Positions 1-64,000 of a DNA stretch of 64,000 nt are shown one piece after another. Numbering within the stretch: position 1 is the first letter of the stretch; each line of letters starts with the position of its first letter. The translations under genes were made by a program, and so were the position numbers. The stretch is from Williamsia limnetica (GTDB lineage Bacteria > Actinomycetota > Actinomycetes > Mycobacteriales > Mycobacteriaceae), in NCBI RefSeq assembly GCF_003217475.1, contig NZ_QJSP01000001.1:372001-436000 (forward strand). The letters run 5' to 3'. Below the pieces are notes generated by a model. That model worked only from the letters and a program-made list of their open reading frames with translations, searched no databases and was not told where the DNA came from.

Positions 1-262
1 TCCGATTCCCGAAATACACCGGCAGGTCGATACCGACGCGGCCGAGTTCCGTCTCGAGCGAGCCGATCATCTGTTTGTTCAGCGCATTGATGGGCGACAC
101 CCCACCGAAGTGGTGATAGTGCTCGGCCACCTCATCCAGACGCTCGGGCGGCACCCCGCGTCCGCGTGTCACGTTCTCCAGGAAGGGACGGACATCGGCG
201 GGCTTGTCGGGCCCGCCGAAGGACAGCACCATGACGGCGTCGAATCCGCCCTCCACCGACAT
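1..262 (-). CDS. hemH: Ferrochelatase HemH, N-terminal part (runs off the window)
   Basis: Ferrochelatase inserts ferrous iron into a porphyrin at the end of heme synthesis (coproporphyrin route in Actinobacteria). Only the first 87 codons are present; the gene continues past base 1. The visible part has the family N-terminus: [18 protein letters not shown], then [19 protein letters not shown] and [15 protein letters not shown], typical of mycobacterial HemH. The ATG at 260-262 is used; an in-frame GTG at 263-265 is the alternative. It starts 8 bases after the inhA stop, so it is very probably cotranscribed with mabA and inhA, as in mycobacteria. Confidence 0.9.
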
Positions 263-270
263 CACCGGTG

Positions 271-1095
271 TCAGAACTCTTCCGGGAACCAGGTGTTGTG
301 GCTGGCGCCGCCGTCGACGTAGACAATCGATCCGGTGGTGGCGGGCAGCCAATCCGAGAGCAACGCGCAGATCGACTTCGCGACCACGGTGGGGTCGTCC
401 ACGTTCCAGCCGATGGGCGAAGCCCCGTCCCAGTATTCGTTGAGCTGGTTCAGTTTTTTCGCGTCGCCGGTCGCGGTCCCGGCGATGGCCTTCGCTGCCA
501 GCGTCTTGATCGGCCCTGCCGCAACGAGATTGGACCGAATTCTCTTTGCGGCGCCGACCTCGCGAGCGACATAGCGGTTGACGGACTCGAGCGCGGCCTT
601 CGCCACACCCATCCAGTTGTAGAACGGCATGGCCGTGCGTGGGTCGAAGTCCATTCCGACGATCGACCCGCCCTCGTTCATGGCGGGGAGCACCGCGCGC
701 GCCAGCGCGGCATAACTCCAGGCCGACACCTGGAACGATTGCGCGGCGTCAGGACCAGGGCCTTCCAGGAAGGGCTTGGCCTCAGGGCCCATCAGGGTGC
801 GGGGTGCAAATGCGATGGAGTGCAGCACACCGTCGATGCCTTCGGGTGCAACTTCTTTGAGACGATCGGCGAGCGTACCCAGATGGTCTTCGTTGGTGAT
901 GTCGAGTTCCAGCGCGGGGGGTACCTCCTTGGGCAGGCGCTGGGCGATCCGGTCGATCAGTCGCAGCCGGTCGAATCCCGTGATGATCACGCGGGCACCT
1001 TGTTCCTGCGCCATGGCGGCGGCATGGAATGCGATCGAGGAATCAGTGATGATCCCGGTGACCAAAATCGTCTTACCGTCGAGAATCCCGCTCAA
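271..1095 (-). CDS. inhA: Enoyl-[acyl-carrier-protein] reductase (NADH), InhA
   Basis: NADH-dependent enoyl-ACP reductase of FAS-II, which elongates the meromycolate chain of mycolic acids and is the isoniazid target in mycobacteria. The 274 residues (M. tuberculosis InhA is 269) show the variant SDR dinucleotide site [11 protein letters not shown] (14-24), LHSIAF with Ser93 matching Ser94 of the M. tuberculosis enzyme, and the catalytic Tyr159 and Lys166 in YNWMGVAK. The C-terminus has [19 protein letters not shown]. The start is a TTG at 1093-1095, preceded by GAGGAG at good spacing; no ATG fits better. It lies between fabG1/mabA and hemH. Presence of InhA beside MabA argues that the host makes mycolic acids. 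Confidence 0.95.
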
Positions 1096-1155
1096 TGTCT
1101 GCTCCTCGCAGTCGATCGAATCGTTGGTGTGTGCGCAGCCGGCGAGTCGCCGGGG

Positions 1156-1929
<774 letters not shown>

Positions 1930-2910
1930 TCAGGGCAGGCGCCGGTTGATGGCCACGGCGCTGATGACGGCGAGCAGCACCATCAGTGTTCCTGCGATCA
2001 GCCACGGTCGGGACGCGTCCCCACGCCTGGTCTCGTAGCCGATCTGATTCTGCAGGTTCTCGTAGACCTGGTTGAGTTCGTCCAGACTCGACGCCGTGAA
2101 GAACTTGCCGCCGGACAGTTGCGCGATCCGGCGCAGGGAGTCGTCGTCGACAGGGACCGGGATACGGTCACCCTCGAGGTCTACGGTGCCGCCCCGGGTA
2201 CCGAACGAGATCGTATTGACCGGGATCTGCTCTTCCTTGGCCTTCCGGGCGGAGGTGAAGGCACCCCGCGGATCATCCGGATCGTCGGGAACCGTCTCCT
2301 TGCCATCGGAGAGCAGCACCACCTGGGCAGGCGGTGCGCCCGCGTCTCCACCGAGGACGGCGTTGAGTGTCTTGATCTGCGTCACTGCGGCCAGGATGCC
2401 TTCGCCGGTGGCGGTCTTGTCGTCGAGCTGGAGCTTGTCGATCGCCGCCTTGGTGGCCGCTCGATCAGGGGTGGGTGAGACGAGCGTCGTCGCGGTCCCC
2501 GCGTACGAGACCAGTCCGAGATTGATCCCCTCGGTGAGCTCGTCGGCGAACTTCTTGCCGGCTTCCTGCGCCGCCCGTAGGCGCGAGGGCGCCACGTCGG
2601 TGGCATCCATCGACCTCGACACGTCGATCACCAGCATCACCGTCGCCTTGTTGCGGGGCACTTTGCGATCGGCCTGCGGTCCGGCCATCGCCACGGTCAA
2701 CACGATCAGCGCAATGATCATCAGCGCGATGGGGATGTGCTGACTGCGATTCCGGGTTGCCGGAGCAACGGTGTTGAGCAGATCGAGATTCGCGAACTTG
2801 AGCGCGCGTTCCTTGCGCCGGCGCTGCATGTATATGTAGCCGCCGACCAAGCCCGCGACACCGAGCAGTACCAGCAGCCACCATGGGGAGGCCAGGTCGA
2901 AAAAGCTCAT
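1930..2910 (-). CDS. VWA-domain membrane protein (BatA-like, Rv1481 type)
   Basis: Membrane-anchored von Willebrand A protein, third gene of a MoxR-DUF58-VWA set. Such sets act as chaperone or assembly systems; the client is unknown here. The protein has 326 residues. Two N-terminal membrane segments (about 9-28 and 58-77) precede a VWA domain whose metal site DVSRS (96-100) is intact, and a C-terminal segment (WLIAGTLMVLLAVISAVAI) closes the protein. The ATG at 2908-2910 is chosen: it overlaps the stop of the DUF58 gene by four bases (ATGA) and begins MSFFDLASPWWLL, whereas the longer open frame adds 35 arginine-rich residues that look like read-through. Confidence 0.88.
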   Translation of the reverse strand: MSFFDLASPWWLLVLLGVAGLVGGYIYMQRRRKERALKFANLDLLNTVAPATRNRSQHIPIALMIIALIVLTVAMAGPQADRKVPRNKATVMLVIDVSRSMDATDVAPSRLRAAQEAGKKFADELTEGINLGLVSYAGTATTLVSPTPDRAATKAAIDKLQLDDKTATGEGILAAVTQIKTLNAVLGGDAGAPPAQVVLLSDGKETVPDDPDDPRGAFTSARKAKEEQIPVNTISFGTRGGTVDLEGDRIPVPVDDDSLRRIAQLSGGKFFTASSLDELNQVYENLQNQIGYETRRGDASRPWLIAGTLMVLLAVISAVAINRRLP

Positions 2911-3848
2911 CGTGTCGCCCCCGCGTTCATACCGCGACGACGCTGGGCGATGAAGCGGACCACGTCCGCGATCCAATCCCTGTCGGTGCGCAACGCCAGG
3001 GTAGGAGCACCGCACTTACGGAGGGTCCGCTGCACCTCCATGCGATGCGCTTCCGCGGCACGCGCGAAATCGGCGCGAACCTTGTCCGTGATGGTCAATT
3101 CTCGAACCTGACCTGATTCGGCGTCCCGCAACATGACCTCGCCGACATCGGGGAGTTCCATGTCTCGGGGGTCGAGCACCTCGACGCCGAGTACATCGTG
3201 ATGCCCCCCGACCGCGCGAAGCGGCCGGTCCCAGTCGATCGGGCCGAGGAAGTCGCTGACCACCACCGCGAGGCCGCGGCGGCGCTCGGGCCTGCGCAGC
3301 GCATCGATGCCCGCGAAGAGATCGCCGCGAACGCCGTCCGTGGAGCGGGTGGTGGTCGCGATCGTCTTCAACGTGTTGAGCGCATGCGCACGACCGCTCC
3401 GGGCGGGGATCCGGACAACCTGATCACCGGTGCAGACGACGGCGCCCATCCGGTTGCCGCCGCCGAGCGTCAGATGCGCGATGGCTGCACACGCGGCGAC
3501 CGCCAGATCGCGTTTGGTCGTGTTGACCGTCCCGAAGTCCAGACTCGCCGACATGTCGACCACCAGCCAGGTCTCGAGTTCGCGATCGGCGACCATCTGA
3601 CGCACATGGGGATGGGTGGTCCGCGCGGTCACGGACCAGTCCATCCGCCGTACGTCGTCGCCCGGCTGATACTCGCGGGCCTCCCCCGGCTCGCTGCCCG
3701 GTCCGGGGATCAGACCGAGATGATCACCCTGCAGGACCCCGTCGAGCTTGCGCCGCACCACGATCTCGAGTGTTTTGAGAGCCGCAGTCAGCTTGGGGTC
3801 TTCCAGGGTGCCCGCGCCGAACGAGGGAAGTGCGCCGTTATCCGCCAT
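2907..3848 (-). CDS. DUF58 domain protein (Rv1480 type)
   Basis: Soluble DUF58 protein of 313 residues, the usual partner of a MoxR ATPase and a VWA membrane protein. The family hallmark is seen as REYQPGDDVRRMDWSVTART (58-77), followed by a VWA-like fold with DMSASLDFG. No enzymatic activity is known for the family. It overlaps the end of the moxR gene by 11 bases and the start of the VWA gene by four, so the three are translationally coupled. Homologous to Rv1480 of M. tuberculosis by position and sequence style. Confidence 0.86.
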   Translation of the reverse strand: MADNGALPSFGAGTLEDPKLTAALKTLEIVVRRKLDGVLQGDHLGLIPGPGSEPGEAREYQPGDDVRRMDWSVTARTTHPHVRQMVADRELETWLVVDMSASLDFGTVNTTKRDLAVAACAAIAHLTLGGGNRMGAVVCTGDQVVRIPARSGRAHALNTLKTIATTTRSTDGVRGDLFAGIDALRRPERRRGLAVVVSDFLGPIDWDRPLRAVGGHHDVLGVEVLDPRDMELPDVGEVMLRDAESGQVRELTITDKVRADFARAAEAHRMEVQRTLRKCGAPTLALRTDRDWIADVVRFIAQRRRGMNAGATR

Positions 3849-5040
3849 AGTGCGACTGGTTGCCCTGCGCCGGATTCGCCTGCGAAGGAGTCTGATACCC
3901 CTGCGTCGGCGCCGAAGTTCCCTGCGGGGCAGCAGGTTTGGTCAGCCCGTTCGGCTGCTGCGGGTATCCACCCTGCGGTTGGGGTACGGGCGGCTGGCCT
4001 GGCGCCGGCGCCGTGGCCAACGGTTGTGCGCTGACTTGTGGCAGTCCGACCGTCTGCAAGACCCGAGTGATGACGGCGTCGGCGTCGACCTCGTCGGCCA
4101 ACGCGTCATAACTCAGGACCAGACGATGACGCAGGACGTCGGGGATGATCTCCACCACGTCTTGCGGTATCACGTAGTCGCGCCCGCGGACCAGGGCGAG
4201 CGCACGCGAGGCCGCGATGATGCCGAGGGTGGCGCGCGGCGATGCGCCGTAGGACAACCAGCCCGCGACGTCGTGCATGCCGAGTTCGGCGGGACGGCGG
4301 GTCGCGTTGATGACGCGGACCACGTAGTCGACGAGCGCGTGATGCACGAAGACGTTCGCGGCGGTGTTCTGCAGGCGAACCATCGTCACCGGATCCAGGA
4401 TGGGCGACGCCTTGGGCGGTTTATTGCCCATGCGGTAGACGATTTCCCGCTCTTCTTCCACCGCCGGGTAATCGACGAGCACCTTGAACAGGAACCTGTC
4501 CCGTTGTGCTTCGGGCAGGGGGTAGACACCCTCGTTCTCGATCGGGTTCTGCGTCGCCATGACCAGGAACGGATCGGGCATCGGATAGGTCGTCCCGCCG
4601 ATCGACACCTGCCGCTCGGCCATCACCTCCAGCAGAGCCGACTGCACCTTGGCCGGCGCGCGGTTGATCTCATCCGCGAGCAGGAAGTTGGCGACCACGG
4701 GGCCGAGTTCGGTGTCGAACGCTTCTTGGCCCTGGCGGTAGATCCGGGTGCCGATGAGGTCGGTCGGCACGAGGTCCGGGGTGAACTGCACGCGAGAGAA
4801 GCTGCCGCCGATCACCGTGGCGTAGGTTTCCACCGCCAGGGTCTTGGCCACACCCGGCACCCCCTCGAGGAGGATGTGCCCACGGGCGAGAAGACCGACC
4901 AGGATGCGCTCCACGAGCCGGTCCTGGCCGACGATCACTCGCTTGACCTCGAACATTGCCTTCTCGAGCAAGGCGACATCGGCCTGGGTGAGCTTGAATT
5001 CCTCTGCTGAGGCCTTGCTGTCGTCGGTCGCTGAGGTCAC
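3838..5040 (-). CDS. moxR: MoxR-family AAA+ ATPase
   Basis: AAA+ ATPase of the MoxR family, thought to act as a chaperone for maturation of protein complexes together with the two following genes. The 400 residues include Walker A GVPGVAKT (60-67), Walker B FLLADEIN (119-126), a sensor region ATQNPIENEGVYPLPEAQRDRF, and a long Pro/Gln/Gly-rich C-terminal tail rather like M. tuberculosis MoxR1. The start is a GTG at 5038-5040 with GGAGGG 6 bases upstream. The open frame extends 36 codons further, into the gap below ripA, but that stretch has no ribosome-binding site and no family similarity. The 130-base gap to the ripA-like stop may hold its promoter. Confidence 0.9.
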   Translation of the reverse strand: MTSATDDSKASAEEFKLTQADVALLEKAMFEVKRVIVGQDRLVERILVGLLARGHILLEGVPGVAKTLAVETYATVIGGSFSRVQFTPDLVPTDLIGTRIYRQGQEAFDTELGPVVANFLLADEINRAPAKVQSALLEVMAERQVSIGGTTYPMPDPFLVMATQNPIENEGVYPLPEAQRDRFLFKVLVDYPAVEEEREIVYRMGNKPPKASPILDPVTMVRLQNTAANVFVHHALVDYVVRVINATRRPAELGMHDVAGWLSYGASPRATLGIIAASRALALVRGRDYVIPQDVVEIIPDVLRHRLVLSYDALADEVDADAVITRVLQTVGLPQVSAQPLATAPAPGQPPVPQPQGGYPQQPNGLTKPAAPQGTSAPTQGYQTPSQANPAQGNQSHYGG

Positions 5041-5170
5041 CGATACCCTCCGGGGTCTGTTCGATCGTTGTACTGACTGCACCGAGGGTACTGGCCACTG
5101 GCAAAAGGCGACGACGGCCGCGTCGGCAAGCCACCGTTGGATCGACACTCCCGCGGCGGCGGACCCGTCG

Positions 5171-6655
5171 TCAGGTCAGCCGAACCACGTACGGCATGGC
5201 ACCGCCGGTACGCAAAGGCGAGATCTTCACGACGTCGCCGGACTGCGGCGCCTCCACCATCGTGTTGTCACCGAGATACAGCGCAACGTGCTCGCTGGCG
5301 TTCGGTCCGTAGAAGATCATGTCGCCGCGCTGCATCTGAGACAGCGGCACCTGCGGTCCGGACGTGTACTGATATCCGGTGTAGTGCGGCAGGGAGATCC
5401 CGATACCGGCGAAGGCGTAGATCATCAGGCCTGAGCAGTCGAACCCGACCTTGTTGTAGTCGCCGTAGGAGTCTGCGACCCCGCCGTCCCTGATTCCCAG
5501 CGTCGGGCCGTTGGCATCGCCGCCGCCCCACGAGTAGGTGACTCCGAGTTGCGAGAGTGCGCGGTTCACCACGACCTCGACTGCGGCCGAGCCGGACAGC
5601 CCTGGATCGACCGTCCCCGGCGCCGGGGTGGTCGGCGTGCTGGGTTCGGTGGGCAGGGTGGGTTCGGTGGGCAGGGTCGGGTCGAACGGCTCGTTCGGAT
5701 CGGTCGTCGGTGGCGTCGTGGTTGGCGGGGGCGTGGTGCCGTCGATATCGGTATGCGGTGCCGTCAGCGAGCCGACGATGGCCGCGAGGGTCTGCTGGGC
5801 CGTGTTCAGTGCGAGCTTTCCTGCTGCGTCGCCTGCGGCGCGCAGCGCGTCCTGGTGCGCCTGCCCTTCTATGGCAGCCTGCTGCTCGGGAAGAATGGGG
5901 GTCTGCGCACCCGGTTCCGTCGACGGCGTCGGCTGGCCCCGGAGCTTGTTCAGCTCTTCCTGCGCGGCGGCGCGGTCCTTCTCGAGCATCGCCCGGCGGG
6001 ACTGCTCTGCCTTGACCGCCGCGGTGGCCTCGGCGATGGCCGTCTGCGCGTCGGCCTGACGCGTTTCGGCGTTCGCCGTCGCAAAGGCGGCCTGTTGCTG
6101 CGTGGCCTGCGTCGTCGAGGCGCGGTTGGCCTCCTCATTACGGGCCTGCTGCAACCGGGTGATGGTCGCCTGCTGGTCCTTGCTGAGCTGATCGATGACC
6201 GAAGCCCGATCCAGCACGGCGCCGGGTTCACCCGAGAGGTAGCTCCCCATGGAGTCCTGGCTGTTGCCCTGCGTGTACAAACTGCGGATGAAGGCGTCGA
6301 AGTCCTTCTCCGCGAGAGCAATCGCGCCCGTGGCCTGCTCGAGTGACTCCTGAGCGCCTCGGACTGCGACAGCGGCGAGCCGCTGCGATTCCCTGGCGTT
6401 CTGCAGATCCACGAGGGCGCGATTCACGGCCTCCCTCTTCACGGCGACATCTCCGTCGAGGTTCACCATGTTCTGGTTTGTATCGGCGATCTGATTGATC
6501 AGCGTGGCGATCTTGTCGGCACTGCTCGGAGGTTCGGCGACTGCCACACCCGCCGATAGTTGCGCACCGGCCACCGCGAGGGCAGCCAGCAGAGCAACAG
6601 CGGAGGACAACCGAACGCCACGTCGACGCGGCATGAATGCCATTCCTCGACTCAC
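5171..6655 (-). CDS. ripA: NlpC/P60 peptidoglycan endopeptidase, RipA-like
   Basis: Secreted D,L-endopeptidase that cleaves peptidoglycan stem peptides during septum splitting. The 494 residues comprise a signal peptide (SSAVALLAALAVAGAQLSAGVAVA), a long Ala/Gln-rich coiled-coil (about 45-240) that keeps such enzymes inactive, a Pro/Thr linker (about 300-345) and a C-terminal NlpC/P60 domain. The triad is Cys407 (FDCSGLMIYAF), His456 (SEHVALYLG) and Glu468 (EAPQSGD); the spacing of 49 and 12 residues equals that of M. tuberculosis RipA (Cys383, His432, Glu444, from memory). In-frame ATGs at codons 5 and 8 are alternative starts. The 246 bases upstream carry repeated GTCACAAATT motifs, listed separately. 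Order and orientation match Rv1476-ripA-moxR1. Confidence 0.92.
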   Translation of the reverse strand: MSRGMAFMPRRRGVRLSSAVALLAALAVAGAQLSAGVAVAEPPSSADKIATLINQIADTNQNMVNLDGDVAVKREAVNRALVDLQNARESQRLAAVAVRGAQESLEQATGAIALAEKDFDAFIRSLYTQGNSQDSMGSYLSGEPGAVLDRASVIDQLSKDQQATITRLQQARNEEANRASTTQATQQQAAFATANAETRQADAQTAIAEATAAVKAEQSRRAMLEKDRAAAQEELNKLRGQPTPSTEPGAQTPILPEQQAAIEGQAHQDALRAAGDAAGKLALNTAQQTLAAIVGSLTAPHTDIDGTTPPPTTTPPTTDPNEPFDPTLPTEPTLPTEPSTPTTPAPGTVDPGLSGSAAVEVVVNRALSQLGVTYSWGGGDANGPTLGIRDGGVADSYGDYNKVGFDCSGLMIYAFAGIGISLPHYTGYQYTSGPQVPLSQMQRGDMIFYGPNASEHVALYLGDNTMVEAPQSGDVVKISPLRTGGAMPYVVRLT

Positions 6656-6802
6656 AAATGACTCCCTCGCAGATCTGGCACCGAGCCGACGGCAACCCTT
6701 CGGTCGCTCTCTCGGCCATCGCCACGGCGGTGATCAACTTCCCCATTAGCACCACCGATGACATACGAACCGTACGTCACTACAACCCCGAATGAAACAT
6801 GA

Positions 6803-6883
6803 GTCACAAATTACATTGAGGTCATTACCTGCGGAAACGCTGTGAACTCGACAAATAGCAAAGGTCACAAATTGAATATGACC
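6803..6883. promoter_or_regulatory. Direct repeats GTCACAAATT and a GGTCA/TGACC palindrome upstream of ripA-like gene
   Basis: Two copies of GTCACAAATT lie at 6803-6812 and 6864-6873. The second begins a palindrome GGTCA-N11-TGACC at 6863-6883, and GTCAT recurs at 6821. The stretch is A/T-rich compared with its surroundings and lies 150-230 bases before the ripA-like start. From memory, ripA of M. tuberculosis is a target of the response regulator MtrA, whose sites contain GTCACA repeats. Assignment to MtrA here is inference; a CRP-like regulator is another option because of the TGTGA halves at 6841 and 6896. Confidence 0.45.
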
Positions 6884-6901
6884 GAACTACACAAATGTGA
6901 T

Positions 6902-7480
6902 TCAGCTGGGTGTGTCGCCCCGCGTGGAATCGACGCGCGAAGGCGGCGGTGTCGCGGTCCCTTCGGCGACGCCGGCGGCTGATGCGTCCGCTCGTGCGGC
7001 AGTTCTCTTGCGCAGCTGCAGCTTGCGAGCAATCGCAGCTCCCGCCGTGACCACGAGGATGAGAACCAGGGTCACCACGGTCCACGGAACCTGGGTCTGC
7101 TCGGTCATTCGATCAAGCATTTGCTGCGCGGCCAGCGGCGGATTGGAAATGGCCAGATTGTCGGTCGTCTGCTCCAATTGGACGCGACTGAACTCGTCAC
7201 TCGCCGAGCCGATGTAATTGCCACCCAGAACAATGACGGTGCCGCCCGTGTCCTGCTGGAGCTCGGTGGCGATATCGCGGTAGTACGTGATTCTCGGATA
7301 GATCTTGTCGGTGACCACGAAGTGCAGGTCGTAACCCTTGTCACGACCCTCGGCGACGACCTGCAGAATCTGCGGCGTCATCTCCGGCGGTGCAACCACG
7401 CCGTCGTCGGCGAGGCCGGCCTGTAGCTCGGCGATGTTGACATCGGGCGGAATGATCGTCATGAGTGGCGTCGGTGCCAT
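6902..7480 (-). CDS. Rv1476-like membrane protein
   Basis: Uncharacterised actinobacterial membrane protein of 192 residues, located as Rv1476 is, just upstream of the ripA-type gene. The N-terminal about 130 residues form a probable outward-facing domain (MTIIPPDVNIAELQAGLADDG, then VVTDKIYPRITYYRDIATELQQ), followed by one membrane segment (about 134-154, VPWTVVTLVLILVVTAGAAIA) and a basic tail KLQLRKRTAARAD. The domain resembles the TPM/DUF4436-type shape of short extracytoplasmic modules, but I assign no function. The ATG at 7478-7480 has GAGGGA upstream; the ATG at codon 7 is an alternative. It is divergent from acnA across a 300-base gap. Confidence 0.75.
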   Translation of the reverse strand: MAPTPLMTIIPPDVNIAELQAGLADDGVVAPPEMTPQILQVVAEGRDKGYDLHFVVTDKIYPRITYYRDIATELQQDTGGTVIVLGGNYIGSASDEFSRVQLEQTTDNLAISNPPLAAQQMLDRMTEQTQVPWTVVTLVLILVVTAGAAIARKLQLRKRTAARADASAAGVAEGTATPPPSRVDSTRGDTPS

Positions 7481-10579
<3,099 letters not shown>

Positions 10580-10595
10580 CCGAGGGCTAGGGGCG

Positions 10596-11162
10596 TTGCC
10601 CAAGGTAAGCCAAGACCACCTGGAAGCCCGGCGACATCAGATCCTCGACGGTGCGCGCCGTTGTTTTGCCGAGTTCGGCTACGACGGCGCCACCGTGCGC
10701 CGGCTCGAGGAAGCAACCGCCCTGTCCCGGGGTGCGATATTTCATCATTTCCGGGACAAGGAGGCGTTGTTCCTCGCGCTGGCGCACGAGGATGCCGAGC
10801 GGATGGCCGATGTCGCTGCCAACCAGGGATTGGTCCAGGTCATGCGGGACATGCTCAACCGGCCGGAAGATTTCGACTGGTTGGGTACTCGCCTGGAAAT
10901 CGCGAGGAAGTTGCGCACTGACCCCGGTTTTCGTACCGAATGGAAGGCTCGGTCCGCAGAGCTCGAGTCGGCGACGCTCGCGCGATTGGAACGACAGCGC
11001 ACAGCAGGCCGATTGCGCGACGACATCCCCACGACGGTGTTGGTCGCCTACCTCGACCTCATCCTCGATGGCCTGACCACTCGTTTGGCCACCGGTGCGG
11101 CGACCGACGATCTGCACGCGGTGCTCGACCTCGTAGAAGCTTCGGTTCGACGACCGCGATAA
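10596..11162 (+). CDS. acnR: TetR-family repressor AcnR
   Basis: TetR regulator of aconitase. The 188 residues begin MPKVSQDHLEARRHQILDGA and include the helix-turn-helix at about 31-52 (TVRRLEEATALSRGAIFHHF), followed by a helical ligand domain with FDWLGTRLEIARKLRTDPGF. It is closely similar to Rv1474c and to AcnR of corynebacteria. The start is a TTG at 10596-10598, the only codon giving the family N-terminus; GAGGG lies 9 bases upstream. It lies 16 bases after acnA and should be cotranscribed, giving autoregulation through the operator at 7621-7636. Confidence 0.9.
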   Translation: MPKVSQDHLEARRHQILDGARRCFAEFGYDGATVRRLEEATALSRGAIFHHFRDKEALFLALAHEDAERMADVAANQGLVQVMRDMLNRPEDFDWLGTRLEIARKLRTDPGFRTEWKARSAELESATLARLERQRTAGRLRDDIPTTVLVAYLDLILDGLTTRLATGAATDDLHAVLDLVEASVRRPR

Positions 11163-11245
11163 GCCCTCGCGGGCACCTGACCATGTGATAGTTCTGGTTA
11201 ACATATGCGGTCAGGTCGATCGCGCTCCAGAGCCGGAGGTTATGA

Positions 11246-12772
11246 ATGTTCCCGGGCAATTTTGTCGCAACGACACCTGACAAAGTCGCAGTCGTGCGAC
11301 CCGCGACAGGCGAGTCGATCACGTACGCCGAGCTCGACCGTGATTCGACAAAAGTCGCCCACTATCTCCGCGATCTCGGCCTACGCCGCGGCGACTGTAT
11401 TGCGATGGTGTCCACCAACGACATCAGGATGCTCGTGATCTACTGGGCGGCAGTGCGTTCGGGCATGTATGTCACCGCCATCAACAATCACCTCACCGCA
11501 GACGAGACCAACTACATCCTCGGTGACTGCGGCGCGGTTGCGCTCTTCGCCTCGGCCGAGGTCGCTGATTCGGTCTCCGCCGTCGGCCAGGTGCCGACCC
11601 TCACGCACCGCATCGCCTGGGCCGGCGACCTTTCGGGCTTCGAGTCCTACGACCAGATTCTCGCCGCGGCGTCGGACGCCCCGCTCGACGATCAACCACG
11701 CGGCCAGGACATGCTGTACTCCTCCGGCACCACGGGACGCCCGAAGGGCATCAAGGTGCCTTTGCAGGACGGTCAGGTGAACGAGATCCCCGACCCCTAT
11801 ACGGCGGTCTTCTCGGTCATCTACGGTTTCGATCAAGAGTGCGTCTACCTGTGTCCGGCACCGCTGTATCACGCTGCGCCGCTGCGCTATTGCGGCATGG
11901 TCAACTCCGTCGGCGGCACGGTGGTCTTGATGGACCGCTTCGATGCCGAGGGCGCGCTACAGCTGATCGACGAGTACCGGGTCACCCACAGCCAGTGGGT
12001 GCCGACAATGTTCATCCGGATGCTGAAGTTGCCAGAAGAGATCCGCACCAAGTACGACGTGAGCAGCCTCAAGATCGCGATCCACGCCGCAGCGCCGTGC
12101 CCACCCGAGGTCAAACAGGCGATGATCGCATGGTGGGGACCGGTCATTCACGAGTACTACGCCTCCACAGAGGGTTCCGGCGCCACCTTCATCAACAGTG
12201 AACAGGCACTCGCCCACCCAGGCTCGGTGGGTCAGCCCTTACTCGGCGTGATCCGCATCTGCGCGGACGACGGCACCGAACTGCCCGTCGGCGAGATCGG
12301 CACAGTGTTCTTCGAACGTGACGAGTTACCGTTCGAGTACTACAACGACCCCCAGAAGACAAGGGAGGCACAGCATCCCCAGCACCCGGCATGGACCACC
12401 AGTGGCGATGTCGGCTACGTCGACGCCGAGGGATTCCTGTACCTGACCGACCGCAAGTCGTTCATGATCATCTCGGGCGGCGTCAACATCTACCCGCAAG
12501 AGGCCGAGAACATCCTGATCGGGCATCCCGCGGTCTTCGACATCGGCATCATCGGGATCCCCGACCCGGACCTGGGCGAAGTCGCGAAGGCGTGCGTCCA
12601 ACTCGAGCCCGGAACCGAGGCGTCCGATGAGTTGGCGGTAGAGCTGATCGATTTCGCGCGGTCACGACTTGCGCCTTACAAGGTGCCGAAGAGCATCGAT
12701 TTCGTCGATTCTCTGCCTCGCACACCGACCGGCAAACTCGTCAAACGTGAGCTGCAGGCCCGGTACGTCTGA
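11246..12772 (+). CDS. AMP-dependent acyl-CoA synthetase (FadD-like)
   Basis: ANL-superfamily enzyme that activates a carboxylic acid as acyl-AMP and then acyl-CoA. The 508 residues show the P-loop YSSGTTGRPKGIK (158-170), the A5 motif EYYASTEGSG, the A7 TSGDVGYVD, the hinge LTDRKSFMIISGG and the C-terminal catalytic Lys in PTGKLVKR. The substrate is not evident; sequence style suggests a medium- or long-chain fatty acid or an aromatic acid. The ATG at 11246 has GGAGGT 5 bases upstream. It follows acnR by 83 bases and is not obviously linked to aconitase. A strong hairpin at 12788 ends the transcription unit. Confidence 0.88.
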   Translation: MFPGNFVATTPDKVAVVRPATGESITYAELDRDSTKVAHYLRDLGLRRGDCIAMVSTNDIRMLVIYWAAVRSGMYVTAINNHLTADETNYILGDCGAVALFASAEVADSVSAVGQVPTLTHRIAWAGDLSGFESYDQILAAASDAPLDDQPRGQDMLYSSGTTGRPKGIKVPLQDGQVNEIPDPYTAVFSVIYGFDQECVYLCPAPLYHAAPLRYCGMVNSVGGTVVLMDRFDAEGALQLIDEYRVTHSQWVPTMFIRMLKLPEEIRTKYDVSSLKIAIHAAAPCPPEVKQAMIAWWGPVIHEYYASTEGSGATFINSEQALAHPGSVGQPLLGVIRICADDGTELPVGEIGTVFFERDELPFEYYNDPQKTREAQHPQHPAWTTSGDVGYVDAEGFLYLTDRKSFMIISGGVNIYPQEAENILIGHPAVFDIGIIGIPDPDLGEVAKACVQLEPGTEASDELAVELIDFARSRLAPYKVPKSIDFVDSLPRTPTGKLVKRELQARYV

Positions 12773-12787
12773 CCCGGGCCCCGATAG

Positions 12788-12838
12788 TGGTGGGTTCTGG
12801 CGACCGTTTCCGCAGGTCACCTACGCCAGAACCCACCA
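12788..12838. terminator. Long intergenic hairpin between acyl-CoA synthetase and ABC-F genes
   Basis: A perfect 15-bp stem (TGGTGGGTTCTGGCG at 12788-12802 with its complement at 12824-12838) closes a 21-base loop. It lies in the 74-base gap between convergent genes and should stop transcription from both sides, though no U-tract follows. Its central 37 bases (12795-12831) align without gaps to the hairpin at 46059-46095. Confidence 0.7.
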
Positions 12839-12846
12839 AGATCGGA

Positions 12847-14478
<1,632 letters not shown>

Positions 14479-14503
14479 GACGCGCCAGTGTACGCCAAAA
14501 CGA

Positions 14504-14516
14504 TACGGTGCCCGTA
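14504..14516 (+). promoter_or_regulatory. Leaderless promoter of the lycopene cyclase gene
   Basis: TACGGT at 14504-14509 lies six bases before the ATG at 14516 and no Shine-Dalgarno sequence is present, so the transcript probably begins at the start codon. The -35 region is not distinct. Confidence 0.5.
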
Positions 14517-15649
14517 TGACGAACCATCTCGTCGACCTCGCCGTGGTCGGAGCCGGGCCCGCAGGCCGCGCACTTGCCCACCGGGGCGCGGCCGCGGGAC
14601 TGCAGGTGTCCCTGATCGACCCCGACGTCGACGCCCGGTGGAAACCCACCTACGCGGCATGGGCAGACGACCTTCCCGATTGGCTCGATCCGTCCGCGAT
14701 CACCGCCCGCAGCCCAACCATCGCGGTCTACACGCCGGGACGCACGGTGCTCGACCGGCCCTACGTCACTCTGGGGACGGCCGAACTGCAGCAATCGCTG
14801 GGACTCGCGGGCGTGCGCATTCATCCACACCGTGCGGACGTCGTCGGAGAAACTTCGGTGCAGCTCGACGACGGTTCTGTGGTGCGCGCCCGAAACGTGG
14901 TGGACGCGCGTGGGTTGCGTGATCGGGACGCGCCCGCGCAAACCGCGTACGGAATCGTCGTCGCACGCTCGGTGGCTGAACCGCTGCTCGATGGCGCCGG
15001 GGCCATACTCATGGATTGGCGTGGCGCACAGAGTGACTCGACGCCCACGTTCCTCTACGTGATTCCATTGGACGACGACCGGGTGCTGCTGGAGGAAACG
15101 TGTCTCGCCGCAGCGCCTGCGATGTCCATCGGCGAGCTGCGTGGTCGACTGACCTCGCGCCTGGCGCATCTCGGTCTGGACATCGATGCACTCGAGGTGT
15201 TCGACACGGAGAAGGTGCGTTTTCCGCTCGTGGACACCGTCCGCCTCCCCTGGGAACACGGCAGACCTGTGCGCTTCGGAGCCGGCGGCGGAATGCTGCA
15301 TCCGGCAACGGGTTACAGCGTCGCCGAATCATTGAGCGCAGCCGATGACCTGATCGCCGCCGTCGCGACCGGCGACGATCCGACGCAGGCGCTGTGGCCC
15401 TGGCGGGCACGGGCGGTGTACCGCCTGCGTGTGCGCGGGCTCGGAGCTCTGCTCAACCTGCCGAACTCGGAACTCGTCGGATTCTTCGAAGCGTTCTTCG
15501 CAGCTCCGGCAGGTCACCGGCGCGCTTACCTCAGCGGCCGTGTCCACCTGGCCGGAACTCTCGGTGCCATGGCCGGAACCGCTCTGCACGCGGACAGGAA
15601 ACTGGCAGGCACCATCATCCGATCCGCGATGCGTTCGACGAGCAGCTGA
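14516..15649 (+). CDS. Lycopene beta-cyclase (CrtL/CrtY type)
   Basis: Flavin-dependent cyclase that closes the ends of lycopene to beta-ionone rings. The 377 residues show an N-terminal dinucleotide fold LAVVGAGPAGRALAHRGAAAGL (8-29), the family stretch TYAAWADDLPDWL, LMDWRGAQ and FLYVIPLDDDRVLLEETCLA, and the C-terminal GGMLHPATGYSVAES, all usual in lycopene cyclases. No other carotenoid gene (crtB, crtI, crtE) is in the window. It ends three bases from the convergent AmaP-like gene. M. tuberculosis H37Rv has, as far as I recall, no such gene at this place, so it marks an insertion relative to that order. Confidence 0.87.
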   Translation: MTNHLVDLAVVGAGPAGRALAHRGAAAGLQVSLIDPDVDARWKPTYAAWADDLPDWLDPSAITARSPTIAVYTPGRTVLDRPYVTLGTAELQQSLGLAGVRIHPHRADVVGETSVQLDDGSVVRARNVVDARGLRDRDAPAQTAYGIVVARSVAEPLLDGAGAILMDWRGAQSDSTPTFLYVIPLDDDRVLLEETCLAAAPAMSIGELRGRLTSRLAHLGLDIDALEVFDTEKVRFPLVDTVRLPWEHGRPVRFGAGGGMLHPATGYSVAESLSAADDLIAAVATGDDPTQALWPWRARAVYRLRVRGLGALLNLPNSELVGFFEAFFAAPAGHRRAYLSGRVHLAGTLGAMAGTALHADRKLAGTIIRSAMRSTSS

Positions 15650-15652
15650 GAC

Positions 15653-16213
15653 TCACTTGTTGACCCCGCGATGGAGGAGCATCTGAACTTCGACGTCTGA
15701 TCCCGCGAACGACAGTTGTAGTTGATGCCGCACAGCCCTGAGCACCTCGATGAGGTCGCGGCCGTCGGCCGTCGGGTCTGCGGTGACCGTGAGTTCGAGG
15801 ATCGGTGTGCTGCCCTCGACGTAACTGCGGGTCCGGGTCGACTGGATACGACGGTGCCGCTCCAGTGACTTCGCAGCGGCCTTGCCCACATCGGAGACCG
15901 ACACCGCGCAAGTTCCACCGACCACGACGGAGTCGGCGCCGACCGACACCGTACGCACCCGGTTCGGTCGTAGGTTGGCGGCCAGCAGCCACACGCCGGC
16001 GAGCGCAAGGATCACGGTGGCGGCGAGCAAGGCCCACGCCCACCACGATTGGTCCGGTGCCGTGTCGATTGCGGTGTTGTCCACCCGCGCCACCGCGTCC
16101 ACGACGACGGCGACACCCTGCCACCACAGCACTGCCACCACGCCGCCGGCGATCAGCGCCAGTCCGGCGACGGCGACCACCAGTCGATCGATCGTGTGTA
16201 CGGTGCGCCTCAT
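15653..16213 (-). CDS. AmaP-like membrane protein of the Asp23 cluster
   Basis: Small membrane protein of 186 residues, last gene of the Asp23/Gls24 operon. Two membrane segments near the N-terminus (about 11-31 LVVAVAGLALIAGGVVAVLWW and 58-79 WAWALLAATVILALAGVWLLAA) precede a soluble domain of about 100 residues (VRTVSVGADSVVVGG through VEVQMLLHRGV). The layout is that of AmaP, the membrane anchor of Asp23 in Staphylococcus, but sequence identity was not measured. It overlaps the stop of the preceding gene by four bases (ATGA), so is translationally coupled. Confidence 0.72.
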   Translation of the reverse strand: MRRTVHTIDRLVVAVAGLALIAGGVVAVLWWQGVAVVVDAVARVDNTAIDTAPDQSWWAWALLAATVILALAGVWLLAANLRPNRVRTVSVGADSVVVGGTCAVSVSDVGKAAAKSLERHRRIQSTRTRSYVEGSTPILELTVTADPTADGRDLIEVLRAVRHQLQLSFAGSDVEVQMLLHRGVNK

Positions 16214-17211
16214 GCCGGAGCTCCTTCCGCGATGACGGGTGGGCGTGGAGGCGCTCTGTGCGCGAGCACGACCTTCGGCGGCGACTCGAGCCAGCTCACC
16301 GCGTCATCGAGCCGTTCCTGTAGCTCGGCGCCGTCCGACCCGGGTTGACCCTGCACGGTCACCTTCGCCCTGCCTCTGCTCACCGTGGTGCCGGCGGAGA
16401 CCGTGGTGTCGTCGTCCAGTGCGATCGCGCTGAGCCGTCGAGCGATGTCGGTGTCCCGGGTCCACACGCCGGGTGCGGCCGTGATGGCCCGATGGGTGCG
16501 CGCGCGGGGCCTGACGGCGTTGTAGAGCAGCCAGAGTCCCACCACGATGGCGCCGATCGCCACTACGGCCATCCAGGTCTGCCAGGGCGTGCCCGACACC
16601 CATCCGGCGGCGTCTGCCAGCCAGGGTTCGGAATTGTAGTGGCCCTGGGCCACCGCGTACTCGCGCCCGATCACCACGGCCGCGAGCACCGCAAGGAGGC
16701 CGATCAGCGCGGCGAGCAATCCTGCGGCCGGGTAGCTTCGCGGAGTGCGGTCATGTCGGGCGATCACGGGCTCAGGCGAATCTTGTTGCACAGCAACGAT
16801 TTCTGCCACCTCTTCGGTGAGCAGCAATTCCGATGGGCTCACTGCCGCGACATCCACATCCACCCGTGCGGGCCGTCGCCCGGTCAACCGCGTCAACACG
16901 TCCGCGACGTGGTGCTGCACGGAGGCTGACACCTCGGCGGCCGACGAGGGCCAGCCGATCGCGATCTCCACAGCGATGGACGGATGCCGGGAATCGGAAT
17001 CAGCCAGCGCTTTCGGCAGATTGCGGCCGGTCAGCGATCCGAGCGTCACCGAGTGGGCAACAACGCCCGGGACCTCCAGTGCGGCCTGCCGGGCGATCTG
17101 GGAGTAGACCCGCGCTTCGATGTGCAGATCTCCCCGATCGGCGGGCGGCGCCGGAGGTTGTACGTGTAGGTCGTGCGGTACCGACCGCTGCGCCACCGCG
17201 GTGTCAGCCAC
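16210..17211 (-). CDS. Asp23-domain protein with two membrane segments and a C-terminal DUF6286-like domain
   Basis: A 333-residue protein that joins an N-terminal Asp23/Gls24-like domain (about 28-125: IEARVYSQIARQAALEVPGV, then VEIAIGWPSSAAEVSASVQH) to two membrane segments (about 160-180 and 212-234) and a C-terminal domain like that of the next gene (VWTRDTDIARRLSAIALDDD). It may therefore serve as both Asp23 partner and anchor. The GTG at 17209-17211 is used; it overlaps the small membrane gene by 8 bases. The function of these fusion proteins is unknown; the Asp23 family is linked to envelope or alkaline stress in Gram-positives. Confidence 0.75.
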   Translation of the reverse strand: MADTAVAQRSVPHDLHVQPPAPPADRGDLHIEARVYSQIARQAALEVPGVVAHSVTLGSLTGRNLPKALADSDSRHPSIAVEIAIGWPSSAAEVSASVQHHVADVLTRLTGRRPARVDVDVAAVSPSELLLTEEVAEIVAVQQDSPEPVIARHDRTPRSYPAAGLLAALIGLLAVLAAVVIGREYAVAQGHYNSEPWLADAAGWVSGTPWQTWMAVVAIGAIVVGLWLLYNAVRPRARTHRAITAAPGVWTRDTDIARRLSAIALDDDTTVSAGTTVSRGRAKVTVQGQPGSDGAELQERLDDAVSWLESPPKVVLAHRAPPRPPVIAEGAPA

Positions 17212-17383
17212 GGCCCTTGCTCCGCAGCAGTACGCCGAGATCTATACGACCGTCGCGGTGCGCCCCGACCGCGAGGCCGACCGCGCCGAAGACCAGCGCG
17301 ATCAGCAGGCCGAAGAATCCGCCTGTGGTGACCGCCAACGCCAACATCAGGCCCACGATCAGCCCTAAGACGGTATTGCTCAT
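17204..17383 (-). CDS. Small DUF2273-like membrane protein
   Basis: A 59-residue protein, MSNTVLGLIVGLMLALAVTT followed by a second hydrophobic stretch (FFGLLIALVFGAVGLAVGAH) and a short basic tail. DUF2273-type small membrane proteins commonly accompany Asp23 and AmaP genes, and the shape fits. The ATG at 17381-17383 gives the compact protein; the open frame extends 22 codons further without support. AAAAGAG lies 8 bases upstream. It is in the same operon, between the HPD-motif protein and the Asp23 fusion. Confidence 0.7.
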   Translation of the reverse strand: MSNTVLGLIVGLMLALAVTTGGFFGLLIALVFGAVGLAVGAHRDGRIDLGVLLRSKGRG

Positions 17384-17412
17384 GGGAAATACTCTTTTCT
17401 CGAATCGCTCGT

Positions 17413-17679
17413 TCAGATATCGATGTATCGGACACTCCCCGGAACCCACCGGGGCAGGAGTTGTCGCCAGCGCGTTCGCCGCGGCCGGGATCGCACGAAC
17501 GTGGGGGGCGGGGCCCGCCTTGCCCTCGTCTCGAACTCGGCGTCAAGGCGGGCCAGCGCCGCATTCATGGTGTCGGACCGACCGCCGCGATCCGGATGGT
17601 GCTCGCGGATGAGCTGCCTCCGCCGCACTCGGTACTCCGGATCCGAGAAGCGGTCCGCGTCAGACCCTGGCGACGACAT
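17413..17679 (-). CDS. Small protein with a minimal J-domain-like HPD motif
   Basis: An 88-residue protein of unknown function. Its centre, YRVRRRQLIREHHPDRGG, followed by MNAALARLDAEF, resembles helix II, the HPD loop and helix III of DnaJ J-domains; helix I and IV seem absent or unrecognisable. The C-terminal third is very basic with aromatics (RWRQLLPRWVPGSVRYIDI), perhaps binding membrane or nucleic acid. The ATG at 17677-17679 lies inside the end of the preceding gene (20-base overlap), implying coupled translation. A true J-domain would engage DnaK through HPD; that is inference. Confidence 0.62.
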   Translation of the reverse strand: MSSPGSDADRFSDPEYRVRRRQLIREHHPDRGGRSDTMNAALARLDAEFETRARRAPPPTFVRSRPRRTRWRQLLPRWVPGSVRYIDI

Positions 17680-17953
17680 CCTCGACCACCACGGTTGCCG
17701 GCACACCGACCACGTCGGACGCCACGCGTTGGACCTCCGCGGCGACCGCTCTGATGTCGTCGTCGAGGAAGAGAACGACGTGGACCTCGACGCCGGATCT
17801 GTCGAGCCGGACACCGTTGACCCGACCGCCGGGCAAGTAGGTTGCCACCTCCCCGAGGACACCTCCGTGCAGCTCCGCGACCCCGTCCAGGCCGGTCACA
17901 GCGGTCGCCACCTGCTGGGCGGGGGTCACATCGTGGGTGGGCACACCGCTCAC
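17660..17953 (-). CDS. Short Asp23-like protein
   Basis: A 97-residue protein with the beta-alpha-beta pattern of the Asp23/Gls24 core: LGEVATYLPGGRVNGVRLDR, VEVHVVLFLDDDIRAVAAEV, then VVGVPATVVVEDVVARV. It lacks a membrane segment. The GTG at 17951-17953 overlaps the stop of the larger Asp23 gene by four bases (GTGA), which fixes the start. A GTG three codons later is the alternative. It probably interacts with other Asp23 proteins of this operon; this is inferred from fold and context. Confidence 0.65.
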   Translation of the reverse strand: MSGVPTHDVTPAQQVATAVTGLDGVAELHGGVLGEVATYLPGGRVNGVRLDRSGVEVHVVLFLDDDIRAVAAEVQRVASDVVGVPATVVVEDVVARV

Positions 17954-18435
17954 TGGACTCGCGGGCTGGACTGGCTGTCGGACCCGATCTCGTCGCCGTC
18001 GAGATGTACGTCGTGCACGGTCACGTTGACCTCGGCCACTTCCAGACCGGTCATCTTCTCGATCGCGTCGATCACGTTGGAGCGCACTGCCTGCGAGAGT
18101 TGGTGAATGGCGACGCCGTAGTCGGCGACCAATCCGATGTCGACGGCTGCCTGCCGCTCGCCGACCTCGACCGAAACACCCTGGGTGACGTTCGCAGATG
18201 CGCCCGGAATCGTCTCGCGCAGTTTTCCGACTGCACGAGCGGCTCCGCCGCCGAGGTCGTAGACCCCATCGACTTCGCGCGTCGCGATGCCGGCGATCTT
18301 GGCGATCACCACGTCGGCGATCGATGTCTTGCCGTGATCGCCCGCAACCACATCCCCGCCGATAGACGACGCGACGATGTCGCGGTCTTGCGCCGAACCC
18401 GTTGCGCCAACGGTCTTTGTTGCTGCAGTTGTCAT
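17950..18435 (-). CDS. Asp23/Gls24 family envelope stress response protein
   Basis: First gene of the operon, 161 residues. The Asp23 domain spans about 35-140: TSIADVVIAKIAGIATREVDGVYDLGG, then VSVEVGERQAAVDIGLVADYGVAIHQL and MTGLEVAEVNVTVHDVHLD. Soluble; Asp23 proteins gather in large amounts at the membrane under envelope or pH stress in staphylococci. The ATG at 18433-18435 has AAGGAG upstream; the open frame extends 40 codons further into the promoter region, which I reject. The operon is divergent from an ECF sigma factor, a natural candidate for its regulator. Confidence 0.85.
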   Translation of the reverse strand: MTTAATKTVGATGSAQDRDIVASSIGGDVVAGDHGKTSIADVVIAKIAGIATREVDGVYDLGGGAARAVGKLRETIPGASANVTQGVSVEVGERQAAVDIGLVADYGVAIHQLSQAVRSNVIDAIEKMTGLEVAEVNVTVHDVHLDGDEIGSDSQSSPRVQ

Positions 18436-18579
18436 GTGAATGGCTCCTTGCGTCGATGGGTCTCGATCTCGGTGGACCCGAATCTTTCCGATCCATCTAC
18501 TTAGACGACGGTCCCCGCGCAAAGTGCACGCGAGGCCACAAGTGACTTCCACCACTACCGCCTATGGCATGCTTAACAA

Positions 18580-19179
18580 GTGAACGAACAGGGCGAAGAT
18601 TCGTTGATTCGCGCCGCAGCCATCGGAGACAGACTCGCTTTTGACGAGCTCGTCCGGCGGCACCTGCGACCGCTGTTGAGTTACGCCACCCGCCTCGTGT
18701 CGGACCCGACGACGGCTGAGGACGTCACGCAGGAGACCTTCATCGCGGCCTGGCGCAACCTCCCCGACTACGAACAGCGCTCTTCATTTCGCACCTGGCT
18801 GTTCACGATCGCGTCGCGTAAGGCGATCGACCTGCGCCGACGTCGTTCGGCGATCCCGACGGAGGACGACCGACTGGACGGCCCGGACCGCCGCAACACC
18901 GACCCGTACGACCAGTACGTCGGGCAAACCCTGTTCGACGCGTTGCAGGTCGAGTTGGAGCGGTTGAGCTACCACGCCAGAGCGTGCTGGTGGCTACGGG
19001 AGGTCGAGGGCTTGTCCCACGAGGAAATCGCAACAGCCTTGGCGATCACACGAGGTTCGGTGCGCGGCCACCTGCAGCGAGCAAGGGCGCACCTGGCGCA
19101 ACAACTTGCGCCATGGAATCCGGACAGACACGATCGAAGTGAGACGCAGCGGAGCTCGACCGAACAGCGGAGAGGATGA
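18580..19179 (+). CDS. ECF-type RNA polymerase sigma factor
   Basis: Extracytoplasmic-function sigma factor of 199 residues. Region 2 spans about 20-88 (FDELVRRHLRPLLSYATRLV, DVTQETFIAAWRNLPDY, FRTWLFTIASRKAIDLRRRR) and region 4 about 120-172 (ACWWLREVEGLSHEEIATAL, ITRGSVRGHLQRARAHL). No anti-sigma gene of the zinc-binding type follows. The start is a GTG at 18580-18582. It is divergent from the Asp23 operon across 144 bases and cotranscribed with the next small gene (6-base gap), so it may control the envelope-stress operon and itself. That role is inferred from position only. Confidence 0.88.
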   Translation: MNEQGEDSLIRAAAIGDRLAFDELVRRHLRPLLSYATRLVSDPTTAEDVTQETFIAAWRNLPDYEQRSSFRTWLFTIASRKAIDLRRRRSAIPTEDDRLDGPDRRNTDPYDQYVGQTLFDALQVELERLSYHARACWWLREVEGLSHEEIATALAITRGSVRGHLQRARAHLAQQLAPWNPDRHDRSETQRSSTEQRRG

Positions 19180-19185
19180 CCTGTA

Positions 19186-19620
19186 ATGGCACAGCCCGCG
19201 AACGACAACGATCTGTGGATCGCCGACGCCGCAGCCCAACTCGGTGACCGCACCGACGACACCGACGTCTACAACAGGCTTGCGCCGAAGCTGCGCGCCA
19301 CAGTGCGGCGCGGGGTCCCGATCGCCACAGACAGCGCCGGTATCGAGGTCAACACCAGGGCGCTGCGGTTCTCGCTCGCGCGCATCGTCGGCGATGTGTG
19401 CCAACGCGAAATCGCTGCGTTGCACTTCGACACCGACGGAAAGATCATCCAACGAGTGCGTCTGGATCTGGTCGGACGCTACGACGACGAACTCGGAGTC
19501 CTCGGCGACCACGTCCGCGACACCGTGAGAGCGGGTCTGGGCCAACTGCTCGGCCCGGCCACCGGCGCACAAATAGCCATCGAGGTCCGCTGGACGGACC
19601 TCGAATCGCCTACGTCCTGA
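19186..19620 (+). CDS. Uncharacterised 144-residue partner of the ECF sigma factor
   Basis: Not a family I can name. The protein is soluble, with no membrane segment and a single cysteine (VGDVCQREIAALH). The C-terminal half (IIQRVRLDLVGRYDDELGVL, HVRDTVRAGLGQLLG, AQIAIEVRWTDL) shows a strand-helix-strand pattern that recalls the Asp23 fold in the divergent operon. It starts 6 bases after the sigma gene with AGGA nearby. Possible roles are a sigma modulator or a further Asp23-like subunit; neither is shown. Confidence 0.6.
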   Translation: MAQPANDNDLWIADAAAQLGDRTDDTDVYNRLAPKLRATVRRGVPIATDSAGIEVNTRALRFSLARIVGDVCQREIAALHFDTDGKIIQRVRLDLVGRYDDELGVLGDHVRDTVRAGLGQLLGPATGAQIAIEVRWTDLESPTS

Positions 19621-19646
19621 AACTCCGACACGCCTACCAACCGCAC

Positions 19647-19708
19647 ACGCTCCACAAATGCGAAGACGCTCCACGTATTTGTGGAGCGTCTTCGTATTGG
19701 TGGAGCGT
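19647..19708. terminator. Nested two-tier hairpin between convergent genes
   Basis: An inner perfect 14-bp stem (CGAAGACGCTCCAC at 19661-19674 with 19681-19694) has a 6-base loop. An outer stem (ACGCTCCACAAATG at 19647-19660 with 19695-19708) continues it with one mismatch and one G-T pair, giving about 28 paired positions. The 9-mer ACGCTCCAC is used once in each tier (19647 and 19666). It should terminate both the sigma-factor transcript and, from the other side, the suf transcript. Confidence 0.75.
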
Positions 19709-19721
19709 CTTGAAATGACCG

Positions 19722-20081
19722 TCAGACGGTGAAGCCGAGGGCGCGCAACTGATCACGGCCGTCGTCGGTGATCTTGTCCGGGCCCCACGGCGGCAGCCAC
19801 ACCCAGTTGAGCTCGATATCGGTGCACAGACCGGACGAGGTGATCAGGACCGAACGGATCTGATCCTCGATGACGTCGGTCAACGGGCAGGCCGCCGACG
19901 TCAGGGTCATATCGATCTTTGCCACCGCGTCGCTGTTCACGTCGAGACCGTAGACCAGTCCGAGATCGACGACGTTGATGCCGAGCTCGGGGTCCACCAC
20001 GTCACGCATGGCCTCTTCGATGTCTTCGATTTTCGGGAGCGAAGTCTGCACTTCGCCCGCCGACGCAACTTCTTCACTCAT
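19722..20081 (-). CDS. sufT: Fe-S cluster assembly factor SufT (MIP18/DUF59 family)
   Basis: MIP18-family protein that helps deliver Fe-S clusters, last gene of the suf operon. The 119 residues show AMRDVVDPELGINVVDLGLVY (residues 24-44) and LTSAACPLTDVIEDQI, with the usual reactive Cys in the latter, and the C-terminal WVWLPPWGPDKITDDG. The ATG at 20079-20081 overlaps the sufU stop by four bases (ATGA), so they are coupled. It is equivalent to Rv1466. A strong hairpin follows its stop. Confidence 0.9.
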   Translation of the reverse strand: MSEEVASAGEVQTSLPKIEDIEEAMRDVVDPELGINVVDLGLVYGLDVNSDAVAKIDMTLTSAACPLTDVIEDQIRSVLITSSGLCTDIELNWVWLPPWGPDKITDDGRDQLRALGFTV

Positions 20082-20547
20082 GCTGACTCCCTGGCCGAAT
20101 TCTCTTTGCTGACAACTGTTTGTGCCAGCGCGTCTTTGAATGCCATCCATCCGAGCAACGCGCACTTCACGCGTGCCGGGTACTTGCTGACCCCGACGAA
20201 GGCGATACCGTCGCCGATGACTTCTTCATCGCCTTCGACCCTGCCGCGCGAGGTCATCATCGTGTTGAAGGAGTCGACCGTGGCCAAGGCCTCTTCAACA
20301 GACTGCCCCACCAACTGTTCGAACATCACCGACGTCGAAGCCTGCGATATCGAGCAGCCCTGACCGTCGTACGACACGTCGGTTACCTGGTGTCCGTCCT
20401 CGGACAAGTGGACCCGCAGGGTGACCTCGTCACCGCAGGTCGGATTGACGTGGTGCACCTCGGCACCGAAAGGGTCGCGCAGCCCACGCCCCTGGGGATG
20501 TTTGTAATGGTCCAGGATCACTTCCTGGTACATCTGCTCCATGCGCA

Positions 20548-20548
<1 letters not shown>
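20078..20548 (-). CDS. sufU: SufU zinc-dependent sulfurtransferase
   Basis: SufU accepts persulfide sulfur from SufS and passes it to the SufBCD scaffold. The 156 residues carry the conserved zinc site: Cys38 and Asp40 (NPTCGDEV), Cys65 (DGQGCSIS) and Cys129 (KCALLGW). The start ATG at 20546-20548 shares one base with the sufS stop (TGATG). A second ATG two codons later is possible. Equivalent to Rv1465. Confidence 0.92.
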
Positions 20549-22640
<2,092 letters not shown>

Positions 22641-22698
22641 TGTATTTTCAGTCCTTGCCTGTATCTGTGCTTGAAAGTTTGTTGGTGTCGGCCGGGGC

Positions 22699-23907
22699 TC
22701 AGGCGCCGGCGACCCCGAGTTCGGCTTCGACTGCCGCTTCGAGCCGCTCACGCAACTCCGGCACACCTATCTTGGCGATCACCTCACCGAAGAAGCCGCG
22801 AACCACCAACCGGCGGGCCTGGTCTTCGGGGATGCCGCGCGCCTGCAGGTAGAACAGCTGCTCATCGTCGAAACGTCCGGTGGCGCTGGCGTGTCCGGCC
22901 CCGACGATCTCGCCGGTCTCGATTTCCAGGTTGGGCACGGAGTCGGCGCGTGCACCGTCGGTGAGGATCAGGTTCCGGTTGAGCTCGAACGTGTCGGTTC
23001 CCTCGGCCTCGGCACGGATCAGCACATCGCCGACCCAGACCGTATGAGCTTCCCGGGTTCGATCGCCAGCGACGCCCTGCAGGGCACCTTTGTAGACGAC
23101 GTTCGAACGGCAGTGCGGCTGAGAGTGATCCACGAACAGGTGCTGCTCGAGGTGCTGTCCGGCGTCTGCGAAGTACAGCCCGAGCAACTCGGCGTCGCCT
23201 CCGGGTCCGTCGTAGTGCACGATCGGGGACATACGTACCAGGTCGCCGCCCAGACTGATGGCGAAATGCCGCAGCACCGCGTCGCGTCCGAGCCGATTGT
23301 GGTGTGCGGCAACATGGACCGCGTCATCGGCCCAGTCGTGAAGATTGACGACGGTCAGATGCGCACTGTCGCCGACGATGAACTCGATGTTCTCGGCGTA
23401 CGTGCCGGAGCCCTTCTGGTCGATGACCACGACGGCTTTGGCGAAGGCCTCGAGACGGACCTGCAGATGCCCGAATGCGAACTCACCCACGCCGGGACCC
23501 TCGATCACAACTGTGATCGGGTCTGCCGGCGTGACCTCTTTGCCGACCGTGATCACGGTCGCCTGGGAGAATGACGAGTACGCCTGTGCTGCTACGCGAT
23601 CGAAGGGCACCCCGCCCTGTCCGAGACGCTTGTCGTCACGGCCGACGGTCTCGACGCTCGTGCCGTCGACGAGACCCTCGACCGTCGTCACCGCTTGCGC
23701 GGTCGCTTTCGCCGATCCGTCGTGCAGTCCGCGCAGGCGCCGGAACGGGGTGAACCTCCACGCCTCGTCCTTGGACCGCGGGACCTCGAACGCATCGACG
23801 TCGAACGAGGTGAACTGCTCCCCTTTGTTCGCGACAGGCCGCACGTTCTCGCCCTGTACCGCGCCGACCACTCCGGCCGGTCCTGCAACTCCGGAAGGAG
23901 AACTCAT
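22699..23907 (-). CDS. sufD: SufD, Fe-S scaffold subunit
   Basis: SufD forms a dimer with SufB and is needed for iron acquisition by the scaffold. The 402 residues carry the family N-terminus [19 protein letters not shown] and the C-terminal core [20 protein letters not shown] typical of SufB/SufD (here [23 protein letters not shown]). The start at 23907 overlaps the sufB stop by four bases. Equivalent to Rv1462. Confidence 0.93.
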
Positions 23908-25358
23908 CCCACCGACCCTTCCATCTGCAGTTCGATCAGTCGGTTGAGCTCGAGCGCGTACTCCATGGGGAGTTCCTTGGCGATCGGCTCCACGAATCCG
24001 CGGACCACCATGGCCATCGCCTCGTCCTCGGTCAGGCCGCGGCTCATCAGATAGAAGATCTGATCGTCGCTGACCTTGGAGACGGTTGCCTCGTGACCCA
24101 TGGTCACGTCGTCCTCACGGATGTCGACGTACGGGTAGGTGTCGCTGCGGCTGATCTGATCCACCAGCAGGGCGTCACACTTGACCGTCGAACGGCTGCC
24201 GTGTGCACCCTTGTTCACCTGGACCAGACCGCGGTACGACGCCCGGCCACCACCACGCGCCACCGACTTGCTGACGATGTTCGAGGACGTGTTCGGAGCC
24301 AGATGGACCATCTTCGAGCCGGTGTCCTGGTGCTGTCCGGGTCCGGCGAATGCCACCGAGAGGACCTCACCCTTGGCGCCTTCTCCGGTCATCCACACAG
24401 CCGGGTACTTCATGGTGACCTTGGAACCGATGTTGCCGTCGACCCACTCCATGGTGGCGCCGGCTTCGGCCTTGGCCCGCTTGGTCACCAGGTTGTAGAC
24501 GTTGTTCGACCAGTTCTGGATGGTGGTGTAACGGCAGCGGCCACCCTTCTTCACGATGATCTCGACGACAGCGGAGTGCAGCGAGTCGGTCTTGTAGATC
24601 GGCGCTGTGCAGCCCTCGACGTAATGCACATATGCACCCTCGTCGACGATGATCAGGGTCCGTTCGAACTGACCCATGTTCTCGGTGTTGATCCGGAAGT
24701 AGGCCTGCAACGGGATGTCGACGTGCACGCCCGGCGGCACGTAGATGAACGACCCACCCGACCACACGGCGGTGTTCAACGCGGAGAATTTGTTGTCCCC
24801 GGCCGGGATCACGGTTCCGAAGTACTCCTGGAACAGCTCGGGCTGCTCGCGCAGCGCGGTGTCCGTGTCGAGGAACAACACACCCTGCTCCTCGAGATCC
24901 TCGCGGATCGAGTGGTAGACGACCTCGGACTCGTACTGCGCCGCGACACCGGAGACCAGACGCTGCTTCTCCGCCTCGGGGATTCCGAGCTTGTCGTAGG
25001 TGTTCTTGATGTCCTCGGGCAGGTCATCCCAGGTGGCGGCCTGCTTCTCGCTGGACCGCACGAAGTACTTGATGTTCTCGAAGTCGATGCCGTCGAGATT
25101 CGAGCCCCAGCTCGGCATCGGCTTGCGCTCGAAGATCGACAGCGCCTTCAGACGTGCAGCGAGCATCCACTCGGGCTCGCTCTTCTTCGACGAGATGTCG
25201 GCGACGACCGCCTCGGAGATGCCGCGCTTCGCGCTTGCTCCCGCGACGTCCGAATCCGCCCAGCCGTATCCATAGGCGCCGAAAGAATCGATCGTCTCTT
25301 CCTGCGTCAGTACGCCCGCAGCTGCTGTCTGTGTGGGTGTCGGGTCTGTGACCGTCAT
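23904..25358 (-). CDS. sufB: SufB, Fe-S scaffold subunit
   Basis: Main scaffold subunit on which [4Fe-4S] clusters form. The 484 residues contain the SufB core ([40 protein letters not shown] with the conserved Cys, [40 protein letters not shown]). Unlike the M. tuberculosis orthologue as I recall it, no intein interrupts the reading frame. The ATG at 25356-25358 has GGAG upstream and overlaps the sufR stop by four bases; the open frame would add 32 residues inside sufR. Confidence 0.94.
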
Positions 25359-26161
25359 GTGTGACTCCTTCCGGAGGCTGCCGGTGCCGACGCGGGCTGG
25401 GCGTCGACCTGATTTGCCACCTGCAGATTTGCAAGCGGCACATGGGTGGTGCATGCGCAGTCACCGTTGGCGATGGTTGCCAGGCGCTGCACGTGGGTAC
25501 CGAGTTTTTCGGTGAAGGCTGCTGTCTCCGCCTCGCAGAGTTCGGGGAACTCCGAGGCCACATGCGCCACCGGGCAGTGGTGCTGGCAGATCTGCACACC
25601 ATTACCAACGCGCCGAGTGGTCGCAGAAAATCCCGCACTGGTCAGTGCTTCGGCAATTTCTTCTGCCGTGCGTTCGAGCTCTTCCGGCGAACTGCCGGAC
25701 ACCTGCACGTCAGAGACGATTTCTTGAGCACGGTCCCGGGCGAACTCCTGGACCGCCTCTTCGCCTCCGATACGACGGAGTCGTCGCATGACGGCGCCCG
25801 CGAGGTCGTCGTAGGCGTGCTTGAGCCGACCGCGACCTGCAGCGGTGAGCTGGAAGTGTTTGGCGGGCCTACCGCGGCCACGCTGGGCGTACCGCGGCGC
25901 GGCGGTGGATACCACGTCACCCGTGGCGATCATCGCGTCGAGATGACGCCGGACCGCAGTGGGGGTGATCCCGAGTTCTTCGCCGATGTGGCCGGCGGTC
26001 ACGGGCCCCTGTTCCAGGATCAGTGTGACCACCGCGGCACGGGTGTGGCCGTCATGACTGACGGTCACCGGACTGTGCAGTCCGTCGGCGCCCTGTGTGC
26101 CCGGCGCATCAGAGATCGATGCCACCGCGAGGGCATGCGAGCGTTCCTGAGCCGTTTTCAC
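25355..26161 (-). CDS. sufR: SufR-type Fe-S transcriptional regulator of the suf operon
   Basis: Winged-helix repressor that senses Fe-S status and controls suf. The 268 residues hold an N-terminal helix-turn-helix ([35 protein letters not shown]) and a C-terminal cysteine-rich cluster site: [20 protein letters not shown] followed by NGDCACTTH. The GTG at 26159-26161 is used; it has no Shine-Dalgarno, and a TAACAC element lies 7 bases before it, as for a leaderless transcript. A GTG at 26123-26125 is the alternative. Stop overlaps sufB by four bases. It is divergent from mptB. Confidence 0.88.
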
Positions 26162-26172
26162 AACACAAGTGT
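26158..26172 (-). promoter_or_regulatory. SufR-type inverted repeat overlapping the sufR start
   Basis: On the minus strand ACACTTGTGTTGTGA reads ACACT-N5-TGTGA. As I recall, this is the motif reported for SufR of M. tuberculosis at its own suf promoter. It overlaps the proposed -10 element and GTG start of sufR, so binding would repress the whole suf operon. An overlapping shorter palindrome is AACAC-AA-GTGTT on the plus strand (26162-26173). Confidence 0.7.
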
Positions 26173-26195
26173 TACCGAAATAAGATTCGATTGCT

Positions 26196-26213
26196 AGCAA
26201 GGGTCACCTTGCT
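26196..26213. promoter_or_regulatory. DtxR/IdeR-like palindrome in the sufR-mptB gap
   Basis: AGCAAGGGTCACCTTGCT has two perfect 7-base arms around GTCA. Its centre AGGGTCACCT matches 8 of 10 bases of the IdeR core AGGCTAACCT. It lies 35-52 bases upstream of the sufR start, near a -35 position. Iron control of the suf operon is plausible, but the outer arms differ from the full 19-base IdeR box, so the assignment is tentative. Confidence 0.4.
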
Positions 26214-26288
26214 TGGCAGTGTCTGTTACATCACCCCGGCATCGCAGGGCGTCCGTGATGGCCTCACCGGCGCACATCGTCGTGCGAT

Positions 26289-26304
26289 TACAGTCTCACC
26301 TGTG
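26289..26304 (+). promoter_or_regulatory. Leaderless promoter of mptB
   Basis: TACAGT at 26289-26294 lies 7 bases before the GTG start at 26302. No ribosome-binding site precedes that GTG, so a leaderless transcript is likely. This element also favours the 26302 start over the longer open frame. Confidence 0.5.
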
Positions 26305-28149
26305 CCGGAACCCACAGCCACCGATCTCGACGCGAGTGCTCCGGCAACAGCTCAGCCCAAACCCGTACGGATGGCACTCGGTCGTACCGCCGACTATCTG
26401 GGCCTTCGCCGTGCCGGGGCGAGCCGGCCCGGGCGCGATTCCACGGGTGACTACGGGTTGGCCGTCGCCAAACTCCACGGCGACGAGGGTGAGGTGGGCC
26501 CACTCAACCGCGAAGAATCACGACGACTCCTCAAGATCCGTTTGTTCGGGGCCACCGGCGCCGTACTGGTCCTGGTCGGAGCCCTCGGAACCGGCGCGTT
26601 GCCCGTCCTCCAAAATCCCCTCGCGGGTGCCCGCGTGCTGTCACTTCCCTCCCGGATGTGGCCGACCGCGCTGACCTTCTCCCTGGCGGGCACGGTGATC
26701 CTGGTCCTCGCCTGGCTGCTCCTCGGGCGTTTCGCCGTCGGCCGACTCGGGGTCGACGTGATGAAAGGCCACACCCCGAAACGCCGGATGACCCGCCGTC
26801 AGGCCGATCGCACCCTGTTGGTGTGGCTGCTGCCGTTCGTCGTCGCACCACCGATGCTCAGCAAGGACGTCTACTCGTACCTGGCGCAGAGCGAGATCGC
26901 TGCCCGCGGACTCGACCCGTACTCGGTCAGCCCTGCGGCGGGCCTCGGGATAGACCACGTGTTCACCCGGTCGGTGCCCAACTTGTGGCGAGAAACACCT
27001 GCGCCGTACGGTCCCCTGTTCCTCTGGCTGGGCGACGGCATCACTCACATCACGGGCGAGTACATCCCCGCTGCACTCGTGGCACACCGAGCCCTCGCAC
27101 TGTTCGGGGTCGCGTTGATCGTCTGGGCTCTCCCGCGGCTGGCCAAGAGGTGCGGCGTCTCCCCCGTGGCCGCCCTGTGGCTCGGCGCGATGAATCCCCT
27201 GCTGATCCTGCATCTCGTCGGAGGTATCCACAACGAGGCGCTGATGCTCGGGATGATGCTGGCCGGCATCGAGATCTGTTTCCGGGGCATCGATTCCCCA
27301 GAGCGATTACGAAGACCCGGGTCATGGCTGCCTTCCGCTGCAGGGTGGTTACTGCTGGCGGGCGCCGTGCTACTCGCCGCGTCGGCGATGATCAAGATCG
27401 CCTCGGTGCTCGCGTTCGGGTTCGTCGGAGTCGCACTGGCCAGACGATGGGGTGCCACCCTGCCCGCCCTTCGGCACGCTCCACCCCGCGAGTACTGGCA
27501 GAGGTCCAAACGAAGCGTCGTCGCGTTACTGGGATCCGCGGGGCTGCTGGGGGTGATCCTCGGCAGCGTCACCGCCGCCATCTCCCTCGGGACGGGCCTC
27601 GGATTCGGCTGGACCACGACGCTCTCGACCGGCGATGTCGTGCGGTCGTGGATGTCCATGCCGACGTTCCTCTCCGTGACCACCGGCCGGATCGGGGTGC
27701 AACTAGGACTCGGCGACCACACCCAGGCGATGCTCGACGTCGCCCGACCGGTCGCTCAGGTGATAGCCGCGATCCTCGTCGTCCGCTGGCTGCTGGCTGC
27801 GCTCGCAGGACGCCTGCACCCGGTCGGCGCACTCGGGATCGCGATGGGCACCTTCGTGCTGCTGTTCCCGTTCGTCCAGCCCTGGTATCTGCTGTGGGCG
27901 ATCATCCCGCTGGCGGCCTGGGCAACGGGTCGTTGGTTCCGGATCACCGCCATCACCGTCTCGGCGATCATCTCCGTGGTCGTCCTGCCGACCGGGGCGG
28001 GAACACGCGGGTTCCAGCTCGCCGAGGCGATCGTCGCGGCGGTCCTGCTTGTGGCGATACTCACAGCGCTGTTCTTCGAGGAAATGCCCTGGCAGCGCCG
28101 ACGCCGAGCAAAGGCCGACGTCGCCGAGTCCGTGGGGTCGGTCCACTGA
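26302..28149 (+). CDS. mptB: Alpha-(1->6)-mannosyltransferase MptB
   Basis: GT-C membrane glycosyltransferase that uses polyprenyl-phosphomannose to build the alpha-(1,6)-mannan core of lipomannan and lipoarabinomannan. The 615 residues have a soluble N-terminus and about a dozen membrane segments. The family core is evident: PPMLSKDVYSYLAQSEIAAR with the acidic residue of the first loop, VPNLWRETPAPYGPLFLWLG, NPLLILHLVGGIHNEALMLG and FPFVQPWYLLWAIIPLAAWA, all near-identical to Rv1459c. The GTG at 26302 is chosen; the open frame would otherwise run 69 codons back through sufR regulatory sites. Confidence 0.92.
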   Translation: MPEPTATDLDASAPATAQPKPVRMALGRTADYLGLRRAGASRPGRDSTGDYGLAVAKLHGDEGEVGPLNREESRRLLKIRLFGATGAVLVLVGALGTGALPVLQNPLAGARVLSLPSRMWPTALTFSLAGTVILVLAWLLLGRFAVGRLGVDVMKGHTPKRRMTRRQADRTLLVWLLPFVVAPPMLSKDVYSYLAQSEIAARGLDPYSVSPAAGLGIDHVFTRSVPNLWRETPAPYGPLFLWLGDGITHITGEYIPAALVAHRALALFGVALIVWALPRLAKRCGVSPVAALWLGAMNPLLILHLVGGIHNEALMLGMMLAGIEICFRGIDSPERLRRPGSWLPSAAGWLLLAGAVLLAASAMIKIASVLAFGFVGVALARRWGATLPALRHAPPREYWQRSKRSVVALLGSAGLLGVILGSVTAAISLGTGLGFGWTTTLSTGDVVRSWMSMPTFLSVTTGRIGVQLGLGDHTQAMLDVARPVAQVIAAILVVRWLLAALAGRLHPVGALGIAMGTFVLLFPFVQPWYLLWAIIPLAAWATGRWFRITAITVSAIISVVVLPTGAGTRGFQLAEAIVAAVLLVAILTALFFEEMPWQRRRRAKADVAESVGSVH

Positions 28150-28218
28150 CGACCGTGGCCGGTCGCGGCGGTCACCCGTGTTCCGTACCGCACCAATCGA
28201 CGCTTACTCTTGGACGTT

Positions 28219-29184
28219 GTGAGTAGCCCCTCGTCCGCAGCCGGTGTCACCGGCGCTGCGGCGGCCGGTCCGGCCCTGTCGGTCAAGGGACTCGTGAAAC
28301 GTTACGGAGACACCACTGCGGTGGGCGGGCTAGATCTCGAACTCCAGACCGGTGAGATCCTCGCGATCCTCGGGCCCAACGGCGCCGGGAAGACCACCAC
28401 GGTGGAAATCTGCGAAGGATTCCAGTCCCCTGACGAAGGGGAGGTCACGTTGCTGGGTCTCGACCCCATCGCCGACAACGAGAAGGTACGCAGCCGGATC
28501 GGCGTCATGCTGCAGGGAGGCGGCGCCTACCCCGGTGCCCGCGCGGGCGAGATGCTGCGTCTGTGCGCCGCGTACTCCGCCGACCCGATCGATCCGGACT
28601 GGCTTCTGGAGAACCTTGGTCTCGTCGAAGCGCAACGTACCTCCTACCGGCGCCTGTCCGGCGGTCAACAACAACGGCTCGCCCTGGCATGCGCTCTGGT
28701 GGGACGTCCCGAGGTCGTGTTCCTCGACGAACCGACGGCCGGCATGGACGCCCACGCCCGGATCATGGTCTGGGAACTGATCGATCGGCTCCGGGCGGAT
28801 GGGGTCTCGGTACTCCTGACCACCCACCTCATGGACGAGGCCGAAGAACTCGCGGATCAGTTGATCATCATCGACCATGGCGTCGAGGTCGCCAAGGGCA
28901 CACCTGCCGAACTGACCAGCCGTGGCGCCGAGAACGAGTTGCGGTTTCACGCCCCGCGCGGCCTGGACCTGACACTGCTGGAAACAGTTCTCCCCGAGGG
29001 CTATTCGTGTAGCGAATTCTCGCCTGGCGGATATCTGGTGCGCGGTCAGGTGACACCACAGGTGCTGGCCACGGTGACGGGCTGGTGCGCCAAGATCAAC
29101 GTGCTCGCCACTGATCTCAGGGTCGAGACCCGAAGCCTCGAGGACGTCTTCCTGGAACTGACCGGACGAGGTATGCGCGGATGA
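28219..29184 (+). CDS. ABC transporter ATP-binding protein (Rv1458c-like)
   Basis: ATPase of a DrrA-type ABC exporter; forms a pair with the next gene. The 321 residues show Walker A GPNGAGKT (52-59), signature LSGGQQQRLALACAL, Walker B VVFLDEPTAGMD and the switch His in LLTTHLMDEAEELADQ. The C-terminal extension (about 230-321) is typical of the daunorubicin-resistance-like subclass. The substrate is unknown; the place beside mptB and ctaA is conserved in mycobacteria. GTG at 28219 is chosen; a TTG at 28210 is in frame. A TACTCT lies at 28204-28209. Confidence 0.88.
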   Translation: MSSPSSAAGVTGAAAAGPALSVKGLVKRYGDTTAVGGLDLELQTGEILAILGPNGAGKTTTVEICEGFQSPDEGEVTLLGLDPIADNEKVRSRIGVMLQGGGAYPGARAGEMLRLCAAYSADPIDPDWLLENLGLVEAQRTSYRRLSGGQQQRLALACALVGRPEVVFLDEPTAGMDAHARIMVWELIDRLRADGVSVLLTTHLMDEAEELADQLIIIDHGVEVAKGTPAELTSRGAENELRFHAPRGLDLTLLETVLPEGYSCSEFSPGGYLVRGQVTPQVLATVTGWCAKINVLATDLRVETRSLEDVFLELTGRGMRG

Positions 29185-29960
29185 CCGTTCCCAACCGATT
29201 CGCCGCAGGTACCTTCACACCCCGCCCGAGCCCCGCACCGATCAGGACGATGATCGCGGCGCAGTCGCGCATCGAGTTGATGCTCCTGCTCCGCAACGGC
29301 GAGCAGCAACTGCTCACGATGTTCATCCCGATCACCTTGCTCATCGGGCTGTGCCTGCTCCCGATCGGCGACTTCGACGAGTCCCGCACCGATCTGTTCG
29401 TGCCTGCCATCATGACCGTCGCAGTGATGTCGACTGCGTTCACAGGCCAGGCCATCGCCGTCGGTTTCGACCGGCGCTACGGAGCGCTCAAACGTCTCGG
29501 GGCGACTCCGCTACCGCGATGGGGTGTGATCGCCGGTAAGTCGATCGCCGTCGCGGTCGTCGTCAGCATCCAGGCGATCATCCTCGGTGGGATCGGTGCT
29601 GCCCTGGGCTGGCGGCCTTCCGTTGCGGGGCTGTTGCTCGGCATCATCGCCATCGCGGTCGGCACGCTGGCCTTCTCGGCCATGGGGTTGCTGCTGGGCG
29701 GCACGCTGAAGGCCGAGGTGGTGCTCGCGCTGGCCAATCTCCTGTGGTTCGCATTCCTGGGGATCGGCTCGATCGTGGTGCTCGGCGACCGCGTGCCGGA
29801 TGCCGCCCAGTGGATTGCCCGGTGTACACCGTCAGGCGCCTTGAGTGAGGCACTGCATCAGGCCACCGCCGGGTCGGTCGACCTCTTCGGACTGGCGGTC
29901 CTGGCGGTGTGGGGGATCGTGTCCGGCGTCGCAGCCGTGAGGTATTTCAAGTTCACCTGA
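29181..29960 (+). CDS. ABC-2 type transporter permease (Rv1457c-like)
   Basis: Membrane subunit of the exporter with the preceding ATPase. The 259 residues contain about six membrane segments (TMFIPITLLIGLCLLPIG, FVPAIMTVAVMSTAFTGQAI, IAVAVVVSIQAIILGGIGAA, VAGLLLGIIAIAVGTLAFSA and two more) and the cytosolic coupling stretch FDRRYGALKRLGATPLPRWG. It overlaps the ATPase stop by four bases (ATGA), so the two are coupled. Substrate unknown; a heme-related or lipid cargo could be guessed from ctaA next door, but nothing in the sequence decides it. Confidence 0.87.
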   Translation: MTVPNRFAAGTFTPRPSPAPIRTMIAAQSRIELMLLLRNGEQQLLTMFIPITLLIGLCLLPIGDFDESRTDLFVPAIMTVAVMSTAFTGQAIAVGFDRRYGALKRLGATPLPRWGVIAGKSIAVAVVVSIQAIILGGIGAALGWRPSVAGLLLGIIAIAVGTLAFSAMGLLLGGTLKAEVVLALANLLWFAFLGIGSIVVLGDRVPDAAQWIARCTPSGALSEALHQATAGSVDLFGLAVLAVWGIVSGVAAVRYFKFT

Positions 29961-29985
29961 CGCCGGAGGTCATCGGACGGCAGCC

Positions 29986-30001
29986 TACGATCAATAGCGT
30001 G
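29986..30001 (+). promoter_or_regulatory. Leaderless promoter of ctaA
   Basis: TACGAT at 29986-29991 is 7 bases upstream of the GTG start of ctaA (29999). With no Shine-Dalgarno at proper distance, ctaA is probably transcribed from its own leaderless promoter besides any read-through from the ABC genes. Confidence 0.5.
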
Positions 30002-30982
30002 TATCGCCTGTTTGTCCGGCTCGTCGACCGGCTCCCCCTCCCCTCACTCCGTGTCCAGGTCGGTATCGCCATCGCTGTGGTACTGACCCAGGCGGGCATC
30101 GCAGTCACCGGCGCCGTGGTCCGCGTGACGGCGTCGGGCCTCGGCTGCCCGACCTGGCCACAGTGTTTCCCGGGCAGTTTCACGCCGGTTCAGCACGGCG
30201 AGGTCGCGGCGATCCATCAAGCGGTCGAGTTCGGTAATCGGATGCTCACGTTCCTCGTGGTCCTGACCGCGGCGCTGATCGTCATCGCCGTGACCCGGGC
30301 CAGGCGACGCCACGAGGTCCGTGTGTACGCGTGGCTGATGCCGGTGTCCACCGTCGTACAGGCTGTGATGGGTGGCATCACCGTGCTGACAGGCCTGCTC
30401 TGGTGGACTGTGGCAATTCATCTACTGCTGTCGATGGCCATGGTCTGGCTGGCGGTGCTGTTGCTGGAGAAGGTTCGCGAACCCGATGACGCGGTGGCCA
30501 TCCCGGAAGTGCCTGTTGCGCTGCGGTGGCTGACCGCATTGTCCGCTGTCCTGATGGGCGCGGTACTCGTCGCGGGGACGATGGTCACCGGCGCAGGCCC
30601 TCACGCCGGGGACAAGAGCATCGAGAAGCCCGTCCCCCGGCTTGCCGTCGAGATCACGACCCTGGTGCACCTGCACGCAGATCTGCTGATCGCCTACCTG
30701 TCGGTACTCGTCGCGATCGGATTCGCACTGTTCGCGGTCGGGGCGTCGCGACGTCTCAAGAAGCGGCTGTATGTCGTCGTCGCAGTGGTGGCCGCTCAGG
30801 CGTTGGTGGGGGTCACGCAGTACGTCACCGACATCCCCGCCGCGCTGGTGGTCGTCCACGTCGCCGGAGCCGGAGCGTGTGTCGCGGCGACTGCGGCGCT
30901 GTGGATCGCGATGCGGCCCCGTTTGTCGTCGGTCGCCCTGGATCAGACGAGGCCCGAACGGTCGACCGCCGCACTGAGCTGA
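29999..30982 (+). CDS. ctaA: Heme A synthase CtaA/COX15
   Basis: Integral membrane enzyme that oxidises the C8 methyl of heme O to give heme A for the aa3 cytochrome oxidase. The 327 residues have eight membrane segments and the family motifs GAVVRVTASGLGCPTWPQCF (with the conserved Cys pair), AAIHQAVEFGNRMLTFLV with the heme-ligand His, and TTLVHLHADLLIAYLSV in the second half. The GTG at 29999 is supported by the leaderless promoter and by homology. The partner heme O synthase gene ctaB lies 3 kb downstream on the other strand. Confidence 0.92.
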   Translation: MYRLFVRLVDRLPLPSLRVQVGIAIAVVLTQAGIAVTGAVVRVTASGLGCPTWPQCFPGSFTPVQHGEVAAIHQAVEFGNRMLTFLVVLTAALIVIAVTRARRRHEVRVYAWLMPVSTVVQAVMGGITVLTGLLWWTVAIHLLLSMAMVWLAVLLLEKVREPDDAVAIPEVPVALRWLTALSAVLMGAVLVAGTMVTGAGPHAGDKSIEKPVPRLAVEITTLVHLHADLLIAYLSVLVAIGFALFAVGASRRLKKRLYVVVAVVAAQALVGVTQYVTDIPAALVVVHVAGAGACVAATAALWIAMRPRLSSVALDQTRPERSTAALS

Positions 30983-30993
30983 ACGCCGAGGAC

Positions 30994-31287
30994 TCAGGTG
31001 TTCGCGACCCAGCCCGCCATCTTGCGGTAATGACCGGGCCGGACCTCCGCCGACGAGGTCAGCTCCCTGTCCCACTCGCCGATCTCCACGCCGTCCACCT
31101 TGTCGACGATCGCCTTCGCCGTCTCGAGGTCTGCGACGACCTGGTCACCGAGGATGCCGCCCTGCCCGCCGACAAGCGTGATGCGTACGCCCGCAGCCCC
31201 GACTGGTTGCAGGACCGCGGTGGCCGAACCACCCTCACGGGCCACGTACTTGGTGATCGCGGAGATGACGCCCTGGTGCTCAGTCAT
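30994..31287 (-). CDS. Uncharacterised 97-residue protein
   Basis: I do not recognise a named family. The small soluble protein begins MTEHQGVISAITKYVAREGG and has an alternating strand/helix pattern (GVRITLVGGQGGILGDQVVA, then LETAKAIVDKVDGVEIGEWD) and an aromatic, basic C-terminus (HYRKMAGWVANT). No membrane segment or cysteine. The ATG at 31285-31287 is chosen over one 4 codons upstream. It is convergent with ctaA (11-base gap) and divergent from the quinone oxidoreductase. M. tuberculosis has a small conserved gene at the same position (Rv1455). Confidence 0.7.
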   Translation of the reverse strand: MTEHQGVISAITKYVAREGGSATAVLQPVGAAGVRITLVGGQGGILGDQVVADLETAKAIVDKVDGVEIGEWDRELTSSAEVRPGHYRKMAGWVANT

Positions 31288-31349
31288 GGGAAACAGCATA
31301 GAGCCGCACCATCGCGAGCCCGGTGACAGGTCGGTTCATCGGGTCCGCG

Positions 31350-31364
31350 TACAACGGAATCATG
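31350..31364 (+). promoter_or_regulatory. Leaderless promoter of the quinone oxidoreductase gene
   Basis: TACAAC at 31350-31355 lies 6 bases before the ATG at 31362; there is no ribosome-binding site. This supports the 31362 start over the in-frame codon 39 bases upstream. Confidence 0.45.
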
Positions 31365-32336
31365 CATGCGATAACGGTCAGTCAGCACGGTGGTCCAGAA
31401 GAACTCCGGCCTATGAGCGTGCCGGACCCGGAGCCGGGGCCCGGTGAGGTGCTCGTCCGGGTTGCCGCCAGCGGCGTCAATTTCATCGACACCTACCAGC
31501 GGTCGGGCGCCTACTCGATGAAATTGCCGTACGTCCCCGGCAGCGAGGGCGCCGGAGAGGTCATCGCGATCGGGGATGAGGTCACGTCGGTCGCCGTCGG
31601 TCAGCGCGTTGCCTGGTGCGACGCGCCCGGCAGTTACGCCGAACTCGTCCTGGTCCGGGCAACACGGGCGGTGCCGGTGCCCGACGGTGTGGACGATCAG
31701 GTGGCCGCATCGGCGCTGCTGCAGGGACTCACCGCCCACTACCTGCTGGACGGGTCGGCCCATCCCCAGCCGGACCAGACGATTCTCGTCCACGCCGGGG
31801 CGGGTGGCGTCGGACTGGTGTTGACGCAGATGGCGAAGGCGAAGGGCTTGCGGGTCATCACGACCGTGTCCTCCGACGCCAAAGAAGCGCTCTCACGCGA
31901 GGCGGGTGCAGACGAGGTGCTGCGTTACGGCGACGACCTCGCCGAGCGGGTCCGTGGTCTGACAGAGGGTCGCGGGGTCGCGGTCAGCTACGACGGAGTC
32001 GGCGCAGACACCTTCGAACAGAGTCTGGCCGCCACCGCCGTACGCGGTGTCGTCGTGCTGTTCGGGGCGGCGAGCGGACCGGTGCCCCCCTTCGATCTCC
32101 AGCGGCTCAACGCAGCGGGATCACTGTCGGTCACCCGTCCCAAGCTCGGGGATTTCATCGCCGACGATGCCGAGTTCACGTGGCGCGCCGGTGAGGTGAT
32201 CGACGGAATCGCGAACGGCACTGTGAAGGTACTCGTCGGGCACACTTACCCACTGGCAGAGGCGGCGCAGGCGCACCGCGACCTCGCGGCCCGCACCACC
32301 ACCGGTTCGGTGGTACTACTCCCAGCCCACGGCTGA
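31362..32336 (+). CDS. qor: NADPH:quinone oxidoreductase (zinc-free MDR family, Rv1454c-like)
   Basis: Quinone reductase of the medium-chain dehydrogenase superfamily. The 324 residues show SGVNFIDTYQRSGAYSMKLPYVPGSEGAG at the N-terminus and the NADPH fold HAGAGGVGLVLTQMAKAKGL (about 143-162), followed by the domain FGAASGPVPPFDLQRLNAAG usual in bacterial Qor. The zinc ligands of alcohol dehydrogenases are missing, as expected. It is the counterpart of Rv1454c. It ends in a short hairpin before the convergent membrane protein gene. Confidence 0.9.
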   Translation: MHAITVSQHGGPEELRPMSVPDPEPGPGEVLVRVAASGVNFIDTYQRSGAYSMKLPYVPGSEGAGEVIAIGDEVTSVAVGQRVAWCDAPGSYAELVLVRATRAVPVPDGVDDQVAASALLQGLTAHYLLDGSAHPQPDQTILVHAGAGGVGLVLTQMAKAKGLRVITTVSSDAKEALSREAGADEVLRYGDDLAERVRGLTEGRGVAVSYDGVGADTFEQSLAATAVRGVVVLFGAASGPVPPFDLQRLNAAGSLSVTRPKLGDFIADDAEFTWRAGEVIDGIANGTVKVLVGHTYPLAEAAQAHRDLAARTTTGSVVLLPAHG

Positions 32337-32339
32337 ATC

Positions 32340-32357
32340 GCCACGGGTCACCGTGGC
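32340..32357. terminator. Bidirectional hairpin between qor and the convergent membrane protein gene
   Basis: GCCACGGGTCACCGTGGC is a perfect 7-bp stem with a 4-base loop, filling most of the 26-base gap between two convergent stops. No U-tract follows, as is common in high-GC Actinobacteria. Confidence 0.55.
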
Positions 32358-32362
32358 TCGAC

Positions 32363-33559
32363 TCAGTCGGCGGTGTACGTCGGCGGGTCGGCCGAGAGGT
32401 CGACCTTGCCGTACATGAACTCGTTGTCCTGTTCGGTCTTGGTCTCCGCCGGGCGGTAGCTCGTCGCCGTGGTGCGGTAGGTCACCGACCAGGGCAGTTG
32501 GCCGTTGACAGATACCTCATCCGGGTTGTCGTAGCCGATGCGGTACTCGAGCTTCGACAGGTCCGTCGGTGCCGTCCAGGTGGCCGAGCCGGGTTCGGCG
32601 TTGTAGGCGTACACGTTCTGCTCGCATCCCGGCTTGTCTGCCGACGCGTCGGCCTGCTTGGACAGCGCGCAATTGTCGAGATACGTCTCGACCGCGGACT
32701 GCACCGCATTACGGCCGGTGCCACTGAGCTCCGTGGTCAGCTGTGACACACCGAAGTAGGCCTGCGCCGACATCGGGAAGTCCTTCGCTTTGGAGTCGAC
32801 GACGGTGAAGTTCTTGTCGGCGCTACCCCACTCCATGGGGCCGGGGAAGAAGTAGACCTTCGCTTCTTTGTCGACCGGTACACCGAACGCGGTGAGTTGC
32901 GGGATGTCTCCGGACGCGGACATCTCCAGGCTCACCGCCCCCTCGTCCAATCGCCAGGAGTCCCCGGTCTCGTGCAGCATGAACGTCTCGTCGGCCTTGC
33001 GGTCGCCGAATGTGTATGTCGCCTGGACTGTGGCCATGTCGCCGCCCTTGTTGGTGTCGACGATCTTTATGTCGGCGATCTTCGCGATCGCCTGCTGCTT
33101 CTTGAGGACGTCATCGGTGAGCAGCAGATCGGACGGTGGCGTCTTCATGACGCCGAGCGCCTTCTGCGCGTCTCCGTCGGACAGCGCCTGCAGATACGTT
33201 TTCACCGCCGCCTCGGGATTGCCGGCCGAGCCACCACCTCCGAGCGTCACGACGAGGGTCACGACCAACACCACGACGATGAGCGCTGCGCCGGCGATTA
33301 GCCCGATGATCAGCGGTTTACGTGATCGCGGCGGCTGGCCCCCGCCCGGTCCGAAACCACCCTGCCCGCCGGGCCACTGACCCGGCTGCGGCGGGTATGC
33401 CTGGTACGGCTGGTAGGCCTCTCCAGGGCCGGGTTGCCCGTACTGCGGATTACCCGGCTGTCCGAACTGAGGCTGACCTGCGACCGTCGGTTCCGAGTAC
33501 GGCTGCCACTCGGGGTTACCACCGGCAGGTCCGGACCCAGGTCCATGCGGATACGACAC
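32363..33559 (-). CDS. Proline-rich single-pass membrane protein with extracytoplasmic domain
   Basis: Unrecognised 398-residue protein. The first about 85 residues are rich in Pro, Gly, Gln and Tyr, followed by one membrane segment (LIIGLIAGAALIVVVLVVTLVVTL) and an outer domain of about 280 residues that begins with a DUF4878-like stretch (NPEAAVKTYLQALSDGDAQKALGVM). Three cysteines near the C-terminus could form a disulfide. The GTG at 33557-33559 has GGGGGA at good distance; a start 8 codons earlier is possible. Such architecture is common in actinobacterial surface proteins of unknown role. Confidence 0.75.
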   Translation of the reverse strand: MSYPHGPGSGPAGGNPEWQPYSEPTVAGQPQFGQPGNPQYGQPGPGEAYQPYQAYPPQPGQWPGGQGGFGPGGGQPPRSRKPLIIGLIAGAALIVVVLVVTLVVTLGGGGSAGNPEAAVKTYLQALSDGDAQKALGVMKTPPSDLLLTDDVLKKQQAIAKIADIKIVDTNKGGDMATVQATYTFGDRKADETFMLHETGDSWRLDEGAVSLEMSASGDIPQLTAFGVPVDKEAKVYFFPGPMEWGSADKNFTVVDSKAKDFPMSAQAYFGVSQLTTELSGTGRNAVQSAVETYLDNCALSKQADASADKPGCEQNVYAYNAEPGSATWTAPTDLSKLEYRIGYDNPDEVSVNGQLPWSVTYRTTATSYRPAETKTEQDNEFMYGKVDLSADPPTYTAD

Positions 33560-33686
33560 GATTCCCCCAAGGAAGTTCGGCACAACGGCCCTGCACGAGC
33601 CCGGATGATCAGACGTTAACCCGCCTACCGTCCGGCGCGGTCAGCCGACCCTGCCTACGGGCCGATGATCTACCGAACGGATGACG

Positions 33687-34682
33687 TCAGAACAGGCTGG
33701 CGAGTGTCGGGAAGCCGATCACCGAGTCGATCGCCAGACCACAGAACACGATCGCGAGATATTCGTTGGACTGCAAGAACACCTTCAGCGGTGTGACCTC
33801 TTCGCCGCGAAGCGTCGAACGATAGAGCTTGTGGACAACGAAGATGAACCATCCACCCGCTGCCAACGCGACGGCCGCATAGATCCAGCTGGTCGCCAGG
33901 CACAGGACCAAGGTGCTCAGCACGGTGGCCCAGGTGTAGAAGAGCATCTGCCGTGTCACCTGGATCTCGGTGGCGATCACCGGGAGCATGGGGACCCCCG
34001 CGGCGCGGTAGTCCTCCTTGTAACGCATGGCCAGTGCCCAGGTGTGTGGCGGAGTCCAGAAGAAGATCACCATGAACAACACCAACGGCTGCCAGCCCAG
34101 TGTCCCGGTCACCGCGGCCCAGCCCACCAACGTCGGCATGCATCCGGCGGCCCCGCCCCAGACGACGTTCTGCCAGGTCCGTCGCTTGAGCACCATCGTG
34201 TAGACGAAAACGTAGAACGCGATGGTCGCCATCACGAGCAGGGCGCTGAGAAGATTGGCCATCGTGAACAGGACGGCGAACGAGCCGGCGCCGAGCAGGA
34301 TGCCGAAGATCAGCGCACTGCGTGTCGACACCGCATGTCTGGCCAGAGGCCGACGTTCGGTGCGCTTCATCTTCTGATCGATGTCCGCGTCGACCACCAT
34401 GTTCAAGGTGTTGGCGCTCGCCGCTCCCAGCCAGCCACCCAGCAACGTCCACGCCATCAGGGTCAGATCGATGTTGCCGCGATCCGCCAACAGCATCACC
34501 GGGATGGTGGCGACAAGCAGCAACTCGATGACCCGGGGCTTGGTGAGCGCGAGGTAAGCCAGCGCCGCACTCTGAATCCGCCGACGAAGAGTTGTCGGGG
34601 GCGCCACCGGCGGTGCCTCACCGCCACCTGTCGCCGGGGAGGAGGCGAAACCGTGTCCGCTCACACGTTCCCCAATCCGCAC
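33687..34682 (-). CDS. ctaB: Heme O synthase (protoheme IX farnesyltransferase) CtaB
   Basis: UbiA-family membrane prenyltransferase that adds farnesyl to heme B, making heme O for CtaA. The 331 residues carry about nine membrane segments and the two acidic motifs: [20 protein letters not shown] and [26 protein letters not shown] (D and DxxxD-type). The GTG at 34680-34682 is preceded by AGGAG at 5-base spacing, so I prefer it to the ATG at 34703. It is divergent from tkt across about 230 bases. Equivalent to Rv1451. Confidence 0.92.
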
Positions 34683-34915
34683 TAGATCTCCTGACTCGTC
34701 CATCTACTACAGGGAATGGTAGACGGCCGGGGTACCAGAACCAGAATCGAGGTCGAAACCCCACCACAGCGGCCTGCCACCCACCGCGGTCGGCACCGTG
34801 GTGACGTTTCGCCTCCCGTATGCCACGACATCGACCCGAGACGACTAGGCTGGTGGCGGGCTCTTCAGTAGCCCCGCCCTGTACCGGAGTCGAGCTTGTA
34901 GGAGTTCACACGATC
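34683..34915. other. Divergent ctaB-tkt promoter region
   Basis: A gap of 233 bases with no supported gene. TAGGCT at 34846-34851 is a candidate -10 for tkt. After it comes a hairpin (GGCGGGCT at 34855-34862 with AGCCCCGCC at 34870-34878, one bulge) in the presumed leader. TACCAT on the minus strand near 34720 is a candidate -10 for ctaB. Confidence 0.4.
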
Positions 34916-36997
34916 GTGTCAGCATCAGACGAAATTCGCGCGCTAACCCAGGCCTCTCATCCAGCTGACTGGAGCGAGGTGGACACGAAAGCGGTTGACA
35001 CAGTACGAGTTTTGGCTGCAGACGCCGTCCAGAAGTGCGGTAGCGGCCACCCCGGAACGGCCATGAGTCTGGCCCCGCTCGCCTACACGCTGTTTCAGCG
35101 GGTGATGCGCCACGACCCCACTGACACCGACTGGATGGGACGTGACCGGTTCATCCTGTCGTGCGGCCACTCCAGCCTCACGCTGTACATCCAGCTCTAC
35201 CTGGGCGGTTTCGGTCTCGAGCTCGATGACCTGAAAGCTCTTCGTACGTACGAGTCGAAGACGCCCGGGCACCCCGAATACCGCCACACCCGCGGGGTCG
35301 AGATGACGACGGGCCCGCTCGGGCAGGGTCTGGCCTCGTCCGTCGGTATGGCGATGGCCGCCCGCTACGAGCGTGGGTTGTTCGACCCGGACGCACCCGT
35401 CGGCGGCAGCGCATTCGACCACTACATCTACGTGATCGCCTCGGACGGCGACATCGAAGAGGGCGTCACGTCCGAAGCCAGCTCACTGGCCGGTACCCAG
35501 CAGCTCGGCAACCTGATCGTGTTCTATGACAAGAACCACATCTCGATCGAGGACGACACCGAGATCGCGCTGTCAGAAGACGTCGCAGCGCGCTACGCGG
35601 CCTACGGCTGGCACGTACAGCACGTCGACGGCGGCGAGAACGTGACGGCCATCGAAGAGGCGATCGAGAAGGCCAAGGCTGTGATCGACAAGCCGTCGAT
35701 CATCGTCCTACGCACGATCATCGGCTTCCCGGCTCCGAACAAGCAGAACACGGGTAGTGCGCACGGCGCGGCGCTGGGCAACGACGAGGTCGCCGAGACC
35801 AAGAAGATCCTCGGGTTCGACCCGGAGAAAACGTTCGAGGTCTCTGACGAGGTGATCGCTCACACCCGCTCGCTCGTCGAGCGCGGCGCCGAGCAACGTA
35901 AGGCCTGGGAGAGGTCCTTCGACGAGTGGGCCGAGGCCAACCCCGAGCGCAAGGAGCTGCTCGATCGGCTCAACGTCAACGGATTGCCCGAGGGCTGGAC
36001 CGACGCACTGCCGAAATGGGAGGTCGGGGACAAAGACGTCGCGACCCGGTCGGCATCCGGCAAGGTGCTCTCCGCCCTCGGCCCGGTACTGCCCGAGTTG
36101 TGGGGCGGCTCCGCCGACTTGGCAGGAAGCAACAACACCACCATCGACGGTGCCGCATCGTTCGGTCCGACGAGCATCAGTACCAAGACCTGGAGTGCCA
36201 ACCCCTACGGGCGGACCCTGCACTTCGGTATCCGCGAGCACGCGATGGGTGCGATTCTCTCGGGCATCGTCCGGCACGGTCCGACCCGCGCCTACGGCGG
36301 AACATTCCTGCAATTCGCGGACTACATGCGGCCGGCGGTGCGGCTCGCGTCCCTGATGAAGACCGACCCGATCTATGTCTGGACCCACGACTCCATCGGG
36401 CTCGGCGAAGACGGACCGACGCATCAGCCGATCGAACATCTCGCCGCGCTGCGAGCGATCCCGGATCTCGACGTGATCCGGCCGGGTGACGCCAACGAGA
36501 CCGCGTACGCCTGGCAGCAGATCCTGCAGCGACGCCACAATCCGGCCGGCCTCGCACTGACCCGTCAGAACCTGCCGATTCTCGAGGGCACGTCTGCCGA
36601 GGGTGTCGCCAAGGGTGGGTACATCCTGTCGGAGTCCGAAGGCGATCCGCAGGTCGTCCTGATCGGGACCGGCTCCGAGGTGTACCTCGCGGTGGAGGCG
36701 CAGAAGGCGCTCAAGGGCAAGGGCATTGCCGCACGAGTCGTCTCCATGCCGTGTGTCGAGTGGTTCGACGAGCAAGACCAGGCCTACCGGGACTCGGTGA
36801 TCCCGCCTGCACTGAAGGCCAGGGTCAGCGTCGAAGCCGGCATCGCGATGCCGTGGTACCGACTCGTCGGCGACGGCGGAGAGATCATCTCGATCGAGCA
36901 CTACGGCGCGTCCGCCGACTACAAGGTTCTGTACGAGAAGTTCGGCATCACGGCGGATGCTGTCACCGCCGCCGCCGAACGCGCGATCGCGAAGTAG
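34916..36997 (+). CDS. tkt: Transketolase
   Basis: Thiamine-diphosphate enzyme that moves two-carbon units between sugar phosphates in the pentose phosphate pathway. The 693 residues show [16 protein letters not shown] (N-terminal active site), the cofactor motif [18 protein letters not shown] with Asp177-Gly-Asp179, the transketolase motif [17 protein letters not shown] and [11 protein letters not shown]. The GTG at 34916 is chosen from the start of homology; AGGAG lies some way upstream. It is first in an operon tkt-tal-zwf-opcA-pgl, as in mycobacteria and corynebacteria. Confidence 0.95.
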
Positions 36998-37052
36998 TCC
37001 TGGTCGAAGTCACCGATCACGACTCCCCCATCACCAAGAATCGGAGCGCACC

Positions 37053-38177
37053 ATGAGCGAACAGAACGCCAATCTTGCCGCACTGTCCCAGGCCGGCGTA
37101 TCGGTCTGGCTCGACGACCTGTCCCGGACCCGTATCAAGTCGGGCAACCTGGCCGAACTCGTCGCCACCAAATCGGTCGTCGGTGTCACCACCAACCCGT
37201 CGATCTTCCAGGCTGCGTTGTCCAAGGGTGACGCATACGACGAGCAGGTGAACGAACTCGCCGCCCGCGGCGCCGATGTCGACGCGACCATCCGGACCGT
37301 CACCACAGACGACGTCCGCGACGCATGCGACATCCTCGCCCCGCAGTACGAGGCCTCGGGCGGTGTGGACGGTCGGGTGTCCATCGAGGTCGATCCCCGG
37401 CTGGCGCACGATGCCGACAAGACCGCCGCGCAGGCAGTCGAACTCTGGAAGATCGTCGACCGGCCAAACGTCTTGATCAAGATCCCCGCCACCGAGGCCG
37501 GAATTCCGGCGATCGCCAAGACCATCGCGGAAGGCATCAGTGTCAACGTCACGCTGATCTTCTCGGTCGAGCGCTACGAACTCGTGATGGGTGCTTTCCT
37601 CGATGGCCTCGAGCAAGCCAAGACCGCCGGCCATGACCTGTCCAAGATCCATTCCGTGGCCTCGTTCTTCGTCTCCCGCGTCGACACCGAGATCGACAAG
37701 CGTCTCGACGCGATCGGGTCGGACGAGGCGAAGGAACTCAAGGGCAAGGCCGCTCTCGCGAACGCTCGGCTCGCGTACGCGGCCTACCAGAAGGTCTTCG
37801 AGGACCAGCCCCGGTTCGCCGCGCTCAAGGAGTCCGGTGCACACGCGCAGCGACCACTGTGGGCGTCGACCGGCGTCAAGGATCCGGCGTACCCCGACAC
37901 CCTCTACGTCGGCGAGCTGGTCGCTCCGGGCACCGTCAACACCATGCCGGAGAAGACCATGGATGCCTTCGCCGATCACGGTGAGGTCAATACCTCGTCG
38001 ATCATCGGACAGGGTCCGGCGTCTCAGGAGATCTTCGACAAACTCGCCGCCATCGGCATCGACCTGACGGACGTCTTCCTCGTCCTCGAGAACGAGGGTG
38101 TCGAGAAGTTCGAGGCGTCGTGGAAGGAACTGCTCGACGCCACAGCCGAGCAGCTGGCCGAGAAATCAAAGGGCTGA
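37053..38177 (+). CDS. tal: Transaldolase
   Basis: Moves a dihydroxyacetone unit between sugar phosphates through a Schiff base. The 374 residues fit the longer actinobacterial class. The catalytic Lys143 is in [14 protein letters not shown], and [19 protein letters not shown] and the C-terminal [16 protein letters not shown] are typical. The ATG at 37053 has GGAG upstream and lies 55 bases after tkt. Confidence 0.94.
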
Positions 38178-38183
38178 ACGACA

Positions 38184-39722
38184 TTGTCCGACCGCAGCTC
38201 CGAATGGGTCAACCCACTCCGAGATGAACGGGACAAGCGCCTTCCCCGGATCGCCGGACCATGCAGTCTGGTCATCTTCGGCGTCACCGGGGATCTCGCC
38301 CGCAGAAAGCTGATGCCCGCGGTCTACGACCTCGCGAACCGGGGACTCCTGCCGCCGGGGTTCGCGTTGGTCGGCTTCGCCCGCCGCGACTGGGATCACG
38401 AGGACTTCGGCCAGGTTGTGCACGACGCGGTCCGGGCCAATGCCCGGACCCCGTTCCGCGAAGACGTCTGGGAACGCCTGAGCGAAGGCTTCCGCTTCGT
38501 ACAGGGCACCTTCGACGACCCCGAGGCCTTCGACAAGCTCCGAGACACGCTGGGTGAGCTGGACGAGAAGCGCGGTACTGACGGCAACCACGCGTTCTAC
38601 CTGTCCATTCCGCCGGCAGCGTTTCCGGTGGTGTGCGAGCAACTCTCGCGCTCCGGTCTCGCGGAACAGTCCGAGGACAAGTGGCGGCGGGTGGTCATCG
38701 AGAAGCCGTTCGGGCACGATCTGGACAGCGCCAAAGAGCTGAACAACGTGGTCAACACGGTCTTCCCGGAGCACTCCGTATTCCGTATCGACCATTACCT
38801 CGGCAAAGAGACCGTCCAGAACATCCTCGCGCTGCGCTTCGCGAACCAACTGTTCGACCCGGTGTGGAGTTCGCACTACGTCGACCACGTCCAGATCACC
38901 ATGGCCGAGGACATCGGCCTCGGTGGTCGCGCCGGATACTACGACGGCATCGGCGCCGCCCGTGACGTGATCCAGAATCATCTGATCCAGTTGATGGCCC
39001 TGATCGCGATGGAAGAGCCCATCTCGTTCGAACCGCACGAGTTGCAGACCGAGAAGATCAAGGTGCTCTCGGCCACCCGGAACATTCTGCCGCTCGACGA
39101 GAACACCGCCCGGGGACAGTACGAGGCCGGATGGCAGGGCAGCGAGCCGGTTCCGGGCCTCAAGGACGAGAAAGGCTTCGCCGCGGATTCGACGACAGAG
39201 ACGTTCGCCGCGATCGCGGTCGAGGTCGACAGTCGACGGTGGGCCGGCGTCCCCTTCTACCTGCGCACCGGCAAACGGCTGGGGCGGCGCGTGACCGAGA
39301 TCGCACTGGTCTTCAAACGAGCCCCACATCTGCCTTTCGACCAGACGATGACCGAGGAATTGAGCCAGAACGCTTTGGTGATCCGGGTGCAGCCCGATGA
39401 AGGCATCACGTTGCGCTTCGGTTCGAAGGTTCCGGGTTCTTCGATGGAGGTCCGCGACGTCAACATGGACTTCTCCTACGGTCAGGCGTTCACCGAGTCC
39501 TCGCCTGAGGCCTACGAGCGGTTGATCCTGGACGTTTTGCTGGGTGAGCCGTCGCTGTTCCCCGTCAACGCCGAGGTCGAGTTGTCATGGAAGATACTCG
39601 ATCCCGTACTCGAGCGCTGGGCCGCGACAGGCACACCGGACGGTTATGAATCGGGCACCTGGGGCCCCGAGTCCGCCGACGAGATGATGACCCGCAACGG
39701 CCGGGCCTGGCGCCGGCCTTGA
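38184..39722 (+). CDS. zwf: Glucose-6-phosphate 1-dehydrogenase
   Basis: First enzyme of the oxidative pentose phosphate route, yielding NADPH. The 512 residues carry the dinucleotide motif GVTGDLA (33-39), the substrate motif RIDHYLGKETVQN with His204, Tyr205 and Lys208, and the family C-terminus WKILDPVLERW. The start is a TTG at 38184-38186 with AAGGG about 10 bases upstream; the N-terminus NPLRDERDKRLPRIAGP matches Zwf2 of M. tuberculosis. It is 6 bases after tal. Confidence 0.94.
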   Translation: MSDRSSEWVNPLRDERDKRLPRIAGPCSLVIFGVTGDLARRKLMPAVYDLANRGLLPPGFALVGFARRDWDHEDFGQVVHDAVRANARTPFREDVWERLSEGFRFVQGTFDDPEAFDKLRDTLGELDEKRGTDGNHAFYLSIPPAAFPVVCEQLSRSGLAEQSEDKWRRVVIEKPFGHDLDSAKELNNVVNTVFPEHSVFRIDHYLGKETVQNILALRFANQLFDPVWSSHYVDHVQITMAEDIGLGGRAGYYDGIGAARDVIQNHLIQLMALIAMEEPISFEPHELQTEKIKVLSATRNILPLDENTARGQYEAGWQGSEPVPGLKDEKGFAADSTTETFAAIAVEVDSRRWAGVPFYLRTGKRLGRRVTEIALVFKRAPHLPFDQTMTEELSQNALVIRVQPDEGITLRFGSKVPGSSMEVRDVNMDFSYGQAFTESSPEAYERLILDVLLGEPSLFPVNAEVELSWKILDPVLERWAATGTPDGYESGTWGPESADEMMTRNGRAWRRP

Positions 39723-39760
39723 TCTCCCGGTAGTCGCGCCTCTTGACGAAGGAGCAAGCA

Positions 39761-40684
39761 ATGATCGTCGAACTCCCTGATACGAGTACCACCGCCATCA
39801 GCAAGCAGCTCATCAAGATCCGCGACTCGGGTGGCGCATTCACCTCCGGTCGGGTGCTGACACTCCTTGTCTGCACCGACGAAGGTGAGCCGACCGAGGG
39901 CGCCATCGAAGCTGCCAACGAGGCCAGCCGCGAACATCCGTGTCGGGTGATCGTCGTCGCACGCGGTGACCGGAACCTCCCGTCGCGACTCGACGCCCAG
40001 ATCCGGGTCGGCGGCGACGCCGGCGCCTCTGAGGTCGTCGTCTTGCACCTGTACGGCGAGCTCGCCGATCACGGTGAGAGCGTTGTCATCCCGTTCATGC
40101 TGCCGGACACACCGGTGGTCACGTGGTGGCCGGGACGGGGTCCGGACAACCCGGCCGCCGACCCGATCGGTCAGCTCGGCACCCGGCGGATCACCGACGC
40201 ACGCCGCGCGACAGATGTACCCGCCGAACTGCAGCGGCGGCTCGCCACCTACGCTCCGGGCGATTCCGACATCGCGTGGTCACGGATCACCGCATGGCGT
40301 GCACTCCTGGCGTCAGCGCTCGATCAACCGCCGCACAGTGCGGTGACCGCAGCCGAGGTCGAAGGTCCGGCCGACTCCCCCGCAGTCGATCTCCTTGCAG
40401 GCTGGCTGCATTCGGTCCTGGGTGTTCCGGTGACGAGGTCGGTCGGTAGTTTCAAGGTGACGGTCGACCGCGACGCCGGTCCGCTCGTGCTGTGCGTCGG
40501 CATGAGCAATCAGGCCATCATTTCCATCCCGGGCAAACCCGATGGGCGGGTTGCACTCCCGGGCCGCGAGTTGAGCAATCTGCTCGCAGAAGAACTTCGC
40601 AGGCTCGACCCCGACGAGATCTACCATCTCGCGCTGCAGGGGGTGGCCGGCATCATTCGCGCCGAAGACAGGGTTCACGCATGA
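39761..40684 (+). CDS. opcA: Glucose-6-phosphate dehydrogenase assembly protein OpcA
   Basis: OpcA binds Zwf and raises its activity; found in Actinobacteria and cyanobacteria. The 307 residues show TSTTAISKQLIKIRDSGG, a Rossmann-like first half (RVLTLLVCTDEG) and MLPDTPVVTWWPGRGPDNPA characteristic of the family. The ATG at 39761 is preceded by AAGGAG; a start 6 codons earlier is possible. It overlaps pgl by four bases. Confidence 0.92.
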   Translation: MIVELPDTSTTAISKQLIKIRDSGGAFTSGRVLTLLVCTDEGEPTEGAIEAANEASREHPCRVIVVARGDRNLPSRLDAQIRVGGDAGASEVVVLHLYGELADHGESVVIPFMLPDTPVVTWWPGRGPDNPAADPIGQLGTRRITDARRATDVPAELQRRLATYAPGDSDIAWSRITAWRALLASALDQPPHSAVTAAEVEGPADSPAVDLLAGWLHSVLGVPVTRSVGSFKVTVDRDAGPLVLCVGMSNQAIISIPGKPDGRVALPGRELSNLLAEELRRLDPDEIYHLALQGVAGIIRAEDRVHA

Positions 40685-41424
40685 GCACACCGGAAATATT
40701 CAGGTCCGCCGACAAGGACTCGCTGGTCGAAGCGGTGACCGAGCGGTTCATCACCACGATCACGGCGGCGCAGGCCGCCCGCGGAACCGCGTCGGTGGTA
40801 CTGACCGGAGGAAGCAACGGCATAGCACTGCTGGAGGCCCTGGCAAAGGATTCCGGCGACATCGATTGGTCGGCCGTGGACATCTACTGGGGTGACGAGC
40901 GTTTCGTGGCCGCCGACGATTCCGAGCGCAACGCGGGTCAGGCCCAGGCGGCCCTGCTCGACCATGTGCCGGTGAACGCTGATCGGGTCTTCGTGATGGC
41001 GTCGTCGGACGGTGAGTTCGGTGACGACATCCACGCAGCCGCGGCCGATTACGCCGAACGCCTTGCCGCCCGGGCGGGTGAAGGCGAGACCGTCCCCCAG
41101 TTCGATCTCCATCTGCTCGGCATGGGCGGCGAGGGTCACATCAACTCGCTGTTCCCGCACTCGGAGGCAACCGGCGAGAGCCGGGCCTCCGTGGTGGCGG
41201 TGACCAATTCCCCCAAACCGCCGCCGAAGCGGATCACACTGACCCTGCCCGCCATCGCACGTTCGCGCGAGGTCTGGTTCCTGGTGTCGGGTGCGGAGAA
41301 GGCCGAAGCCGTCGCCGCAGGCGTGGCGGGTGCCGATTTCATGGACTGGCCGTGTGCCGGTGCGCACGGGACCGAATCCACGGTGTGGTTCGTAGATCCC
41401 GCGGCCGCGTCGAATCTGCCCTGA
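40681..41424 (+). CDS. pgl: 6-phosphogluconolactonase (DevB type)
   Basis: Hydrolyses 6-phosphogluconolactone after Zwf. The 247 residues of the NagB/DevB fold include VVLTGGSNGIALLEALA, DIYWGDERFVAADDSERNAG and LLGMGGEGHINSLFPHS, all diagnostic. The ATG overlaps the opcA stop (ATGA). It ends the pentose phosphate operon and is convergent with the MpaB-like gene, 13 bases away, with no clear terminator. Confidence 0.93.
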   Translation: MSTPEIFRSADKDSLVEAVTERFITTITAAQAARGTASVVLTGGSNGIALLEALAKDSGDIDWSAVDIYWGDERFVAADDSERNAGQAQAALLDHVPVNADRVFVMASSDGEFGDDIHAAAADYAERLAARAGEGETVPQFDLHLLGMGGEGHINSLFPHSEATGESRASVVAVTNSPKPPPKRITLTLPAIARSREVWFLVSGAEKAEAVAAGVAGADFMDWPCAGAHGTESTVWFVDPAAASNLP

Positions 41425-41437
41425 TCGCGGTCCTGCC

Positions 41438-42709
41438 TCAGCGGCGCAGTCCGCGGCCCGTTTGGAACGTCGCCTCGCGGCCTTCCATCTGTGCCGCGTA
41501 CCAGTTCTCACGATGCCTGCGCATGACTCGCTCATGAACACGTGAGATCGGCGGGCAGACCCGACGTGCAGTCTCGACGATCGTCACCAGCGGCAGTCTC
41601 AGCGCAATCCATACGATGGCTGGGAAGGCGCTGGGCATGTCGTACTTTTTCCTCGTCCACGGCATCATGAACAACGCCGAATACGCCGCATAGATACGCG
41701 CGTTGTAGAGCTCTCGCATCCGTCGTAGCCCCGTGTGGCCGTCCCTGGGGGCGAAGGCTGCGGGAAACGACTCGATGAGCTCCGCCCCGTGCGGGCCCGA
41801 ATCGTGGCTGCGCGTGGTGTTGACCAACGCCAGCAGTCGCAGCGAATCGGCGATCGATTTCGGGTACCACTGCGTCCGCACTCCGAGCAGATGTCCGAGG
41901 TAGCGCTGATAGTGCAGCAGGACCCGGATCTCCCGCGGCGACGTCTGGATTCCCACCATCCAGAGCGCCATCGCGGGCACCACGCTGCCGCCGAGCAGGG
42001 TCAGCAGCTGGTACGACTGGCTGATCGGTAGACCCCAGCGCGCAGCGTCCCACTCGGGGTGTTCGGCGACGGTACGGCGAACCCAGACGTGCATGACCCG
42101 GACCCGCATGGCGGTGGCCCGGCCCGCTGATCCGGGCGTGAGAAGGGCATCCGGTTCGGACACATCGATCCAGAAGCGTGCGGTCTCCAGGAACCTACGC
42201 AGCGCATTGTCACCGGCGTATCCGCCCGCGAGCGACAACGGCGTCGCGACCGCCGCCTCGGTGTACATCTCGAGGGTGATGCCACCTGCCACGCTGAACA
42301 GAGACGTTCCCCATCGCCTCCAGATGGCTTCACCTTCGGCGATCTGCGCCGGGTCCACCCACTCGGGAACGTTCTCGAACTCCGCGAAGAGCGCCACCAT
42401 CGCGGGTGGCGGATCCTCGATCGACTCGAGTCCATCGGTCAGCGCCTTGTCGAGCAACGCTCGCGCGGCCTCACCACCGAGTTCGCCGTAGACCTCATCG
42501 ACAAATCGCTCGGCCACCGGATCGGTGGTGAACATCTCCGCCGCGAATGTACGGATGTGTTCCTCCGACGGGAAGAGGTCTTTGCCCGTCACACGTCTCG
42601 CCACCCGACGCGCACGTGTGACGGCCTTGCTGTCCACCGCGTGCGCATAGCGGACGGCCTCAGGGAACCGAGGCTCGTCTGCTCGGCTCATCGGCATTGG
42701 TGTGGACAC
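41438..42709 (-). CDS. MpaB-like oxygenase (DUF2236 family)
   Basis: Member of the MpaB_C/latex-clearing-like DUF2236 family, heme proteins suggested to act as oxygenases or peroxidases; the substrate is unknown here. The 423 residues include the motif MRVRVMHVWVRR, whose His is a probable heme ligand, and PISQSYQLLTLLGGSVVPAM, YLGHLLGVRTQWYP and AAYSALFMMPWTRKKY. Several hydrophobic stretches suggest membrane association. The GTG at 42707-42709 follows GGGAG at good distance and is preferred; longer starts at 42778 and 42811 lie close to the ppc hairpin. Confidence 0.8.
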   Translation of the reverse strand: MSTPMPMSRADEPRFPEAVRYAHAVDSKAVTRARRVARRVTGKDLFPSEEHIRTFAAEMFTTDPVAERFVDEVYGELGGEAARALLDKALTDGLESIEDPPPAMVALFAEFENVPEWVDPAQIAEGEAIWRRWGTSLFSVAGGITLEMYTEAAVATPLSLAGGYAGDNALRRFLETARFWIDVSEPDALLTPGSAGRATAMRVRVMHVWVRRTVAEHPEWDAARWGLPISQSYQLLTLLGGSVVPAMALWMVGIQTSPREIRVLLHYQRYLGHLLGVRTQWYPKSIADSLRLLALVNTTRSHDSGPHGAELIESFPAAFAPRDGHTGLRRMRELYNARIYAAYSALFMMPWTRKKYDMPSAFPAIVWIALRLPLVTIVETARRVCPPISRVHERVMRRHRENWYAAQMEGREATFQTGRGLRR

Positions 42710-42801
42710 CCGGACTCCCGTTCGGTTCGAGTGAGACGAAAACGGAGAATCGTCTCGCAGGAATCGAACATACCCCATGACGGCCCTGTTGCCATCCCCG
42801 C

Positions 42802-42872
42802 ACAAAAACACACCGTTCGGTCACACACACCTGTTGCAACGGGTGCACGTGACCGAACGGTGTGTTTTTTGT
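42802..42872. terminator. Very long hairpin behind ppc
   Basis: A stem of 23 bp (42802-42824 with 42849-42872, one bulged T) contains CACACCGTTCGGTCAC and its complement. The inner loop again holds a self-complementary GTTGCAAC. On the minus strand, the downstream arm ends in GTGTTTTTGT, giving a classical U-rich intrinsic terminator after the ppc stop at 42876. It separates ppc from the MpaB-like gene. Confidence 0.85.
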
Positions 42873-42875
42873 CGA

Positions 42876-45680
42876 CTACCCGCTGTTGCGCAGTGCCGTC
42901 GCAAGTCCGTTCATGGTGAGTTGGATCCCGCGACGCACCAGATCCGAATCGTCGCCACCGCGGTAGCGGCGCAACAGCTCGACCTGCAGGTGGTTGAGGG
43001 GCTCGAGGTACGGGAAGCGGTTGAAGACCGAGCGCTTGAGCGCGGGGTTGTCCGCCAGCAGGTCGTCGGTACCCGTGATCGCGAAGTACATCGCAGTCGT
43101 GCGCTCATGCTCCGCGGTGATCATCCCGAAGACCTTCTCCCGTAATTCCTCATCCGGAACGAGACGCGAATACCGTTCCGCCAGACCAAGATCCGACTTT
43201 GCCATCACCTGCGCCATATTGGACATCACCGTCCGGAAGAACGGCCAGCGGCGGTAATAGTCGGTCAAGATCGCCAGCCGCTCGCCATCGCCGCCGACCC
43301 ACTGCTCGAACGCGGTACCCGTTCCGTACCAGCCCGGCAACATCACCCTGGCCTGCGACCAGGACAACACCCACGGGATCGCACGAAGATCCGAGATCTT
43401 CTCGGTCTGTTTACGCGAGGCAGGGCGGCTGCCGATGTTGAGTGAACCGATCTCCGACAGCGGGGTGGAGTTCACGAAGTACTCGACGAACCCCGGTGTT
43501 TCGTGGACGAGCTCGCTGTAGGCCGCACGCGCCAGCGCGGCGAGTTCGTCGAGCACGGCGTAAGCCGCCTCCGCCTCGGCGCCGAGACCTTCCGTGTCGA
43601 GCAGTGACGACTCGATGGTCGCTGCCAACAGGGTTTCCAGGTTGCGCCGTGCGACCACGGGTTCGGCGTATTTCGCGGCGATCACCTCGCCCTGCTCGGT
43701 GATCCGCAGCGACCCCTGAACGGCGCCCGGCGGCTGCGCCAGGATCGCGTCGTAGCTCGGTCCGCCGCCGCGGCCGACCGTTCCACCGCGACCGTGGAAC
43801 AGTCGCAATCGGATACCCGCCTTCTTCGCGGCGTCGACGAGATCGAGCTCCGCCCGGTACAGCGCCCAGTTCGCCGCCAGGTACCCGCCGTCCTTGTTGG
43901 AGTCGGAATACCCGAGCATGATCTCCTGGATCCCCTCCTGCGCGTCGACGAGCGCGCGGTAGAGCGGGATGTCGAGGGCCGCGAGCAACGTTGCGGCGCC
44001 CTGTTGCAGATCCTCGATGGTCTCGAACAACGGAACCACCCGCACCGACGAACTCGGCGCGATGTCTTCGGAGCCGGGGTCGAACAGTCCTGCCTCCTTC
44101 AGCAGCACCATGGCCTCGAACATATCGCTCACGGATGTGCACATGCTGATGATGTAGTTGGGGACCGCCGCAGGCCCGTACGCCCTCACCGCTGCCGCAG
44201 CGGACCGGACGATGTCGAGTTCCTTGTGCGCGAGGTCGGAGAGGTCGGCACCCGGCCCGGTGAGCGGTCGTCTGCTGCTCAATTCATCGGTGAGCAACTC
44301 CACCCGTTCGGCCTCCCCCAGTGACCGATAGTCCGAATGGACACCGGCCCAGGCCAGTAGTTCTGCGATCACCTCTTCGTGAGTCTCCGAGTTCTGCCGC
44401 ATGTCCAGGCCGGAGAGATGGAAACCGAATGCCCGCACCGCCTCTCGCAGGGTCAGTAACCGGTCATCGGCGAGTTCGTCGTCGCCGTTCGAGCGCAGCG
44501 AGTCATCGATCACGTCGAGGTCGGCGAGGAACTCAGCGGCGTCGGTGTAGGTGGCCGAGCCATCTTTCGGGTAGCCCCCGTCATTGACAGCGACAAAACG
44601 GTCCCCGAAAAGACGACCCGCGGTCGCAGCCAGCCGCGCCCGGATGGCACGCAAGGCCTGCCGATAAGGTTCGTCGGCCTCGGTCTCACCGCGTTGCACA
44701 CCGCCGAGCGCGAACACCCCGTCTCCGACGTCGGTCAGTCGAGACGTCAGGCTCAGCTCCTGCGCCAGTGTGGCCAGTTCGGCGAGGTGATGCGAGACCG
44801 CGGTTTCCGCCGCCCGACGCGTTGCCATGCCGACGATCTCACCGGTCACGAAGGGGTTACCGTCCCGGTCCCCGCCGATCCACGAGCCCATCCTCAGCAT
44901 GGGTTCATCGGCGATACCGGCGGCCGGGTAGTGCTCCTGAAGCCAGGCCCGGAGCTCCGCGTTGACCCGCGGGATGACTTCGAAGAACCCGGCGTCGTAG
45001 TACCGGAGTCCCACCTCGATCTCGTCTTGGATCTGTAGTCGTTCGAGGCGGATCAGCGCGGTCTCCCACAGCGTGAGCACCTGTCGGTTCAAGGCTCTGT
45101 CGACCTCGTCACGTTCGGCGGGCGTCAATTCGGTACGTCCGGCGAAACGCATCAGATCGGTGATCCGGCGCTGGACCTCGAACACGGTCCGTCGGCGGGT
45201 CTCGGTGGGATGGGCGGTGATCACCGGGACCACCGTGGCGTCGGCGAGTGCCGCGCCGACCTGCTCATCACCGAGTCCTGCGGCCGAGAGCTTGGCGTAC
45301 GTCGCAGCGAGTGTGGAGTCCTGGGGCGGATCCCCCGCACGGACATGGATGGCGCGACGCCGTTCCCGGTGGATGTCCTCGGCGAGATTGGCGAGCAAGG
45401 CGAAGTGGCTGAACGCCCGGATCACCGAGATGGCCTCGGAGACGTCTATGTCGCGGAACAAGCTCTCGAGTTCGGTCCGCTCGATTTCGGAACGGCGGAC
45501 CCGGAAAGATTCGACCCGGGCCTTTTCGACGAGTTCGAAGGTGCCCTCGCCGGCATGTTTACGAACGATCTGTCCGAGGATGCCGCCCAACAGGCGAATG
45601 TCTTCGCGTAGCGGTTCGGTCAATTGTCTGTCGGTGCTGCCGGCTTCCGGTCGGGGCACGGCGGGGCGCTTGTCGGTCAC
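42876..45680 (-). CDS. ppc: Phosphoenolpyruvate carboxylase
   Basis: Anaplerotic enzyme making oxaloacetate from PEP and bicarbonate. The 934 residues show catalytic His157 in [38 protein letters not shown], the flexible loop [20 protein letters not shown], and the canonical C-terminus ending in RNSG. Start is a GTG at 45678-45680. Placed after secG at the end of the glycolytic run, as in corynebacteria; M. tuberculosis, as I recall, has ppc elsewhere or lacks it. Confidence 0.95.
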
Positions 45681-45743
45681 CCGCTCAGTATCTATGCCCG
45701 CCCAGGGCTAGCGCATCTCGACAATCGGCGTTGACCGAAGGTG

Positions 45744-45977
45744 TTACGAGAGCTTGATGTCCAGACCGATGCCGAGGATGAAGATCGACCAGATCACGCC
45801 GACGAAAACCGTCAGGCGGTCGAGGTTACGCTCGACGACACTCGAACCGGACAGGCTCGACTGCACACCGCCACCGAACAGCGACGACAGACCGCCACCT
45901 TTGCCGCGATGGAGCAGTACCAGGACGATCAACAACACGCTGGTGACCACGAGTCCGATGTCCAGGGCAAGCTTCAC
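45744..45977 (-). CDS. secG: Preprotein translocase subunit SecG
   Basis: Small subunit of the SecYEG channel. The 77 residues have two membrane segments (LDIGLVVTSVLLIVLVLLH and LTVFVGVIWSIFILGIGLDI) separated by a Gly/Ser loop (RGKGGGLSSLFGGGVQSSL), exactly the family layout. Start is a GTG with AGGAAA upstream. It lies between tpiA and ppc, a conserved actinobacterial order. Confidence 0.92.
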   Translation of the reverse strand: MKLALDIGLVVTSVLLIVLVLLHRGKGGGLSSLFGGGVQSSLSGSSVVERNLDRLTVFVGVIWSIFILGIGLDIKLS

Positions 45978-46043
45978 GTGTCGTTTCCTATCAGAAGTTT
46001 TGTTCGAACGGCCGATCTACCACTGTACCGGCCGGTGCCCGCA

Positions 46044-46110
46044 CCCGGAAATGGGGCGTTTTGGCGAGCAAACCCGCAGGTCGCGTTCGCCAAAAGGCCC
46101 CAATTTCGGG
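46044..46110. terminator. Long hairpin between tpiA and secG
   Basis: A 24-position stem (46044-46067 with 46087-46110; 21 pairs, three mismatches) contains TGGGGCGTTTTGGCGA. It starts immediately after the tpiA stop at 46112 on the minus strand. Its core 46059-46095 is collinear with the hairpin at 12795-12831, sharing the loop word CGCAGGTC. It probably limits read-through from glycolytic genes to secG. Confidence 0.72.
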
Positions 46111-46111
46111 A

Positions 46112-46900
<789 letters not shown>

Positions 46901-46901
46901 C

Positions 46902-48119
46902 TCAGCTCTCCAATACCTTCAGTCCGGGAAGTTCCTTGCCCTCGAGGTACTCGAGCGAGGCCCCGCCACCGGTCGAGATGTGGGAGAAACCGTCCTCGGG
47001 AAGACCGAGTGTGCGTACCGCAGCGGCGCTGTCGCCGCCGCCGACCACCGAGAACGCACCGCCCTTGGTGGCGCCGATGATCGCCTCGGCCAAACCCTTC
47101 GTCCCGGCTGCGAACTTCTCGAACTCGAAGACGCCGGCGGGACCGTTCCAGAACACGGTCTTGGCCTCTCCGAGCACAGCCGCGAATCGCTTCACCGCTT
47201 CGGGTCCGATGTCGAGCCCCATCCAGCCGTCCGGGATCTCCGTGGAAGGGACGACCTTCGCCTCTGCGTCGGCGGCGAACTTGTCGGCCACCACCACGTC
47301 GATCGGCAGGTGGATGACGTCGCCGAACCGCTCCAGCAACGACTTGCAGGTCTCGATCTGGTCTTCCTGCAGCAGCGACGAACCCACCGACAAACCGTTG
47401 GCCGCCAAGAACGTGAACGCCATCCCGCCGCCGATGACCAGCGTGTCGACCTTCGGCGCCAGCGCCTCGATGACACCGATCTTGTCGGACACCTTGGAAC
47501 CACCGAGCACCACCGCGTACGGGCGGGCAGTGTCCGTGGTGAGCTTCGCGAGAACCTCGACCTCGGCCGCAACCAGGCCACCTGCATAGTGCGGGAGCAG
47601 TTTTGCCACGTCGTACACCGACGCCTGCTCCCGGTGGACCACTCCGAACCCGTCGGAGACGAACGCGCCCTCGTCACCGGTCAGTTCCACCAGCGCCTTG
47701 GCGAGCTTCTCGCGCTCGGCTGCATCCTTGGAGGTCTCGCGCGGATCGAAACGCACGTTCTCCACCATCATGACGTCACCGTCGGTCAGACCTTCCGAGC
47801 GCGCGAGAGCGTCGCCGCCCACCACGTCGGTCGCCAACTGGACGTTGCGACCCAGTTCGGCACCGAGCCGCTCGGCGACCGGGCCCAGCGAGAACGCCGG
47901 GTCCGGGGCGCCTTTCGGACGTCCCAGGTGCGCGGTCACGATGACCTTCGCGCCCGCATCGGACAGGGTCTTGATGGTGGGCACCGACGCCAGGATGCGC
48001 CCGGCATCGGTGATGGTGGAGCCGTCCAGCGGAACGTTGAGGTCGGATCGGACCAGAACGGTCCGTCCTTCCACTCCGGTCGCGAGCAGATCAGCGAGGG
48101 TGGGTACCGAGGTGGTCAT
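46902..48119 (-). CDS. pgk: Phosphoglycerate kinase
   Basis: Glycolytic kinase making ATP from 1,3-bisphosphoglycerate. The 405 residues show [56 protein letters not shown] and the C-terminal [16 protein letters not shown] with [20 protein letters not shown]. Start at 48119 begins [19 protein letters not shown]. It follows gap by 55 bases. Confidence 0.95.
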
Positions 48120-48174
48120 CAGGCGCGTCGTCTCCCGGCGCTCGAAGGGTCAGGGTCTACTCGAACTGGTTGTG

Positions 48175-49257
<1,083 letters not shown>

Positions 49258-49311
49258 CTAGTCGTCGGCCCGGGACCAGGCACGCCCGGTCCGACTCGGA
49301 TGCGCCGGACC

Positions 49312-49335
49312 GTCCGTCGGCCCGATCGGGCGGAC
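49312..49335. terminator. GC-rich hairpin between whiA and gap
   Basis: GTCC (49312-49315) and GGAC (49332-49335) flank the near-palindromic GGCCCGATCGGGC (49319-49331), all within the 165-base whiA-gap gap, 25 bases after the whiA stop. The rest of the gap shows no gene; it should contain the gap promoter. Confidence 0.4.
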
Positions 49336-49359
49336 CGGTGTCGTCGGACCCGGCGCTCG

Positions 49360-50337
49360 TCAGTCGTCGTCGAGCAGGTCGGCGGTGACCGCCGATTCTG
49401 TGTCCGGGATGCCGTCGGTTCGCGCCTTTTTGTCGGCCATCGACAGGAGCCGGCGGATTCGTCCGGCCACGGCGTCTTTGGTCATCGGCGGGTCGGCGAG
49501 TTGCCCGAGTTCCTCGAGCGAGGCCTGCCGATGTGTGATCCGCAACTGGCCTGCCGTGATCAGGTGGTCCGGGACCTGGTCACCCAAGATCTCGAGCGCA
49601 CGCTCGACGCGCGCAGCGGCCGCCACGGCGGCGCGAGCGGAGCGGCGCAGGTTGGCGTCGTCGAAGTTCGCCAGCCGGTTCGCCGTTGCCCGGACCTCGC
49701 GGCGCATGCGTCGCTCTTCCCAGGTGAGCCTGGTGTCCTGGGCGCCCATCCGCGTGAGCAGGGCGCCGATCGCCTCGCCGTCGCGGATGACCACCCGGTC
49801 CGCACCGCGCACCTCGCGGGCCTTCGCTGTGACGCCCAGGCGACGGGCAGCACCGACAAGTGCCAGCGCAGCCTCCGGACCGGGGCAACTCACCTCGAGC
49901 GCCGAGGAACGTCCGGGCTCCGTCAGCGATCCGTGTGCGAGAAAGGCGCCGCGCCAGGCTGCTTCGGCGTCACCGACGCTGCCGCCGACAACCTGGGCAG
50001 GCAACCCGCGCACGGGACGGCCGCGCATGTCGAGCAAACCCGTCTGCCGAGCAAGCGCTTCGCCGTCCTTGGTGACGCGGACGATGTACCGCGCGCTCTT
50101 CCGGATGCCGCCGGCGCTGAGCACGTGCACCTCGGAGTTGTACCCGTACAACTCGAAGATCTCCCGACGCAGCCGGCGAGCGACGTTACCGAGGTCGACC
50201 TCGGCTTCGACCACGACTCGCCCTGCGACGATGTGCAGCCCACCCGCAAACCGGAGCAACGCCGACACCTCTGCCTTGCGGCTGCTCACCTGGGTCACCG
50301 CCAGACGACTCAGTTCGTCTTTGACCGCGGATGTCAT
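49360..50337 (-). CDS. whiA: WhiA family DNA-binding protein
   Basis: WhiA, a LAGLIDADG-like plus helix-turn-helix protein; it controls sporulation in Streptomyces and affects division or chromosome segregation elsewhere. The 325 residues begin [20 protein letters not shown] and include [59 protein letters not shown] and the C-terminal [23 protein letters not shown]. The ATG at 50335-50337 overlaps the stop of the YvcK-like gene by four bases; an in-frame GTG two codons earlier is less likely. Confidence 0.93.
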
Positions 50338-51401
50338 CGCCACTCGACGTCGTCCCCTTCATTGGTTGTTTCAGATGCAGATTGTCCGACTGTCGATCGG
50401 TAACTTGAGGCTTCACTATCGCACAGACTCCGGATGAGGGCGGCCACCCTTCCCGGGTCATGGGTGTGCGTTCCGGGAACGGCGAGCTCACCGTCGTGCA
50501 GTGTCGCCCCGAATTGTGAGGCGGCCCGCTCGACATGCTCCCGTTCGCGACCGACGGGCACCGAACCGGAGTCCACGACGACGTGGTCCACCCGGAAGTC
50601 GTCCGCGTGTGCGAACAGCACGTGGAGGTGTCGCTCCACCGAAAAGCCCGCTGTCTCACCGGGTTCGGGGGCGAGGTTGACGATCAAGATTTTGCGGGCC
50701 TTGGTGCGTTTGAGAGCCGCGAGCTGCTCGGGGACGAGCACATGCGGGATCACACTCGAGAACCACGATCCCGGTCCGAGTACCACCACATCAGCGTTGT
50801 CGATCGCTTCGACGGCCTGCGCGCAGGCCGGTGGGTCGTCCGGCGACAAGCGGACGCGACGGACCTTTCCCGGCGTCGTCGCGACCGCAACCTGCCCACG
50901 GATCGGTCTGCTGATCCGTGGATCGGCCTCGAGCCCGGAGACGTCGGCCTCGATCGTCAGAGCCGTCGCGGACATGGGCAGCACCCGGCCCCTCACCCCG
51001 AACAGGGCCGTGATCATCTCGAGAGCCTCGACGGCGTCGCCGGTTACCTCGGTCAGTCCGGCGAGCAACAAATTGCCCACCGGATGCCCCGCAAGCGCAC
51101 CCTGTCCGCCGAAACGGTGCTGCAGCAGGGCCGCCCATTCCCTCGGAGGCCGAGAACCGGGTCCGGTCTCGGCCTGCTCGGGAGCCGGATCGGTCGCCGA
51201 CAGCAGGGCCGCGATCGCCATGCGCAGATCGCCGGGAGGAAGGATGCCCAACTCCGCTCGCAGCCGCCCCGACGAACCGCCGTCGTCGGCAACCGTGACG
51301 ACGGCTGTGACATCGTCACTGAGCCGGCGCATCGCGGTCAGCGTTGCGTAGAGACCGTGACCACCACCGAGGGCAACGATCGCAGGATCGGTGCCACTCA
51401 T
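50334..51401 (-). CDS. YvcK/CofD-like protein (CuvA, Rv1422 type)
   Basis: UDP-sugar-binding protein of the YvcK/CuvA family, linked to cell-wall synthesis and growth on gluconeogenic carbon. The 355 residues begin with the nucleotide-binding [18 protein letters not shown] and [22 protein letters not shown], and carry [18 protein letters not shown] and [19 protein letters not shown]. It overlaps rapZ by four bases and whiA by four: the rapZ-yvcK-whiA trio is conserved across Gram-positives. Confidence 0.9.
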
Positions 51402-52312
51402 TCGCGCCCCAGATCGCGATGCGCGACGCGCACCGAGAAGGCATCGGAGTCAGGACCGGTACGCGAGAGCCGGGCAGCCAGCTCTTCGCTCATTGCCACA
51501 CTGCGGTGCTTTCCACCGGTACAGCCGATGGCCACCGTCATGTAGCGCTTGCCCTCCCGCCGGTACCCGGCGCCGACCAGTCGCAGGATCTGCTCGTACT
51601 TGTCGAGGAACTCCCCCGCGCCTTCCTGCCCGAGTACGTAGTCCCGGACCGGTTCCTCGAGGCCGTCGTGATCCCGCAGTTCCGGGACCCAATATGGATT
51701 GGGCAGGAATCGGACGTCGGCCACCATATCCGCGTCGATCGGGAGCCCGTACTTGAAGCCGAAGGATTCGACGACGACGCTCACGTCGGCAACGGATTCA
51801 CTGGCATATGCGCCCTCGATGATCACCCGCAGACGCTGGACCGAGAGGCCGGAGGTGTCGACGACGAGGTCGGCGCGTTCTTTCACCGCGGCCAGCATCG
51901 TCCGCTCGGCAGCGATGGCCGAGATCAGGGTTCCTTTGCCCTGCAACGGGTGACGCCGGCGTACCTGCTCGAACCGCTGCACCAGAACCTGTTCTGAAGC
52001 CTCGATGAACACCACCCTGGGGTGGATCCCCGCCTCATCGAGTTCGGTGCGCAGCTCCTCGAGTGCGGCGGCGTAGGAGTTCCCCTGGATACGCATGACC
52101 AGCGCCAACCGGGAGATGGCAGAGTTCTCCTTACGAGCCACGTCGACCATCGAACCGATGAGGGTGTGGGGAACGTTGTCCGCCACGTACCACCCCGCGT
52201 CCTCGAGCAGGTTCGCCACGGTGCTGCTACCCGCCCCGGACAAACCGGTGACCAACAACACCTCTGGCCGTCCGGTGCCCGCGCGCTCCGCGTCGGCCTG
52301 GGTTTCGCTCAA
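51398..52312 (-). CDS. rapZ: RapZ-like nucleotide-binding protein (RNase adapter family)
   Basis: P-loop protein of the RapZ/YvcJ family. In E. coli RapZ guides RNase E to a small RNA controlling glucosamine-6-phosphate synthase; the role in Actinobacteria is not settled. The 304 residues contain Walker [10 protein letters not shown] (23-31), [20 protein letters not shown] and [17 protein letters not shown], all diagnostic. The TTG at 52310-52312 overlaps the uvrC stop (TTGA). Equivalent to Rv1421. Confidence 0.92.
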
Positions 52313-54336
52313 CTGCTGGGTCCCGTCTTCTCGGTGTCCTGATTATGTTCGACAAGTGCCTCCTGCACCGCTTTTGCGGTCATTTGCCCGATACCCGGCA
52401 CCTCCGCGATCTGTTCGATGGTGGCCTGTCGCAGATTTGCGACAGAACCGAAATGCGCGACCAGCGCGGACCGGCGGGTACTACCCAGGCCCGGTACGCC
52501 GTCGAGCGCAGACGCGGTCATCCGTTTGCTGCGCTTGCTGCGATGGAAACTGATCGCGAAACGGTGAGCTTCGTCGCGCACACGCTGGAGCAGGAACAAT
52601 GCCTCGCTCGTGCGCGGGAAGATCACCGGATCGTCGTCGCCCGGTACCCAGACCTCTTCGAGGCGCTTCGCCAACCCGACGACCGCGACGTCGGTGATGT
52701 TGAGTTCGTCGAGCACCGCAGCGGCGGCGTGCACCTGAGGCGCTCCCCCGTCGACCACGAACAGATTCGGCGGATAGGCGAACTTCCGCGGTCTGCCCGT
52801 CTTCGGGTCGATCGCCGCTTCGGGCGCCAGGTCGCCACCGCTCACATCGGCGAGCGGCGGAGGCGGCGGCACGGGCGAACTCTCGGCCAGATCCGCCCGA
52901 TGCCGAAGGAACCGGCGCCGCGTGACCTCAGCGATGGAGGCGACGTCGTCGGAGTGACCGTCTCCGGCGGCCTCCCGGATCGCGTAATGCCGGTAGTCGG
53001 ACTTACGGGGCAACCCGTCCTCGAAGACCACCAGCGAGGCGACGACGTCGGTGCCCTGCACATGGGAGATGTCGATGCACTCGATGCGCAACGGCGCTGT
53101 GTCCAGGCCGAGGGTGTCCTGGATCTCCGTCAGCGCCGCCGACCGCGTCGTCAGATCACCGGCGCGTTTGAGTTTGTGTTGAGCAAGAGCGCCGGAGGCG
53201 TTCCGTGCGACCGTCTCCATCAACGCCTTCTTGTCGCCCCGCTGCGGGATCCGCAGATCGACATTGCTCCCGCGCAGTCCCGAAAGCCATTCGCGCACTT
53301 CGCCGACATTCGGGGGCAACGCCTGGACGAGGACCTCACGCGGAACAGGATCCGCGGACGCATGGCCGTCCTCCACCGACACGGACGCTGCCTGCTCCAC
53401 CTGCTCGCCGTAGAACTGCGTCAAGAACTGGCCGACCTGGTCGGCCATGTCATCGTCACCCGACTTCTCGACAATCCAGCCCCGCTGCCCCAGAACGCGA
53501 CCGCCGCGTACATGGAAGACCTGGACCGAGACCTCGAGATCGTCCCCGTCCATCGCGACGAGGTCGGCGTCGGTCCCGTCGCCGAGCACCACCGACTGCC
53601 GCTCGAGCGCCCTTCGCAGGGCCCCGATGTCGTCGCGGAGCCTAGCCGCGCGTTCGAAGTCGAGAGCAGTGGATGCCTTCTCCATCTGCGATTGCAGATT
53701 GTTGATCATCCGGTCGGTTCGGCCTGCGAGGAAGTCACAGAAGTCCTCGACGATGACCCGGTGCTCTTCTGCGCTGACACGACCGATGCACGGCGCAGCA
53801 CACTTGTCGATGTACCCGAGCAGACACGGCCGGTCAATCTGCCTGTGCCGCTTGAACACTCCATTGGAACACGTACGGGCCGGAAACACCCTGGTTAACA
53901 GATCGAGGGTCTCCCGGATCGCCCAGGCGTGCGCGTAGGGACCGAAGTACCGGACGCCCTTGCGCCGCGGACCGCGATAGACGAACAACCGTGGATACTC
54001 CTCGGCCATGGTGACCGCGAGCATCGGATAACTCTTGTCGTCGCGATACCGGACGTTGAACCGCGGATCGAACTCTTTGATCCAGTTGTATTCGAGCTGC
54101 AGCGCCTCGACCTCGGTCGAGACCACGGTCCACTCGACCGACGCGGCAGTCGTGACCATCTGCCGCGTACGGGGATGCAGCGAGGTCAGGTCAGCGAAGT
54201 ACGACGTCAGTCGCGAGCGCAGACTCTTCGCCTTCCCGACGTAGATCACACGCCGATGGACGTCCCTGAACTTGTAGACACCGGGCTCGGTGGGAATGCT
54301 CCCCGGAGCCGGGCGGTACGTCGACGGGTCAGCCAC
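52309..54336 (-). CDS. uvrC: Excinuclease ABC subunit C
   Basis: Nuclease that makes both incisions in nucleotide excision repair. The 675 residues have the GIY-YIG domain (about 18-95: [20 protein letters not shown]), a probable Fe-S site of four cysteines (Cys156, Cys171, Cys179, Cys183; the last three are spaced as in E. coli UvrC), a UVR motif ([16 protein letters not shown]), the RNase H-like domain ([35 protein letters not shown]) and C-terminal helix-hairpin-helix ([20 protein letters not shown]). A Pro-rich insert ([15 protein letters not shown]) lies before the VDGG motif. Start is a GTG at 54334-54336, apparently leaderless. Confidence 0.95.
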
Positions 54337-54348
54337 AATTCCAGGCTA
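54334..54348 (-). promoter_or_regulatory. Leaderless promoter of uvrC
   Basis: On the minus strand TAGCCT (54348 to 54343) lies 6 bases before the GTG start of uvrC. No Shine-Dalgarno is present. Confidence 0.5.
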
Positions 54349-54368
54349 GTACCCGGTCACGACAGATC

Positions 54369-54458
54369 TAAATTGGTCGAGCTCCGCTGGCGCTACGTCT
54401 CCGCCTAAATTGGTCGAGCTCCGCTGGCGCTACGTCTCCGCCCAAATTGGTCGAGCTC
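54369..54458. repeat. Tandem 37-base direct repeat, two full copies and a partial third
   Basis: Copies at 54369-54405 and 54406-54442 are identical over 37 bases; each begins TAAATTGGTCGAGCTCCGCT and ends CTACGTCTCCGCC. A third, partial copy (AAATTGGTCGAGCTC, 54444-54458) runs into the stop codon of the PH-domain gene. The array lies between the uvrC promoter and that gene. The core CGCTGGCGCT recurs at 61904-61913. It looks like an interspersed or slipped intergenic element; no transposase is nearby. Confidence 0.85.
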
Positions 54459-54983
54459 AGCGCGGAGCGAAACGCTCCTGCAGTTCTCGGAACTCGGCCA
54501 TCGCGGACACAGCGCGCTCGCCGTCATTCGCCTGGATCGCCAGAATCGGACTGAACTCGTCGTCCGGCAGTTCCAGACGCGCCCAGTTGCCGCTGTCCGG
54601 GTACCAGACTCCCCTGACGATGCTCCAGTCGAAAACCCGCTCGCCGAGCAGATTTCGTATCCCTACGCCTTCGGCCCCCACCCGCAGCCGGGCCCGGCAG
54701 AGCAGCATCATGGAACCGCCGATCACCACGCCGATCAAGCCCATCGCGATCTGGTCCGAGGTCTGGAAGTTTGCTCCCGTATCCCCGATCGTCAGCAGCG
54801 CCCCGATGACGACATGGACGATGATCACCGCCACCGCGGCGATCGTTGCATACAACGGTGACCGGCGCGGGCGGTAGACCATCAGCCATCGTGGCTCGTC
54901 GGCCGTCTCCCCGCGCTCGGCGTTTGTGCTCACGGGTGATCCTGTCGCAACTGCATGCGGCACCCTGTTCTCGTCCGCGCTCA

Positions 54984-54984
<1 letters not shown>
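54457..54984 (-). CDS. PH-domain (bPH) membrane protein, Rv1417-like
   Basis: A 175-residue protein with two membrane segments (about 44-66 LYATIAAVAVIIVHVVIGALL and 79-97 MGLIGVVIGGSMMLLCRA), followed by a bacterial PH-like domain (LRVGAEGVGIRNLLGERVFD, VRGVWYPDSGNWARLELPDD). It shares one base with the end of ribH, so it belongs to the riboflavin operon, as Rv1417 does. A role in flavin biology is not shown. The C-terminal end coincides with a short repeat. Confidence 0.8.
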
Positions 54985-56802
<1,818 letters not shown>

Positions 56803-56806
<4 letters not shown>

Positions 56807-57405
56807 CGCTCCACTCCGATCGAAGCCAGCCGTTCGACGTACTTTGCGATCACGTCGACTTCCAGGTTAACCACCACGCCCGGGGCAGCGGCACCCAAGG
56901 TCGTCAAGGTCAGAGTCGTTGGGATGAGTGAGATTTCGAACCAGTCCGGCCCGACCGCCGAAACAGTGAGGGACACGCCGTCGACGGTGATCGACCCCTT
57001 CTCGACGATGTAGCGGGCGAGTGACCCGGTGATCGCGATGCGCACGACAGTCCAGTTCTCGCCCGTGTTGACCGATTCGACGGTGCCGACCCCATCGACG
57101 TGGCCCTGCACGATGTGCCCACCGAACCGGCCGTTCGCGGGCATGGCCCGCTCCAGGTTCACCGGGCTACCCGGTCCTACGGCTTCCAGTGAACTGCGGC
57201 GCAGGGTCTCGCCCATCACGTCGACGGTGAACTCGCCGCCGGCAAGGATGTCGACGACCGTGAGGCAGACACCGTTGACGGAAATCGAGTCGCCATGGCC
57301 GGCGTCGCTGGTGACGAGGGGCCCGCGGACGGTGAACCGTGCCGCATCCGTCAGATCTTCCCGCGCGACAATGCTGCCGCGTTCTTCGACGATCCCGGTG
57401 AACAT
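56803..57405 (-). CDS. ribE: Riboflavin synthase, alpha chain
   Basis: Dismutates two lumazines into riboflavin. The 200 residues form two lumazine-binding repeats: [12 protein letters not shown] with [14 protein letters not shown], and [20 protein letters not shown] with [17 protein letters not shown] at 57405 with GGAGTAGGCG upstream. First gene behind the FMN riboswitch; its start lies 69 bases after the aptamer. Confidence 0.94.
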
Positions 57406-57474
57406 CGCCTACTCCTTCAATCGCTGCGCGATCTCAGGGCGGCACATGACACGTCTGGGCGACACATCAGTGGC

Positions 57475-57624
57475 GTTCTCTCACGTCCGGACTGTAACCG
57501 TCGGCTCCGGGATCTCACCGGAATCTGCTGACCCTCCACCGTGGTGAAGGCGCTCGCGGGCTGAGAGAATGATCGGATCATTCGCCTTTACCGCCGGTGG
57601 GGAATCACACCCCGCCCCGAGAAC
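57475..57624 (-). ncRNA. FMN riboswitch (RFN element)
   Basis: Read on the minus strand, GTTCTC (57624-57619) pairs with GAGAAC (57480-57475) to form P1. Between them come the conserved parts GGGGCGGGGTGTGATTCCCC, ACCGGCGGTAAAG, CAGCCCGCGAG and GATTCCGGTGAGATCCCGGA followed by GCCGACGGTTACAGTCCGGA, which are diagnostic for the RFN aptamer. The following 69 bases lead to the ribE ATG and may hide its ribosome-binding site when FMN binds; the expression mode was not resolved. Confidence 0.95.
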
Positions 57625-57690
57625 TTCCACCATCGACGCTAGCACACCGACCATGGCAGCTGAGCAGGCGTAACACCAAGACTGCGCCGG

Positions 57691-58698
57691 TCAGCGGGTT
57701 GCGGTCAGGGTGAGCAGAATGTCGTCGCCCAAGGTTTCGGCACTGTGGGTCGAAAAGCGGTGGCCCTGGGTCAGGGTCTGCACCGTGTCGTCGACCACGG
57801 CGACGGCTCCCCCACCGATCACCAGCGGCGCGATGTACGCCTGGACGCGATCGACCAGCCCGGCCGCAAAGAAAGCGCCCAGCAAGCGGGACCCGCCCTC
57901 GATCTGGACATTCGTCAGATCACCCAGGGCTTCGAGGACCCGGTTCGGATCGCGCTCACGCACCGCCAGCGTGCGGGCGTCGTCATTGAAGATCCGTGCC
58001 TGCGGCGAGATCTCCGACAGTCCGACCACCACCCGCAGCGGCTGGTGCCGGTGCAGCGAGCCGTCGGGGTGTCGCGCAGTCAGCGTCGGGTCATCGGCCA
58101 ACACAGTTCCGGTGCCGACGATGATCGCGTCAAGCTGAGCCCGCTCGGAATGCACACGTGCGCGGGCCGCATCGCCGGTGATCCATTGACTCGTGCCATC
58201 CGGGGCCGCGATTCGCCCGTCGACGGAAGCCGCGAACTTGGCCGTGACCATGGGACGCCCGTGCTCCTGTCGGAACAGCCACTCCCGCAACGGGCCCGAA
58301 CTCACCTCGGTCGCCCGGACGCCGGCCTGCACCAGCACACCCGCATCCTCGAGCCGGCGATGACCGCCGGTGGCGAGTGGATTGGGATCGGTAACGGCGT
58401 ACGCGACCGCGCGCACGCCCGCGGCGATCAATGCCTCGGTGCAGGGCCCGGTCCGTCCGGTGTGATTACACGGTTCGAGGGTGACCACCGCAGTACCACC
58501 CGCGGCACGGGCGCCTGCCTGCGACAGGGCGTTCACCTCGGCGTGGGCACCGCCAGGGGCACTCGTATGCCCGATCCCGGCCACCGCACCGTCGGCGTCC
58601 AGGATGACTGCTCCGACCGGCGGGTTCGGTGAGCTGATCCCGCGAGCCCCGAGCGACGCGGAGATCGCCCGCGTCATGGCGCCGTCGACGTCGGTCAT
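57691..58698 (-). CDS. ribD: Bifunctional riboflavin deaminase-reductase RibD
   Basis: Deaminates and then reduces the pyrimidine intermediate of riboflavin synthesis. The 335 residues hold a zinc-binding deaminase domain (His52 and Glu54 in AHAEVNAL, Cys77 and Cys86 in EPCNHTGRTGPC) and a C-terminal reductase domain (PMVTAKFAASVDGRIAAPDG, IEGGSRLLGAFFAAGLVDRV). The ATG at 58696-58698 lies 4 bases after the rpe stop; the open frame would add 80 residues within rpe. It precedes the FMN riboswitch and so is not under its control. Confidence 0.92.
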   Translation of the reverse strand: MTDVDGAMTRAISASLGARGISSPNPPVGAVILDADGAVAGIGHTSAPGGAHAEVNALSQAGARAAGGTAVVTLEPCNHTGRTGPCTEALIAAGVRAVAYAVTDPNPLATGGHRRLEDAGVLVQAGVRATEVSSGPLREWLFRQEHGRPMVTAKFAASVDGRIAAPDGTSQWITGDAARARVHSERAQLDAIIVGTGTVLADDPTLTARHPDGSLHRHQPLRVVVGLSEISPQARIFNDDARTLAVRERDPNRVLEALGDLTNVQIEGGSRLLGAFFAAGLVDRVQAYIAPLVIGGGAVAVVDDTVQTLTQGHRFSTHSAETLGDDILLTLTATR

Positions 58699-58702
58699 GA
58701 AA

Positions 58703-59368
58703 TCAGCGCGCGCTGGTCGCCTGGGCGCGCAACGACTGCACCGCAGCAGCGGGATCGGCAGCGTTGTAGACCGCCGACCCGGCGACAAAGCAGTCGACTC
58801 CGGCCTCGGCGGCCTGTTCGATGGTGTCGGCGTTGATGCCACCGTCGATCTCGACGAGCACCCGCAATTCACCCGAGTCCACGAGCGACCGGACCCGGCG
58901 CACCTTGTCGAGTACCTCGGGGATGAACGACTGCCCACCGAATCCCGGTTCGACGCTCATCACCAGCAACGTGTCGAAGCTCTTGAGGATCTCGAGGTAC
59001 GGATCGAGGTCGGTGCCGGGTTTGATGCTGAGTCCTGCTTTCGCTCCAGCGGCCCGGATGTCGCGGCCCACCGCGATCGGGTCGTCGGTGGCTTCCGCGT
59101 GGAACGTCACGTTGTACGCCCCGGCCTCGGCGTACCCCGGCGCCCAGCGACCCGGATCATCGATCATCAGGTGGCAGTCGATCGGGATGTCGGTGCTCTT
59201 GAGCAAGCTCTGGACCACCGGCAGCCCCAGCGTCAGGTTGGGGACGAAATGGCCGTCCATCACATCCACATGCAACCAGTCAGCACCCGCGACCGCATCG
59301 GCTTCGGCACCGAGCTTCGCGAAGTCGGCGGACAGAATGGACGGCGCGATCATCGGAGGCGTCTGCAT
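58703..59368 (-). CDS. rpe: Ribulose-phosphate 3-epimerase
   Basis: Epimerises ribulose 5-phosphate to xylulose 5-phosphate. The 221-residue TIM-barrel protein shows [67 protein letters not shown] and [19 protein letters not shown], with the metal-binding His and Asp residues in place. The ATG at 59366-59368 has AGGA 8 bases upstream; ATG at 59377 and the codon at 59422 are in frame too. Confidence 0.93.
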
Positions 59369-59417
59369 GACTGTCATCCTAAGGTGGACCGCTTTCGGCA
59401 CGGTCGACCCGTCAGAC

Positions 59418-59439
59418 CACAACCCGACTGTTGGTTGTG
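59418..59439. terminator. Short hairpin between rsmB and rpe
   Basis: CACAACC (59418-59424) pairs with GGTTGTG (59433-59439) around an 8-base loop in the 111-base gap. No U-tract. Weak evidence for a terminator or processing site. Confidence 0.35.
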
Positions 59440-59479
59440 CCGGTAACCAGGTGGGCGTCGCATGGCGCCACCGAGCCCG

Positions 59480-60853
59480 TCAGTTCTTGCGCAACGCCGC
59501 GAAGAACATGGCATCGGTGCCGTGCAGGTGCGGCCACAACTGCACATAGGGTCCGGATCCGAGTCCCTCGATGCCTGCGGGAACGAGAGCACGGGTGTCG
59601 AGCGCGGTCACGGGGAGTTCGGCGACGATCCGATCCACAACTCCCGCGGTCTCTTCCGGGTGTGGTGAACAGGTCGAGTACACCACGACCCCACCCGGAC
59701 GCAGCAGTTCGATCGCGGAGCTGAGCAATTGGTGCTGCAGCACGACGAGTTCCGCCACATCCTCCGGATTCCGACGCCATCGCGCCTCGGGTCTGCGTCG
59801 CAGCGCACCCAACCCGGTGCAGGGTGCATCGACGAGGACTCGATCGAATCCCGGGTCCAGCCCGGTGTCGCGACCGTCGGCGACGTGCACGTCGACCGGT
59901 AGATCGCGGGTGGATTTGCTGATCAGCTCCGCCCGGTGCGGCGCCTTCTCGACGGCGTCGACCCTGGCGCCCTCGATCTCGGCCAACGCCCCGAGCAGCG
60001 CAGCCTTTCCCCCCGGGCCTGCACAGAGATCCAGCCAGCGACCGGTATCCGGCCCCTCGAGCGGTGCCTGCGCCAAGGTCCGGGCAACCAGCTGACTACC
60101 CTCGTCCTGCACCCCTGCCAGACCTTCGCGAATCGGCTCGAGGTCGCCGGGGTCGCCGCCGTCGAGATATACGCAGTACGGCGAGTACCGACCGACCTCA
60201 CCGCCGGTGATCAGCGCCAATTCCTCGGCCGTGATCATTCCCGGCCGGGCCACCAGATGGGTCAGCGGACGTTCGTCGTCCGCAGCGAGTGCAGCCTGCA
60301 GTGCGCCGGCCGAACCACCGAGCGCTTCGTTGAACACCTCCGCGATCCAGCGGGGATGAGCGTATTGAAAAGCCAGGTGCCCGATGAGGTCGTCCGTGAT
60401 GGACGGCGCCAGCGACTGCACCCACAGGTCTTCGTCACGCTGAGAGATCTTGCGCAGCACCGCGTTGGCGAATCCCACCGGGCCGTGGCCCGAGCGGGAA
60501 CGGACGAGATCCACTGAGGTGGATACGGCCGCATGCGCCCCGATTCTGGTGCGCAGCAACTGGTAGGTGCCGAGCCGCAGGACGTCGAGCACCGCACCGT
60601 CGATGTCGGTGACAGGACGCTTGGCGACCTCGGCGATGATGACGTCGAGCATCCCGACAGCACGCGACGTCCCGTAGGTCAGCTCCGTCGCAAGAGCGGC
60701 ATCTCGGCCCGTGATCTTCCTGTCTCGCAACATCTTCGGCAACACCAAGTTGGCGTAGGCATCGCGTTCACGGACCGCGGCAAGGACATCGACGGCGGCC
60801 ACGCGTGCCGGGTCGATAGGTGTGTGTTCGCGTTGATCTGTTGGCTGGTTCAT
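59480..60853 (-). CDS. rsmB: 16S rRNA (cytosine-967-C5)-methyltransferase RsmB/Fmu
   Basis: Methylates C967 of 16S rRNA with S-adenosylmethionine. The 457 residues combine an N-terminal NusB-like RNA-binding domain (about 15-150) with a C-terminal methyltransferase: [20 protein letters not shown] (SAM site), Cys345 in [19 protein letters not shown] and the second catalytic Cys395 in [11 protein letters not shown]. It overlaps the fmt stop by four bases (ATGA). Equivalent to Rv1407. Confidence 0.93.
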
Positions 60854-61788
60854 GTCAGTGCCTGTTCGTTGGTCAATCTGGCACCTCGCGCCCAGTCGGC
60901 GCCCGCCATCGCTTTTTTGCCCTGCGGCTGGACGGTGTCCAGTCGGATCGGATCGGTTTTGGTCCCGACGAGTAGGGCTTTTTTCGTGACCTGCAGCTCC
61001 CCTGCCGCGGGCGCCGGCTCGTCGTCACCGGCCCGCACCACCGACGCCGCCAGCACCTTCACCCTGAGGTCGTCCAGTGTCGTCCACGCGCCGGGAGCGG
61101 GTGTCATCGCCCTGATGTGCCGATCGATCAGGTGTGCCGGAAGATCCCATCGGATCCGAGCGTGGTCGATGGAGATCTTAGGAGCTGTGCTGACGCCTTC
61201 TGATTGCTGCGGCACAGCGATCAGCTCACCGTCTTCCAGCCCGTCCAGAGTGGCTGTCAGCAGCCCGGCACCGAACTCCGACAACCTGGTCAGCAGCGTT
61301 CCCGCGGTGTCATCGGGGCGAATACGCTCAGTCACCACCCCGAACACCGGCCCGGTGTCGAGGCCCGCCTCGATACGGAACGTGCTGGCCCCGGTCATCT
61401 CGTCGCCGGCAGCGATCGCCGCTTGCACCGGTGCGGCGCCCCGCCAGGCAGGCAGCAGCGAGAAGTGCAGGTTGATCCACCCGTGGGTCGGCAGGTCCAG
61501 CAGTGACGCCGGCACCCGTCCGCCATACGCGACCACCGGGATGCACTCGGGCGCCCACTCCTCGAGTTGCGCGACCGAATCCGGATCAGCCAGCTTCCGC
61601 GGAGTGATGACGGGCACACCGTTGTCGTCCGCGAGTTGCGCCACCGGCGAGCGGGTCACCTTGCGCCCGCGTCCGGCAGCGGCGTCGGGGCGGCTGATCA
61701 CGCCGACCACCTCGTGTCGAGGTGAATCGAGCAGAGCCTGCAGCGGACCGACCGCAGGCTCCGGGGTGCCCGCGAACACCACGCGCAT
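60850..61788 (-). CDS. fmt: Methionyl-tRNA formyltransferase
   Basis: Formylates initiator Met-tRNA. The 312 residues include [20 protein letters not shown], the catalytic Asn106, His108 and Asp144 ([25 protein letters not shown]) and a C-terminal OB-like domain. ATG at 61786-61788 follows GGAGG at 7 bases; a longer open frame adds 11 residues. It is coupled to rsmB. Confidence 0.94.
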
Positions 61789-61998
61789 ATGAATCCTCCA
61801 TGGTCTGTCCCTGCCGAACATTCGTCACGGCCAGCCAACAGCGTAGTTGGCCGGTCCGCGGGAACCCATTCGCGTTGTTGCCTCACCCCTGTGCTTGTTG
61901 GCTCGCTGGCGCTCGCGTGGAGAACGGCCTTTATCGCGGTGGTGGGCCCAGTACAAAGATCCTGTCGGGGGGGGCCATCACCCTGGTGAGCGAGTTGA
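61789..61998. other. priA-fmt intergenic region
   Basis: A 210-base gap without a supported gene. It contains the CGCTGGCGCT word (61904-61913) also present in the 54369 repeat, within GGCTCGCTGGCGCTCGCGTG, and a run of eight G (61966-61973). I see no clear promoter for fmt, though it must be transcribed from here or from priA. Confidence 0.35.
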
Positions 61999-64000
61999 TT
62001 ATCCGATGGTGGGCGGATCCATCTGGACTCGGATCGGCGCGGATTCGTGCTGCGCATTGCGCGCGACCTGCGCGGCGTGCAGTGCGGCGGCCAATTCGCG
62101 TCCCTGAGCGCGGCTGCAGCGCAGCAGGATCCGCTGCGGATCGGACACCTCGTCGCGATTGAGCCCGGAAGGCAGCCTGACGCCGGGTGGTAATTCGACG
62201 GGGCCCAGCAGTTCCCCGCCCGCGGGCAGTTCCACTGTTTCAGCGAAAGCGAGGATCGCCGGACCCTCGCCATCGATGGACGCCATCGTCACCGCAGGCG
62301 GAAACGCCAATTCTGTCCGCTGAGACAGTTCCTGCTCTGCGAACCCGACGGGGTCCCAGCGGATCACGGCCTGGACGGGCGCGAGTCCCGCATCGGCGAC
62401 GATGACGAGCGCGCCGCCGTCACCGTGTGGGCGTACGAGCAGCCCGGCCGAGAGCCAACGCCGGACAGCTTCTTCGCCGGCCCGGAGTTCGGGACGGTCG
62501 AGTTGAGCCCAGGTGTCGAGCAGAATCACAGCGCCATAGCCACCGTCGGCGACCGGCTCAGCGCCGGGAGTCGACACCACCACTCGCGCCCCACCTTCGA
62601 CCGCGTCGACGATCTTGTCGCCGCCTGAGGTCAAGACCGGAACTCCGGGGAAAGCACGTCCCAATTCTTCGGCGGTGCGACGGGCACCGGTCGTCAACGC
62701 ACGCACCTTGGTGAATCCGCACTCCGCACAACGGAAGTTCGCTTCAGGGTGTCCGCACCAGCGGCAACTCAGCGAGCCGACCGAACCCGCGTGGGCGCCG
62801 CCGGCGGCACCGGGCCCATCCGCCTGCATCGGACCGTGACAGCGCCGACACCGAACCTGTGCGCGACAACGCTCGCACGCCAGTGACGGTAGGTACCCCC
62901 TCCGGGGGACGCTGAACAGCACCGGCGCGTCCGCAGCGATCGCAGCGCGGGCGGCATCGAACGCGACGGCCGGGATCCGCGCTGATCGGGCGAGTGGGTC
63001 ACGGGTGATCCGGTTGTCTTCATCGGACAAGGCCTGGACCCTCGGGGTGCGCTTCCGGACCGTGGCGCGTGCACCGGTGAGGTCGTGTGCCCACCCCGCG
63101 TTGACCAGGGCTTGGGTCTGCGCTGTGCGCGCCGCGCCGGCCAGCACGAGAGCGCAGGTCTCGGAGTGTGAACGCATCACCGCGACCTCGCGGGTGTGCG
63201 GATAGGGCGCCCGGGGTTCGCAGAGGCTGTCGTCGCCGTCGTCCCAGACGACGATGAGACCGAGGTCGGGCACCGGCGCGAACGCGGCGCTGCGTGTGCC
63301 GATCACCACCGACGCCTGCCCCCGGAGAGCACGTAACCAGCGTCGATAACGCGCCGATGGACCCAGCCCCGCAGACAGCGACACCACCCGGTCGCCGAGC
63401 AGCGGTTCGCAGGCCGCCTCCAACCGGACCAGGTCTCGCTGGTCGGGGACGACGACGATCGCGGAACGCCCGTTGACGACGGTGTGACACGCGAGTTCCG
63501 CCAGCCGGGCCGGCCAGTCCTCTCCTGGCAGCACCTGCCAGGCAGCTCGGGCAGCTTTGCCTTCCGCAATCGCGGCAAGAAACGAATCGGAGTGCTGATA
63601 TACCGCCCAGGCGTCCAGATCGACCGTCGGAGGCTTGGGGGTACCGGGCGGTGGACCGACCACCTGCTCGGTCCGGGCGTGGCGGGCGGGTATCGCCAGT
63701 CGCAGCACGTCCGTCATCGTCCCCGCGTAGCGATCGGCGACAGCGCGCGCCAGCACGGCCAACTCAGGGGTCAGGACCGGTTCCGCGGAGATCACGCGCT
63801 CGAGCCAGCCGAGTTTGCCCGGGTGATCGCTGGCCTCGATGCGCTCGAGAATGAACCCGTCGACGAGTCGTCCCGAGAACCGGACCCGCACCCGGACACC
63901 CGGCTGTGCATCCAGATGCTGATCCGTCTGCACCTGGTAGTCGAACGGACGATCCAGATGAGCAAGCCCGAGTACTGGGAGAACCCGGGCGATCGGCAAC
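61999..64000 (-). CDS. priA: Primosomal protein N' (PriA), start outside the window
   Basis: Replication restart protein. At least 666 residues are present; related actinobacterial PriA proteins start some 20 residues earlier, so the gene probably begins beyond 64000 (a TTG at 63997-63999 is the only start inside). The N-terminal 3'-DNA-binding domain (RVLPVLGLAHLDRPFDYQV, VRVRVRFSGRLVDGFILER) and the zinc-binding region (CERCRAQVRCRRC, CRWCGHPEANFRCAEC) are clear. The helicase Walker A is degenerate: where GxTGSGKT is expected I see LPGEDWPAR (157-165), and no DExH box is evident, as known for mycobacterial PriA. Confidence 0.9.
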   Translation of the reverse strand, partial: LPIARVLPVLGLAHLDRPFDYQVQTDQHLDAQPGVRVRVRFSGRLVDGFILERIEASDHPGKLGWLERVISAEPVLTPELAVLARAVADRYAGTMTDVLRLAIPARHARTEQVVGPPPGTPKPPTVDLDAWAVYQHSDSFLAAIAEGKAARAAWQVLPGEDWPARLAELACHTVVNGRSAIVVVPDQRDLVRLEAACEPLLGDRVVSLSAGLGPSARYRRWLRALRGQASVVIGTRSAAFAPVPDLGLIVVWDDGDDSLCEPRAPYPHTREVAVMRSHSETCALVLAGAARTAQTQALVNAGWAHDLTGARATVRKRTPRVQALSDEDNRITRDPLARSARIPAVAFDAARAAIAADAPVLFSVPRRGYLPSLACERCRAQVRCRRCHGPMQADGPGAAGGAHAGSVGSLSCRWCGHPEANFRCAECGFTKVRALTTGARRTAEELGRAFPGVPVLTSGGDKIVDAVEGGARVVVSTPGAEPVADGGYGAVILLDTWAQLDRPELRAGEEAVRRWLSAGLLVRPHGDGGALVIVADAGLAPVQAVIRWDPVGFAEQELSQRTELAFPPAVTMASIDGEGPAILAFAETVELPAGGELLGPVELPPGVRLPSGLNRDEVSDPQRILLRCSRAQGRELAAALHAAQVARNAQHESAPIRVQMDPPTIG

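Follow-up and report, generated by a model that had tools for sequence, protein, structure and literature searches.

The window analysed here (the whole stretch of 64,000 nucleotides of Williamsia limnetica DNA) carries an operon of Asp23 type back to back with an ECF sigma factor gene, and raises the question of whether the sigma factor serves the operon and what restrains it. According to the ORF list of the window, six open reading frames lie on the minus strand at 15653–18435, and two on the plus strand at 18580–19179 and 19186–19620. The eight genes were all confirmed from the reading frames with the coordinates and overlaps given in the preliminary description: 4 nt between AspA and AspB, 20 nt between AspB and the HPD protein, 8 nt between DUF2273 and AspTM, 4 nt between AspTM and the AmaP-like protein. 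The divergent intergenic gap (18436–18579) had also been placed correctly. The HPD and DUF2273 genes are separated by 29 nt, given an ATG start for the latter, and the second plus-strand gene, called here the partner, starts 6 nt behind the sigma gene.

AspA (17950–18435, minus strand; 161 aa), the product of the first operon gene, is a soluble Asp23 protein, matching the Pfam family PF03780 (Asp23/Gls24) with 102.1 bits (cut-off 28). AspB (17660–17953, minus strand; 97 aa, GTG start assumed) is a small soluble Asp23-like protein which has no Pfam match of its own, and hence does not reach the PF03780 cut-off; of its 21 family members, four have a PF03780 match at E ≤ 1, the best with 4.1e-5. 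AspTM (16210–17211, minus strand; 333 aa) joins an Asp23 domain, two transmembrane segments and a DUF6286-like part. It passes the PF03780 cut-off of 28 with 29.7 bits, so that two of the three Asp23 candidates, all but AspB, exceed it, and just misses DUF6286 (PF19803; 34.1 bits, cut-off 35). The small membrane peptide of 59 aa (17204–17383, minus strand; ATG start assumed) passes PF10031 with 26.1 bits (cut-off 25.4); of the two DUF assignments, DUF2273 was upheld and DUF6286 fell short. The AmaP-like membrane anchor (15653–16213, minus strand; 186 aa) has two predicted transmembrane segments, the hydrophobic stretches starting from residues 7 and 56; its 42.5 bits lie below the equivalog cut-off of 55 of NF033218 (NCBIfam). 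The fusion in AspTM exists in the window as described, but it varies by lineage: the Asp23 part and the part with the two transmembrane segments are separate reading frames in many relatives. The predicted structure of AspA is too poor (pLDDT 44.9) for a comparison with the fold predicted for the partner. Searched against solved structures, the AspA profile gave two irrelevant matches only at E ≤ 1, and no Asp23 structure for comparison.

The remaining minus-strand gene (17413–17679) encodes a basic protein of 88 aa (net charge +9), with a J-like core lacking a recognisable complete J-domain. The motif HPDxGG, common to this protein and to J-domain proteins of the TIM14/Pam18 type, is invariant in all 19 aligned members. 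The alignment excludes eight weaker matches as well as those in L043 and L051, which sit at another place, downstream of the partner on the plus strand; these ten were checked afterwards, and the motif is found in 10/10. T antigens carry J-domains, and two of them appear, with dnj-2, among the seven weak matches of the family profile in the PDB, the best being TIM14 (E 0.021); matches to J-proteins range from E 0.021 to 0.75, all weak. Unlike J-domain proteins, the HPD protein has no recognisable N-terminal part of the domain. The window protein has no Pfam match, and none of the 19 aligned members matches the Pfam J-domain models at E ≤ 1. What survives of the proposed J-like protein is the motif and the weak profile similarity, and not a family match.

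The sigma factor (18580–19179, plus strand; 199 aa, GTG start assumed) has the size (about 200 aa) and the regions 2 and 4 of an ECF factor, with Sigma70_r2 at 76.9 bits and r4_2 at 45.4 bits, both over the Pfam cut-off, and TIGR02937 at 101.4 bits (NCBIfam). Its linkage to the operon was analyzed in two samples. The main set, chosen by sigma similarity among 80 sigma-match loci, is made of the window and 22 loci (L032–L054 minus L052); AspA, AspB, sigma and partner are all present in 23/23, so the arrangement is not due to chance. From the same 80, another fifteen actinobacterial loci whose sigma homologue is more distant were scanned, the others staying outside the analysis, and seven of the fifteen (L055, L057, L060, L061, L070, L076, L078) have no Asp23 or partner match in the stretch examined. 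The second sample is centred on 52 AspA matches with E ≤ 5.7e-15, includes all 42 genomes with a match, and does not use weaker matches as centres. In 28 of the 52 loci AspA has a sigma gene no more than 3.5 kb away, divergent in 22 of these. In 25 of the 28 the sigma gene is followed within 600 nt, on the same strand, by the partner or another Asp23-like gene; L158, L161 and L176 have no recognised partner. The other 24 loci have no near sigma gene, and the operon can therefore exist without it, though some of the stretches examined are short (L166 is a 3.5-kb contig) and gene absence there means little. One locus so classed, in genome G031, has a sigma–partner pair 6.4 kb from the operon. 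When the 21 genomes holding sigma-less loci were searched with the partner, strong matches were obtained only in G031 (E 1.1e-20) and G032 (E 7.1e-17), all others having E-values of 3.4e-5 or worse; this search thus revealed no displaced pair besides that of G031. Ten were also searched with the sigma protein; G017 has a match of 41% identity but no partner match, and a displaced sigma gene in these other genomes was rejected.

The partner (19186–19620, plus strand; 144 aa) follows a sigma gene in almost all partner loci examined. A sigma gene on the same strand directly precedes it in 29 of the 30 loci of a first set (30 kept of 35 matches) and in all 18 true partner loci, from ten genera, of a class-wide set (30 kept of 53 matches); at least three genomes, including that of the window, occur in both sets. 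The fold of the protein is predicted to be Asp23-like. In the model, blocks of residues 41–140 have mean pLDDT of 83–96 and form a helix-strand-strand-helix-strand core, preceded by a weakly modelled N-terminal helical extension. Profile-profile comparison aligns the partner with AspA over the C-terminal half (E 5.4e-5, probability 66.6). PF03780 is matched at E ≤ 1 by 10 of 26 members (best 6.6e-8), a number that includes five Arthrobacter proteins, and at E ≤ 0.1 by three of the 21 Mycobacteriales members (best 0.0021); the window's partner has no Pfam Asp23 match of its own, being below the PF03780 cut-off. No structure was matched at E ≤ 0.001 in a fold search with the model. The top consistent matches, C-terminal domains of cation diffusion facilitators (MamM, TM 0.72 by target length), were attributed to a shared small alpha-beta fold, and not to homology.

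No anti-sigma family is matched by any of the eight genes in Pfam or NCBIfam, and a canonical anti-sigma factor was discarded. The partner gene is located as regulator genes are in canonical ECF sigma/anti-sigma pairs, directly behind the sigma gene and on the same strand; unlike canonical anti-sigma factors, the protein has neither a predicted transmembrane segment nor a match to an anti-sigma family. The preliminary description had seen no anti-sigma factor at the locus. This has to be revised, because a small protein predicted to be Asp23-like, and tied to the sigma gene as anti-sigma genes are, provides a candidate. Judging from gene linkage, the partner is probably a protein that holds the sigma factor in check by binding it. 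Alternatively, the sigma factor would drive the operon, and the partner, rather than being an anti-sigma factor, would activate sigma or add one more soluble Asp23-like component to the structure. The partner does resemble the structural proteins that it would control, and in G032 it is retained although no sigma gene is nearby. Still, we regard this alternative as unlikely: the partner gene stands behind the sigma gene, outside the operon, moves with it when the pair is displaced, and is present in only one of the 24 sigma-less AspA loci and in two of their 21 genomes, one of which holds the displaced pair.

A sequence element upstream of AspA may connect the sigma factor to the operon. The pattern CGTGC-N17/18-CG(A/T)C, first spotted by eye in the 23 training loci, is present in 21 of them, against 1.26 expected from first-order random sequences, and never on the opposite strand. 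In the window it reads GCGTGC-N18-CGTCTAA (18501–18531, minus strand; −35-like part at 18530–18526, −10-like part at 18507–18504), and comparison across loci makes it a candidate sigma-specific promoter of the operon. No promoter of sigma-70 type was found in 15300–19800. Among the 52 AspA loci the element marks 14 of the 28 that have a sigma gene nearby, and one of the 24 that do not (Fisher 0.0002). Since loci of the window's genus are closely related to the main set, tests are also given without them: outside the genus the figures are 6/17 and 1/24 (Fisher 0.014). The single sigma-less locus with the element is that of G031, the genome with the displaced pair; reclassing it, after the fact, gives 15/29 against 0/23, and 7/18 against 0/23 outside the genus (Fisher 0.0014). 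Other results weigh against the element: with a weight matrix derived from 15 training loci, only 9 of the 28 sigma loci held out exceed the 5% null threshold, a count that includes two near-identical copies, against 2 of 24 sigma-less loci; this test excludes nine loci close to training ones (eight from the genus, plus L157). Relaxing the pattern blurs the distinction between the classes (8/17 against 5/24 outside the genus, Fisher 0.08). A promoter signature shared mainly where the sigma gene is present suggests that the sigma factor turns the six genes on, and, next to synteny, backs the earlier view that an ECF factor is linked to a membrane operon of Asp23 type. The genome has one perfect match to the element, which suggests a near-private sigma factor, and one match with a single mismatch. 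Sites within two mismatches number 29, against 32 for the reversed-pattern control; there is no excess of near matches, and a wider regulon was discarded. Upstream of the sigma gene itself, only 4 of 41 loci have the element at a score above threshold, which is near chance, and autoregulation through the same element is not supported.

The region upstream of AspA harbors another signal. Boxes similar to TGTGA-N6-TCACA, the consensus of CRP/GlxR-type regulators, are found with up to two mismatches within 250 nt of AspA in 14 of the 23 loci, where 2.35 would be expected, and in 21 of the 52, where 3.35 would be, counts that are not independent as the loci are related. The operon could be chiefly under a regulator of this type, the sigma factor being secondary or acting elsewhere. 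We hold this to be improbable, because the best box in the window has three mismatches, as by chance, and the box does not account for the sigma-linked element; both regulators could act together. That pair and operon are neighbours merely by chance or shared inheritance, as the 24 sigma-less loci and the seven distant sigma loci devoid of Asp23 and partner matches might indicate, is very improbable, since the element accompanies the pair even when displaced and the class-wide partner loci span ten genera.

On balance we favour, with some confidence, a self-contained envelope module in which the ECF sigma factor drives the operon for an Asp23-type layer, and is probably restrained by the Asp23-like partner. 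The main site to which the sigma factor would guide RNA polymerase is the promoter before AspA, and its action would result in an Asp23-type layer beneath the cytoplasmic membrane, with soluble AspA and AspB tethered by the membrane proteins AspTM, AmaP-like and DUF2273. The small J-like protein may recruit DnaK to remodel this layer. The partner probably binds the sigma factor and holds it back. Given its likeness to the very proteins that would be made under its control, it may also monitor the condition of the layer by attaching to it. A more tentative extension, which we consider possible but doubtful, is that the Asp23-like anti-sigma factor reports on the layer by like-with-like binding, and that a damaged or short layer would release the sigma factor to rebuild it via one private promoter. 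If so, the regulator would have come from the family of structural proteins that it governs. The locus offers a testable circuit, made of a sigma factor, a candidate anti-sigma factor resembling its would-be targets, and one defined promoter sequence.

Among known systems, the asp23-amaP operon of Staphylococcus aureus is controlled by SigB, and to our knowledge features no dedicated ECF factor, no sigma-linked Asp23-like partner and no HPD protein. As in the window, Asp23 and an AmaP-type anchor are encoded within one operon, which in S. aureus is tied to envelope homeostasis (PMC6954212). In Streptomyces venezuelae an Asp23 gene decreases after ethanol shock (PMC9769785), and the available text of that report holds nothing on an arrangement of sigma factor, partner and Asp23 operon; what is available of PMC10128001 is not relevant to the locus. 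Literature searches on Asp23 in Rhodococcus, or in Mycobacterium with a sigma factor, returned, among the matches listed, mostly apparent residue numbers or staphylococcal work, and those on DUF6286 unrelated matter only. The closest parallel is in a 2022 review (PMC8999054), which describes ECF286 and ECF292 as encoded next to soluble Asp23-family proteins predicted as anti-sigma factors. The sigma factor of the window likewise has soluble Asp23-family neighbours, AspA on one side and the Asp23-like partner on the other. The part of the review available mentions no promoter, full operon or J-like protein. The view that the locus had not been described as a system is consequently right only in part, given the ECF286 and ECF292 precedent. 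Since that account already places an Asp23-type predicted anti-sigma factor next to these sigma factors, the locus appears as a variant of a predicted kind, and provides a concrete test case for the anti-sigma role predicted for Asp23-family proteins.

The Asp23 operon lies on the minus strand. Its six genes encode, in the order of transcription, AspA (17950–18435), AspB (17660–17953), a protein marked by an HPD motif (17413–17679), a DUF2273 peptide (17204–17383), AspTM (16210–17211) and an AmaP-like protein (15653–16213). The ECF sigma gene (18580–19179) and, 6 nt behind it, the gene of its small partner (19186–19620) are on the plus strand. The ORFs and overlaps reported in the preliminary description proved correct, and the locus stands as described there. 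It is flanked by the genes of a lycopene cyclase (14516–15649; PF05834, 209.6 bits) and an ABC-F-like ATPase (12847–14577; two ABC stretches), and on the far side by a FeS_assembly_P gene (19722–20165) convergent with the partner gene. The sigma protein is 95–96% identical to that of three Williamsia records (L032–L034), which places the genome in Williamsia. A locus much like that of Williamsia muralis is found in a record (L037) under the name Kitasatospora arboriphila NRRL B-24581, a title which looks wrong. A very stable hairpin (19647–19708; −51.6 kcal/mol, z about −10) separates the partner and FeS_assembly_P genes. Because its core palindrome occurs, within 3 mismatches, at 13 places in the genome (0 in the control), and several copies carry matched changes on both arms, the hairpin belongs, to judge by these copies, to a dispersed palindromic repeat family.

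In Pfam and NCBIfam searches AspA, the Asp23 part of AspTM, the DUF2273 peptide and the sigma factor scored over the cut-off. The DUF6286 match fell slightly below its cut-off and the AmaP match below its own; AspB and the partner gave no relevant match, the HPD protein none. The whole genome holds two PF03780 matches, both inside this operon. Three operon proteins had been proposed as Asp23-like; profile matches bear this out for AspA and AspTM, while AspB has no relevant match of its own. PF03780 was matched at E ≤ 1 by 4/21 members of the AspB family, and profile-profile comparison of the AspB and AspA families gave E 0.0029 (probability 10.6). For the partner, 10 of 26 members, a set including five Arthrobacter proteins occupying the same place, matched PF03780 at E ≤ 1 (best 6.6e-8); among Mycobacteriales partners alone, just 3/21 did so at E ≤ 0.1 (best 0.0021). 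Profile-profile comparison with the AspA family matched the partner family over the C-terminal half (E 5.4e-5, probability 66.6). AlphaFold2 modelled the partner with a mean pLDDT of 78.3; residues 41–140 are confident, with a predicted order of helix, two strands, helix, strand; residues 1–40, weakly modelled, form two helices, including a stretch with the consensus WIADATRxL. The strand-strand-helix-strand order recurs at the C-terminus of the AspA model, the pLDDT of which (44.9) is too poor to rely on.

AspA loci (52) were drawn from 42 genomes with Asp23, out of 61 searched. Of the 52, 28 have a sigma gene no more than 3.5 kb away (22 divergent, 6 co-directional), and the linkage of sigma factor and operon had been rightly interpreted. 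The statement that no anti-sigma factor is seen was wrong, the partner behind sigma being a candidate for this function. The partner, or another Asp23-like gene, follows sigma on the same strand in 25/28 loci (exceptions L158, L161 and L176), and a partner was found in the fetched stretch of 1/24 loci lacking a near sigma gene (L159, genome G032). In L159 and L131, both from G032, the partner gene is directly divergent from AspA, with no sigma gene between or beside. Viewed from the partner side, sigma is directly upstream in 29/30 loci of a first set (retained from 35 matches spread over 33/151 genomes), the sole miss being G032, and in all 18 loci with a true partner match of a second set (30 loci kept from 53 matches in 46/296 genomes; 12 are other Asp23 proteins). 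The partner profile was also searched in the 21 genomes holding sigma-less loci. Strong matches were found in G031 and G032 only; seven others were weak (E 3.4e-5 to 5.4e-4), six lying by coordinates within AspA matches, the seventh adjoining another Asp23 match of G059. By these counts and this search, it is sigma that the partner accompanies, and not the operon. Three genomes of the same genus (G005, G006 and G007) have an additional, diverged locus with Asp23, sigma and partner genes (L169, L171 and L173).

Relatives share upstream of AspA an element made by CGTGC, 17–18 bases and CG(A/T)C. A −10 resembling CGTC is in keeping with ECF promoters. The element is present in 21 of 23 loci, namely the window and 22 others chosen for a similar sigma (against 1.26 expected and at most 5 in any of 200 randomisations), a count which describes a training set, since the element was first spotted by eye in these loci; on the opposite strand it occurs in none of the 23. 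Among the 52 loci, it marks 14/28 with a near sigma gene against 1/24 without (Fisher 0.0002), and 6/17 against 1/24 when the genus of the window is left out (0.014). In the sole sigma-less exception, G031, the operon shares its contig with the sigma-partner pair, from which other genes separate it at a distance of 6.4 kb; the element is kept at the operon (L259, G031:C3:173000-190000). Reclassing G031 after the fact changes the counts to 15/29 against 0/23, and without the genus to 7/18 against 0/23 (0.0014). The intervening genes look, from their translations, like a metal-uptake ABC system. Two results count against the link of element and sigma. A weight matrix built from 15 of the loci exceeded the 5% null threshold in only 9/28 held-out sigma loci and in 2/24 sigma-less loci, and a looser pattern discriminates less (8/17 against 5/24 outside the genus, 0.08). 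A related CGTGA-spacer-CGTC is found in some Arthrobacter loci at 116–117 nt (L058, L062, L063) or 296 nt (L059) from the first aligned AspA residue; L065 has no match to this pattern. In the window the element (18501–18531, minus strand) is the sole match when one mismatch is allowed (0.33 expected), and the only perfect match in the whole genome; sites within two mismatches number 29, no excess over the 32 of the control. Upstream of the sigma gene, 4/41 loci carry the element, with no clear enrichment.

CRP/GlxR-like boxes with up to 2 mismatches to the consensus lie upstream of the operon in 14/23 loci (2.35 expected) and 21/52 (3.35 expected), at varying positions. The best box in the window is no better than chance. 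Among the many relatives with the box upstream of AspA, L039, L041, L049 and L054, for example, have it near the sigma-linked element. As a guess, the box might in some of these relatives link the locus to carbon state.

HPDxGG is invariant in 19/19 aligned relatives of the HPD protein and in 10 other profile matches checked, and none of the 19 family members matched the Pfam J-domain. Compared with solved structures (E up to 10), the HPD profile gave 7 matches, TIM14 first (E 0.021), dnj-2 second (E 0.17), two T antigens lower; the remaining three are, to our knowledge, not J-proteins. On its sequence the protein may be called J-like. It is an optional part, as it was found in 19/52 AspA loci (14/28 with sigma, 5/24 without) and its profile had no match in L035–L037. 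In two Mycolicibacterium loci (L043, 11570–11722; L051, 11568–11714) an HPDxGG protein is encoded not inside the operon but after the partner gene, on the plus strand.

In the simplest account, sigma would drive the making of the operon, the products of which would form a membrane-anchored Asp23 layer, and the partner would restrain sigma. The literature matches listed, from a search with many subscription papers outside it, include no description of the locus as a system. The earlier claim of novelty was too strong, as ECF286 and ECF292 are encoded, according to an excerpt of PMC8999054 citing a classification paper, next to soluble Asp23-family proteins predicted as anti-sigma factors; in that excerpt the role is stated without experimental data. 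Three parts of the account have not been met in print: the pairing rule, the promoter element linked to sigma, and the near-private regulon. The proposed layer would resemble that of S. aureus, in which Asp23 is tethered by AmaP and, when purified, forms filaments (excerpt of PMC6954212).
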